Shown here one piece after another: positions 1 through 64,000 of a stretch of DNA of 64,000 bases. The number at the start of each line of letters is the position of its first letter. Within the stretch, counting starts at the first letter, position 1. The notes under the pieces are model-generated. The model did not search any database. It was not told where the DNA came from and was given only the letters and a program-made list of their open reading frames with translations. This DNA is from Pempheris klunzingeri (taxonomy: Eukaryota > Chordata > Actinopteri > Acropomatiformes > Pempheridae): contig NC_092033.1 of the NCBI RefSeq assembly GCF_042242105.1, positions 4,776,908 through 4,840,907 of the forward strand, written 5' to 3'. A program made the translations under genes and the position numbers.

Positions 1-700
1 AAAGATGACAGTCTCGTCCTCCATTCATGGCCAACTGCTGTCATTACTGAATAGATCAAATACAGCGATAACCATTAAAACTGATGAAAGGAAGTGTGTT
101 TACATTAAATTTTAACAAGAGGAAGTTATCGAGAAAGCATCGGTGCTGTTCGAGTACAAGAAATAGAGAGATCCTCTGTTGTGGTTGCCAAAGCTCGGAG
201 TACAATTGGACACAGAAAGCAAATGTAATTTATTGATGAAGTGAGGACCGAGGAGCCCAAAGCCTGGGGAACACACAGGCCCTAAAACCCACAAATGAGA
301 TATTGATCGCGTTGAGGTGGCAGAAGGAAAAAAAAAAAAAAGTTATATTTTACCATGAAGTGCCTCACTTACTCTATGGAGTGGTTAACATTCTCTCTCT
401 CTCTGCATCTCTTTCTCTTCAACTGTCACTTGCACGCACGCCACATTCAACAGCGCTGTGGCATTCAACAGTGTGCATGTTCCTATGACAACCCATCAAA
501 CTGGCCATTGGGAGCAGGGCTGACAGCACCTCAAGGTGTTTACATGAAAAGACCGATCTGAACTATAAAGGATTCTATAGTGGGTGAGTGCTGTACTATA
601 CTGTACTCTGTGATAGGACAAAAAGAAGAGCTCAGTATTCTTTGCTCCAGTTGTGTGTATGCAGCTTTTTATTCAGCCCCTGGGGCCAGCCGTAATCCAC

Positions 701-701
<1 letters not shown>

Positions 702-747
<46 letters not shown>
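702..747. repeat. (TG)n microsatellite
   Basis: Uninterrupted TG dinucleotide run of about 23 units. The Cys/Val-rich open frames across it are artefacts of the repeat. Confidence 0.97.
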
Positions 748-748
<1 letters not shown>

Positions 749-1734
749 CGCTGCACACGTGGCTGCTTGCTTCTGCACATGTATTCTCTCATTTGCAATG
801 TCCTGATTTTGATCATCTTAACCAGCACATCTCATAAACAATAAATACCAACCACTGCAAAAAAAAAAAGCACATCCACTCTGTGCGAGACGGATCCAGC
901 TACAAACAGGATATGTTGGCTAATCGCGAGCAAAAGAGCTTTGCTGCAATATTCACTGGCATGTATTTTAAAACACAAGTCAGGGCTGAAACCATAGCAA
1001 CAATGCTTTAGCAAAGAGGGAAACAAAAGCACAGTTATTGTCTGCATGAAAATGTTCAAGCCCACCTTAACTCGGCTGTCTCAATGCACACGTCCAGAAA
1101 AATGCCTCTAAGTGATGTTGTTTAAAAGAAAAAAAAGGAAAACAATAGAAATATGATTACAAGACCTCTCACTCACTGTTAAAAAAAAAAAACACTCAGG
1201 GAGTTTGATTTAATTCTGCATTTCATATTTGGGTTGCTTCAGGCTTTCCAATTTTCTCTGGTATCAAACAAAAACAGATCTTGTGTGTTTGCAGTGAACT
1301 GGAGGTTACAGAAAGTTCCACTCAGAGTTAGAGACAAAAATCAAAGTCGACTTCAAAAATTATTCTCTTGAACAATGTTATTTTTCTGGCTTGAAGCCTA
1401 ACTGACTTGCTTCAATTTGTTTTCCTACAAGCACAGACAAAGTTAGTGACAAGCTAACGCGTCAGAGCATTTAGCAGCCAATATTTCCCACAGAAGCTGG
1501 TGGAGACCCAAAACAGAGCTAAAGGAAGAGTTTTATTGGGTGCCGGAAAAAACAGCTTCTAATGAAAGCTTATGTCATGCGTGTGTTGAATGTTGCCAAC
1601 ATGTCCGCTTTAATATCAACTATAAATAAAATAAATGAATATATCAACAAAGCTAGCAGTATCTTTATCAATGTTCAAATCTCTCTTTTTTTCTTAAACA
1701 AACAAGATACAACCGTTAGTCAACTGCATAACTT

Positions 1735-1870
1735 TGAGCTTTGGACAGAGCCAGGCGAGCTGTTTCCTCATGTTTCAAGTCTTCATGCTAAGCTAAGCTT
1801 TATGCTATGTATTGATCTTCTCGTCTGACTCTCAGAGAAAAGCGAAATTTCCCAAAATGTTGAACTGTTC
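1735..1870. repeat. Piece of an interspersed fish repeat, copy 1
   Basis: The phrase beginning TTTGGACAGAGCCAGGC, followed by the GCTAAGCTAAGC motif and, at the far end, TTTCCCAAAATGTTGAACTG, matches a short non-coding repeat that I recognise as very common in percomorph genomes. A second diverged copy lies at 52605-52860 in this window, and the shared core can be seen directly. The class (MITE or SINE) cannot be settled here. Confidence 0.65.
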
Positions 1871-3340
1871 TATAACGACAGGAATGAAATTCCAGCACAG
1901 TTGTTTGTTTTTAATGGATGTAAGCACCTATCCTGTGTGTCATAATCTTTCATTATCTTCTATACCAATAACAAAACAGCACGGTGAGTGATGAATCTTA
2001 AAATATAAGATGTATCCAGTAGTGGGACCATTTCTGACATCTGTTCAGCCATCTTTCAGTGTCAGAGCGCTGGGTAAACGTTTCTCAGCATGTCAGAGGT
2101 GCCATGTTTAACGGAGCAAGCAGCTCATTTTCTGATGTAAGTAGCCACTAAATTAGATGCACCACTGATATCAAGTGTCTTAACACAAGTCGTCAGAAGT
2201 TTATGCCGCTGATTCTCCGCTGTATTTTCACCAGCAGCAAATACGAAATATTCATCTGTTTGATAGAAAGACTTTTATCATTCACAAATAATAACGGACC
2301 AATTTAAGTTTTGATGAAAAAAAAATAGTGCAATAAGAGTTTATGAGGGCTAAAATGAGTATTTGAATGGCTAAAGTGGGGATTTTGATAAAGAGGGTGG
2401 CTAAATGCCGGAAATGTAAATCAGTACAGCAGACAGTGAAAATCCTTCATGGAGTGTTGGTTCACTAAAGTAGCTTCAATGCAGCTCTGCACAGATACAA
2501 AAACGTCCACCTGTATGCGAGAGTCTAAGATACTATACCACTCCCAAAAAAACCACCTATTATTTTGTGTTTTGTTTCCAGCTACACTCTTATCCAGACT
2601 GATACGAGCGCAGGAGGAGGTGAGGTTTTGGTGTCTTAGTCAAGGGCAATTTGATGGGACATGTGACGCATTTGGCTGTTGCCTGTGGAAACCGCTAAAC
2701 TCTCCTGTGTGTGTGAGAGGTAAAGTACGAGAGACAGAAAGGATGAGATTAGGGAGAAATTCCATTATTTTTTTGCTTTGTTGATTGTACACAAAAAAAA
2801 AAACACTCAAACAGAGAAACTTGTGTTCAAATGGGTGGAGGTCTGGTGACTGAGATAACCACTGCACTGAGTTTGTTTTGTTTTCATCTTCATCAAACCA
2901 GCCAGTAATGTCCTGGGGATGAGGGTACTGAGCTCCCGCAACAAGGGAAAATAAATGCATATGCTTCCTTCCCCAGGTCTTATTTTTCTGATGTCTCACC
3001 CAATAAGTTCTGATCATTCTTGAATCAAGCGCACTACGGCTCTGAGGCTCTCACTACCTACCACCGGCTGCTTTAAAATCAAGTCCATCTAGGAGGTTTA
3101 TTCTGTTTTCATTTGATGCTCCTTAGAAGAAATACTTGCCATATAGTGTGGGTATATTTCGGGCCTACATGTTGTGCTGCATTACAATTTTGGATGCATT
3201 ATGTCTGTGGATTCAGGTTGCCACTGGCTTCCATTCATTTCAGTAGGTTAAAAAAAAAAATGAAGCTTTAGCTGATATTATATAATCCATCACTGTGTGG
3301 TAATGCAGATTAATCTTGAATTAATTTTAAAGACTTGGGG

Positions 3341-3364
3341 ACACAGACAGACAGACAGACAGAC
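3341..3364. repeat. (ACAG)n microsatellite
   Basis: About six perfect copies of a four-base unit. Confidence 0.9.
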
Positions 3365-6300
3365 ATTTGGCCAGAGGATCAGTGGGCACTTTCACGCACT
3401 ACTTATGCATTTCCATTCCCCATAACAGCCAAATTAGCGGCCTTTAACAACTGTGTATCTCATTGTGTCTGCCGTTACAAGCTACACAGTAACACTTTAA
3501 AGTGCAGCTGTCATTTTTATGTGCCCTTACAGAGCAGACCATGAATACGGGTTTTATGTACGACACCACGAGCTCTCATCATTGGTCATTGCAGGGGTGG
3601 GGTTTGAGCTGATGGCGAGGTGGGGGGGGGGAGAAAGCTAATGAGGACGTTAGCGGGTCCTTTATCCATGAGCTGTCCTGTTATCAGGCTGGAGGGCCCC
3701 GTGTAAAGATGTCACTTCACGCTTGATACACATCTGATGATTATTGCCGTCTCTGCCTGGCTTTCGTATCCACCGCCGCTGCCCAAATCGGCACGCTGCG
3801 CTGATGAGAGGGACAATAACCACCTTGAGAGGTGCTTGGCGGGTATAACGATGAGGCTGAGAGAGCGGCTGCAATAAGCGGAGGGGGAACTAGCCGTGGG
3901 AGCGAGGGGTCTCAAGCCATCCAAACTAAGTACACCCCCAACCCCTTTGTGTTGTGCATTTTCAGTAAAACATGCACACACACACACTGAGGGAGCACAC
4001 AGGGCAACACTCCAACTTGTACTTCATCATGAAGTCCATTTTATGGTCCTTTCTGCTCCTCCACATTTCTCCTCTCTTTTTTTTCTGTTCTTTTCCTCAT
4101 TCTCAAGTGCAATATTGCAATAATTGACCAACACTGTGCAGCCAGCCCGGCTCTTTTCTCCTGCTCTGGATAACCGCCGAATGCGGCAGGATTTCTTTAA
4201 GAGGAAACAAGACATGGAAATTTTCAAAAGGGAGCTCAACTGTCTAAAACAAGCTTGCAGCGAGAGAGGAGCACTACAGCACCCTATTTGCATGAGCAGA
4301 CAGAAGGTTAATAACACAAGCCCTGCTGTGACAAAGGAGAAAAAGAACATAGAGTAGGTAGGAGGGATGGAAAGTGCTGATCCTCCACTTCTGACTCCTG
4401 CGAATCCATCTAAGACACAAGGGAGGAGCGTGGAAGTAATTAGAGCCCTGGATATATGATGGGTTTCGTGTACGGCACCACCTCCCCGCTTTCTCTGCAG
4501 CACCTCACATTTCCCAGAATGCATGTTGAGACGGAGCAGCAGCAGCCGCAACAATCTAAATGTGTGTGTGTGTGTTTTTTACGTCAGTGATTACCAGTCA
4601 GGGGCTCAAACTGAAATTGTGATTTGACTGAAAGAAAATTAAGGCACATATTTGTGTAAAAGAGGAAAATTAACATACAAATAGGATTAAAAAGTGGCGT
4701 GATGCTGATCTTTGGTATATTTACAATAAACAGTAAGATACCAGTTGCAACAGACTGACAGTGCAAACCATCTGCTAACCTGAGTCAGTTAGAAAACTCA
4801 TGAAATCTAGTCAGCAAGCGAGCAGAGAAGCTGAAATAGTTGAAAGGATAAACAGTTGACACATCTATGGTAGCAGGAAACTTGTACACAGCAACCAAAC
4901 AATAAAAAACCAATAGCAGTATTTTTGCTTCTATATTATCAAATGTTAAAGAACATCCAGTTTAAAAGTAATTGATAGCTGATCTTTCCGTCTGTAGAAT
5001 TAACCCGTCCCATTACAAATATTGGCAGCATGTAACACGCCTGTGTGCGTACACCCTTGTGGTAGAGGCTCCACCTCTTGGTAGTTGTAGTTTTTAAGCA
5101 ATAAACTAAAAGTACTGTGACACACAAATAGAAGCCATACTTGGCAACAGGAAGCCAAATGGGACCTTAGCAAAGATCAAGCGGTGGTCATCCTGCAGTC
5201 AAGCCATTGATGAGCATATGTGGAACATAACGGTATGAGTTGCTGGAGGGTTTGAGCTCTCTGGCTCATCTAATAAGTCTCTGCGATATGTCAGACAAAT
5301 AAAGAAAAAGGCTAAGAAACACTGTTTTACATGATGCAGGGGGAAAATAAGGATGAAAGCCGTTGGTGGTGGCTGAAAAAGAGGTTGAGCGTGACAGGGA
5401 GACAGCTCTGTGTGGGAGGTGGCATCAGATCAAATGTCTCTCCTTTCTCTTTCGCTATTTGTTTTAGCGAGGATGCCGAATTACTTCCTGACAATAAAGC
5501 ATCTCCGAGTCGAGCAAACACGCAGACAGTCGAGTACAGTTAAAAGACAGGAGAACGTGTTATCACGCTGACAGCTGTTTGTGCAAAGCAAACAGTGAGC
5601 GCCGCTTCGCTCGCACAAGTTTAAAGCGCTTCTTTTCGCTATCCTCTCTTTTCCTGCATCATGGCTGAAGAGTGCAGTTCAGAAGTCACCAGAGGGAATT
5701 GATTATCAACAGGCGGAGGCTGGATCCTTCCCTGCTCCGGCATAATGAAGCTCTCTATTTTGGGCCCATCAGGTGTTTTTTAGGCTTCTTGTCGCTATTC
5801 CTAGGCTCTCTCTTGCTTCTTCTCTGCATCCTCGGATCATACCAGCCCAGATATGAGTGCACTGGGAATATGGCATGAATACATTTTTTAAGTCTAATTC
5901 AAAGTTACAAAGCTTTTTTTTTTTTTATTTTTTTTTTTTTTTATGTCTGGCAACAATGGGTTGCAACTAAATCCGCATTGCGATAGCTTGGCTATGACAG
6001 TATTTCAACTGCATGATGGAAACAAACAAGAGGGGGGGGGAAAGCTTAGACAATTAAACACGCCCGCGCAGGTGCACGTGCAACACACACACACACACAG
6101 ACACACAAACAACCTATAAATAGCGGAGATCCATGGCAACCTGAGATTTGTTGTTTGTCGTCACATGCTGCTGAGAGCGAGAGAAGAGCGGGGACTTAAA
6201 TAACACTGGGAGATTGGTTTGTGTGAGAGGCAAAGTCAAAACAAATTACGCCTTTTCTATCACTTTGGGCCCACCGGTAAAGCATCTGAAATAGCTTTGT

Positions 6301-7249
6301 GCCTGGGGACATTTTACCACTGAAAGAATACGGCAGCAATATCCTCCGAGGACCTTAAAAAACAAAGGGATGAGGGAAGGAGGAGAGGATGGGGAATGAG
6401 AGGGTTAGTTTTGCTGAGGATCACAGGTGGCTCCTTGACCACCTAACTAACTCTCTTCACTTTATTCTTTCCCGTCCCTCCTGCCTCCGCCTGTCTCTTC
6501 CCATCTCACCACAGTGCACCGCTGTCACAGCGAAGGTCTCCTCCAGTGAAAAATGTGAAACACCATTACACTGATGCGTCTGGTTCTCTTCTTTCTGTAT
6601 TTTTACAGGGGGGGTGGCCCAAAGTGGTCGAAGACGTTCAAACGTAATGAATATGGAATTCATACTCTTGAGAGGCAGCCCTGAAGGTTTTATCCGATTT
6701 CTACTAAGTCCAGCTTGTTGATTTAACTTGTTTTTCAGACCAACAAGTCAGAGAGGAAATTTCTGCCTTTCTCCATTTAAACTGACCTTCAGAGAACCTT
6801 TCACTTTGCGCCCTCTTTCTAATGCAAATAACCATTTGAAAACCATTTGAAAACCATGGGCTTTGCACTTTCTCTGCGCTCTGCCCTCCTTTGCAACATG
6901 AGCGCTGTAGCAACATGAGATATATATCAGGCTTTAATTGATTTTTGTTTTGCAAGATAAAGTAATTCGGTGCAATTGTTTCAGTTTGGCGGCGTATTTG
7001 CACTCGCTCCCGAATGCTGTTCATTAATTTGCAGCTAGTGGGTGATTTATCAACCTATTACACTTGGGCTTGCGCCCTCAAGACACACACACGCTCTCTC
7101 TCACACACACACCCACAGTTTGCTCCCCCTGGTATCTTGAAGAGGCATACATGTGGCACCTCTTTGGTGGCTGGTGCTGTAATGGCTGTGCTAAAGGGCT
7201 GGGAGCGAGCCAGGCCCTGTCAGACTGCAGATGGATGGACCCACGGGCT

Positions 7250-7251
<2 letters not shown>

Positions 7252-7290
<39 letters not shown>
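7252..7290. repeat. (CA)n microsatellite
   Basis: Perfect CA run of about 19 units. It produces spurious Thr/His-rich open frames on one strand and Cys/Val-rich ones on the other. Confidence 0.97.
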
Positions 7291-7292
<2 letters not shown>

Positions 7293-8670
7293 CTGTTTGC
7301 CCTGGCCCATCCCGGACTAGGCTGGACTGGCCCAGCCTACTTCGGAGCCACAGCAAGGCTAAGTGGGGCAACCAGGCTAAACCAAAATGCTAATACAACA
7401 AGATTAAAATCACTATTAATTACTTGATTCTACAGCACAAGAAATCTGCACCTGTGCTTATGTTGCATTAACTAATAAGCCATGAATTGGTATTAATTAA
7501 CGCATGAATAAGCATTTTCAGGAAGCAATCTAGGGAAGTTAGAGAGCCTGAAATCTCTGGCTTCTTGAGCGATGCAAAACAAAAATCAATACGGTTTGAA
7601 CAGAGAGTAGAAAACATTAAGGGCTCTTCATGCAGAAGTATGAAGCAGAGGAGAGAAAAACAGTTTTTTTTGGAGCTCACAGACGAGTGAGACATAATTT
7701 GCTGAAATTGGATGATGCAGCACAATAACAGGAATGTAGTCTTAATATCACGTAGGCCTCATAGTATTTCTAAAGATGTTTCATCACCGGTGACATGTGC
7801 GGGGTTATATTGCGTTATCTACCCTGCTAAATCCCATGCTGTTGTTTGTGAGAGGCCCTGATAAGGGAGGGAAAGAAACATTTGTGTTGTTCGGATTGCT
7901 TTGGAGAGCTAAATGGATTGTTTTTGTTTGTTTTGTTTTTTTTTTTACAAGAGGCAGTTGCAAAATTACTAACTGAACAATAAAACTGTCTCTGGCTGTG
8001 ATGAGTTTCAGATTTGTCCTGTTTCACAATGTGACATACAGTGGAATTTCAACAGTGTGCCGCACAGCAGACAAGTCTGTTGGACTGGATATCAGTGCCG
8101 GCTGCCAACAGTTTGAAGCAACTTTACTGAAAATCGAGAGACCAAAAAGTGAGTATCACACGAAGCAAACAGCAGACAGACTCTGTATTATTGATTTCAG
8201 AGTGAAAAGGCCTTTTTAGCAGGCTGATCTTTCCGCCGCTGCTCCGCTTCTTTTCCTTGCGGCAGACAACCGCGTCAGAACAGACCAGTGTTCAGCCACC
8301 AGAAGCCACTTTGTGTCAAAAGATAGCATTTCTCAAGGAGAGTCTTGTGTAGCAAAGAAAATGCTCTACTGACATACTGTGTGGGGGTGCATGAACTATT
8401 GGACTATTCGTTTAAGCAAAGAAATGCACAGTAGTGACAATGGGACCTAGAAACCCTTAACCCTTAAGACCCTTAAGACCCTTAAGGATAAGCAGTGTAA
8501 ACGATGGATGCTACACTTAAAAGAAACATAAATCATAACTTATCTTAACAATTTGTACTTTCAGTCTGAGGGTACAGAGGGTGGTCCTCATGGTTTGACC
8601 TGGGCCCCTTAGTTCCAATAAACACAAAGCTGTTAAAAAAGTCACAGTTCGCACTTCTTCTAGGCGGGAC

Positions 8671-8710
8671 ACTGCAGGACACTGCAGGACACTGCAGGAC
8701 ACTGCAGGAC
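8671..8710. repeat. Tandem repeat, 10-base unit, four copies
   Basis: Four identical head-to-tail copies of the unit ACTGCAGGAC, preceded by a partial unit. It lies about 110 bases from the hAT-type end at 8820-8903 and may be an internal tandem array of that element. Confidence 0.95.
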
Positions 8711-8819
8711 GATCCTTTGCTTAAGCTAAACATTTAAACCGTCCATCCATTGCATGGATAGTTGATTATTTCAGCTTCACATTTAATGAATATTTTTACA
8801 AAACATTATGAACGACCTG

Positions 8820-8903
8820 AAATTTCTCTTCTCCTGCAGGCTGGATCGGACCCTCTGGCGGGCCGGTTTTGGCCCGCGGGCCATATGTTTGACACCTCTG
8901 CTG
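8820..8903 (-). mobile_element. Terminal piece of a hAT-type DNA transposon (non-autonomous remnant)
   Basis: Read on the minus strand, this begins CAGCAGAGGTGTCAAACA and continues through a GGCCCGCGGGCC palindrome. A CAGRGGTGTCAAAC end is the terminal inverted repeat I know from abundant vertebrate hAT elements, and the GGCCCGCGGGCC-rich subterminal block is typical of fish copies. No transposase frame is visible. The other end was not located; the 10-base tandem array at 8671 and the short CCCTTAA-type repeats near 8455-8487 may belong to the same insertion. Confidence 0.65.
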
Positions 8904-9462
8904 GTAAATCTAATGCAAATCACAGGCTGTGGTCAGTCATGACTTTAACATCAACTCAGCGAGGCAGCTTTCCCTCATCGCTGAGCTGCTGGGCATTGAC
9001 GTCACATCAAGCAAGACCCCCCCCCACCCCATCTGTGCCATCTAAAAACGCAGTCCATCTAATTCACACAACCACACGAAGCCTCGCCATAAATCCAAAA
9101 GCAGAGACATTTAAGCCAAGAGTGCTTTTATTCCTTGTTGTGCAAAGTACTTGCTGTAGTTTTAATTAATTTTATGCAGGTCTTTCTATTTAATGAACTA
9201 TAACATGCAAAACCATTACCTTTTTTCCTCCTTAAGGAATCAATACTTCCTCTACAGACTTTTCATTAGCCAACGTTCACAATGGCCTTGCCTACTTTTT
9301 AAAAGGACGCCATAATGGATATTGTCAGTGAAGCCTATCTGATGCCCAATACAGACTCCCAAACTGGATAATACTTCCTGTTTCCTGTGGGCCTAAGTGA
9401 CAAGAGCCTCACTTTCAGCCACAACTGCAATATACAGAGCAGGGTTAAGCCTCCAGGCAAGC

Positions 9463-9464
<2 letters not shown>

Positions 9465-9495
<31 letters not shown>
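9465..9495. repeat. (CA)n microsatellite
   Basis: Perfect CA run of about 15 units. Confidence 0.97.
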
Positions 9496-9497
<2 letters not shown>

Positions 9498-12400
9498 ACC
9501 ACTATGTAGATGAAATTACAGCTGACATTAATAGGTAAACACACCAAAGTAAATAAACTCCATTAAAAAACTGACATGTTTAATTTAGCCGAGCTTTTTT
9601 GCCTTATCGGCTCGGCTGTGTTTTTTTGTTTAGAGAGAGGGAGTCGGCGAAGGGATGCAAGTAGAGAGTGGGAGAGAGCGTTGCAGGTAATTATACTCCA
9701 TACACTTGTAATCTGGGGGTCAGACCGAGTCCCTCCCCTTTGTTCTACAATCAATAGTCTCGGGGGGAGCGAAGGGAGGAGACAGAGCCAGAAAGTTGGT
9801 GGGTCTTTATATTCAGCATTAATCATTAAACAGCATGGATGTGGGCAGGTAGGAGAGCAAAGACGCTGTAGAAAACAAGCACTTAAGTGGTCAGGTGCAA
9901 CAGGGAAATATCTGGTGGTATTAACAGGCCCCTGCAGGACAAACTGGTGCTCTACCCCGCCAACGGATTGGCTGGAGGAGGAGGCACCGTATGAGAGCTG
10001 AAGAGGGCTGGACAGAGAGAAATAATCACTTTTACTTAATCCAGCGATCTGTGGGGAAAGAAAGAAACAGCAGTGACTTTACTGTCACCATCCAGCGGGA
10101 TAACCTCCTGAGTTTATTTGACAGGAGAGTGGTGCCAGATCCAGTAATAAAAGAAGAGGCAGAGCAGGAAAGAAAGTACATCACTATTCCTCCTCTAACC
10201 TCTCACCATCTTTTATTTTTTAACTATCTCCTGCCTCACTGCTGCATTCCTCTGCAGCTGCTGCAACCACTCAGGGAAGTTACAGGGACTTTTCAAAATA
10301 AGAGCCTCACTGTAGAACCCTCTACTAATACAATCCACACAGATCATTTTTGTGATTATCGTGGCCCAAAATTACTGAATTTGAAGTGTCTTTAGAAATG
10401 TGCAGAAAAGTTTCATGTTATAGACAAAATTTTAGAGTCAAGAAAGCCCAATTTTTGGGGAAATCTGATTGTAGCTATTAAGCTGTAATGCTGGCAATTG
10501 TGATTCTGTAACTTTTTTTTCCCTTCAACTGAGTACTTTTAAGTAACCATGGGGCCTCTTGCCTTATTGTATAGCACTGCCAACAAGCTCCCATGGCACA
10601 TTTTAGGGCTGCAGCTAATTATCAATTTGTTATTTTCTCGGTAGGTTGATTCATCATTTGGTCTATAAAATGATGGGAAATGCTGAGAAATGCCCGTCAG
10701 AATTTACTCACGTCGTAGGTGTCATCTTCAAATTCATTCAAACAAAGAAAACCAACCAGTATTCACATTTGTGAAGCCGATACCAGTCAATTTGTGGGAC
10801 TTTTAATTAAAACCATGAGTCAATTACCATAATAGCTACCAGTTTAGTTTTTTTGTTCATCAATTAAACAGCTAATTTGCTCTAAGTAGTTTTATTGGGT
10901 TTTGAAATGGTTCACTTTTGTTAACTTTGAAAACTGAGAAGCTTTGGTGGAGCTATACGTAGCCTGGGGGCGAGAACTGCCTGAGGAGACAGGTTCTGGG
11001 GAAGCAATGTCCTCTCCACTGTAGCTGAAGGGAAGTTTGTTTGTAGAGAACAAAGCTTCATTTTCTTTAGACTTGGGCTCATAAAAGTAATTCTGAATTA
11101 GAAAATAAAATTTGTTTTGGGTTTCGTGTCCAATTTGTTGGTGTAAATCTCCAGGCTAGGCTCGGCTCTGGTTATTTTCAAATGTAATTTATTAAGAAAT
11201 GTCTGTCTTTCTCTCAGACCGTTTCCATTGTTCCATGCATCGTCTGTATCCATGCATGTCATGGGAGTGATGCCCAGTGGGAAGAGGGAAAGAAACAGAG
11301 CGTGGCCCATTTAGCCCGGCAAGATAATGGGTCAGTAATGGATTAAATAAAGCAAATACACAGTTTGGGGTTGGGTTTGGCTGTGCAGAACGCTACTGTG
11401 GTGGCATGTAAAAGTGCATTTTACCAGTTTGAAAAAAAAATTCCAATTGTATGATGGCAGGGGAGTCCTGGGAGTGACTAATGTGGTCAAGCAATGCAAA
11501 TTATTTATGACACACTTATATATACTATACAAACACCGATAACATCCAGCACGTCACACTTTGTTTATTTGTGTACATCCACACATGTATGGATGGATTA
11601 AAGGCGCCACTTCAGCAGTACCTCCGCATGGAACTGAGATAGAAACCCATTGTTTCCTTCTCGGCTGAAATAGGAATCTGTCTCAGGCTGCATTCTCTTC
11701 CTCGGCCTCAGAAACGGACCGAGATAAGCGGGGACGCTATTGCGGTAATGTCAGTCTTCAGCCAAATGGATAAACCCGGATGGCAGGCTTTTCTCCGGCG
11801 ATAAGGATGTTACTGCCACAGATCTGTGGGAGACAAGAGTCAGCTTTCTAAAAGCCGGGGGAGAATGGGGCCCTCGTCGAATGCCTACAGCCTCACAACA
11901 TGGAGCGTGGTGAACTGATGTTTGCAAAGATCTGAATGGTATCATTGTAACGACAAGATCGAGGCATCTTTATTCTGGCTGTCTTCGGGACTGATGGTAT
12001 AAAATGCAGTCTCTTTATGTAGACACTGACAGCTAATGTCACTGTGGAGACTGTTCAAATGCCTCAGACTCAAGCCCAGTTTTATTTTAGGCACCGTGCT
12101 GCCATTTATGGACGTGATTAGGCCTTGATGTATACGGGGTGGGAAAAGTTTTGCCTGTTATGCAACGTGGAGTTGCCACGCCAACTCACCCCAGACAGAG
12201 CGGGGTGTGGCGTTTCTGACAAGCCCGCCACAAATCATTGTTTTGTTTCATCTCATCAGTGCTTTGAAGCGTGATGCGCCAGCGGGGGAAGTGCGATTAT
12301 TCAGCTAAATTCTGCAAGGGAAATTACAGCTCTGTGGCAGCAGGTGCATCTACAATCACCCCCCGCCTCTCAGCCTCAGGCATAAACAGGCACGCAAACA

Positions 12401-13947
12401 TGGACACATATGCCACAACGTACACCTGTACATAAAATACATAGGCACGCATCAAAACAAGCTCGCACAGTCACACCTGCTTTCCCCTGTCTGTTTCACG
12501 TGCACAAACCGTCCCCTGCATCCCTGCCATTCCTGGAAAAACACAGGCAGCACAATCACACAGCGACACAGATCTGCACATGATACCACCACAATGCAGC
12601 AAGCGGACAGGCAGGAGAGGTAATTCTCTTTCTGTTTGTTCAACAGAAGAAAGAGGGGGGGGGATAGGAGGCGTAAGGGGTGGGAGGAGGTGGAGGGCCC
12701 GTGGCAGAGCCCCCAGGATCAAATCCAATTCTGGCAAGATACACATTAAGCCCCGTCAATCACAACAGTGTCCTTGGAATGCGGCAGAATGGTGATGAGA
12801 GCGGCGGGGGAGTCTCTTTTCCACGAGAGCCGGGATGAAGCCACTTAGACACACATCTGTGCAGCCACATACGAAAAGCAAAAAGAAAAATCGCCCCGAG
12901 GGCTCGCCATACTTAAACCCGCCCAGACACACATATGCAGCTGTGGGACATGATCCACACGTCTACGTCTCAAGTATTTCTACACTCACTGTGTTTATTT
13001 TAACAAAAGAGGAAGCGAGTGAAGAATAGAAAGGCTTTGTAGCATTTAGACTTTAACGTAGGGAAGCACATTTTTACGGAATATTTAACTGAGCAGATAA
13101 AATATGAATAAATCAATTTTACAAACTTCTTTCAGCATTCAAATGGGTAGCTATTTAATTCTGTCCTCCTGCAGAGGCTCACATCTGGCTTGTTGTGTAT
13201 ATTCTGGAGCACATATGTACATGTGAGGCAGCTTTTCATATGAAACATATTTCTTATTGAATAAATAAATCTATTAGCAGTGTTAGAATCATCATTATTA
13301 TTGTTAAGGGTACCAATTTAGCGCTGCACTTCTCTTACAGTCAGACTCACATGCAGCAAAACCAGAGAAATTGTCTTATTAAACTCTTCCTTGTCAAAAT
13401 CTGATGCCTGCATTACCCAAAATGCAGTTCAGTCTGATGCAGCCTCAAACAGAGCTGAGGAGTGGGCTGCAGACGCCTGGTAAACTCACCTCTCTCTGAC
13501 TTCACAACCCCCACATTTCTTTTCCCTTTCGAATTTGTAGTCGTCAGACCCAACGGACGCTGACTCAAGTGACATCACACGAGGCAGTTAAGCAGATTTC
13601 CTTTAGCTTCTTCTACAGAGGCTTTACGCAATTAAAGACCTGTAAGCAGAAACTGGTGGCGTTCCCCTTTAACATCAACTTAACTGGAATGTGTGCATGC
13701 AAAACCTGTCCCAAAATACACATCCAAAATTTAAATTAACTCCCAGCAAAGGAAAAAAATAAAGAAATTAATCACACACTGCTCAGCTCGCAGCTTGAGT
13801 TCATTCAGGCAACAGTGGAAGCGACAGTTAGCCTATTTACTTTTATTCTGGACTTTTGCTAATTATCTTAACTACACAAGTAATTATCTTTCACATCAAA
13901 GGGCCGCGCTCAGAGCCCTGCTGGTCCCCCGAACCAACCAACTGCAT

Positions 13948-13970
13948 CACACACACACACACACACACAC
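13948..13970. repeat. (CA)n microsatellite
   Basis: Perfect CA run of about 11 units. Confidence 0.95.
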
Positions 13971-15575
13971 GCCAGCTGAATCATGACATTAACAGATAAT
14001 TAGACGATCGCCTGGCTGCGGTTGATGGAGGCACATGTGACAAGCAGCCGTCTACGAGTCGGGTTATTTAACGGGAATCCAGAGAGATATTATCCACAGA
14101 TTTAACAGTAGCTATTAGGTATCAGGTGCTAAGATGCAGCCGGAGTCAAAGCCTGTGTAGTTTGAAATGGATTAGCTGTAAATAAATGACACCCCAAGGG
14201 ACCATTGATGAATTATTGGCTTTTTTTAGGCTTCATTTGTGCTGAGCAGCCCTTTCATCTCACCCGTTAGCGTTGCTCTTTCTGATCACGGCCCACTCTG
14301 GCCAGTCAATGATGCGCCTGCTGGTCTGATTGCTGCCCAAAAGCCACGGCTTCGTGGCTGGACCTCATGACTGTCAATACACGGGACATATTCGAGTACA
14401 TGTGCTTTAATTCACTTCATCCTGCTCCATCCACCAGCGCCTCTGGGCTGCTGTTTCTGCAAACAGACAATAATCAGGTCATCTGGCACCGGGCGTGAAT
14501 CCTTCATTAACAATCTAACGATAATCTCAGCAGAAACATGCGACTGTGGGAGAGAATTTACATGAACTGCATTTAAATTCCTTTGAAGTTGTTTGTTTTG
14601 CTCACCTTGGAAACACACTATTTCTACTTCTCCTCTGTGGTGCGAAGTAAACGCACCCCATAAATATGTATCTACCTAGGGCCTGTGCTATTCTGGCCCA
14701 GTGTTTTGAACATAGCCACTGGAGATTGGGCCTATCAGGGACCCAACGAGAGACAGAGAGAGAGGGGGAGAGAGAGGGGGAGAGGGGGGAAACAGGAGGA
14801 GGGAGGTGGAAGGGAGCGGTGGAAGGGAGGATAATATTTTTGTGCATGTTCCAAAACGAAAAGTGGCCGGTTTGCGTGATGTTTAATGCAGGAGGATCAG
14901 GGCAGGGTTCAGAGAGTGTTTCCTTTACGAGTCACCTCACACACCTCCGAACTCTCAGCCCCGAATCAGGCGAGTCCCAGCTGCATTTTTACGACTCCCT
15001 GTGCCCGTTGGGAACTGTATTTTTGTTTTAAATTCAAGGTGAAAACATATTTAACCTCTGCAACCCTGCTGATTCACAGGTACGTCCGTCTGTGCAAACT
15101 TTGTTCAAACCCGCAAAACTTTGTTTCATATTCTAGCGGAGATCCCAAAGTCTTCAAAGAATTCAAGTCAGTCAGGCTGAATTTGGAGGCAAAGATTAGG
15201 CACAAGACATAGAATATTACTGTCCAGAAAAAACTTGTCTTGGGTTTGAATATATTACATTTAACCAACTTTCAGCTGGAATAAGCTGATATCAGATACA
15301 TGTCGAGACAAAATGACATGATTTTTCCATCACTGAATCGAAACGAGGGGGAAGCTAAGGAGAAAACTAGATTTTAACAATGCAACTAACACGTTTTAAT
15401 TATTTTATCATGAATCTTTTGGTTCTTCTTCCCGCAAAAAACAATGCAGCTTCCCAAAGTCTTTGGTGACATAGATTCTCTTGTTTTGTCCACATTCAGT
15501 TTACAAGGACATTTAACAAAGAAAATCAGCAAATCCTCCCTTTGAAAAGCTGAAACCAGAGAGTGTGTAGCATTC

Positions 15576-15845
15576 TTTTAAAGGGATGCTTTGCCAATTT
15601 TCAAACAGCTTTGTGTCATTACAGTGTGTGCAGTATATATGCAAATCAGAAATGTGACGCAAAACGCATCATCAGAGGGGCTTTTGCTCTGCGGCTGCAG
15701 TTCGATGGAATAACTGACTTCACAGCTAAAAGTCACGTTTTCAGTCCAACAACAGAGAGTCAGGTGACACAAAGACTTTGAGAGCTTATTTGCAAACGTT
15801 TGTAACATTGTAATGTTACAAAGAAAATACAAAAACTATCCCTTT
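15576..15845. mobile_element. MITE-like element with TTAAAGGGAT ends
   Basis: It begins TTTTAAAGGGATGCTTTGCC and ends ATCCCTTTAA, so the ends are short inverted repeats of the AAAGGGAT type. The interior is non-coding. The phrase after the left end (GCCAATTTTCAAACAGCTTT) is one I associate with an abundant fish repeat. A longer element with the same kind of ends occurs at about 24787-25362. Confidence 0.6.
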
Positions 15846-16276
15846 AACTCTTTCTCCAGTCCTGCTTTGGGATTGGTGTCAGATAGCCAACAATAAAAGC
15901 AGCCTCATGACTTGAATTTAATGTGGTGAGAAAAGTCAAAAATGCCAAGAAAATCTAAGAAAAGGGCCCTTTTTTTTTTTTTTCTTTTTTTTTTAAAGTC
16001 TTAAAGCCAAAATCTTAGAGGCGGAGGGGGAGTTATCAGGAATTAGTTGCCAGGTCTGACACTAGTGTGCAACCCAGGCAGTTCTTGCTGTCACCTCCTG
16101 ACGTGGGAACCAAAAAGCTGCTGGTGGCACCAGTTCTTAATAACCAGACGCATGAATATGGAACACGTTTATAGGCATGAACTTGTGCCTGGCTGCTCAC
16201 GAATACATGCAGGGGAGTGTGTCTGTGCAGGAACGTGACATTTCCTCCCCGAACCTTGGTGACACCTCTCTGCTAG

Positions 16277-16278
<2 letters not shown>

Positions 16279-16307
<29 letters not shown>
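16279..16307. repeat. (GT)n microsatellite
   Basis: Perfect GT run of about 14 units. Confidence 0.95.
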
Positions 16308-17056
16308 ATGACTATACATCCCTGTCACACATGTGTGCACGTTCACCTGGTACCCAGTGAGCTCTGCAGGCCTCCATAACTTCAGAACCCTCCACCTGGA
16401 TGCTCTTGCGGCCCGCGGCGCCCTGCTCCACCACTGTAATGAGCCCGCCTCAACTCAGTCAAAGTCATCTGATGACACTGATGTGGGGAGATTGATATTC
16501 ACGCTTGACTCGCCGTCCTCTCCACTTGACTGCTGTGTTTACCTCCCCACGCAATTAGTATCTGGAGAAGACAGACAGACAAAGAGCGGAGAGGGATGGA
16601 GTGAGACTCCGCCGTGTGTGTGTTTGCGAGCGACTACATTAGCTCCAATTGTTTATAAAGATGGGAGATGTCTTTCAGCGTGGCTTGAAGGTGGCTTTCT
16701 ATATCACAGGGCCATTACCAGCTCATTTAATCCCCATAACGCTGCTTTACCTCTCTGAATGTCAGTAGCTTGAAATAACAGAAGCTGGATTGGCTTAAGT
16801 AGAATGCATATTTCAACAGTTTTTTGGTCCACATTTGCATCTCAGACGTGCCTCGCTTTGGCCTTTTTAAGATGCACTTCTGAATGAGCCCACGGAGGAA
16901 AAACTCCACAAGTGAGACAGTGCAGGTAGAACTGCTGCCCCCCCACCCCCCAGTTAACTTTCATCTCAATATCAGCATATAAACAAATAAAACACTTAAG
17001 GGGTGAATTGTTTGTGGCAAAAAAAAGAAAGAAAAAAGAAAAAAAAAAGAAAATGG

Positions 17057-17057
<1 letters not shown>

Positions 17058-17094
<37 letters not shown>
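17058..17094. repeat. Poly-G run, 37 bases
   Basis: A single uninterrupted run of 37 G, preceded by an A-rich purine tract (17020-17053) that makes a purine-only stretch of about 75 bases with three interruptions. Homopolymers of G this long are rare in vertebrate genomes and are hard to sequence, so the true length is uncertain. Read in reverse it yields a spurious poly-proline frame. Confidence 0.95.
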
Positions 17095-17099
<5 letters not shown>

Positions 17100-17764
17100 A
17101 TTGGCATTACTTTGACTTTGAGCAGAGCTGGAGGATCCAAACCAGCAGCCATGTCTTCAGACTGATTTAGCATTAATTGACATTCTCTCTAATCGGCGCA
17201 TTCATCGTTTGAACGCAGTGATGGAGACGCTCCACGCTGCATGCTGATGCCTACCTGGGCGGAGGGCCGGGACAGGCCGCCAGGTGGACGCGCAGGTGCT
17301 CCGGGTCTGAAGAAGAAGAGCTGCTGGGCAAAATGGAGGCGGGTTTAATGTGGAGCCACAGCGCCCCTCTGTGGACAGGCTGAGAAGGACAGCCCCTGCA
17401 GGAGGACACTGGCTGGGTTTTACTTAGTGTTTCTGTTATAAGAGGGAAATATTGCGTTCTTTTTTACTTCACTACATTAATTTTACTTGTTAATTTTCAT
17501 TTGTTTTTTAAGATTTGTCATCTTTATGCTTCGCCTTGTTTCCTTTCAGCTGCACATGAGTTGTTAGTAGCTCCACCAGAGACATTTCCCCTGCCAACAG
17601 TTTAATAACTGTTCAAACGCAAAGAAGTAAAATTATCCAATTTTTCATAAAACATTAGAATAATGGCAAAAAGAAATGTTTACAAATTTGTTTGGCAGCA
17701 GCTCTGTTTTTCTTCTTTCCTTCCTCAGCATCATCTTCTGTTTTTATGTGTCCATTTTTGTTTG

Positions 17765-17860
17765 ATGCATGGGACGCCCTTGTTGTAAAGCACTTTGTGC
17801 TGCATTTCATGTATCAAATGTGCTTTACAACTAAAGTTTATTATTATCATTACCTCACAA
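17765..17860 (+). mobile_element. LINE 3' tail remnant
   Basis: The text runs from TTGTAAAGCACTTTGTGCTG through TGTGCTTTACAACTAAAG to a short TTATTATTATCATTA tail. This is the usual layout of the 3' end of fish L2/CR1-like LINEs, which finish in a small A/T-rich microsatellite. Only the tail remains; no reverse-transcriptase frame is present. Confidence 0.6.
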
Positions 17861-19503
17861 GCCTCCAGATTTACTGACTTACTGACTAATCAGCCAATAT
17901 GTTCATAAAGTTAATGTGCTTATACATTAATGCACGAGTAACAGTCACAGGGGCTGCTTTTCTGCATAATGAGCACTTTGGCTTATGATACATAAAGTGC
18001 GTTTTACTGCTAAAGCTTCTGTTCTTTCACTATAGAGTGAATGCAGGACTTTTTCTTATAGAGGAGTGTTTTTTAGATTGTTGTATTGGTAGTTTCACTT
18101 AAATTGAGGACCACAGAGGAAGATTAGTCAGTGCTGTCCTGAAAAACACTAAAAAATCTAACGTCCCAAGTGGTAATGACTTCATTAATGCACCTCCTGA
18201 GGCTGTTTAAACGTCCTCACTTTAGATTCCTACCTTGTGTGTTTACTGACAACCAGGAGTGAAAATTTGGAGTTTCAGAGTATTATGCATAGAAGAAGCA
18301 TTAGAAATAACCAGAGGAGAGCAATTCCTGAAGAAAATGCGTGGACACACTAAACTAAGGCTTGCAGTTCTAAGAGTTTTACAATAACAAAGGCAAAGGG
18401 TGATATACATATCAAGCATACACAGTGGTTAAATGAATGGAGAATCTGTGAGTTTTAGAAAGAAGAAATCAGAGGAGGAGTCTGCCTGCAGCAGTGAATG
18501 AATGCTCCACAGTGCTCTACCTATTAATTAGAGTCTAGATCTCAAAAACTATTGTGGGAGGTTTGTCCAGCAAACTAACTTAGATTATCAGAGCTGTGCT
18601 GATAGCAGCATTGCCCTCAGCAGGAATCAAACTCTGAACCTTCACTCAAACCTTAACCTGGTGTTGCGTTACCTTTGAAAGTCTTGTGAGCATTTTAATG
18701 CATGAACAGATCCTGTAGCAGCACCCATGTCAGAGTACAGAGTTTTATTTCAGATCTTAAAAAGCCCACGCTCTTGAATAAAGATATGAAAAAAGCTCCC
18801 TGTCAGAGCGGAGTGCTTTCAAAAGTTGAGAACGTCAGATTCCAGTTAAATCGTTCCTATCATAGACTTCCATTATAAAATTATGATCTTCAAAAATTCA
18901 TATAAAAAAGAAAAGAGAAAAGAAAAAAATCGCTGGAATCGTACCAAAAGTCATAACTCACATCTGCTCAACGAGCTGCACAATGTGACATTATTTTTGT
19001 TTGGGAGCAATGAAAAAGTGAGAGAATGAAAATAACGCTAAACAAAAGTATAACGGCCTCCTGCAGCTCTCACGCAACACTGTGAGACCTCTGAAGTGTC
19101 CGTTCTTCAGCTCATGGAAAGTACAAAAATCATGTGTAGCCCATGAAATACAGCGACGTGCTCTGTCACAGTTCATAAGCTGACCCTCCTCTGCAGACCA
19201 TATTACCGAGCTGGCAACCTATAGGACACAATTTGCAATTTAAGTGGACAATCATGGGCTCAGTAGATGAGCAGGGTACGGTGCCATATGGCAAGTGGTG
19301 GGTTGAATTAGTGTCTGCCAACCATGAAGGAGGTACTGTCCTTTTAAGTGACATTTAGGGGGGCTCAGAAAATGCAAATATCATGACAATTTTAGTTTTT
19401 CGGTCAGTTACTTTTGGCTTTGTGGATTCGTGAAACATTTCTGTGTACAATAAAGGGGAAGGTCAAGATTGAATTGAATCCAGAATACTGCATCATACCG
19501 CTG

Positions 19504-19505
<2 letters not shown>

Positions 19506-19546
<41 letters not shown>
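19506..19546. repeat. (CA)n microsatellite
   Basis: Perfect CA run of 20 units, just beyond the predicted brd1 poly(A) site. Confidence 0.97.
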
Positions 19547-19548
<2 letters not shown>

Positions 19549-19554
19549 AGAGGC

Positions 19555-21077
19555 GCGTTTTCATATTTGAATCTTTTATTTTTTTGCTTTGCTACAAAAA
19601 AACAGTCCCAGCAATATTTCATATGACCTGATTAAAAAAACTACTACAGTTAAGTACAAAATAAAATATACCAAAACTACCCAATGCTACCCAGAAAAAA
19701 TAGGCAATAGTATAAAAAAAATGAAATGTCTTGAAGTCTACTACTACAAAAAAAGTTAGAAAAGGTTACTTAAAAAGAAGGCAAGTATCCACCACAAAAT
19801 GTGCCACTTTACCACAATCAGTTTGCACGTCTTTCCTTGAATATAAAGTAATGCGAATACTTTACAATAAGTTACCGCAGGCACGTCTCCCTACGACTAC
19901 AGCAAAACCAAGTAACAGTCAAATGTATCACGTAAAAATACACTTTACTTTTTTTTCCTTTTTTTTTTTGGCAACGATTTCACACATCACACAGAGAGAA
20001 AGGAATCGGCAAATAAACCTTCTGGGTAGCAACATTTTTGGTATCTTGAGAACGTTATTAAGTTCTGTGTCCACAACATCAGACTGCCTGTATGAGCTTC
20101 AGAGACGTACATACTGTATTACCGTGTCTTCAAATCATATAAATATATGTGAACAAAAATATACGAAAAAACTATTTTTTAATACAAAGGATTAATGCCA
20201 AATGGAAGCTTACGATTATAAACTTCAATAACTTAAGAAAAACAGAAAAGAAAATGGGAATACTTTCATACTTTTCAGAAACATGACATTTTAGCCCTAA
20301 TCTCCTCAATAATACTAAGGCTTTTGCACATTTTTTTTTATTCTTCTTGATCATACAGCACTGTCAAAATAGCACTCACACCATAGTGCCAAGAATGCAT
20401 CAAGTATAAATACTAAGAAAACTCCTGTACAGTACTCATTTATGTCAAAACTAAAAAATAAGTTAGTGTCAGGCAACTGTACAAATTATTTACAGTTTAA
20501 ATACAAAGGAAGGTTATTTGTAAATGGAGGTGAAGCATGTATGCAAATGTGACCTTGACATAAATGTAGACTTTGGCTACAACTCATTCAAATAAAAAAG
20601 AAAAAAAGAAAAAGCCTTCATGTAGGCAGGAAATGTACGTTTTTGTCCACTTTAATTCACCAGCTGCTTCTTTTTTTAATAACCTCTAACAGAAACGATG
20701 ATTGGCTGGCTGCCAAAATAAAATAAAAAAAAGTCAAAGTCCCATCACGCTGCAACTTTTTTGCCTCGAAATGGTTCATAGAAATGATGGTCATGATTGG
20801 TGGAGTGAGAGAGAGGGTGAGGAGGGGAGGGGGAGGACTTAAAATAGCAGTCTCTAAGCACAGTTACAAGCCTGGAGGTGGAGAGGCGGAGAGGGTAGAT
20901 AGACACATTCGTTTCAGCAGCAGCCGTATCCCATCGGCACATGGTAGGAGTGTGTGCGAGTAGGAATGGATGAGGAAGAGGCACCACCTGTTACAGCAGG
21001 TGCCCAGTAAACATTTGAGTCTCCTGCAGAGACAGAGAGGAGTGGAGGGGGGGGTATTTGGTACAGGAGAGGTACGA

Positions 21078-21151
<74 letters not shown>

Positions 21152-21172
21152 GGACAGAGTCGGCGGGTGTCA
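19555..21172 (-). other. brd1: Predicted brd1 3' untranslated region
   Basis: Downstream of the brd1 stop on the minus strand the sequence becomes U-rich and free of long frames, as in vertebrate 3' UTRs. Minus-strand AATAAA signals lie at 19575-19580 and, for a shorter form, at 20338-20343. A CA repeat of 34 units (21081-21148) begins 25 bases after the stop. The end point is inferred from the more distal signal and could be either site. Confidence 0.5.
21081..21148. repeat. (TG)n / (CA)n microsatellite in the brd1 3' UTR
   Basis: 34 perfect units. On the transcribed (minus) strand it is a CA repeat starting 25 bases after the brd1 stop codon. Confidence 0.97.
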
Positions 21173-22921
21173 TCAGTCCACGTCGCTGAGGTCGCTGACT
21201 GGCTCGTCCTGCACTATGCTCAGGTGGTTCATGGCGCGGCTGTAGGCGATCTGGACCGCCTTGCGGATGCTGGACGTGCGTCCTTCCATCATTTTGATTT
21301 TGTCTATGGTCTTGTCCATTCCCAGAGGAACCATCTTGGATCTAGGAAGCCACTGCCTGAAGGGGAGAAGACAGCGGCCAAGTTACACCTGAGCAGCGCC
21401 GGGGGCTGAATGTTTGTGTGGCTTCCTGGGAGCACATCACTCAACTGGGATTTGTTGCAGTAAATTACATTTGATTTTAAATAAAGAACTACAGATAATT
21501 AGTCAGAAGATGGTTTTTACTCTCATGTTTCATTCATTTGAGGTGAAAACACAATGCTGACCATCGTACGTGACTGTGTTTGTTTTTTTAGCATGAAACC
21601 AGTGCAGCAGAAAAAGTTGATGCAGTGAAAATAGCATGACAACAGTTCTGTCAGATCATAATTATATTATTGATTTTTAAATAAGCATCAAATTATGGTT
21701 ATTAAAGTTAAATCATTAAATTAAATTGTTATTAAATTATATAAAGATGAAACAACAGCCATCACACTTCATATATTCTATTTCCAATATAAAAACAGAG
21801 AAAAGTAGTGGATGCTCATGTTTAAAGATCCGGAATCAACAAAATATTTGGAAAATTTCCCCGATGAATGACTAATATTTACTCAGTTTCCAGTCAATTA
21901 CCTGATTTAAGCTTTCAGTGCTTATTTGGAGAAGGCGTCTTTGTATTTGGGCAATCCTGGTACTCAATTATAAGCACTGGTTAATAGTCCTAAAACACGA
22001 CTATTGCTACTGTTGCTGCCACTTTTGAGTTCTCAGCAGGATTAAATGTGCGGCTGCAAGTGTTTAATCAACTGACTGGTGGCTCAGGATCAAACAAAAA
22101 GCTTTTTGCTTTAATCTTTAAACCAACTGATTCGAAGTGATTAGAAAATCCTAAAGCATTATAATTCTTATTATATCATCCACTTCTGCTTTGTATTCAG
22201 TTATATTTGGGACTTGATTTGTGGCTGTTCTTTTAGCACATTTTGTTGTGTGGCAGCTCCACGGTGGTCGCTCCAAGATGTGAGCGTTCGTTTCTAGTAA
22301 CAGATCCAACGGCTCCAAAGGCTCCAGTTCCATCATCACCATTAAAGACTGAAAAACGTTGTCCCACTGATGGGAGTCCAGGTGAAATTTTCAAATGCCT
22401 CTTGAGACGAGAGCCATTTGTTATCACTTGACAATCGATGTCACGCAGCCGCGAGAGAATAATGATCGGCTGACGGACAGGTTGACAGGTTTACCCTTGT
22501 AGAAACCTGCAGCGGCTTAAATCATTCCCCCAGATAGCGGCACTCACCAGCTGCGCTTGTTGTCGAAGAAGAGGACGAGGTAGAGTTTCTCTTCGGCTTT
22601 GTACTGCATCTGTTCTCCGATGCGGAGCACGTCCATGGGGGGCATGGGGATGGACACCCCGTTGTGCTGGCAACCCACACGCGGCATGTGGGGGTCGATG
22701 ATCTACACACAGCGGGGGAGGGGAGGGAGCAAGAGCAGAGGGAGGGGGTTACACACACACACACACACACACGTGCTCATGAATGCAAACGCATGGCGAG
22801 CATACATTCACCGACAGAGTCACCCAAGCGGAGCGGAGATGTCTCTACTGTACACATGTGTACACACACACACACCACACACACACACACCACACACACA
22901 CACACCACACACACACACACA

Positions 22922-23013
<92 letters not shown>

Positions 23014-26000
23014 CTTATGGCAATGAGATTCTTTTCCTCATTTGTCCTTTTCATGCTAAGGTCGAATTTAACAGTTAACAGTGAAACGCTGCCACCTAGA
23101 GGAAACACTGAGGACTTTTTGAAGAATGGGACATTAACTGTCGACCGGTCACCTAAAAGAACAGTTTTTGTAAAACTATTACAAGAGTGTCATAATTAGG
23201 GTCCAATGTGTCCCACTATGAAGAGGTGAAAAGGAAACTTCAGAGCAAAAAGACAGTGATTGTCATGCTTTCTCTCCCACAAACACTCACCAAGGCAGGG
23301 TAGGAAGGATATCCACTACATTTGGCCCAAACTAGCTTTAGGGGTTCCAATGCAACTGTTGCAGCACTAGCGGGCATCCAAATATTGCTGTTGCCAACCT
23401 CTATGGAAGCGGGAACAACACCAAACAAGTTATGTGCGGGTTTAAACACAGACAGAAACACATTTCCAAAAGCCGTGCCTGTGAGTGCAGGAGCGCACAG
23501 CGGACCAGGGTGGGAAATTAACTTTTCCCCTTTAAGAGCCACGAGTGAACGACAGAGATTAAAATGCACCAGCCACTTTTGGCATTTTATTAGCCAAATG
23601 TGATTTTTATATGAGGGAAGAGTCTCCACATGCTGACTGGTCACATGCCATGATGGCAGGCAGAGTATAAAGACTCACCGGTCACTGCCAAAAGTCACAA
23701 CAAGTTGGCCGGTCGCTGCTGTTAATTTCCAACCCTGTTTTTTATGTGTGTATGAATACCAGATGGCTGCAAGTTCTATCAAGTTTAGCTTTTAAGACCA
23801 AACTGATGCTAAAATGAAATGTAAGGCCAATTAAAATAACTGTGCACCTTTTATAGTTTTCATGACATAATTTAGCTTTACAGGACGTGCAGACATCTGG
23901 GAATATGTGCCACTACATGACTGTACTGTATTACTGACCAGTCACACGGATTACTGGACAAGACTGAGAGCAACAGGCTACAATAAATACTGTGTTTTGT
24001 TTTAAATCCACTGTCAGTCAAGTCTTGCTTCTGTCTCAGCAAACACCTACTGACGCTGGCTAGAAACTAATGTCATGTCATCAGTATTGGTGTATATTTT
24101 GACTGATATGATACAAGAAACTGAAGCATGTAACTGTGTTTATGCTGCATTTTAATGTACATTTGACTCTATGTTCTATTAATAGGGCCAAATATACATG
24201 ATTCAATTTGACAAATTGTTGCAAGGCGTCACATCTCCTGCCTGGGAATATATCTCATCTTTGTCACAACTCATAACCAAATTTGAGGGCTTCCTGCATA
24301 ATCAATATCAACCTAAAAACTGAATATAGAGCAGGATCTGACTGAGTTTCAGTTCACAAAAAAAGCATAGAAATTGTGAAGAATTTAATAAGATCAATCA
24401 ATATTAGCATTTCACTGAAAAATGACCAAAACCTGTGTAAAGAATGTTAAGGCTTCATTTCACACCTGCATGCAGATTCTTTGGACAGATAAATCAGCCG
24501 ACTTACCAGCAGCGATTCGGGCAGCTTTTGCAAAATTCCCGGTTTCGATACAAGCGATTAATTCGCTCTTATCGTCCACAGTGTTTCTCCGGACCAAGGC
24601 GGGTTTCCCTTTCCCACATTTTGGAAGACTGAGAACAGTGCTAGAAACATAAAAAAAAAAAAAAAAGACATTTACAAGAGAGAGTCAACTTCTGGTGGTG
24701 ATGATGATTGAACCAAAGTGTTGGACCACCAGCTAATGGAACAATAGAAGGATGGAAGAACTGACAGACCAGCTGGCATTGCCTTCTTAAAGGGATTGTC
24801 AGGATTATTTGAAGTGGGGCTGTATGAGGTACTTCAGCTAGTGTATTACTTATGGCAGATTGCTGTCAGCATGCCCCCAGTTTGGAGGAGAAAGCAGGAG
24901 TCGCTCAGCAATGTGCAGCTGTGGACGGGGCAGCAGAAGAAACGTGTTTTAGCAAGTATATCAGTTTAAGGGAATGCTATAGTTTGAGTGTTTTCACCAC
25001 TTTACAAAGCCATCAGACAGCCCTTTCCGGCATGCAGCTGAAGCTGCTCGCGGTTGGTACGTTGATCGAGGCTGTGGTAGACCAGCAACTGTGAGGTAAA
25101 GTTACTGTTTTTGTCAATGGAGTGAAGAGAAAAAGGGAACAGGTTCAGTTCCTCTTCAGGCTGTCTGACGTAAAGAAACACAAATATTCAAAATATAGCG
25201 TACCTTTAAACTGATTTTTTTCATTCAGGCCTTTTTCAGGTGGCTAAAATATGTCTCTCTGCTGCCCCTGTCCACAGGAGTACATTGCTTAGCAGGCTCC
25301 AGTCTGCTTCTCGAAAGATAAAAGACTAACCATGGGTACAACAGAGCCATCCCTTTAAGGCCCTGCTTCTAAGTCATATCTGTGGTGGATTACCTGGTGC
25401 TTCCTGGCAGGCTGCTACATGAGGAGATGGAGGACTCAGAGGCACAGCGTCTTCGAGGCTCCACGGGTCTGCTGGCTCTACTAGAGTCTTGCAGCTCCTT
25501 CTCCTCTTCCACCTCCAGAAAACCACTCGACAGGCCTGAGAGGAGGCAAAGCGAGATAGGAGGCAAAAACATTTGCAACCAATCTCAAAAATATATGTAT
25601 TACGCATACTCTGATCCAAAAGAGCATCTGCGTTGGCTACAATTAGTCCAATTAATGATCAGTCATTCAAATTCCAACATATGGTAACTCAAGGGAAATT
25701 TGTAGCCTTGCAGAAAATTGTGGAAGGGCTTGACAACTTTACAAGTTACTGTTACAAGACAGACATTGATATGAATGGAGGTATGAGCACCACTGTGTGT
25801 ATATGAAAGCAAAAACAAATGCATGTATAGTTTGTGTGTATAAATGTACAAAATGATTAATGTAATTGGTGTAAACTTCCCTTGACTCCATTCGTCACTA
25901 TGTCAAAGGACTTAGGATTACTTATTTCTATTGAACTTGAAAAAGAAACTAAAAATAAACTAATTAGATGCAGCTTCTTTCAGCTTATTTTTCTTCCAGC

Positions 26001-29000
26001 TCTTCTTACCAGTGTCAAGCCGTTTCACAGGGGACTCTCCCTCCTCTTCATGCTCCCCCTCTCCCCCCTCTTCCTCGCTGTCTCTTCTCCCACTGTGCTT
26101 CCTCTTCTTGCTGTGAAGCAGCGTCTCCAGCCTGGGTATGACCACTGACAAGAAGGATTTGGAGCCCAGCTGCGCGCCCTCCTCGTCTTCCTCCTCCTCT
26201 CCCCCTTTTATGTCGACCCCGTCGGCCCCCTCCTCTCCGCCCTTCGGGGCCTTGTGGGGGCTGGCTGTCTTCGATTTGCGGAAGAGCACGGCGGTGCGGC
26301 GGTTGACGGTTCCCGTGCGCTCGGCGAGGGTGGACGTGGCCACTACGCTCACATCTCCGTCCAGCAAAGAGTTCTGTAGGCTGTCGTGGGAGTAGCCGTT
26401 GAGGTGCGGCGTAGAGGACAGCAGGTCTGGTATTTCACTATCGAACTTGACGCGCTTGCTGTGACTTTTGTCCTCGCAGTCCGGGGCGGCGTCGATTGGT
26501 TTGAGGGTCGGGGGCTCGGGGTCTGTGTCTGAGTGGATGAGGGGAGGGATGGAGTCTGAGGGCTCTAGCTTGGGAGGAAGAGATTTGTCTCCTGTAGGGG
26601 AGAAGAAGATGAAAAGCAGAGACACGAAGTGTTTACAGCTCTAATTTTGACAATACAGCCAACATGAATCGTTCAAACTGCGAGCACTAAGTACAACACA
26701 CATTATTCACACTAGGACACAAAGGCAGTTTTTATAGTTATTGCCAAGTTTTTGATAATTATGCTTTCTTTGGTTTTTGGTTGCAGTGCATCTGGTTGTA
26801 TTATTTATACTAATGTATTTCCCCTCTCTCTTTCATCATCATTACCATTTCCACATGGTGCTATAAAAATACTAAAGTATAATACATTTTATTGTGGCTT
26901 AGCTATGCAGAACAACATAATGAAATTGTTGGCAGACTCCTTTGGAAAAAACAGCAAACAAAAGCTATTCATAACTAGAATTATCGCCTCGCGGTTGTGT
27001 GCCTCCACCAGCCTGTCAAGTTGCAGTTTACATTTATGTCTGTCCAGACCCACAATTAGTGTCACCAATTCAGAATCCAACCACATGTGAAATACGGTTG
27101 CTTCTGTTCTTGAGTTGTGGCGTTGAATAATAACCAGAAGACTGTTGCTGCAGAACATTATGATGTCACAGTGACGCTGACCTTTGACCTTTTGGACATA
27201 AAACGCCATCACGAGTCATCATCCTCGAGTCCAACTGGATTTTACAGTCTACTCATGGCAAAGACAAAAAAAAAAAAAAAGACCTGCAGAGCAACAATAT
27301 TACCAACAGTAATGCGCTACAACACCCACACTTTGTCCAAGTGTAGGAATGCTGACTCAGCGCATTATCTCATGGCGTTTGGGTTTATCATAAAAGTAAA
27401 ACAAGGCACTATTTAGCATAACACTGAGGCATTTTATGAATAAAAAATGAGAGCAAAATTACTTTTTCCATTCTTTTTTCCCCCTCCAACTAGCTCATTA
27501 TAACGCTATCTATTCAGGGATCGGATCCGGAGGGAGACATAAGAGTGTTGTTACGATTCACCAGCAACACTTATTCTCCGCTGCTGGAGCACAACCGTCA
27601 CATCCATGTACTCCTCAAGTTGTTACTGTCTGGTGCTGCAATTTGAAATAAGGAGTTCACAACAAGGTTTTCTGTGTCTGTAAGCCTTCTGAACACTTCT
27701 CAGCTTAGCGATCTGTAATATATTTCAACAACCGTCTCTCAGATATAAACATGCTGATCAGATTTCCATCTACAGTGCCATTTGAACACAAAAGCTGCCG
27801 CTGCTCCACTCACAATTAACTTTCTAATTACAGATTTTTATGACCCGTTCTCTGTCAAAAAGATATGTTGTTGGTGCAATAAAGTCAAATATGTGTACAT
27901 TACGTAATTAAGGTTGTTTCAGCTTTCTAGCTTTAGGAAATAACGGTTAATGGTCACAACCGGAGGTTGTCCCAAATACCAAGAAACATCTGTTTTTAGC
28001 AAAACACAGAGATGGGGTGTGTTATGATTAACGATTAGTTATAGTGGCCTGGAAATCATGCATAATCTCTATTTTGTTCTTCAAATTGCTAAAATAAATC
28101 TAAGATGTGGGAGGTCTGGAACCAGGATGATGTTATAGTACTGAAAGTAGCAAAAACGGCTATACTACCATGTTCCACATACATTAGGTATGAGGAACAG
28201 CATGTGACTTTGCTTTGTGAGGCTGTGTTTTGGGTTGGGGGGGTTAATCTCTGATCTTTATCCTGCGCTACAGGATATTAAGGACATGTGATTCTGTTTA
28301 AAGTCGCAGAGGCTGGTTGACGAGCACGATGTCAACCAGAAAATTCGCTCTCTAATAGTCAAAGCAGATCCATACGTACCCTCATCATCAGGAAAATGTC
28401 CATTGGGCTTCAGTCTCTCTTCTTTAGGATTACTGAGCACTGGGTGGGAGGCAGCGGATGAAGATGATGCCGATGTGGTGGGAGTTGTGGAGGACGAACA
28501 GTGGTGGTGGTGGTGGGAGGGCAGCACTCTCTTTAGGCTCATTTCGTTGCGGACGTCGTTGATGGTCTTTTTGAGCAGCTTTAGGCGCTTGCTGCGGGAG
28601 GGGCTGGACTTCATGGCACAGGTCAGGTCAAACTTCTCCAGAAGCAGCTGAAGCTGCTTTTCCTGAGACAGATGCTCCCGATTGGCTGGCACTAGTAGGC
28701 GGTCCACTACGGAGAGAATGAAAGCAATCACTGGGAGATTGAAAGACAGTTTTCATTTGCCCTTATTCTGATGATGCAAACACATCACACAGGTGTATGT
28801 CTTTGCCACTGCCCTTACCGTCCTCCCAAGAAAAAGATGGCGGTGCTTTGATTTCGGGAGCTTCATCCAGATGCATGCCGCTTTCCGAGTCAAAGCCAAT
28901 TTTCTCCACATCTCGCCGGGCCTTTCTAATCAGAGCCCCACCCTGGTCTCGGAGGCGGACAGCAGCCCGGTAGAAATAGGTGTCCTTTGAGTTATATTTC

Positions 29001-32000
29001 ATACAGTTATCAACAATGAGGTTGAAGTCATTCTCAAACTGCTCCAAGTTGTTGTAGCCCTGTGCATCGATGCGCTGCCGCATGGTGGAGAAGTCCATTG
29101 GGTGCTTGATGTGGTCGAGATAATCGGGCACCTACAGGAAACGGCAAATATGAATGATGAATTACTTCAAAATGACTGAAACTATTTATTTACTAATGAG
29201 AGGTAAGAGGCAAAGATCACTGTGTTGCGTGGGAACTCAATGTTCTACTGTTGTAGATACAGCTGTCATTCATATCAATAGGAGTTGGGCAACATGACAA
29301 TAAAGTTAGTTAGATAGTAAAGTAGCTACAACATAAATGTGTTGTTCTAAGTTTAAAAAATTACTACAAAGTCTTAAAACTTAAGACATTTGATTGTCAA
29401 AATGACAAACACTAGTGATGAACTCCAAAGCCAAAAGTTTCGCCCAACGTGGGGCTCGAACCCACGACCCTGAGATTAAGAGTCTCATGCTCTACCGACT
29501 GAGCTAGCCGGGCTGGCACATGTTAGCACTCTTCACCTTTCACGACCACAAGTCAGGAGACTCTCAAGTTACACATTCAACACACCAGGAAGTCACATTG
29601 CTCAACGATGTCTACTCAGTGTGGGGGAGGGTTGATTTGTAGCCTCAGTCACTGTGTTCTGAACCTGTGACGTGGAGCAGGCAGCTGTCTGCTGGCTGCA
29701 GTCTCTGTGGTTTGTGTCCTAATGCAACTTTTAATACATGTGTGGTGACTCCAGGGACTGATCACCGTTGGTAGTTTGTTTTTAGGTCTACTTGGTGTAT
29801 GTGTGGCTCTTAATCATTAAGGAAACTCATATTAAGTACTTGATATTTAACAAGATCACACTCTGTGTTGTACATGTTCATATGACAGCAATAGGCATCA
29901 CCATTCACGCCATTATTTCAAAATTTCTGGAGTAGTTATCTGGCAATCAGGCAGGAAAATAGGTAAAACAGACATGCTGTGTTGCTGGCAGGGGGCTTTC
30001 GCCCTGACAAATAGCACAATGGCAAAATTCACAGGGCTGTGTTGAAATATGAACCAGCAGGTCCGGTTTGAAGGCATATAAAACAGGAAATCGTGGGATG
30101 CTCAGGAAGACTATATAAGTCCTTGTATTTGCTTTAGGCCGGACTTTACACCTCCTAAAAAGTTAATTGTGGCTGCAGTTGTCTTTCCCATCTCCAACAA
30201 CCAAACAACAAATTGGCATATTGCTACGAGGTATGTCCAGTACTAGGAGTTATTCTTCCTATTATGTGAGCTTGCACCTGTATGGTTAGCAAACAAAATG
30301 CACTGCCATAGCCAAAAAAGGAAGAGCCAGAATTCTGTGTGACCAAACACAACAACAGAACTTAAAAAAGTGTTCAAATATCTGCCGAAGCTCACCTCAC
30401 TGACATCAACCGGCTGGGTGAAGATCCTGGCCTGGTCTTTTGTCTGGAGCTGGTCCAAAAGGGCTCTGAGCAAAATACTGAAGGGGGTGAGCTGCATCTC
30501 CATGAGGGTCTCCTGCTGTTTGATCTACAACACAGCACAGAGGGAAACCATTAGAAGTTCGGATTGTTTCATTTATTCAGCAGAATTGCTCTGACCTCAG
30601 GTGACGCCAGGCGTCTGCTCGTCCGCTCCTACCTCTTCCCTCTTGAGCTTCTCCCTCTTGCGGATTAGCTCCAGCAGCAGCCGGGCTCTCTCCAGGTCGT
30701 GTCTGAGACGATGCCATTCCTTCAACTGGTCCTTCAGTGCCCTGCTCTCCTCCTCATTCTGCCTCTGGACAGGAAATTCAAATAAAGACCAGTTTAAAAA
30801 AAAAAAAAGAGTAGAATCAAAAATAATCAACTTGCACAATGGCTGCGTGTTTCTCAAGAAAATACATTTTCCATAAAATGAGGTTTTCACTGAGATCCAC
30901 ATTTAGCAGCAAACACACAACACGGCCAAACACCTTTTAATAGCAGCAGTAAAGTGTTGAAAAGCGTACTAGGCAAAACATAAAAGATTACAATGGAACA
31001 AAGTAAAAACGTGTGAAATTGAATGGCCATATGAAAAATTAAAACACATATTTAGAGTTCTAAAAGCTACTGGTACTTTGGTAAAAGGCAAAATGAAGAC
31101 TGAAAGCCTTCTGTGGTTGACTGACAGATGAACAAACCGGCTGTGCATTCTTCTGCGCCTGCAGGCTTGTCTGAAGGCGTCTGATGAGGGGAAGCCCATT
31201 CCTGGATTGCCTCTTTAGTGTCCAGTAATTAAGGACCAGCTCCACAAATGCTTTCTTCTTCTGGACTGACACCTGGTTCAGAATGGTTTGTAATCTAAAA
31301 GAGGAAGATGGGTATTAGGAGGATACAGCCAGGGTGGTTACCAACAACTAGCACATTTTAAGAGTCACTAGCTGCTTGCAGGTTTATATTCCGGTATATA
31401 TAAATTCAGAAAACAGATTATGGGAACAGTGGCACAGAGTGGAACAGAGTTTTTCAGTGACAAACTTAAAACAGCAGTGGACTGGCATTCGACACAGACC
31501 AAATGCATGAACGCCAAAACACTTGCCAATGTCACATTTTTGAGAAACACAGACAAGTGCTCCCTAGACCACCAGTCCCACATCAAGCAATACATCAATG
31601 GCGTTCAAGTGAATGTAACTGAATATCCCACAATGAATCGCATACTATGCCTCGTATCATTCACACAGCTCATAATTATACCTGTGAGCAGGAAAAGTAG
31701 GCACAGTAGGAGGGTTTGCAGCTTCGCTTTCAGGTTCAGGCTCAGGCTTCTTGTTCTTACTCTTCTTCTTCTGTTTTCCTTTTGACTGTACTTTCTCTTT
31801 GACCACTTTCTTACATAGTCCATTTTTGGGTTTGGCATCATCGTAGATTGTAAGAGGCCTCCTTACACACCCATTAGGTGTGTGAGCTCCACAGTAGGCT
31901 GTCTTTTTCACAGAGAAAGTAGGCTCTCCTGTTTCCGTAACGTCTTTGATTGGCTCCATTTTCATAAAGAGGCCAGCCTTTTGGGCACAGCTGACATGGA

Positions 32001-33072
32001 AGGCGGTGTAGCAGTTGGCTTTGTGGCACTGGATGCACGCCCCAACACCTCTCTCCTTGCAGAGGTAGCAGGTGAGCTTCCAGCGGGCAGGGGGAATGTG
32101 GCTGACACCATCAATGGGTTCGATGAAGGTGGTGTTGGAGAAGCCGACCTCGGGAACCCAGAGGGCACACACCACGTGGCCCCAGCGGTCGTCGTCTGTT
32201 TTTTTCACCGCTCCACCTTTGTTAGGACAGAGGACGCAGTCTGCGGGCTGGGTGGGTGACTGGAGGCAGTGTCTGCAGAGCCACTGGCCCTCAGGAATGT
32301 AGGGCACACCGTAACATTCCTGGTGCACAGCCACGTTGCACATATCACAAAACAGGATGGCGTTGCTGTTGTGACACTCTCCATCCATGCAGATGCAGCA
32401 GACGGCGTCCTCGTCGATGGGAGCTTGCTTTTCGCTGCCTTGATCCAGGCTCTCCAGGTACAACTCTTTCTCAAAGCGATCAATAAGGAACTCAAAGACG
32501 TTGTGAGAGACCTGACTGACCCCTTCACTTCTCCGTTTTTCATTGACCAAATCCAGCCATGCATAATCTTCCTCGTCCATGTCGTACTCCGTTTCCTCAT
32601 CCAGCTCTTCCTCCGTCTTCTCCGTGTATTCATAAAAGGCAGCTGGGCGCTTAGGAACTGCTGGAAGATTATATTCCACTGTACGAAATTTAGGCTCCGG
32701 AAGCTTTGGACCAGCATTAACACCGGCATGATGTCCGCCTCCCTCCCCATGGCCAGTGATGCCCAGTGCAGCGTTTCTCTTCTCCTGGTTGTTTTTTAGT
32801 CTGACTGACCTCAGGAGGACCTGCTGCTGCGGTTTCTCAGCATTCTCCTTATTGCTGGTGCACTCCATCATCTCCTGCACCATGGGGTCATCGTCCGACA
32901 TCACGTCCAGCTTGTCATATATGCTGACCCGATGGATGCGGCCATCGATATCGAACTCCACCATGCGCTGCGCCTGGGCGTACGTCAAGATCTGCTTGTT
33001 GGGGGAAGGCTTGATGGGAGATGGTGGCCTCTGCGGCACCGCAACTCGGTGCTGCCGAGCTTTCTTTTTCAT
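21173..33072 (-). CDS. brd1: Bromodomain-containing protein 1 (BRPF2), 12 coding exons
   Basis: Scaffold of MYST acetyltransferase complexes (KAT7/HBO1, MOZ/MORF) with ING4/5 and MEAF6; it acts in the nucleus on histone H3. Exons, in transcript order: 31682-33072, 31138-31294, 30633-30764, 30396-30524, 28819-29131, 28380-28706, 26010-26591, 25394-25535, 24507-24640, 23291-23400, 22548-22702, 21173-21356. They total 3756 bases (1251 residues) and all phases agree. Visible domains: the BRPF N-terminal motif [22 protein letters not shown] (about 30-51), PHD1 from CCICMDGEC (about 225), a zinc knuckle, PHD2 (to about 394), a bromodomain about 565-670 with the acetyl-lysine Asn in KYN (650), and a C-terminal PWWP from [17 protein letters not shown] (about 1120). 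The end, SDLSDVD, matches BRD1 (human SDLSDID), as does [12 protein letters not shown]. It is longer than human BRD1 (1058/1189), mainly in the acidic 582-base exon 7 and a His/Ser-rich stretch in exon 6. BRPF1/BRPF3 were considered; synteny and these motifs favour BRD1. Confidence 0.95.
22752..22772. repeat. Short (CA)n run in brd1 intron
   Basis: About ten CA units just upstream (on the minus strand) of brd1 exon 11. Confidence 0.9.
22862..23012. repeat. Long compound (CA)n repeat in brd1 intron 10
   Basis: About 150 bases of CA repeat. The left third is broken at intervals by a CC step, giving a higher-order unit of roughly 12-16 bases; the right two thirds are uninterrupted. It lies between brd1 exons 10 and 11. 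Confidence 0.95.
24787..25362. mobile_element. MITE-like element with TTAAAGGGAT ends, in brd1 intron 8
   Basis: The left end is CTTAAAGGGATTGTCAGG and the right end is GCCATCCCTTTAAGG, short inverted repeats. Inside are the phrases GAAGTGGGGCTGTATGAGGTA and GCCCCCAGTTTGGAGGAGAA, which I recognise from a very frequent percomorph repeat. There is no transposase. It sits between brd1 exon 9 and exon 8 and does not touch splice signals. Confidence 0.7.
26970..27240. repeat. Interspersed fish repeat fragment in brd1 intron 6
   Basis: The text around ATTATGATGTCACAGTGACG, CTGACCTTTGACCTTTTGGA and TCGAGTCCAACTGGATTTTA matches a common non-coding fish repeat from memory. Its boundaries are approximate, and no target-site duplication was found. 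Confidence 0.5.
29441..29513 (-). tRNA. tRNA-Lys (anticodon CTT)
   Basis: 73 bases on the minus strand with a full cloverleaf: acceptor stem GCCCGGC/GTTGGGC (G-U pairs at positions 5 and 6) and discriminator G. The A box is TAGCTCAGTCGG, the anticodon arm is GAGACTCTTAATCTC with anticodon CTT, and the B box is GGTTCGAGCCC. No intron is present and CCA is not encoded, as expected in eukaryotes. A TTTT pol III stop follows a few bases downstream. It lies in the brd1 intron between coding exons 4 and 5, on the same strand as the host gene. The promoter boxes look intact, so it is probably functional. Confidence 0.95.
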
Positions 33073-33092
33073 CTTGACGCTCCGTGTTGCTG

Positions 33093-33902
33093 TGGAGACC
33101 CAGAGCGGAGAGAAACAGCTATAAATCTACATAGATACAGTGTTGTGTGGCCTAATGCACACTTTTTCACAGCAACAAAACAATCAAACAACAAAAACAG
33201 AATTGTTTCAAAAGTGAGACTTCCTCAAAAGCATGAGATAAGGCTGTCATATCAATGCATCACATGCAAGTCAGATAATAAATCATATTAGTGACATCAT
33301 TTCTAATTGATTGGTATAATAATGTGCCTGATTGAAAAATAGGGTATTCTGGTCCTCTGGAGCAAAACACACAAAGGCATAGCATTTTAATGCATTACAC
33401 TTTAATAACATTTAACCAGTTAACCAGCTGATAAAGAACCTAAAAGGACGTGCAACTGTCACTGGTGTTACTGCTTCACACTACAGAGACTGTCCATGTT
33501 ATGAACTGAGATGTAGTAGCCAGCTGCATCTTACAGCTTTGTCAATGAGCTGAGGCATTTAAATGCGGTGGGGGGCGGCCACTCAGGCCACTTTCAATAT
33601 GACTGCGCAGGAGTTTAGCACTTGCCCATTTGGTGCAGAGATGCAATTCCCTTTAGATTAACAAGTCACAGTCAAAGTGACCAAGTTGCTAACAATAACA
33701 TTAGCTAGCCAGCTAGCTAACAAGAGGAGCTAGCCACCCCCTAAACGGACCAAATGGCGTCAAACAACACAAGAGCTCTTTAAAACAACGTTTGTTAAAT
33801 CACACACAAAGCGTACCATCAAACATTTTACAGATGCACCGTGTGCCTCCTCGTCTTCGCCAGATAAAAAACAGAAAAGCAAATAAAAACCAAAGCACGT
33901 AC
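33093..33902 (-). other. brd1: brd1 5' UTR intron (predicted)
   Basis: On the minus strand the coding exon 1 acceptor is at 33090-33092 (TCTCCACAG), 17 bases before the ATG at 33072. An upstream consensus donor, GAG/GTACGT, is at 33897-33903. Together they predict a non-coding first exon ending at 33903 and an intron of about 0.8 kb. The ATG at 33072 opens [16 protein letters not shown], which matches the basic N terminus of BRD1. The exact exon 1 start is unknown. Confidence 0.55.
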
Positions 33903-35307
33903 CTCGGATTCACGAACAGTTTTGCTAGTTGAAGGAGACGGTAGCTAGCCAGTAGCCTTACAAAGCAATGGCGATACGGCCTGCTAAGTGGCTCTAATTC
34001 AGTACACAATGTTCTCATCCAACGGGCGATACTGGGGTCTTTTCGGATACTAATAAAAAGAGAAAGAGGCCTGCTTGGTGCCTGTGAGGTTCCGATACTA
34101 AATTCCACAGAGAGCACACTGTTGTTTGCTTTGTGGACCATTAATATGCTAACAGTCGCTCGCTAGCCACAGTCGACCAGCAGCAAATAGCAGCAGCAGC
34201 ACTACGGACGGCTCATCCCCCAACACAACAATGCGTTTCAGCAGACAACTCCCACCCGTACGCACCGCTCTACGTGTGACGCTGGAGGTCATGTTGGTGG
34301 TGAGTCGTAGATTTCGCACAAAAGCCCATCTGTCACACAATCAATGCATTGCCTTTTGTCAGACCCGTACTAGCCATACGCGCAGACAAAGCTGCAAAAC
34401 AAAGCGCGAATCATGGCAGTAGCGCCGTGTGAGTAAAGCTGACACCTATCTGTGTTTTTGGTTCAGGGATCGGGGTGTGAGCCAAGTCATAACCAGCGGA
34501 TATCATTCTTAAAATGGCACGTCTGGCTGTCATAGCGTGGGCTATTGATTCAGCATTTTCTCCCGTGGTCGCAGAGGACAGTGGGGACATTAGCAGGACA
34601 ACAACAAACCACTGTCGTGTGCCCCACCCTGGTGACCAGTTCTCCCCAGACTGGATCCTCCAGGTCAATAACACCCCCGTCGGTTTAAAGCAGCCATAAC
34701 GTCCCGTAGTGATGAAACCAAATATGCTAAATATTCACATTTCAAATCCTTGTGTTTCCATGTGTAGGAAACATCCACCAGACCGTGAACGCATCACACA
34801 ACAGAACCAGTTTATTCATTGAGTCATTGAGCAGTAATTATATCGTAGTAGCAAGCTGTTGTTTTTATTATTATTATTGTTGTTATTATTATTATTATTA
34901 GTGGTTTTAGACCGCATAACGTGAAATGGTTCCGTAAGTTAACCGTTACTGTTAATATAACCGATTCTCGCTTGTTTTATGTGAAGATAAACCCGCTATA
35001 AGTCGCTCCATTTTGTTATTTTAATAATTAGACGCCCACAGCTGATACTACTGAGGGGGAATGTGGTAAAATAAAAGGCGATATTAGGCGAAATATCGCT
35101 TAAATGTGTCGCACAGAGGACCGTCCGCCCGGTGACATCATTAAAACATGTTCCTTCCGTCCGACGCTGTGTGGAGCTGCTCCGGCCGAACTGCTAGCAA
35201 ACCAGGAGACAAAAGCAACAAAGTGAACCCCCCTCCGGATCAATCAAATGTGTCATATTTAACTGTTTAGGAGCCGAAACCTGGCGATCACATCGTCTCA
35301 CTTCACT
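33903..35307. promoter_or_regulatory. brd1-zbed4 divergent promoter region with both non-coding first exons
   Basis: brd1 (minus) has a donor at 33903 and zbed4 (plus) has one at 35307/35308 (CACT/GTAAGT), so both genes are transcribed away from this 1.4 kb block. CpG is clearly more frequent here, especially at about 34.2-34.45 and 35.1-35.45 kb, than in neighbouring DNA. No TATA box stands out. An ATT microsatellite lies at 34866-34900. Transcription start sites cannot be fixed from the sequence; roughly 34.15-34.4 kb (brd1) and 35.1-35.2 kb (zbed4) are guesses. Confidence 0.55.
34866..34900. repeat. (ATT)n microsatellite
   Basis: Slightly interrupted run of TTA/ATT units within the intergenic promoter region. 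Confidence 0.85.
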
Positions 35308-38300
35308 GTAAGTACCCGGAGCACATGTACCCGTCCGAGGAGGGTTTAACGGGGCCGGGACGTCGTGGTTAGCGCCGGTCAGATTCGGATCCCGTGCGGT
35401 TCGTGTGTTGCCACGGCTGGGTTCTGCCTCGCCAGGTTAGCTAGTGTGTCCTGTGTGTGGCCTAGCTGGCAGCTAACCAGCTAGCAGTCGTGGTGTGGTC
35501 CGAAATTTCCAAACCGCCTCTCGGAGCTCATCACGCCGCTGATGGGATAGTTGTAGAAGTGGTTTTGTCTCAAATTGCTGTGGCACAAATCCATGTGACA
35601 GAAGTGTTGTACCTGTGTGTTGTTTTTGTCTGTTTATTAGCTTTGCGGCTAACCCAGTTAGCACCAGGATAGCCACCGTGGTGTTTACTGATGATGTAGC
35701 CTAACTGCCAGCGTTTCTTTGAATTGTAATGTGAAATATTTATTGGTTTAAGGCTGGCACAAGTTTCAGGATTTGTGTTAGCTGTTCAACGAGGGTAAGC
35801 CGGTGCGTGAGTATCCATTTACAAGTTGGTGTGTTAGGTGGAGATGAAAGCTAGTCAGCGTTGGCAATTTTTTTTTTTGCTGTCCTCTCGTATCTTCTTA
35901 GCACTTAAGCCAAACCCGGAAAAACTGTCTGTCACTGTTCACTTAGGAAATGGCTTAACTTTACCAGCTTTTCTGGCTGTCTGCTGCCGTGAAAACATGT
36001 ATTAATAATTAATGGTGCAATTGGGTATGTTGGTCACATTCATGAGGGTAGATTAAGATGAGTGAACGGTTAATATTGTTAGATATGGTTTTAGTCGAGA
36101 TTGCTAACAAGTTGGACTGCATGAGGTTGACAGTGGTGGACTTAGGCTTATGTCCTCAGTGTTTTGTGTCTTGCATGTATACCTATTGTATCTTGTGCTA
36201 GGTTAACAATCCTCCAGGTCTAGTCTGTGAATTAAATTAAGGAGTGTTGTCTTATTAATATTTTTCCCTTATTTTGTATACTGCATGTAAAGCATGATTC
36301 ATCTTGACTGCACTGGTTTATAGAAACACAATATTTCCTGAAATAAGAAAAACAAATGGTACATAGACTTAACATTGAGTGCCCAGTGAGGCACTGGTTG
36401 TTCATAACAGACCACATTTGACCTAATCCCACAGCCGGTGGTGTATCTGCAATCAGAGAACAGAGAGATTCTGTTTAAGTACAGGGCATATCCACCCAGT
36501 TACCAGGTTATTATGGACACCAATCTAAGACTAATGCCGTCTAATGCAACAGCCATGCAATAAATATTACTTCATGAATATTATATTGAGCAGTTTTTTT
36601 GTTTAAATTGTTTTTTAGAGATGTTGATTCAACTCACTGGTCATTTTATTATTTTTAAATAGATTGCATTATATTTAGAGGTAAATATAGATGCATAAAA
36701 ATTTAATATTCTAACCTTCATTAAGGTGGCGAGTAATGCAGGCCTGTGAGACTGCATTATTTTTAGCTAGGTGGAATTTAAAAGCAGGCATCCGAATTAA
36801 GGCTAAATGGTATTGGCACATTTCACCATGTGTATCAATTAATGTCATGGCAGGATCATCATTTCGACAGAGTGGTGCTAATACAGCATTCACAGTATAT
36901 TAAGATCCTAATGTAATGGCCACCTCCTCCGATTTCAGTCATCAGTTCCTCAAAATGTAGTAGTCAGTGCAGCCGCTGAAGAGTGTCACTGTAATGAAAA
37001 CGCTTCTATACAAGGATCCACAGTCAGTGTATTAAATATTTAAGATGCATTCATGTGGAGTTGTGTGTAGATTTACTGTACTGTGAGCCAGTTATACATA
37101 ATCAAATGTGATACGAAAGCTACCAGTGTTACAGAGCAAACAGATTAATTCCCAAAACTCAGAACTGAAAATTCTGAATTTGAAATACTGTGAATATTTC
37201 AGTGGTAAGCATAATTATTAATACATTGGAAAACATTTTAAAATAGTTTTAAGGGATGAAGATAACTTGTGGGGATGAACACAGGCTATAATAATAATTC
37301 AGAAAGCTGACCAAATTGAGTAACAGCTCAGTGGAAGAAGCTTAGCCAGGTGTTCCTGCTTGTGATGAGTGATAACCACCCTGGTGGCTGCTTGCATAAT
37401 GCTGTGGGCTATGAATGCAGGTCTTCCAGTGAACCTGAAGGCCAGGCTGAACCTGCACAAGTTAATAAGACAGTGTAGCCTCACAAAGACTTGCTACTGT
37501 GTTCAGGCAATCCTTATCAACGTGACAAAATCAGAAATCAGTGTGGTCAATACGGGTGGTAAATTGAGAGTTTTATTAAACATGATTTTACAGCAGGAGT
37601 TGTGACTTTTAACCTCAATACACCATTTATTACCACCAAACGTTGTGCAAAGAGCCTGGTCAGTCTGTTTTAAAATATTATATAAAATGTAATGAATAAT
37701 AGAGCTGACCTATGTACAAAAATAACCTTATTGTTTTGATACTGAGCTGTAAAAACCTTCAGTTGCAGTAGAATTTGCACAAGTTCAAGCCTTGTGTAGT
37801 GTTATTACCATGAGTTTTTAACAAAATCTAAAAAACTGCAGAAGAGCAGGCCTGGTGTGAACATTGAGAAAGAGAAATGATAATATCACAGTGCCGTTTT
37901 GAATTTCTTCCATAAGAAGTTCAGCTCCCTAATGTTTTGGTCAGTGATCCCTGTCGGATGATAGTCAGCTTACTTGACACACTGTTAGTCAGGTTTTTAG
38001 TCATGCAATCGCCATACACAGCTTTGTGCTTAAAGACAACCAACACACTGTTACTCATTGACACTAAAGTCACCTCTAGCTCTTCAGCGTTTGGGTCGGT
38101 TGTGGCCATTTTCATGTCATAGCACACCAATCATCAAAGCTTGTGAGTAGCATGGCATTTTCAAGTCTTTTTTCTTCATGTTCTCTCACATATGTCATGT
38201 GGAGCAGAAGACAACATATGAGCATGTGACCGTGTGTTTCTGGCCCTCTGGTTATTTAGATTGTAGAGGTTAAAAAACTCTTTTCTTTAAATTGCAGCTT

Positions 38301-38430
38301 TAAAAATTGCACTTTATTACATTCAGTCCTAATGTACAGGACTTTTGTGTTTCTGCAGAATACCCATATTACCTGTCTCATTATTTCTTAAGACTACACT
38401 CTGACGTCTTTTCTCCCTCCATCTCTCTAG
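35308..38430 (+). other. zbed4: zbed4 5' UTR intron (predicted)
   Basis: The donor GTAAGTAC starts at 35308; the acceptor CCATCTCTCTAG ends at 38430 after a pyrimidine tract. Nothing else was recognised in these 3.1 kb: no repeat family, no RNA gene and no coding frame of note. A non-coding first exon followed by a single coding exon fits the known layout of ZBED4. Confidence 0.6.
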
Positions 38431-38466
38431 GTCGTGTGGAGAGAGGTGGAACTACTTCAGTCATAA

Positions 38467-38579
38467 ATGGAGAGGGACAAGCAGGCACCCTGTGTCCCCG
38501 ACAGCCACACACTCTTTACAACACCTGCTTGAGAGCCGCAGTATCGATGACTACACCTGAAAACACTGATTACGTTTGA
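38467..38579 (+). promoter_or_regulatory. zbed4: Two upstream open reading frames in the zbed4 leader
   Basis: Between the predicted acceptor (38430) and the main ATG (38624) there are two complete short frames. One is 38467-38532 (21 codons plus stop) and the other 38547-38579 (10 codons plus stop). The second ends 44 bases before the zbed4 start. Their presence is directly visible; any effect on translation is inference. Confidence 0.6.
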
Positions 38580-38623
38580 CAAAGCAGACCTGACTATTCT
38601 ACAGAAACCCTTGGGCTGCTACC

Positions 38624-41600
38624 ATGGATGGGGAGGAAGAGGTCTCTCACATGAGCGAGGATATGTTCAGTGAACCTAATGGCACCATAGAAAAAAAACG
38701 AGAGGCAAAAGGGACCTGCCTGAAAATTGAGGGCCAGGATGGCTACGTGTTCAAATCGTACAGCATTAACCCTCACGAGACTGCGAATGCAAAGTCTCCC
38801 ACTTGTTCCTCATTAACACTAGATAAAGACTGTTCCTCCTTTTTTCATTTATCTTCTCAGGATGACAAACAGTTGGAATCAGACCAAGCAAGTGAGACTG
38901 ATCCAGCTTCTCCCACTCCTTCAAACAAATGCCTAAACGATGATGCTGAGGGAAACACGGAGGGTGAAAAGTATGAAAATGGTAATGAAGCAAGTGAACA
39001 TATCAAAGAGGAGATTGTGGATACAAATGGGATGGAGGAGGAAACCCAGGATGATGAAAGGCTTGGATTTGGTAGTTCAATTGGCCCTTTTGTAACTAGA
39101 GAAGGCGACGAGTATAGTAATTTACTAAGTGGGTACACAAGCACCCTTTATGATGTTGCCATGGATGCTGTAACTCAGAGCCTTTTGTCATCTATGAGGA
39201 GTAATACCAACCCGAGGAAAAAATCTCCTGCATGGAATCATTTCTGCATATCGCCACGAGACAGTACCAAAGCAATCTGTTTATACTGCATGAAAGAATT
39301 CAGTCGGGGTAAGAATGAGAAAGACCTCAGCACAAGTTGTTTAATGAGGCACGTGCGAAGGGCTCACCCCACTGTGCTCTTACAAGACGGAGCAGACACA
39401 TCCTCAAACAATTTGACTAGCTCTCTCGCCTCATCTTTGATACCTCCCTCCCCAAACTCACCAAAAAACGGAGATTTGACAAACAGCGTTATTTCTTCTG
39501 CCTCAAAGAACACTTCACCGTCCACCTCCTCTGCTGAAAATTCAGATCTGTCATCCAAAGAAGTGTTACCCAAAGTCGAACCAAAACTAGAACCGTATGC
39601 CAACATTGACACTGTTTGCAGCACGCTCGCATCCTCACATTCCAATGAAAACAACCTTGAAGACATGTCAGACGGAGGGCCCGAGCGCCTTCCCGGGACC
39701 CCTAAAAGCTCGAGTTCCCGACGGAGATCAGCTGTGTGGAAACATTTCTACCTGTCACCTGCTGACAATTCCAAAGCAGTATGTATCCATTGCATGAATG
39801 AATTCAGTAGGGGTAAAAATGGGAAGGATCTAGGGACAAGCTGTCTTATTCGTCACATGTGGAGGGCCCATAAAGAGGTTGTCATTGAGGAAAATGGTCA
39901 GGGCAATCACATTCCCCCACCCTACACAAACCCGCCCTCACTATTGTCCCGCACACAACTACAGGATCCACTGGAGTTAAAGAAAGAATCGCCCCTTCTT
40001 CCATCCTCACCAGAAACCATATCAGATGAATTACCCCAAAGCATGGAGGAAAGTATGGATATAAAAGAGGAATCTGATGAGGTGATGCAGCTCTCAGGGC
40101 AGGAGTCCTCTCTCAATCTCTCCTTTAAAACTCAGGGGGAGGATACACCCCTAACTTCCTCACCATGTGACCTCCCTGAGGGCCCCGGCCTCAATCAGGA
40201 CCATTCAGTTTTCCAGCAAAACAAGAAAATCATGAAACGGGTGAAATCTGAAGTGTGGCACCATTTCATAGTGTCACCAGTTGACCAGTTAAAAGCACTG
40301 TGCCGTTACTGTCCATGTGTCATCAGTCGGGGGAAACGGGGCGACTTTGGTACAAGCTGTCTGATGAGGCATCTTATGAGACGCCACCCTGACGTCCTCA
40401 AAAACCAAAAAAGCACAGATGAGAAGGAGTCCTCCCCTCATCCCTACACCAATCTCACCGCAACGGACGCAGTTTCAACCCAAGAAACTGAGAGCCCTGC
40501 CAGTGAGAAAAAGCCACAAACCCTGCCTGTTTTCAGCAAAAAGACATCAAAACTGTGGAACCACTTCTCCATTTCACCTGCTGACCCCACAAAGGTGGTT
40601 TGTTTGCACTGTAGCCGCACAATTAGCAGAGGCAAAAAGACTACAAACCTCGGCACAAGCTGCCTCTTCAGGCACATGCAGAGGTTTCATGGACATGTTC
40701 TTGAAAGTAACAATTCTATCTCAGGTGATGTGCCGTCTGCTGAAATTCAAGTTAAACAAGAGCTCATGGACACTTCTGTTTATGAAGCAGAACAGAACCG
40801 TGAGAGGTTTGATGAACACCACCCGGTTGCCAAAAAAATCACCAAACTTATCGCAGAAATGCTCGCACTGGATCTTCAGCCATCAGCTCTGGTGGAGAAT
40901 GCTGGACTGAACAGACTACTAGAGTACCTCCAGCCTCAGTATTCTCTACCACCTTCTTCTTACTTTACCAGCACTGCCATACCAGATATGTACGAAAGGG
41001 TGAAGGATGTAGTGCTGACCCACCTGAAAGAGGCTGAAGGTGGTGTCGTCCACTTCACAACTAGTATTTGGGTCAGCAGCCAGACAAGGGAATACCTGAC
41101 CCTTACTGCCCACTGGGCAACATACGAGTCAAGTGTCAGACCCCAGGGTCAGGACTTTCACTGCTCCGCTCTCTTAAGTGTCTCTCAAATAGACTGTGAT
41201 CACGATATGCATGACATCCCAAAGCAGCTCGAGTATCTGTGGGATTCTTGGATCACCTCATCAGGGCTGAAAAAGGGGTTCACTGTAACTGATAACACCA
41301 CCATCAGAAACACCTTGGAGGACCATGGCCATGTCACCATGCAGTGTTTTGGACACACCATAGACCTCATTGTTAGCGAAGCCATAAAGAGCCAGAGAAT
41401 GGTTCAGAACCTTCTGAGTATTGCACGAAAGATCTGCGAACGTGTGCACCGCTCTGCAAAGGCCAAGGAGAAGCTGGCCGAGCTCCAGAGAGCCCACCAG
41501 CTGCCAGAGAATCAACTGATTCAGGATGTTCCCTCCAAGTGGAGGACCTCCTTTTTCATGCTGGAGCGGCTGGTGGAACAGAAGACAGCCATCGACGAGA

Positions 41601-42403
41601 TGTCGATAGAGTGCAATTTCAGGGAAATGATCAGCTGCGACCAGTGGGAGGTGATGCTGTCTGTCTGCAATGCACTGAAACCTTTCGAAGTCGCCTACAG
41701 GGAGATGAGCAACCGCACTGCCACTCTGGGACAAGTGATACCCCTCATTCACATCCTCAATAGAAAGATAGACCTGCTGTTTGATGAGACTGTGGGCATA
41801 GACACCATGCTCAAGTCCCTAAAGGAAGCCATGGTGAGCAGAATGTCCGCAACTCTGCACGACCCACGATACACCTGGGCGACCATGCTGGACCCAAGAT
41901 ACAAGACTTCTTTGTTCACGGAGGAGGAAGCAGAGCAGTGTAAACAAGATCTCATCCGGGAGCTGGACTTGTCGTCTTCTACCTCAGTGGCAGTCAAGCC
42001 TCTGCTGCCCAACGGCTGCAGCGAGGGCCCCGTTTCATCCAACACCCCCCACTCACACAAGGACAACCTCTGGTCCTTGATGGCCGACATCCGACAGAAG
42101 ATAAAACACGAGGAGAAGCCAAAGTCCTCAGAGCTGGCAGTGCTGGAGTACCTTGAGGAAGACATACTTGATCAAAGCTGTGACCCCCTCGACTATTGGA
42201 ACCTGAAAAAGTTCCTGTGGCCCGATCTTGCCAAAGTAGCTGCCCGTTATGTGGGCTGCCCCCCCAGCATCGTCCCAGCAGAGACACTGTTCAGCACGGC
42301 TAGTGTAAACTGTGCCCTAAATCAGTCCAGGCCTTTACTGGAAAACATGGAGGGTCTGCTGTTCCTCAAGGTCAACCTCCCTTTGATTTATTTTCAGTAC
42401 TGA
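38624..42403 (+). CDS. zbed4: Zinc finger BED domain-containing protein 4
   Basis: A 1259-residue protein encoded in one exon (human ZBED4 is 1171). The start has a strong context, ACCATGG. Four BED-type zinc fingers are visible, each as an aromatic W..HF, then CxxC, then a GTSCL-type segment and HxxxxH: about 199-250, 367-420, 539-592 and 640-693. An acidic N-terminal region and Ser/Pro-rich linkers separate them. From about 740 to the end it resembles a hAT transposase: a VTDN segment (Asp 890), a C-F-G-H motif just after, and the C-terminal dimerisation block around [14 protein letters not shown]. It ends [13 protein letters not shown], as in human ZBED4. No flanking inverted repeats exist, so this is a domesticated host gene, not a mobile copy. 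Human ZBED4 is a nuclear, DNA-binding protein reported to interact with nuclear-receptor pathways. The flanking brd1 and alg12 support orthology. Confidence 0.95.
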
Positions 42404-43255
42404 TTAATGTTGAGTGTTAACTTGAAAACCCTTTATCAAGGACCAAGTTGCATAGCTGTGAAATGGGGGGGTTTTCTGTTGGGCAAAGTGTAAAATATCA
42501 ATTTATACACTGATTGATTTTCAATGCAAAGGCCAGATTTGGAGGTTTTATTGTATTCTGTGTACTACTGTTAAAACACTTTGGAGCTGTTGTGATGAAA
42601 AGTCTCAGTCAAAAGTGTATCAGGGAGGGAGGGTTTTTCTAGCTGTAGGGGTTGGTGACAATGTGTTTGCTTGTAAATGGTTTTTTGTTTTTCTGTGTCT
42701 ACTCTCTCCTTGTGCCTTATCCAAAACTACTTCAGGTCAAAATGCTGTAAATATGTTGTTAAATTGCGCAGATCACGTCAGGATGCTTTCTTCTTCTTTT
42801 TTTTTTTTTTTTTTTGATTATTATGTATTAAAGATAGATGCAGAGAGTTGTTTTCTGAATGAAAACATGGCCCAAAAATAAATGCTGTGACTGAAAGATG
42901 TTTTAAGTTAATGTTATTTAATTTTCATTGTGAATTTGTGGCTCATGGTACTGTCATTTAGAAATAGACTTTTTTTTTTAACTTGCTGAAATGTTTTTAA
43001 TAAGATCATGTATAATATTGCTGTATTTTCAGAATAAGCAGTTTGTTTGGAATATACAATTTGTCTCTTAAGCACAATTTAAGTTTATGTCCAGGGGATT
43101 AAATTATGGGTTTATTATTGAGTAAAACAATGTACTGTACATTTTTATATTAAATGACTTCTGAACCTAATTTGATAAATGTTTTAGCATTCAGACTGGA
43201 ACCATGCAAATTTTGTGGTCATTTGTAAATAAAGGTTTTCCTTATGCAACATGCA
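42404..43255 (+). other. zbed4: zbed4 3' UTR (predicted)
   Basis: A/T-rich, without long frames. AATAAA signals occur at 42877-42882 and 43228-43233; the second is followed by a GU-rich stretch and is taken as the main end. A T run lies at about 42790-42816. Confidence 0.55.
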
Positions 43256-43733
43256 GGTGTTTTATTTGGTCTTCAGAGATGTTTTTCAGGTTTTCTTTCA
43301 TTCAGTTTCTTCTTTATTCACCTTTTTTAAAATTTATCTACAAAATATACAAATCACAGCCTGAGGTAAAAAATACAAAGCTGTCTGCAGAAGATAAAAT
43401 ATCTTCTTTCAGACAAACCTTTTTTTCTTCTTTGATATTTGTGGGAAAACCAATGCATTACACAAGAGAATGAGAATAGATAACTGACTGGTGTAGTATT
43501 TTAAAAAAGGAAAATAGATTTGACAGTTCAATGCATCATTTATCTACTTGGGTAACAAACCAGCAGTTGATCTTTAGTGGAATGTGGTAGATGATAGACG
43601 TGTTATTCTGTTCATAACTAAGGAAAAATAGCTTGAACATTGCAAGCTATCCCAGTATAACCTTTGACATTACTTGGTTTGTCTTTTTTGGTCGCCAACA
43701 AAACGCATCCTTAATCCATCGTTCCCGTTGAAG

Positions 43734-46700
43734 TCACTGTTTTTGTCGCTCAGTCGCAGTCTTTCGTTCCATCAGCATAGTTTTTCTCTCTAACCGCACC
43801 CTGACAGGAGGGAAGTGAAACAGGTCGAAGGCAATGTTGCTGTAACCTTCAATGAAGGCCAGAGGCTGGTGGGTGTCCTGGAGTAGCTGTATGTTAGTGA
43901 CGTTCGCCTCCATGAGCAGGTGTGTGTACATTTTGATCTCAGGGTTGCTTAGGCTCAGGTCCTCACGTTTGTCATATCTGTTGTAAAAAAAAAAAAAAAA
44001 AAATCATAAGAGATAGCATCACAAGGGTAATCGTTATTGTGTTTATTGTGTGTGTGCGCATTGTGTTTGTTACAACAAAGCAATGAAAACACACTAACCT
44101 CCAGTTTCTGTTCTGCTCCAAGAAGCGAGATACACCAGTTTCAGCAGCATAGGTGTCAATATGAACAAAGACATCTGCAGGAACAAAGACATGGTGTAAC
44201 AGTGCTAATGTTGTGACTGTATTAGTATGCACTACTTTGTATGATTTCTGCCAAGATTCTTTAGTCTTATGCACAATTAATATAGTTAATCACATTAATA
44301 ATGAGTTAAGATTAGTTTAGTTTAGATGCACAACATAGAAACTACATACTACGTGCACATATGATCAAGATTGTCCATATTTTCAATGATTAAATCTTAA
44401 ATGTAAAAAAATGTACTGAGGCAGGTGGCAGGAAATAATAGTGTCACCAATGTTTTCTATGAGGAGCAAATGATGTGTAAAAGTGATTCCAACCTGCAGT
44501 TTCTGGCAGCAGCCTGTGTAGTTCCTGCAGCCCTCGGCCCCCCGGGTAGTTGTGGTGGGAAACATAGAGGCAAATGCCAGAGTACGCCGTGTTAGTCAAC
44601 AGCTGGCCGACCACAACTGCAGAGCCCAGTTTATACATCCAGGATTTCTGGTAGTTGCACAAACTGAAACATAAAGGAAGAAGAAAGTGAGCGGTAGCTT
44701 TCACACGGCCACGCTGTTGACACAAGGCGTCTTTCTTATGATGACACTGATATTAATATCTGGAAAACAGTTGCTCCGTATCTATTTTATGAGCGAGAAA
44801 TAATAACTATCCACCTGCCAAGTGCAATATACAGCATGTAAATGTCCCCGTCGTGGGACTAATAAAGGAATATCTTATCTCTGCTGGTTGTGCGCTCCAA
44901 AGTGCCACTTCAGCAAGTCAACTTTCTAATCTTCCAAATGATTTCTGTGTCTTGTGTTACATATTTTACTTATATAACGATGGGAGAATCTGTTTTGTAT
45001 TGGAATCCATCAGACAATGTTGTTGGATGATAAAACATAAATGTCCTGCCCTGTATTTTTTAATGTACGCATTGGGGTAACATGGTTCGACTTGCATGAA
45101 AGAACAGCCTCGGGCAGCCACCAGGCTGAGCGCAGGGAAAGTGTATATGATGAAGCGCATCTCCTTGTGGGGCAGCAGCGAGTAGATAAGGATGAAACCG
45201 ACGGTGGGTAACAGCAGCAGCCTCATCCGCCTGTCAAGGAGGCCAAGGGGCACGAAAAGCAGCGTGCAGCCCAGAGCACGGGGCACAGCGGAATAAAAGT
45301 ACCACAGAAAGGGAGAGGTTTACTGAGGAGAGGGGAGTCAAGGAGAATCGGGGGGTTGGAGATCATCCTCAATGATATTCAGTGACAGTAAAATACCAGA
45401 AAGTTCAAGTGCACGCATGGGTGATAGTAAAAAACATGTATGCTCGAGTACAATGAAAGGATATTCCCCAGTTGGAACTTTTGTTGAGAATAGTGTTGTA
45501 CCACAAAACCTGACCTTCAGGCCACAAAAACTTCCTCCAGAAGACCGTGTCAATGGCCACCGTCAGAGCTGTAAAAACCAAAGGAAATCAAAACCTGTTT
45601 GGTCAGAAGGGCCAATTTATTGATTCAATTGATTACTGACTAGGCACTTTTCTTTTCACATACTGTGCACTCACTACTCACCCAGTGACAAGATCCCAGC
45701 AGGAATAGCATAGTAAAGCAGCTGCAGCAGTCCCAGCTTCCTGCTCAACAGCGACAGCAGTAACATGAGACCCAGGAAGACGCAGAGCTCTGAGCGGAAC
45801 ACAATGATGACGAACGCAGAGAGGCTGATGAACTGGCCGTATTTCTGGGCCATCCAAGATGTGAAGGCAACCAGAACTGGAAAGAAAAAAAGATCGCCGT
45901 CACTGTGCCAGTTTTAGATTTAGTCACGAATTCAAGAAAACCTAATAAACTTAATAATCTTAATACAAAGTTCCTGGATTATGATGGTATTTACTGATGT
46001 ATCTTACCTATCGGCAGTGCAAATACATTAGGGAGCGTCCTGGTGCTGTAAAACATTAGGTGAAACTGAGAGGCACACGTCAGACAGAAGAGGCCAGCAA
46101 CTGTGGAGCCAAACTGCCTTCTCACCTCCTTCTGCATGTGCCATAGTGCACCGATGACACACGCTCCCAGGGAAGCTCGGACTGCAGAGAACACATCAAG
46201 AGAACGCTTTTGTTTAAAATGCTTAAGACCAAAAGAGACAACCTTGTTTCTAAGATAATTGTGGGTTGGAAAGTGCCGATATTGGCAATGTACCTATCAG
46301 TTGTGTGTAGAATTTCGGTACGTCCAGCAGAGACGACAGAAACACAACAGGGGAGCAGAGCGTGGAGAGAAACAAAGGGCCAAGGAAAGTCCGTGGCACC
46401 ACACCAGGGAACTCATGATGGTCATACTGAAAGACAGGAGAGGCTCCGGTCTCAACAACACTAATACAAACAGACCCTAATACAATAATTACTAGTTAGC
46501 AGCTGATCTAGAGGTCGTAATCATATCACATTAACATTTCTATTATTTGCCACGAATACTGGGAAAACTTAATAATCATCATCATCATGATCGAAAGCTC
46601 CAAAATAGCAACTCAATGGATTTTGAGCTGTTCTCAGTTCTTTAGGCGTTTTGTAGATAATTATGATAAATACCTACATATTGCAATATGTATATGATGT

Positions 46701-47391
46701 AACAGTGAATAATGCAAAGCAGCATGATCATATGACTTAATATGAATGCTTATGTAGAACTACATGATTAGAAGTATATAATTTTGAACTAGACAAATAA
46801 AATCAACACAAATGTTTCTGTCAAATATGAATTGTATCTTTTTTTTTTAAGCTAATATGGCAACGATAAAACAGTAAGATTATATTTTATAGGAGAAATT
46901 CAGCATTTATTTCTCTGACTAACTTACATAATGCTTCTGTGAACAGTACAAGCTTTCTCATGTTTATGCCTTCATCTTATTTATGGTTTTGTATAACATA
47001 CAGTGTGAATTTACCAAAAAATATCTTCAATGTTCCATCTTTGGGACTTTTATACATTCAAACACGTTACAAATGATAAAGCTTTAACCCTCCTCACTGT
47101 GTTCATGTAAGTGTTGTCTGTGTGGTTTGTGTTTTCACAGGTGTTTGATTTGAAAACACTCATTATTTCATTCACTGGTGCTGAGCACTGTCAGCTTGTT
47201 TAGCACATCTAGCATCAATAACGCCTGCTTACCTTGTCCAAGTTCAGTCTGTGATACAGGACGTCGTGCGCCGCTTGTAGATTAAAACTCTCCTCAACTT
47301 TAGTGAATGGGCAAAGTAACAAATGCAAGAGCGCCACAGCTATTAATAAAACCAGCAGTGGCAGCCCCAAAACATTCCTCTTTTCAGCCAT
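43734..47391 (-). CDS. alg12: ALG12 alpha-1,6-mannosyltransferase, nine coding exons
   Basis: ER membrane enzyme of family GT22. It uses dolichyl-phosphate-mannose to add the eighth mannose (alpha-1,6) to the lipid-linked N-glycan precursor. Exons in transcript order: 47233-47391, 46294-46426, 46008-46181, 45682-45876, 45465-45568, 45096-45319, 44494-44663, 44099-44174, 43734-43977. They total 1479 bases, 492 residues (human 488), and the phase is consistent throughout. Recognised segments: the luminal-loop motif [13 protein letters not shown] near the N terminus, [53 protein letters not shown] and NYPGG; hydrophobic stretches fit a multi-pass protein. Two introns are unusual: intron 5 reads as a U12-type AT-AA intron, and intron 6 as GC-AG. 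An in-frame ATG at 47436 would add 15 residues; 47391 (MAEKRN) is preferred because it aligns with the human start. Confidence 0.94.
43985..44003. repeat. Poly-A run at the alg12 exon 9 acceptor
   Basis: Nineteen A on the plus strand, which is the 19-base poly-U polypyrimidine tract directly before the TACAACAG acceptor of the last alg12 exon. Confidence 0.9.
44838..44881 (+). mobile_element. LINE 3' tail remnant in alg12 intron 6
   Basis: The phrase CCCCGTCGTGGGACTAATAA, followed by AGGAATATCTTATCT, is the typical 3' end of an abundant fish LINE, known to me as a CCCC..GGGA.TAATAAAGGAATATC tail. Only the tail is present. Confidence 0.6.
45320..45464 (-). other. alg12: alg12 intron 5: U12-type (minor spliceosome) intron with AT-AA ends
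   Basis: On the minus strand exon 5 ends TGGGGA and the intron begins ATATCCTTT, an exact match to the U12 AT-class donor. Near the 3' end is CTCCTTGAC, one mismatch from the U12 branch-site consensus TTCCTTGAC, with its A 19 bases from the exon. No GT donor fits the frame. Ending the intron after CAGTAA gives Gly then ACC TCT CCC, i.e. N-W-G-T-S-P, identical to human ALG12. Ending at CAG would put a TAA stop in frame; ending at the next AC would shift the frame. Hence AT-AA is the only in-frame reading. Length 145 bases. Confidence 0.75.
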
Positions 47392-47907
47392 GACAGCTGA
47401 AAGCTTATCACTTCCTGTCAGGACCGGAAGTGACACATCCTCTCCATTTTCATATCGCGAAACATTATTTTTCTAGTTATGGGATTCAAATATTAATGGG
47501 AAATATAATTAAATGCAGCACTCAAAAGGAAAAATAAATTATTTTAAATTCTTCTAAGAGGATTCCTGATTTTTCCACGTGGGGACGGAGCTTTTTGTCC
47601 CGCGCGTGGCGGGTTCTGATTGGTTACTCATTTGATTGACAGATCGTCTGAGCAAATCAGCGCAAGCCACAATTCGATCAATAGGCCAACGCGGAAATCT
47701 AAAACCGCATCGTTTTTTTTCTACAACCGGCATGTAAATACTATTTTATTGCGCTTTGCATAGGTAGCGCTAACTTAGATTTAATGTTAGGGACGGTTCA
47801 TTTAGATGTGTCCGAAGCGTGCAGTACTTTTATTGTAGCTGAAAGCTTGTTTGCGAGTGGCAGAAGCGTGTCCTGATGTGAAACTGTGTCTGAATTGATC
47901 GGCTGAG
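47392..47907. promoter_or_regulatory. alg12-creld2 bidirectional promoter with an ER-stress response element
   Basis: Only 516 bases separate the two start codons, which face away from each other. At 47605-47623 is CGTGG-N9-ATTGG, a perfect ERSE (CCAAT-N9-CCACG on the minus strand), the NF-Y plus ATF6 site of unfolded-protein-response genes. A weaker relative, CAAAT-N9-CCACA, lies on the plus strand at 47653-47671 with the same spacing. A CCACGTGG palindrome (E-box-like) is at 47575-47582. From my knowledge of mammals, Creld2 is ER-stress inducible through an ERSE and is paired head-to-head with Alg12. Transcription starts are not mapped here. Confidence 0.8.
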
Positions 47908-50098
47908 ATGCTGTCCACCGGTCCACAGCTGCAGCTGCTGCGGCTATTGTCTTGTGTAACTCTTCTGTTACTTTTTCAAGTCACCGACGCCAAGAGGGAT
48001 CTAAAAAGCGCCTGTACCACCTGTCAGCAAATGACTGATAACTTCAACAAGGTAAAGGAGCATTTCCAAACCTCTCCTTTGTGTTGCTTATCATCTTGGT
48101 GTCTTGCTCTAATATTGTCAGTGTTCTTTCCACCTAAAATGGTGTGAAATGCCTTTATGATCATCCCTGTTTCTTTCTGTGCAAGCAGTGACACTATTTT
48201 TGTGTTTCAGGGCATCGACAGAACAGCAAAGCAGAACTTTGGCGGAGGCAACACAGCCTGGGAGGAGAGGAAACTGTCTAAATATGAGACGAGGTGAGAC
48301 GGTGCATCCTGTCCTCTCCAAAGCACAGGTCGCCCTGCCACAGGACAGCCATGTTTGCTTTGCCATCACAGCTGCAGACTGAAGCGTGTCACAGTTTTAG
48401 ATAAGCAGTTTGCATCTGGGATCTTTGCTCAAATGGGTGATAGCACAGGCAGACTTTCAACCTACAGCATTTAGAAAGTTTGGGGTGTTATTTTCCCACT
48501 CTTCCATGCAAGCACTTCCTTTTGTATCATACAGTTTATGTGGTGGCACACACTCATTTCCACCTCTTCCACTTGAAACTCCCATTGGTTCATCTCTTCT
48601 GATCACGGTTTGTGCTGTGCTTCCTGTACAGTGAGATCCGTCTGATGGAGATCGTGGAGGGACTGTGTGACAGCAGCAGCTTTGAGTGCAACCGCATGTT
48701 GGAGGAGCACGAAGATCATTTTGAAACTTGGTGGTTCAAGAGGTGGGTGTTGGCTCATGCAAATATTGTCAAAGTTTCGTGCCAATTTTTTTCCAGCCAC
48801 ACTTGCAGGTTGGTAGGATTTCAACCGACAGATGAACGTTCTGCTAGCGTGATTAGACGCCCTGACAGAGGCATCACCTGCACGGTCATGTGTTTTAAAT
48901 GATTGTTTCCTGCTTCAACACAGAAAAACAAAACATCCTGATCTGCACAAATGGTTCTGCATTGAAACCATCAAAGTGTGCTGTCCAAAGGGAACATTTG
49001 GATCGGACTGCAATGGTGAATACTGTAACTCTTTTAACCAAAATAACCCCAAGAGTCTGGGGCAGTAGCACGGATGTTAAAAGTAGTTTAATATGTTTGT
49101 GCTTGCTGTCTGGTTTTACTTTGTGAAGCCTGTGTTGGGGGCTCAGAGAGACCTTGCCATGGAAACGGAGTGTGCGATGGCGACGGGACTCGCGGAGGAG
49201 ACGGACAGTGCAGCTGCGACCACGCTTACGAAGGCGAGTTCTGCCTGGACTGCATCGACGGCTACTTCAACGAAGTGAGGAACGACACCTTCTCCCTGTG
49301 CACAGGTATGCCTCAGCACGCAGCGACCCAACGAGCAGCCGTCAGCGTTTGAGTGTGAGGAAAGCGGTGTTTTGTAGATCTCTAACAATTCACCTCCTCC
49401 TGCAGAATGCGACTCATCCTGCAAAACCTGCACTGGAGCAACCAATCAGGACTGTGATGAGTGCAAAGAGGGCTGGGAGGAGGATGACCAGGAAGCTTGT
49501 GTTGGTAAGAGGACCAGCAGAATATGTGGGGTTAAAATGTGTCCTATTTTTTTTTTTATCATTTGAAATAAGCCCTGGTTTAAAGCTTTTCTATGGATGT
49601 TAGCTTTTTGAGCCAAAACACAGCCTGCAGCAGACTAGATGAAGGTTGTTCTTAGTCTAGCCGACAGCCTTTTGCTCTGTGATGTCAGAGCAGTGAGGAG
49701 TCGGCAGCAAATGAAAGATAAAATAGGTTTTTCAAAAATTGTGAATCACCACAACAGGAAAGGTCTTCGGCATGCAGACATAACACACACACTTCATCAA
49801 CTGTGTGACACCACAATTGACCGTCTGACCTGATACGGTGTGTTTTTCATCCTGATGTGATAAAGTGCTCCGTAGATGATGGTCTGAGGACACCACTGTC
49901 CTCCTCACTGCAGTCCATCTCATGTGTTACAGATGTGAACGAGTGCTCCAGAGATCCTTCTCCATGCAATGAAGATCAGTACTGCCTTAACACGGACGGC
50001 TCCTACTCCTGCAAAGGTAATCCATCGCTGTGTTTAGCACATTTATCTGTAAGGTTCTGACACAACAGCAGCTAGTGTGTAGTAAAACGTGCTAATGT

Positions 50099-50141
<43 letters not shown>

Positions 50142-51265
50142 ACACTATCATTCCCTAATGCAGTGTTGCTTGTATGTTTTTGCAGGGAAATGATTGATTC
50201 TTGCTTTATTAAACATTACTCATGAAAATACATGACATACTGTCAATTTACTGCTGTCAAAATCATCATCTCCTCATTTAAACATTTTATTTGACATTCC
50301 TCTAATAGAAGGTTGTGTGTGTGTGTGTCTGTCCTTCCCAGCCTGTGACAGTGTGTGCTCTGGCTGCACTGGAGCCGGTCCTGATAAGTGTCAGGGTTGT
50401 GCCAGCGGGTACCAGGACGCAGAGGGCGCCTGCACAGGTAAAAACATGAATAAATCACTGTCGGAAGGCTTTCACTCCTTTTTTTTATGCTGGACATCAA
50501 TTATAGATGCACTCTAAATTGCTATTTTTATAGCTATGAGGAGAAAGATTTCTTGCATGTATCTGGATTCTTTGTGGAGAAAATCTGTGTCAGCGTGCAA
50601 AAATCCTTAATCAGAATATTTAAAAATTGAATATTAATATTAAGAGCAGCTGAAATATTGAAGAGAACAAAGGATACTCCTTATTGTTATTGTATATCTC
50701 TCTTTTTATGGACAAATCAATGTGTTGTGGACCTCTCAGTACTTTACGACTTTCACAGCAGAGGAGGAGAAGAGAAAACTCCAGGTCGATGCATCAGCGC
50801 TGCTTTTTGTTTTCCAGATATCGACGAGTGTTCCCAGCCTGAGTCGTTATGCACCGAGGAGCACCGGGTGTGCGTCAACACTAAAGGCAGCTATGTGTGC
50901 ATCTGCACGGGTGGTTATGAGGAGCAAGACGGCAAGTGTGTCCAAGTGCCACAGCCAGGTGAGGGTTAGTGCCAAATGATCTGTACAGATTCTACAGATA
51001 AAATCTAATATATGTTAATATACTTGAGCAGAAGGTTCACATCGTCCACAACAAAGTGTATTTATATCACAGCCTGTGAAAGGAAATTGTTTTAAAAATA
51101 CAAAGATGATGTCACATTTCAGCTGACATGAAATGTTGCTGTAGTTTTACAATGTTATTGGTATGAAAAGTACATTTTTATTAATGATGATATCCATTCT
51201 CATCAGAAAAAGAGGAAGAGTCTGAGGCACCCGAGACGACCACAAGTCCACGTGGCGAGCTTTGA
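47908..51265 (+). CDS. creld2: Cysteine-rich with EGF-like domains protein 2, ten coding exons (apparent 1-base frameshift in exon 5)
   Basis: ER-resident, stress-induced folding factor. Exons: 47908-48051, 48211-48293, 48632-48742, 48924-49015, 49130-49305, 49406-49504, 49933-50016, 50342-50437, 50818-50958, 51207-51265. They total 1085 bases; with the one base missing from exon 5 the protein would be 361 residues (human 353). Visible: a signal peptide (about 1-28), a C-T-T-C (CxxC, residues 36-39) site, the WE region (NTAWEERKLSKYE), the furin-like and EGF cysteine pattern in exons 5-8, and two DV/DI-D/N-EC calcium-binding EGF starts in exons 7 and 9. The C terminus is SPRGEL, where human has REDL, a weak KDEL-like retrieval signal. 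The frames of exons 1-4 and exons 5b-10 only join if a G is added to the GGGG at 49138-49141. I take this as a probable sequencing or assembly error, not a pseudogene, because all other splice sites and phases are intact. Confidence 0.9.
50100..50139. repeat. (GT)n microsatellite in creld2 intron 7
   Basis: Perfect GT run of about 20 units. A shorter GT run at 50312-50328 lies just before exon 8. Confidence 0.95.
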
Positions 51266-51560
51266 TCTACAAACCGGGACCAATGGGAATCAGGAACGGG
51301 TGGAACAGAGTTTCCCACTCTTTTTTCATCCACACGCACTTAATGTACCAGCTGCACTTAGAACCAGCAAAAGCTGAAAAGACGGTGTTCTCTTGAGGTG
51401 GATCACGGATTAACGGACAAACAAAAAGAGACATTTTCTGCTCTCCGTTCGCTGGTCGATGTTGCTTTTCTCCAGTGTGCTCAAACGTCACCTTGTTGTC
51501 TTTTATTTGTTGTGTGGTTTTAAAATCGAAGGTGTTTCAATAAAGGTGAATTATGTGAAA
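51266..51560 (+). other. creld2: creld2 3' UTR (predicted)
   Basis: Short trailer with an AATAAA signal at 51539-51544. Cleavage is expected some 10-25 bases further on. Confidence 0.6.
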
Positions 51561-52604
51561 TTTAAGATAAACCCATGTCAACAAAATGTTTGCATTTCCT
51601 TGTACAACATTTGTGTGTTTTTTATAGTCTTGAGGAGCAAATGGAGTCCAGTGGATTAAATGAAACTGGAAAGTTAGACCACAGGTTGCTCTGTGTTGCA
51701 GTGACCACAGATGACCACATGGTGGCAGTCTAGCCATATGACATAAGGATGCTCACTACTGTTTTAAAGATTCTTGCCTGATTTAATCTGAGAAGGACCA
51801 GATCATTTCCCCCTCTGTTTTCGCTCACCTCTCACCCTCATATCTCACTTCCATCTTGATGCATGACCAGATTTGAGTGTGTTATCTAAGACATAATTAT
51901 CCTGTGTGTCCGATATCTTCATAACTGCATCCTCTACATCTTTAATCTCAGAGTAGATCCGCACACATTAATCCACAGTTTTCCTATACGGCCTGGACTT
52001 CACAAAAGAATCCTTCACAGACACATTTGGGTCTTTTGGAAGTCAGCAGCACCGTCACCACTCGGGTGGGAGCAGCGATACGCTTTGGAAAGACCTACCT
52101 GTGGCCCCGTTTGGATCAAAGCATATTTTTCTAACCCAAGTCTCACCTTGCAATAAGGCTTCCCGGCTTCCTGCGGGATGATGTCAGCTGTTTTGACTTG
52201 ACAGGCTCGCCAAGTTGGAGGAGCAGCCAGTTGAGACCTGCCTGAGCTGATGGTGAGGCAGCAGAGGTGCAATCATACTGCGCCCCCCCTCCATCCACCC
52301 ACCCACCCAGCCACCCCTCCAGTCTTCACACCTGGATGTTAACTTCACTATATGGAAAGTTTCCACCAGGGAGGATAAGAAAAAGTCCTTCCCATAAGCA
52401 CAGCGTGATCAAATGCAACCAAGGACTGAATAATAATAATCTTAACATGATCGACACCCAATAAATCACACCTCAACTCCCAACATGCCTTTTTTGTCAG
52501 GTTATTTTTGTCAAGCACATGTAAGGAAGCGTCATTTTTCATCAATTAAGACATAACCACAATGATTTAATAAAAATGTAGCTGTAGATTTTCTTCACAC
52601 AAGA

Positions 52605-52860
52605 AGAATAGTTTGCTATTTTGGGAAATTTGCTTATTTGCTCTCTGGCGAGCTTCTCGTGTGCTGGCAGGCAGATTTTTTTTAACCTTTGGACAGAGCT
52701 AGGCGAGCTGTTTCCAGTCTTTAATATTTCCTTTTAATATTTAACTGTCCTTTTAATACTTAACTGGCAGATATGAGAGTGGTATCGATCTTCATATCTA
52801 AGACTCAGCACGATGGAAAATTGCTGCTTTTCCAAAAATATCACACTATTCCTTTAAAAT
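52605..52860. repeat. Interspersed fish repeat, copy 2
   Basis: It shares TTTGGACAGAGCTAGGCGAG and CTGTTTCCAGTCTTTAAT with the copy at 1735-1870. It also carries TTTTGGGAAATTTGCTTATT at the left and a TATCACACTATTCCTTTAAA end at the right, both phrases of the same family as I remember it. Confidence 0.65.
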
Positions 52861-54014
52861 ATCTTCATTGCCACAATTGAAGCACCAACGTAAAAAAAAG
52901 GCAAAAAGCAGAATAACAATGCACAAGTGGCAACATAAACAAAAACAGCTCCTACAGGCCACCTGTAAAATTCATGTATCATCATTAGCTGTGGGGGGGA
53001 AAAGTGTTTTTCTCTATGAGAGGAGTCAGCATGAGTCAGCATACTGACTAACACATGAGTCAGTGTACCTATTATTGATGCTACAACACCCGTCTAGGTG
53101 AATTTAGCCTTCATTACAGTGACAGAGAGACAGATATCTGATATGATGCTTCATGAACTCTCCAGTTTCACCGCTAATGGCGAAACAAACGGCTCAAGCG
53201 GGAAAGTTTGTTCTCATGTTGCAGAAAACTGAGTGACTGGGTGCGATGGGTAATCAATCCAGATTCACCTGGCTTTTTTCTTCACTCAAGGGCTTTCCTC
53301 TTTCTCTACACACACCCGAGCAGTGCATCTGCAGGGGTTTGGCGACTCAAGCTGGAGAGAGATAATATACTCCACCCGCCTTATCAGCCGAAACCACAAA
53401 GTGGGGCTGTGCTGCTTCATCTGGACTTGTAGATACGATCTGTCTGCCCTCTGAAATTTCAGATTAAGTGATGAATCCAAACTTAGAGGAAAATTCAATC
53501 CTTTTCAATCTTGATTTTACATTCTCATAGTTGTGGCTATTCTGACTTGGGAAACCCAACCTCCAACTAGTTTCCCTGGAAGTATAATGCACTACTTGCC
53601 CCCATTCACTTGTTTTGCTGAAGTTAGCATCTCCAGAATCTCTACAGCAGACACAACAAGTACAAAGTTGGCATGACCTATTGTTGAAACTGACAAAGTG
53701 ATGAAAATGAGGTTGTAAAAAGCGTGAAAACAAAGCAGAAATGAGCAGCTTCTACCAGACAGTTGGTCTGTTTAGTGTCTGTCATCAGTTTGCAGCACAT
53801 GTGGGTAAGAATAATTGGGCTTTGTACAGTTTGAATATCATATGTCACGTGACACATGGGTAGTGAAGTTCAAATCCTGACAACAAACAAGTGTTTAGTA
53901 TCACAAAATGCCAGGTGCCATTTCAGAATCACAAGTTTTTACATTTGACTCTTAACAACCCAAATGTTCCCAACACTTACAAAATGAACACAGAAATTTA
54001 GGTCCTCAGGATCT

Positions 54015-54090
54015 TAATCAAAATATTCAGATTTTTGAACTTGTGACCTCCCTGAGACAGCTCCTCTAACCACTGGGCTCGCCTGCTGTT
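54015..54090 (-). repeat. Degenerate tRNA-derived SINE-like fragment
   Basis: On the minus strand the order is CCCAGTGGTTAGAGGAGCTG, then GGGAGGTCACAAGTTCAAA. It resembles a worn A box and B box at tRNA-like spacing. No acceptor stem can be drawn, so it is not a tRNA gene. The SINE assignment is tentative. A similar phrase on the plus strand (GTTTAGTGAGACTGGAAGGT, then CACAGGTCTGATTCTG) occurs at about 58440-58475. Confidence 0.35.
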
Positions 54091-55784
54091 GAAATTAGAG
54101 TATTGTTTATTCCACATGTTGGCCTCGCCTTTCGTGCGGCGTAGTGAATCCCTGGTCAGAATCCGCAAACCGTGCACCAAGGAGCGGATTGTGTCGGTGT
54201 GTGTGCACATGCATAGCATTGCCAATGCGTGTGTTTACACACACTGGAGCAGCACGAATACTCTGTGGCTGGAGGGGCACCCTGCTCTTTTCTCTTGACT
54301 TTGTGGTGGTTTTCTGCTGCCAGTAAACCTCAGCTGCGGAGCACATGGTCCAGCTGTAGTGGGGTGACTACGAGGACACTGACATGGTTACTGAGGAAAC
54401 CTGCAGAGTGAGAAAAAGCACTGACACTGAGCTGATAGCACTATAACCTCCTACATGCAGAAATGCTTTCTTTTTAAGCAGAACGGGACACCCTGCCCTC
54501 TGCTCCCTGGCATCAAACTGTGACTCCGACTCTCCTCCTCAGCCTCCTTCATCAGCAGTTATATCTCAGGGCTGCTGTTTCCCAAAGCTATCCTTAGACA
54601 ACAATCCTCTTTGTTCCTTTGTGAGACAGTGGGACGGAGGTAATTGCAGTGCTGAGATATGCTGAGGGAAACTGCATGCGAAACTAGAAGCCAGATGTGG
54701 CACCATGTGCTTTTGTTCAGCTGTCAGTGGCCCGCACTGCCTCTGATGTCAGGCACTCCTTAAACATGCTGCCGTCTCTGATGCGGTGTGCCTGCCTTCT
54801 TTTCACCCAGCTGGATGCTCAACCGCCAGCGATTGAGCCGCAGAAATTGGAAACTCTGCAGAGCCGACCCAAGTGAAACTCAAATATAGATCCTGAAGGT
54901 GCTGCTTGGGAATCGACCCTTTCAGAGCACCACAAAGGAGGCGCGGGAGCCTCAGTGAGCACAGTGACACCAGCACTCGTGCTCCAAGGCGCTTTATAAA
55001 ACACAGACTTTGGCGGGAAGTGGAAGTATTTAATGGAGGACAGAGGAGCAGCTGGGGTTGCATGTGTACCAATGGCCGTTTGCCTGAGGACGAGGAGGGT
55101 AAATTGGAAATTAATGTTGTGTGCGAAAGCGATATAACGCACAACCATCCAGCCCATGTGACCCCTGGAAACACAGACGAACCCAAATGCTGGATTTCAC
55201 CAGAGAAGCAGTTTCTTCTCTTATTCAGTTTTATATCTGAGGGTAGAAACAAGGACACGTAAGCTGGTCAAAGGCTGCAGGATGAAAATCTGCAATCATG
55301 ACACTTAACTTCCATTTGAGCCACGATGCAGAGCTGAAAACAAACAGGGTAGATGACTGTGACACTGTGACAGTGAACCAGAACTGTGAAACTGTGGGCA
55401 ACAAAACCGATTTCTGTGTGGATTTATCACCACGAGTGACATCTTTCACGTTACACATAGTCTGACCCATCGTTACAATAAAAGTATTGATTTGGATGAA
55501 TTACAAATTGGATTTAAAGCGGCTGAAGGGAAATTTAGATCATCATAAAATGATCATAGTGTTTATTAGGGAGGAGAGATGGTATGAGCTGAAATCAGGA
55601 AGTAAATCTATTACAATTTTAAATACTACTGTGAAAAATCACAATTTATGGCTAATATTTAGAAAAGCAGTCTGTCTGATTTTCAACTGACTTTTGACAG
55701 GAATGACATAATGTGAATCTGAATTATTTACATCATGAGGTCATGATACTACTACATGGTGTGTAGTGTTTCCTCTGAATGATA

Positions 55785-55850
55785 CTCTATAATAATGGTA
55801 ATAATAATAATAAAAATAACTTTATAGCACTTTTTAAAGACAAGCTACAA
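55785..55850 (-). mobile_element. LINE 3' tail remnant
   Basis: Read on the minus strand: AAAAAGTGCTATAAAGTTAT, then a TTATTATTATTATTACC tail. This is the usual ending of L2/CR1-like LINE copies. No coding part remains. Confidence 0.5.
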
Positions 55851-56400
55851 ATTGCTTCTACCTGGGTCTATTTTGGTCAATAAGAGTGTGAAAACCAATT
55901 CCAACATTTTCAATTATTCAGCATGTTATGTGGCCCCTGTTGGTTCATTGTGCTGGAAATGAAAACCTGGAGAGAAAATAATCTTTTCTGCCTCAGTTTT
56001 CATGGTAACATTGTGATCTTTTTGCTCTGTGAGTCGATGTCGCCATAAAAGGCTCATACCACTTTTACTGGAAATACAAGTAGTGTATGCGCATATAATT
56101 GCTATGCATCTCTCCCATCGTCACAGACAGTCCACCTTTGCACTGCCTCCGAATGTACTGACTGACTCGTTGTATTTCTCAGGGGGGGCAGGAGCAATAG
56201 GAGGAGGGGAGGGGGAGACAGGGAGTGGCGCGCTGCTAGCTGGCACGCTCTCTGCAGTACAGAGATTTCGCAGACAGGTAGGGTGGATTGATGTTACCCA
56301 CCTTTGTTTGATCTTAAAGCCAGCGCCCATGTGTGTGTGTGTGTGTGTATGTCTGCATGCAAAGGCATCTGTGTGCATGACAGTATGATGAGATCTGGCT

Positions 56401-56403
<3 letters not shown>

Positions 56404-56431
<28 letters not shown>
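56404..56431. repeat. (GT)n microsatellite
   Basis: Perfect GT run of about 14 units. A second, shorter one lies about 60 bases to the left (56330-56348). Confidence 0.95.
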
Positions 56432-56432
<1 letters not shown>

Positions 56433-57084
56433 ACTGCATCGTCTGGCCTCCGGTCTTTTACTTCCATCAGGAATGTGAGGAGGCAGACTTTGATCTCCCT
56501 CTAAAGAGATGCAGCAGCCTTCCTCTCTAAAATCTTTGGGTTTTTTAGACGTTAAGAAGGGGAAGTCACTAGAGAAATGGCACTTCAATAAATCTCTTCC
56601 ACGTTGTGCATTATTAATCGTGTTTCTTACACTCATTTAAATTATTACACACTTATGTTAGAGGCTCTTATCTGACACTCTAATCCAGTTCAGGTAGAGG
56701 GTTTATTGTCTTTCTCAGGCTAACTTACTCGATGAATTTACATGCACTGAGTAAACACGTCGAGTCACCCGGTAGCCTGAACGTCACGTAAAGGAGATAA
56801 ACAATTTCTGTAATTAGAGTGCTGGATTAAAGAATCCTAGTTGCCATAGCAAAATCTCTCTGTAAACCAGCCTATGCACGTCTGGAAAAGGTCTGGAGAA
56901 AGTGTACCGCAAAACAAAATAAGAGGCAGCAACTCTTGGTAAACCAATGCTGTTGTTCTGAATTGTTATTGGGACTGATCGTGACTGGAGTGTCATGTTA
57001 ATTCGTTGTATTGTTCAGGAAATCATGATGCAGCCAACGATGATGACGAGGCTCTCCATGAAGAGTCTTTGCTCTGGTACGGCT

Positions 57085-57270
57085 CTAGGGATGGCAAGGT
57101 CACCACTATGGTCTGTAATGCAAAATCGCAACAACTACTGGATAGATCACTATGACTTTTGGTGAAGATGCCCAAGTCGCCTTCGGCATGAACTCTAGTA
57201 ACTTTTCATCTAGCGCCACCATCAGTTCAAAATTAAAATTTTCCCAATATCTTCGGTAGCATGTTAGAGC
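57085..57270. repeat. Interspersed DNA repeat fragment
   Basis: The phrases AGGTCACCACTATGGTCTG, CTACTGGATAGATCACTATG and CAGTTCAAAATTAAAATTTT, followed by GTAGCATGTTAGAGC, match the layout of a worn non-autonomous repeat common in percomorph fish, from memory. Boundaries are approximate. Confidence 0.45.
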
Positions 57271-60200
57271 TTAGACCACTGTGCCTAAGTGCAGCCTGAC
57301 AGAGTCGCTAGCTTGGCTGTTTGTTGTGGTAAGAAGCACTGGCTTAAATTAAGTAATGTTCACATGGACCGTAACATGGGTTTATAAGTGTCCCCAATGG
57401 ATGTCCCTGAAGTATCTTGGGTCACAATGAAATGAATAAAAGCCAGCACGAGGTGCAAATTCCTCAGAACCTTTAAACAGACTTATACAAGAACAAATCC
57501 AACAAAGAAAACAAACACACAGCGTGCAACCAGTCCCATGCCACTGGTGAACACTTGCAGCAGGTGCAGTTGTGGCCCGGCCAGCTTCGGCTCTTTTGGG
57601 TTCCCATAAACTCATCATACGTCCCGTGTGAACATGCCAAATTCAAATGTAATTGAAGTATACTTCCAGCTGTAAGGACCCATATTTGCTGTGCAGATCA
57701 AGCTCGTGGTCTCTCAGTTGCAGGACCATCTCCACCCTGTCACGTCGTAACTAACCAACCAGATGTTGCTGAAAATTGGATGCCGAGACAATTTGTCTTT
57801 GGATATCTCCACAAAAATCTCCCAAGGAAAGCTCACCTAAATAAAGTTGTTGGATAACCCTGACAGATCCAAGCAGATGTTCAACACCTGGACAGATAAA
57901 CCCTGGTGTCAAATCAGATGTGGTCTTACTGCTGGAGGGTCCATACCATGTCCACCTTTTTCTCATGGTTACATTTATAGTTCTACGATCTAAATTGGTT
58001 TTAAGTTTAAATGTTAAAATAGAGTCATTGTGTAGATGATAGCATGACCTACTTCACACTGTGGTTGTAAAACTGGATTTTGTGCTATGAATAGGCAGTA
58101 TTTTGTATTGTTAACCTGTTCTAACACCTGCAGTAACACGAAACACTAGCCGCCCCCCCCCCACATCAAAGGCATATTTCTCTCACACTGTTGGACACAA
58201 CTTCAAAATATTTTCCAAGCCTTTTCCCTAAAAGCGGCTGTAAAACCCTGGTGGAAGCAGAGGCCCGTCTTCGCCTCTTCTTGTAGCCGTGTGTGTTGCC
58301 ATGGCGTTCAGGCCGTGTTGATACTGGAGGGTGTAAACAGACGTGGAAAGGCGGGAACAAGGTAGTGGTGTGTAGGGGATAGAGGAGGTCACACACAGGC
58401 CCAGACAGACAACACAGTCTGGGCGGCAGGAGGATTAGTGTTTAGTGAGACTGGAAGGTCACAGGTCTGATTCTGTGTGTACCTTAACCGTAAGCCGTGC
58501 AGTCATTCAGCCAAATCCAAACTCAAACACTGGTAAGAGACAGGCTTCAATTTGTCTGATGCATTTTCGTCATTCGTCTGATAAATGGACAAACCCTGGC
58601 AAGTTGAACGCTGATTATTTATGGTCAGAGTTGGGGCCCAGGTTTTCACTGATGTCCAACTCCATGGTGGAAGAAGAGGAAAAATGTGCCTACGTCTCCG
58701 TTGACCATAGAGCCTATTATCTATTTTTAAACAAAACTATAAGATTTTTACGGTTAACATGTTAAAGCTGTAGTGTGGCACTTTTACACAGTGAACATCT
58801 GTTACTTCCAAGCCCTCACCAAATGAGTTCACACAGTGCTAATTAAGCATGCTGATTACCACAGGGCAAATCTCTCTAAATCTGTATTTCTCAGTATACC
58901 AGAGTTTTTCAGTCTGGTGTCTGTGGCGACGCTCCCACATTGACATGCTGCTAGTGATATGTTTTATGTTAAGCAGCCATGATTGGTATGCCAGAGCTGA
59001 TAACCATAGAGACAGAGTAGGCTTCAGCAACTCAGTGTGTGGTGGTGGTGGAAAAACCCAAGAAACATCCAAGTAAAGTTTATGATGCTCCAGATAAAAA
59101 AGAAACTTGTGATGAATAGATAAATAAATTAAATTGACATAGATCATAAGCACATGTCAACAGTGACTGTGTGATTACTCTCTCGCTGCCAGACAAATGT
59201 TCCCGACTGCAGGCTTAGCAGACAGTTGCCTGTTTTTACACATCCAGCAGACATTAGCATTCATTTGGAGTCATGTTTTTGGCCACCTAACAAATGTAAT
59301 TCCAGTTTTCGCTCTCTTTTAGCTCTGTTTTTGGTCACCACCAACTCCTGAGAGAAATATGTGCTCCGCTCTGTTCATCAGCTAATTGATAGCAACAAGC
59401 AAGGTACACTACCAAGGTTTCTTCTTTTTCTGTAATGAAGGAATGAAGGTGACATTATAAAGTGGGCCCAGAAATAGAGTCTGTTTCATAAGGAATAGTT
59501 GATTTTTTTTACGGTGTTGAAGCATTAAAAGAGAGCAGATGTATGTGAGACTGTAGCCTTGTGTCCTTGTTGGAGACTGTGACAGACTTGCATGCTGCTC
59601 TGGGGGCTGAAGTGGAAGATTGGCTCTTTGGCTGATGAGTGGGTTGCAAATAACTACATATGTATATATAGCTTCACTCTCCAAGTCTAATTTGCGGGAT
59701 TTGTTTTTGTTGTTCCAAAATGTGCTCAATTTGCCATATAGTCTAGTCTTAAATGGCGGTTATGGTTTTTTTTTTTTTTTTTCCAGTCTCAGTTTTGTCA
59801 GCTGCACAGTCAAAATACAGCCTACTGCTGCTGGGTCATCAAAACATTTCTCACATCTTGGTTCGGCTTCCTAAACGTGAGTCGGCCTGATCCGCATTTT
59901 ATTGGGTAGTTTAGTGGATGTGTTTCATTGCAATGTAATAAGAGAGGACATGAGTCTCTTATGAACTTTCAAAGCCACCCGGCCACATGAAAGCAAAGAG
60001 CAGCCTATCACAACAACAACAGGCATCGATTCCATTTTCCCCTTATTATAATCGACTGGATATGAAACAGGCCCGGGCTTCTGTGTCATTCTCCATGGAA
60101 CTCATTTCCTGCCTGTTATCAGTTCATATGGCTTTGTTTTTTCTGGATGGGAACCCTAGAAAAGGGAGAGCCACGATCACAGGAGAGCTCAGCAGCTTAA

Positions 60201-62154
60201 GCCGCGCTGACCACCCCACTGATGGCGGTTATGCAACTGACAAGGCTACTTTCGGTCAGAGCAAAGGGTGATTCACATTCACTCCAACAACCTCAAAACA
60301 AAATCCTGCCCTCGTGATGGCAGCTCTTGCAAAGACTTTGAAATGGTGCGTACTTGAGTGTGACGATTGCCAATCAAACCAGCTTTTTTTTGATTGTAAA
60401 TTGTGCATCGGACGGTCAGGTTCCCAGGAAAAAGAGCGCATTTTGCATTGAAGGCTATGCTGATGAGTCTGCAGTCAGACAGAGTGAGAGGGAGAGAGAG
60501 CAGCACTGCTGGGTCAGCTAAGCCTTGCCTGTCACCTCTCTGTCAGCTCAGCACTTTTGGACATATATCTGCCATGTAGAGCTGCCGGCCGGTGACATGC
60601 CACTCATTCCCCGCTGAAGCCCACTCTGCTAAAGCCTCCAACATCCCCACTGTGACTCCTCACAGTCACAAATTACTGCATATACTCGAACATGTGTCCA
60701 ATTATACAAGCTCTGGACTGTATCAATTGAGGTATAACACCACGTGAAGTAACTCAAGACGCACAGCAGTATCTAAAGAGGATCCTCAGAAATGCAGCTA
60801 TGAAGCAACCCTGAACCCAGTCACCTTTCTCCTCCAAATGTCACGTTAACAATACAACTACAAGAATGAGGAACCTGAGGCAACGGAGTGAATGGTACAA
60901 TAGTAGAATGTGTTTCCTCCCTTTCTGTGAGGTGTTTCTATCATTTTGTCCAGTGTTTAAAAGTTCACTAAGCAGTTGTGGAAGAAGCATCCAGAAGTTA
61001 ATGTAGCAAAACTGTGTTAGAAGTAAAAATACTACACTGGAAGTAAATGTCCTGCACTTCAAATACAATATATAAATACATAAGTATTATCAGGAAAATG
61101 TACTTAAAAATTGGTACATGGGTGTAATATTATTATATGATCTATTGCCATTATTATTATTGATGCATTTGTGTTATCAGTCAAGTAACTACAGCTGTCA
61201 AATAAATGTAGTGAAGTACAAATGACTTATATTTCCCTCTTAAATGTAGTGAAATAGCATATGATTCTACTTCTAATTTGTACTCAGGTACAGTACTGGA
61301 GTAAATGTATCCAGTCAGTTTCCAGTACTGACACTATTACACTCTACGCAGCACTGGCAGGGGTTATTTTACTGACGTCCCCTACTGCCTTCAAACTTGT
61401 GGCCATTAGGTGGCAACCTTGGCGTAAGTGGCCACCAGTGAGTCGTCCCACTGTGGCCCACACATGTACTGAGCTAATAGCCAGAAACATCTGGACACAC
61501 GGACAACTCAAAGGCTGGACACAGCTGTAGACAGAAATCATCAAGCAGAGTGTTTTCCTCCAGGCATCCTGTCTTTGTTTTACTGTTCTGAGTTGGTGCC
61601 TGCATGAGCCTCTTCGCCTCAGGACCTGAATCTTTTAGTTTACGACAGGCCGGTAAGAGACATCACTCCTCACTGTAGTTACGTAAACAACAGCGTGCCT
61701 CCCTATTATGGTCTCCTCTGGTAGCAAATGCCCTCCAGTGATGGTCGGACCAGTCTTGTTTGTGTCCGATAGCACACACACTGCAGGAGACTGATCCACA
61801 GTCACTTCTTAAGGTTGCTGGTGTGTGTTTACTGCAGGTCAATCAGGCCTTTGGCACGCATGAATGCCTGCTAGTTTGTATATGTAGGGAGGTTGTTCAA
61901 TTGTTATCATACACGGTATAAAAGATGATTGGGACTGAAGCCGTGATCACTACTGCTCAGACTCCAAACACACCCTCCTGACGAATCACAGGTTAAAGTT
62001 GCCAAGCATGAAGTTTCACCCCCTTTTTACAGCATGAAATAACTAATTTATACCAAACTGATCAGAAGAATGAGTGCTTGAACATAAATCAGCATTACAA
62101 GAATCCCAAAAATGACGTTTGAAACATTTGACGTTTACTTTGATTTTTTTAGTT

Positions 62155-62290
62155 TGGCACATGTCCTGTTGGCCAACATGGAGGGGGCAGACTTAATGAC
62201 CTTTGCTGCAGCCAGCCACCAGGGGGCGCTCAACAGGTTTCGGCTTCACTTGTGAGCTGTCATGTCATCCATCTTTATATACAGTCTAAT
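62155..62290. repeat. Interspersed fish repeat fragment
   Basis: The run of phrases CAACATGGAGGGGGCAGAC, CAGCCAGCCACCAGGGGGCG, GAGCTGTCATGTCATCCATC and TTTATATACAGTCTAATGG is one I recognise from a very frequent short repeat in percomorph genomes. Confidence 0.65.
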
Positions 62291-62817
62291 GGTTGCTATA
62301 TGAACAATAGCCACAAATTGGTACTCATCCTCTTTCCAACCAATGCTCTCTGGTCTCTGCCCTTTTCCATTTCCTCTCCTCTGGATGGGAGGAGGACAGT
62401 GGCATGTTATTCTGGCCTGAAAGCTGACTAGTAGGAGGTTAAATGATGGTATCATAGCACAGCTTCTGTCTTTGATCTGCAGGCTTTTTCAGGTATTTCC
62501 ACTTTCTCCAACCTTCTTTCTCCTCCAAGAGAAGAGGACTTCCGGTGTTTCATTCCCTTGCTGGAAATGTAAATGAAGCGTGTGACCAAATGACTACACA
62601 GCTTGATCTGGCAGGCTTACATAACGCTGGAACCGAGTCGGTTTCTCGTGGCCAAGCAATAGCAGCTCCGGCTTGGCCTACATCCTGTTTCTGGGACTCT
62701 TTAGCGGTGGCTGTGAATGGCTCTGGTAGCTCACGGCGTGGAAGTGTCTCTGATTGCAGGGAGAATGGAAGGCAGTGAGCGGCCCACTCACCAGCCTGCT
62801 GCTGCCCCCGCACACAG

Positions 62818-62820
<3 letters not shown>

Positions 62821-62849
<29 letters not shown>
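62821..62849. repeat. (CA)n microsatellite
   Basis: Perfect CA run of about 14 units, followed by looser CA-rich sequence to about 62895. Confidence 0.95.
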
Positions 62850-62853
<4 letters not shown>

Positions 62854-64000
62854 ACACAAATACACTCATACGTGCACACAAATACACTCACACATTTACA
62901 GGGGCGCTTGCATACTGGCAACAAGGCGCACCGTCACGCTATTAGAATCATCAGGTGGGAAAAAAAAAAAAATAGCCACGCTAAAATGAAATTCTGAATT
63001 TGATTTAATCAATCGCATTAAAAGCGGATAAGGCTGATGCACACTCACACACCCACAGCGCTCAATCACACACAAATACACACTCACTCACTTGACTTTT
63101 TCCATCTTGCTCTCGCCCACATACTGACATACACTCACACGTTTGTACATGCCAGTAGAGTACTCCCAGATGGACTACTACCAGAGCAGGAATTACGTAA
63201 CAAAGGCCTGTTTCAAACTACAAACTTCAAACTTGAACGCAGAAGCACAGTGGGGAGGTTTTGTTCCGTATCCCTGAACGTTTGCCATCTTTTGACTCCC
63301 CACGGCAGAAAAAATGACCGCTATTGTAATAGTGAGGTTGATGTAATTGGATAATTGCAGTTTATTGCAATTTGGGCCTGGGAGCACAAAGCTAAAGACA
63401 CGAGGATAGATGGTCAGGAGTTTCGCTGGGTTATCTAAACCGATTTTTAAGGAAGTAAAAAAAAATCCCTCATTGCAGCTGCAAACAATATGTTGTGAAA
63501 ACAACACATCACAGCAGCAGAAGGTTTAAGTTGATCTAGGAGGTGTTAGCATGCTAAAGTTAGCTTACTTCCATGGTTTCCCAATCTGTGGTAGTTTGTG
63601 TCAGATTTTTTACTTATTTGACTTATTTTCTATTCTGAATAAATTGTGCTAATGAAGGGGTCTGTTTAAAAGCTTCCTGATTATCTGAACACTTGCTATC
63701 ACTACATGCTACGTTGTTTTTAGTGTCTGTGTCTCTGCGATTAGTATAATGTTAATACTACGAATAAAAATAGTGGCTAAAACTACAAGAATAAAAGCCA
63801 AGCTGTAATAATAATTATAATTCAACCAATTATGTAAGCACTGAAACTGGTCATACAGCTACAGTCATAATACTAACTCAACTGTAACCACTACTTTTCA
63901 TACCACCAAGCTACCACCATTTATTTTTGCTCATCAGACAGAGACAAGTCCAAACCTCATTAAAACCTCCTTAGCAAAAGTGCAAATATGCACTGGTCTC

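Follow-up and report, generated by a model that had tools for sequence, protein, structure and literature searches.

Intron 5 of the alg12 gene of the fish Pempheris klunzingeri is very probably, judging from its sequence, a minor-class (U12-type) intron of the A-type, AT-AN subtype, in which an AA dinucleotide would serve as the productive 3' end. In this best-supported reading, the intron comprises 145 nt with AT-AA ends and occupies positions 45320..45464 (minus strand) of the window, i.e., the whole stretch of 64,000 nucleotides that was analysed. Its distinctive feature is one productive end, 18 nt past the branch A, that lies between an AG at +15 and an AC at +20, both of which are unproductive. 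The reading as a U12-type intron with AT-AA ends is supported because exact splice motifs, the lack of any open GT-AG, GC-AG or AT-AG pair in the searched range, a protein match across the junction and the presence of minor snRNAs coincide. Although unusual, these ends belong to a documented type that recurs in the same genome, and the first-pass annotation, which had proposed this class and these ends, most likely named the class correctly. The whole case is built on one assembly.

The alg12 coding region (43734..47391, minus strand) extends from a start codon at 47391 to a stop codon ending at 43734. Its nine exons, which were put together from splice signals and the reading frame, encode 492 amino acids without an internal stop. 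The product contains a Pfam Glyco_transf_22 domain (1.5e-44) and matches the solved sequence 9s6t_A over residues 1-483 (phmmer, 1.5e-205); this combination of domain and full-length match agrees with membership in ALG12. As the entry 9s6t is titled only “Mannosyltransferase,” the name ALG12 (alpha-1,6-mannosyltransferase) is our assumption, in line with the label of the first-pass annotation. The region matches a single place in the 646-Mb assembly (439 contigs), which rules out a second copy or retrocopy. Six of the eight introns are GT-AG, intron 6 is GC-AG and intron 5 is AT-AA, and a U12-like donor was found in none of the seven introns other than intron 5 (0/7). Intron 6 (45095-44664, minus strand) reads GC-AG with a strong donor, AT/GCAAGT, while an alternative GT donor 27 nt further on (AATGC/GTACAT) is in frame by reading and would insert nine residues into a stretch that aligns gapless to 9s6t.

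The gene is arranged head to head with an EGF-domain gene, presumably creld2, which was read as starting near 47909. Elsewhere in the window, a 1269-codon open frame (38594-42403, plus strand) that codes for four BED zinc-finger stretches together with a hAT dimerisation domain is taken by us to be ZBED4-like. The exons located at 28763-33126 (minus strand), with EPL1 and PHD-type fingers at 31657-33126 and a bromodomain at 28763-29131, are assumed to belong to a BRD1/BRPF-like gene.

Exon 5 (45465..45568, minus strand) ends in AAC TGG GGA (N-W-G) and is followed by a phase 0 intron, and exon 6 (45096..45319, minus strand) begins with ACC TCT CCC (T-S-P) according to the gene model and the 9s6t_A match. 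Directly at this junction, the U12-type 5' splice site RTATCCTT is represented by an exact ATATCCTTT at 45456..45464 (minus strand), as had been claimed from the first inspection. This is the sole exact copy within the window, where 0.57 copies are expected, and the probability of RTATCCTT at a fixed site is 2.5e-5 in a first-order model of the window. A second GTATCCTTT at 50677 is antisense to the neighbouring EGF-domain gene and was dismissed as a chance-level occurrence. The branch site TCCTTGAC (45337..45344, minus strand; branch A at 45338) agrees with the consensus UCCUURAY (PMC10853781, in excerpt) at 8/8 positions. Consequently, the description of a near-perfect branch site was borne out, and only the extra first base of the originally proposed 9-mer is debatable. 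The probability of the branch motif within 16 placements is 1.2e-3 in the same model.

TCCTTRAY is thus found near the 3' end, with 18 nt between the branch A and the last intron base at 45320. In U12-type introns, this distance typically ranges from 10 to 20 nt. Among ten supported introns of the same genome (see below), the alg12 distance is the longest, the nine others ranging from 9 to 14 nt, which counts against the AA end. The same applies to the AG that is closer to the branch A and to the normally preferred AC just 2 nt beyond.

The consequences of the alternative 3' ends can be followed in the reading frame. Downstream of the branch A, a CAG is found at +15, AA at +18 and +19, AC at +20 and a distant AC at +39. 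Use of the CAG (45323..45325, minus strand) would place a TAA in frame directly after N-W-G, and use of the AC at 45318..45319 (minus strand) would shift the frame, with a stop encountered 27 codons later; the in-frame TAA and the frameshift had been predicted by the first-pass annotation and were confirmed. Full retention of intron 5 likewise leads to an early stop. The AA at 45320..45321 (minus strand) restores N-W-G/T-S-P and is the productive end in the best reading. It had been regarded as the only in-frame 3' end, which requires a correction in that the AC at 45299..45300 (minus strand) is also in frame, though at the cost of deleting TSPFLWY.

All donors between 45528 and 45369 were combined with acceptors up to 45239, and pairs that were in frame and stop-free were kept. 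Within this range 3,435 such pairs exist, including 8 AT-AC and 11 GT-AC pairs and none with GT-AG, GC-AG or AT-AG ends, so that an ordinary U2 junction is ruled out there. It is therefore extremely unlikely that intron 5 is a U2-type intron or that its motifs are a chance occurrence in a broken gene. This explanation can draw on the pyrimidine-rich stretch ending in CAG ahead of exon 6. It is also consistent with the genome-wide frequency of the motif pair, which in alg12's own length class (8 matches, 8 in the backwards control) is background; for this reason, the motif pair was rejected as stand-alone proof. However, the motifs coincide exactly with an exon junction in a gene that is otherwise open over 492 aa.

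Comparison with the solved protein favors the U12-type reading with the AA end. The AT-AA mRNA is the best-scoring one against the 9s6t segment (460), and the 13 residues spanning the exon 5-exon 6 junction are identical to 9s6t_A. The best AT-AC pair, with a score of 454, is obtained if the donor is cut 2 nt downstream (45462 to 45318), which gives N-W-G-I-S-P. Such an intron would be in frame, stop-free and of equal length, but the cut would lie inside ATATCCTTT, thereby breaking the U12 donor register, and a Thr that is identical in 9s6t would be replaced; this arrangement is thus considered very improbable. Returning to the AT-AA mRNA, three placements of the intron (45465/45321, 45464/45320 and 45463/45319) yield the identical product, two of them with AA-TA or TA-AA ends. 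Therefore, cDNA alone fixes the mRNA but not the intron ends, and even perfect cDNA leaves the latter ambiguous by one base either way. The U12 donor register fits the middle placement (45464/45320, AT-AA) only. With a start in AT and A as its next-to-last base, the intron is assigned to the A-type (AT-AN) on the basis of the protein match and the donor register. We infer from the frame and the protein match that the spliced RNA would use the AA end.

The same genome was scanned for further introns of this kind with the pattern ATATCCTTT-N(64-156)-TCCTTRAC in three length classes, and the pattern read backwards served as control. The classes contained 13, 8, and 16 matches vs. 5, 8, and 3 backwards (37 vs. 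16 in total), and the 37 matches correspond to 36 different donors, because L021 and L042 use the same one. For this motif set, joined frames that stay open with an AN end 8-25 nt past the branch A were sought, and their coherence was judged by eye. Seventeen donors were judged coherent (13 AC, 3 AA, and 1 AT), and the other 19, which gave no convincing joined frame, were dropped. Homology across the junction was detected in 10 of the 17 cases: alg12, SMYD2, a sodium channel, a TPR gene, IPO5, spermine synthase, KAP, a CCCH zinc finger, E2F and a second Glyco_transf_22 gene. For five of these (spermine synthase, KAP, CCCH zinc finger, E2F and the second Glyco_transf_22 gene) support comes from Pfam alone, which shows the gene and the frame but not the exact end. 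Seven of the ten supported introns end in AC, located 9, 9, 11, 12, 12, 13, and 14 nt from the branch A, and three end in AA (13, 14, and, for alg12, 18 nt). The SMYD2 and IPO5 AT-AC introns were recovered as controls, and their junctions match solved proteins.

The second Glyco_transf_22 mannosyltransferase gene (L032, G000:C1:16544182-16544346), which we take to be PIGB, carries what is likely an AT-AC minor intron close to where the domain begins. The seven coherent donors beyond these ten (L018, L024, L025, L026, L034, L037 and L041) comprise six AC ends and one AT end. No Pfam match was obtained for the L024, L025, L034 and L041 peptides, and the match of L018 is confined to the downstream side of the junction. 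The L037 peptide resembles the KAP peptide L022 and was left out of the homology searches. L026 (G000:C18:4945890-4945985) is a candidate AT-AT minor intron, whose peptide gave no match in a search against the PDB.

Apart from alg12, the AA end is found in the sodium channel intron (L040, G000:C10:16676626-16676782) and in the TPR-protein gene (L020, G000:C8:14866424-14866531). Among the ends listed for the sodium channel intron, a gapless match to Nav1.7 is obtained only with AA; the frame is likewise kept by an AG at +22 and an AT at +25, but their use would lose residues matching Nav1.7. The TPR-protein gene carries a likely AT-AA minor intron, in which an AG one base further on shifts the frame. 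Here, it is a repeat family that aligns gapless over the junction, a weaker case than that of the sodium channel. Of the three AT-AA introns, that of alg12 alone has an AG as well as an AC 8-25 nt past the branch A, both of them unproductive.

These two introns bear on the proposal that alg12 intron 5 is a plain AT-AC intron whose last base at 45320 (minus strand) is really C, the A being an assembly error or a private allele. AT-AC is the main A-type end pair, as seen in 7 of the 10 supported introns here, and a C at 45320 would not alter the mRNA. No positive sign of such a change was found, however, and the genome match of the region says nothing on base errors, since it only recovers the same assembly. 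Because two other AT-AA introns occur in the genome, AA requires no error, and the proposal appears improbable. A further possibility is that the last A undergoes A-to-I editing, turning AA into AG and effectively resulting in AT-AG splicing. Edited ends of this kind have been listed for GT-AA introns (PMC4176328). The same source reports that AT-AN minor introns are spliced and that some GT-AA and AT-AG sites show no signs of editing. Moreover, the fold around the site is not unusually strong (z -1.0; 28 of 200 shuffles fold as well) and an editing hairpin at the 3' end of intron 5 was rejected on this basis, which leaves editing with a probability close to nil. AT-AA ends had been called rare by the first-pass annotation. 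They are indeed non-canonical, and non-canonical termini account for approximately 3.8% of orthologous minor introns; yet AT-AA is the commonest of these termini in animals (PMC10639083, in excerpt) and is found twice more in this genome. In addition, U12-type ends have been described as more varied than once thought (PMC2831892, in excerpt).

The same 646-Mb assembly encodes the RNAs of a minor spliceosome. Matches above the respective Rfam cut-offs were identified for U11 (118.9 bits), U12 (128.7 bits), U6atac (135.2 bits) and, on two different contigs, U4atac (L003 and L004; 96.9 and 83.1 bits), and the species thus has the minor snRNAs U11, U12, U4atac and U6atac. Exons of the CCDC84/CENATAC family are also present. 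Pairing between the GTAAGGA in the U12 snRNA match and the alg12 branch site is possible at 7/7 positions, one G-U counted, with the branch A bulged. A check of U11 pairing was set aside, as the 5' end used for it does not occur letter for letter in L002. In the proposed mechanism, U11 and later U6atac would read ATATCCTTT, setting the 5' cut before its first A, and U12 would pair with TCCTTGAC while the A at 45338 is bulged. In the second step, exon 5 would be joined to the base following CAGTAA (last intron base 45320), which would generate N-W-G/T-S-P. The AG at +15 and the AC at +20 would be expected to give rise to some unproductive mRNA, presumably cleared by nonsense-mediated decay.

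To our knowledge, the choice of 3' ends by the minor spliceosome is still poorly defined. With AG, AA and AC within 5 nt and a protein obtained from AA only, alg12 intron 5 provides a natural test case, in which the preference could be read directly from the number of ordinary RNA-seq reads across each junction. The exon 5-exon 6 junction may be misplaced by aligners and gene finders with a bias towards canonical ends, and misannotation of non-canonical introns has been described (PMC4176328).

Compatible with the AT-AA reading, and adding to it, is the suggestion that the CAG (+15) and the AC (+20), used in a regulated or leaky manner, act as a poison-acceptor switch that sets ALG12 output. 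The first-pass annotation had likewise regarded the choice of the 3' end as a putative control point for N-glycosylation. Both neighboring ends are unproductive, A-type introns display a relatively high basal retention (PMC8280824, in excerpt) and a list of alternatively spliced genes with upregulation in ER stress includes mouse Alg12, without naming the intron (PMC5000506). The human ALG12 minor intron was retained at 8.0% in unaffected and 38.5% in affected samples in a study of Roifman syndrome (PMC4667643, in excerpt). On the other hand, the tandem arrangement may be no more than an accident that is tolerated, and AT-AG, like GT-AC, seems to be disfavored (PMC3584512, in excerpt). Overall, such a switch is unlikely. 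A built-in switch formed by the AG, AA and AC cluster, in which functional ALG12 would require the minor spliceosome to select the least common of three dinucleotides within 5 nt, would further couple ALG12 and the assembly of high-mannose N-glycans to minor-spliceosome (CENATAC) activity, a proposal that is slightly more doubtful still.

Within the same genome, the sodium channel intron L040 shares with that of alg12 the donor, a U12 branch site and the AA end, and its gapless Nav1.7 (sodium channel type 9 alpha) match covers 59 residues; it differs in that AA is located at +13, an in-frame AG at +22 and no AC occurs from +8 to +25. The SMYD2 (L010) and IPO5 (L029) introns carry the same donor and branch motifs but end in AC, at +11 and +9, respectively. 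Human IPO5 intron 21 has been cited as a minor intron with AT-AC ends (PMC8280824, in excerpt), and the fish IPO5 intron may correspond to it.

The alg12 intron joins a known intron type, given that AT-AA ranks first among the non-canonical minor termini of animals and that a minor intron has been reported for human ALG12 in the sources cited in excerpt above. It resembles the A-type introns, 92% of which were affected by CENATAC depletion and for which AT-AA is among the ends listed (PMC8280824, in excerpt), in its AT start, AN end and U12 motifs, and CCDC84/CENATAC exons accompany it in the genome. In contrast to these introns, AG, AA and AC ends lie within 5 nt in alg12, where CENATAC dependence is putative. 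A further report touching on ALG12 and intron retention concerns the last intron (PMC6929315, in excerpt). The closest counterpart is the human ALG12 minor intron, which belongs to the same gene and the same class; it is likely identical to fish alg12 intron 5, although its position and ends are not stated in the available passages of PMC4667643. The retention of this human intron in Roifman syndrome, where impairment of the minor spliceosome lowers the amount of correctly spliced transcripts, supports by analogy the earlier proposal that ALG12 production in the fish would likewise depend on the minor spliceosome.
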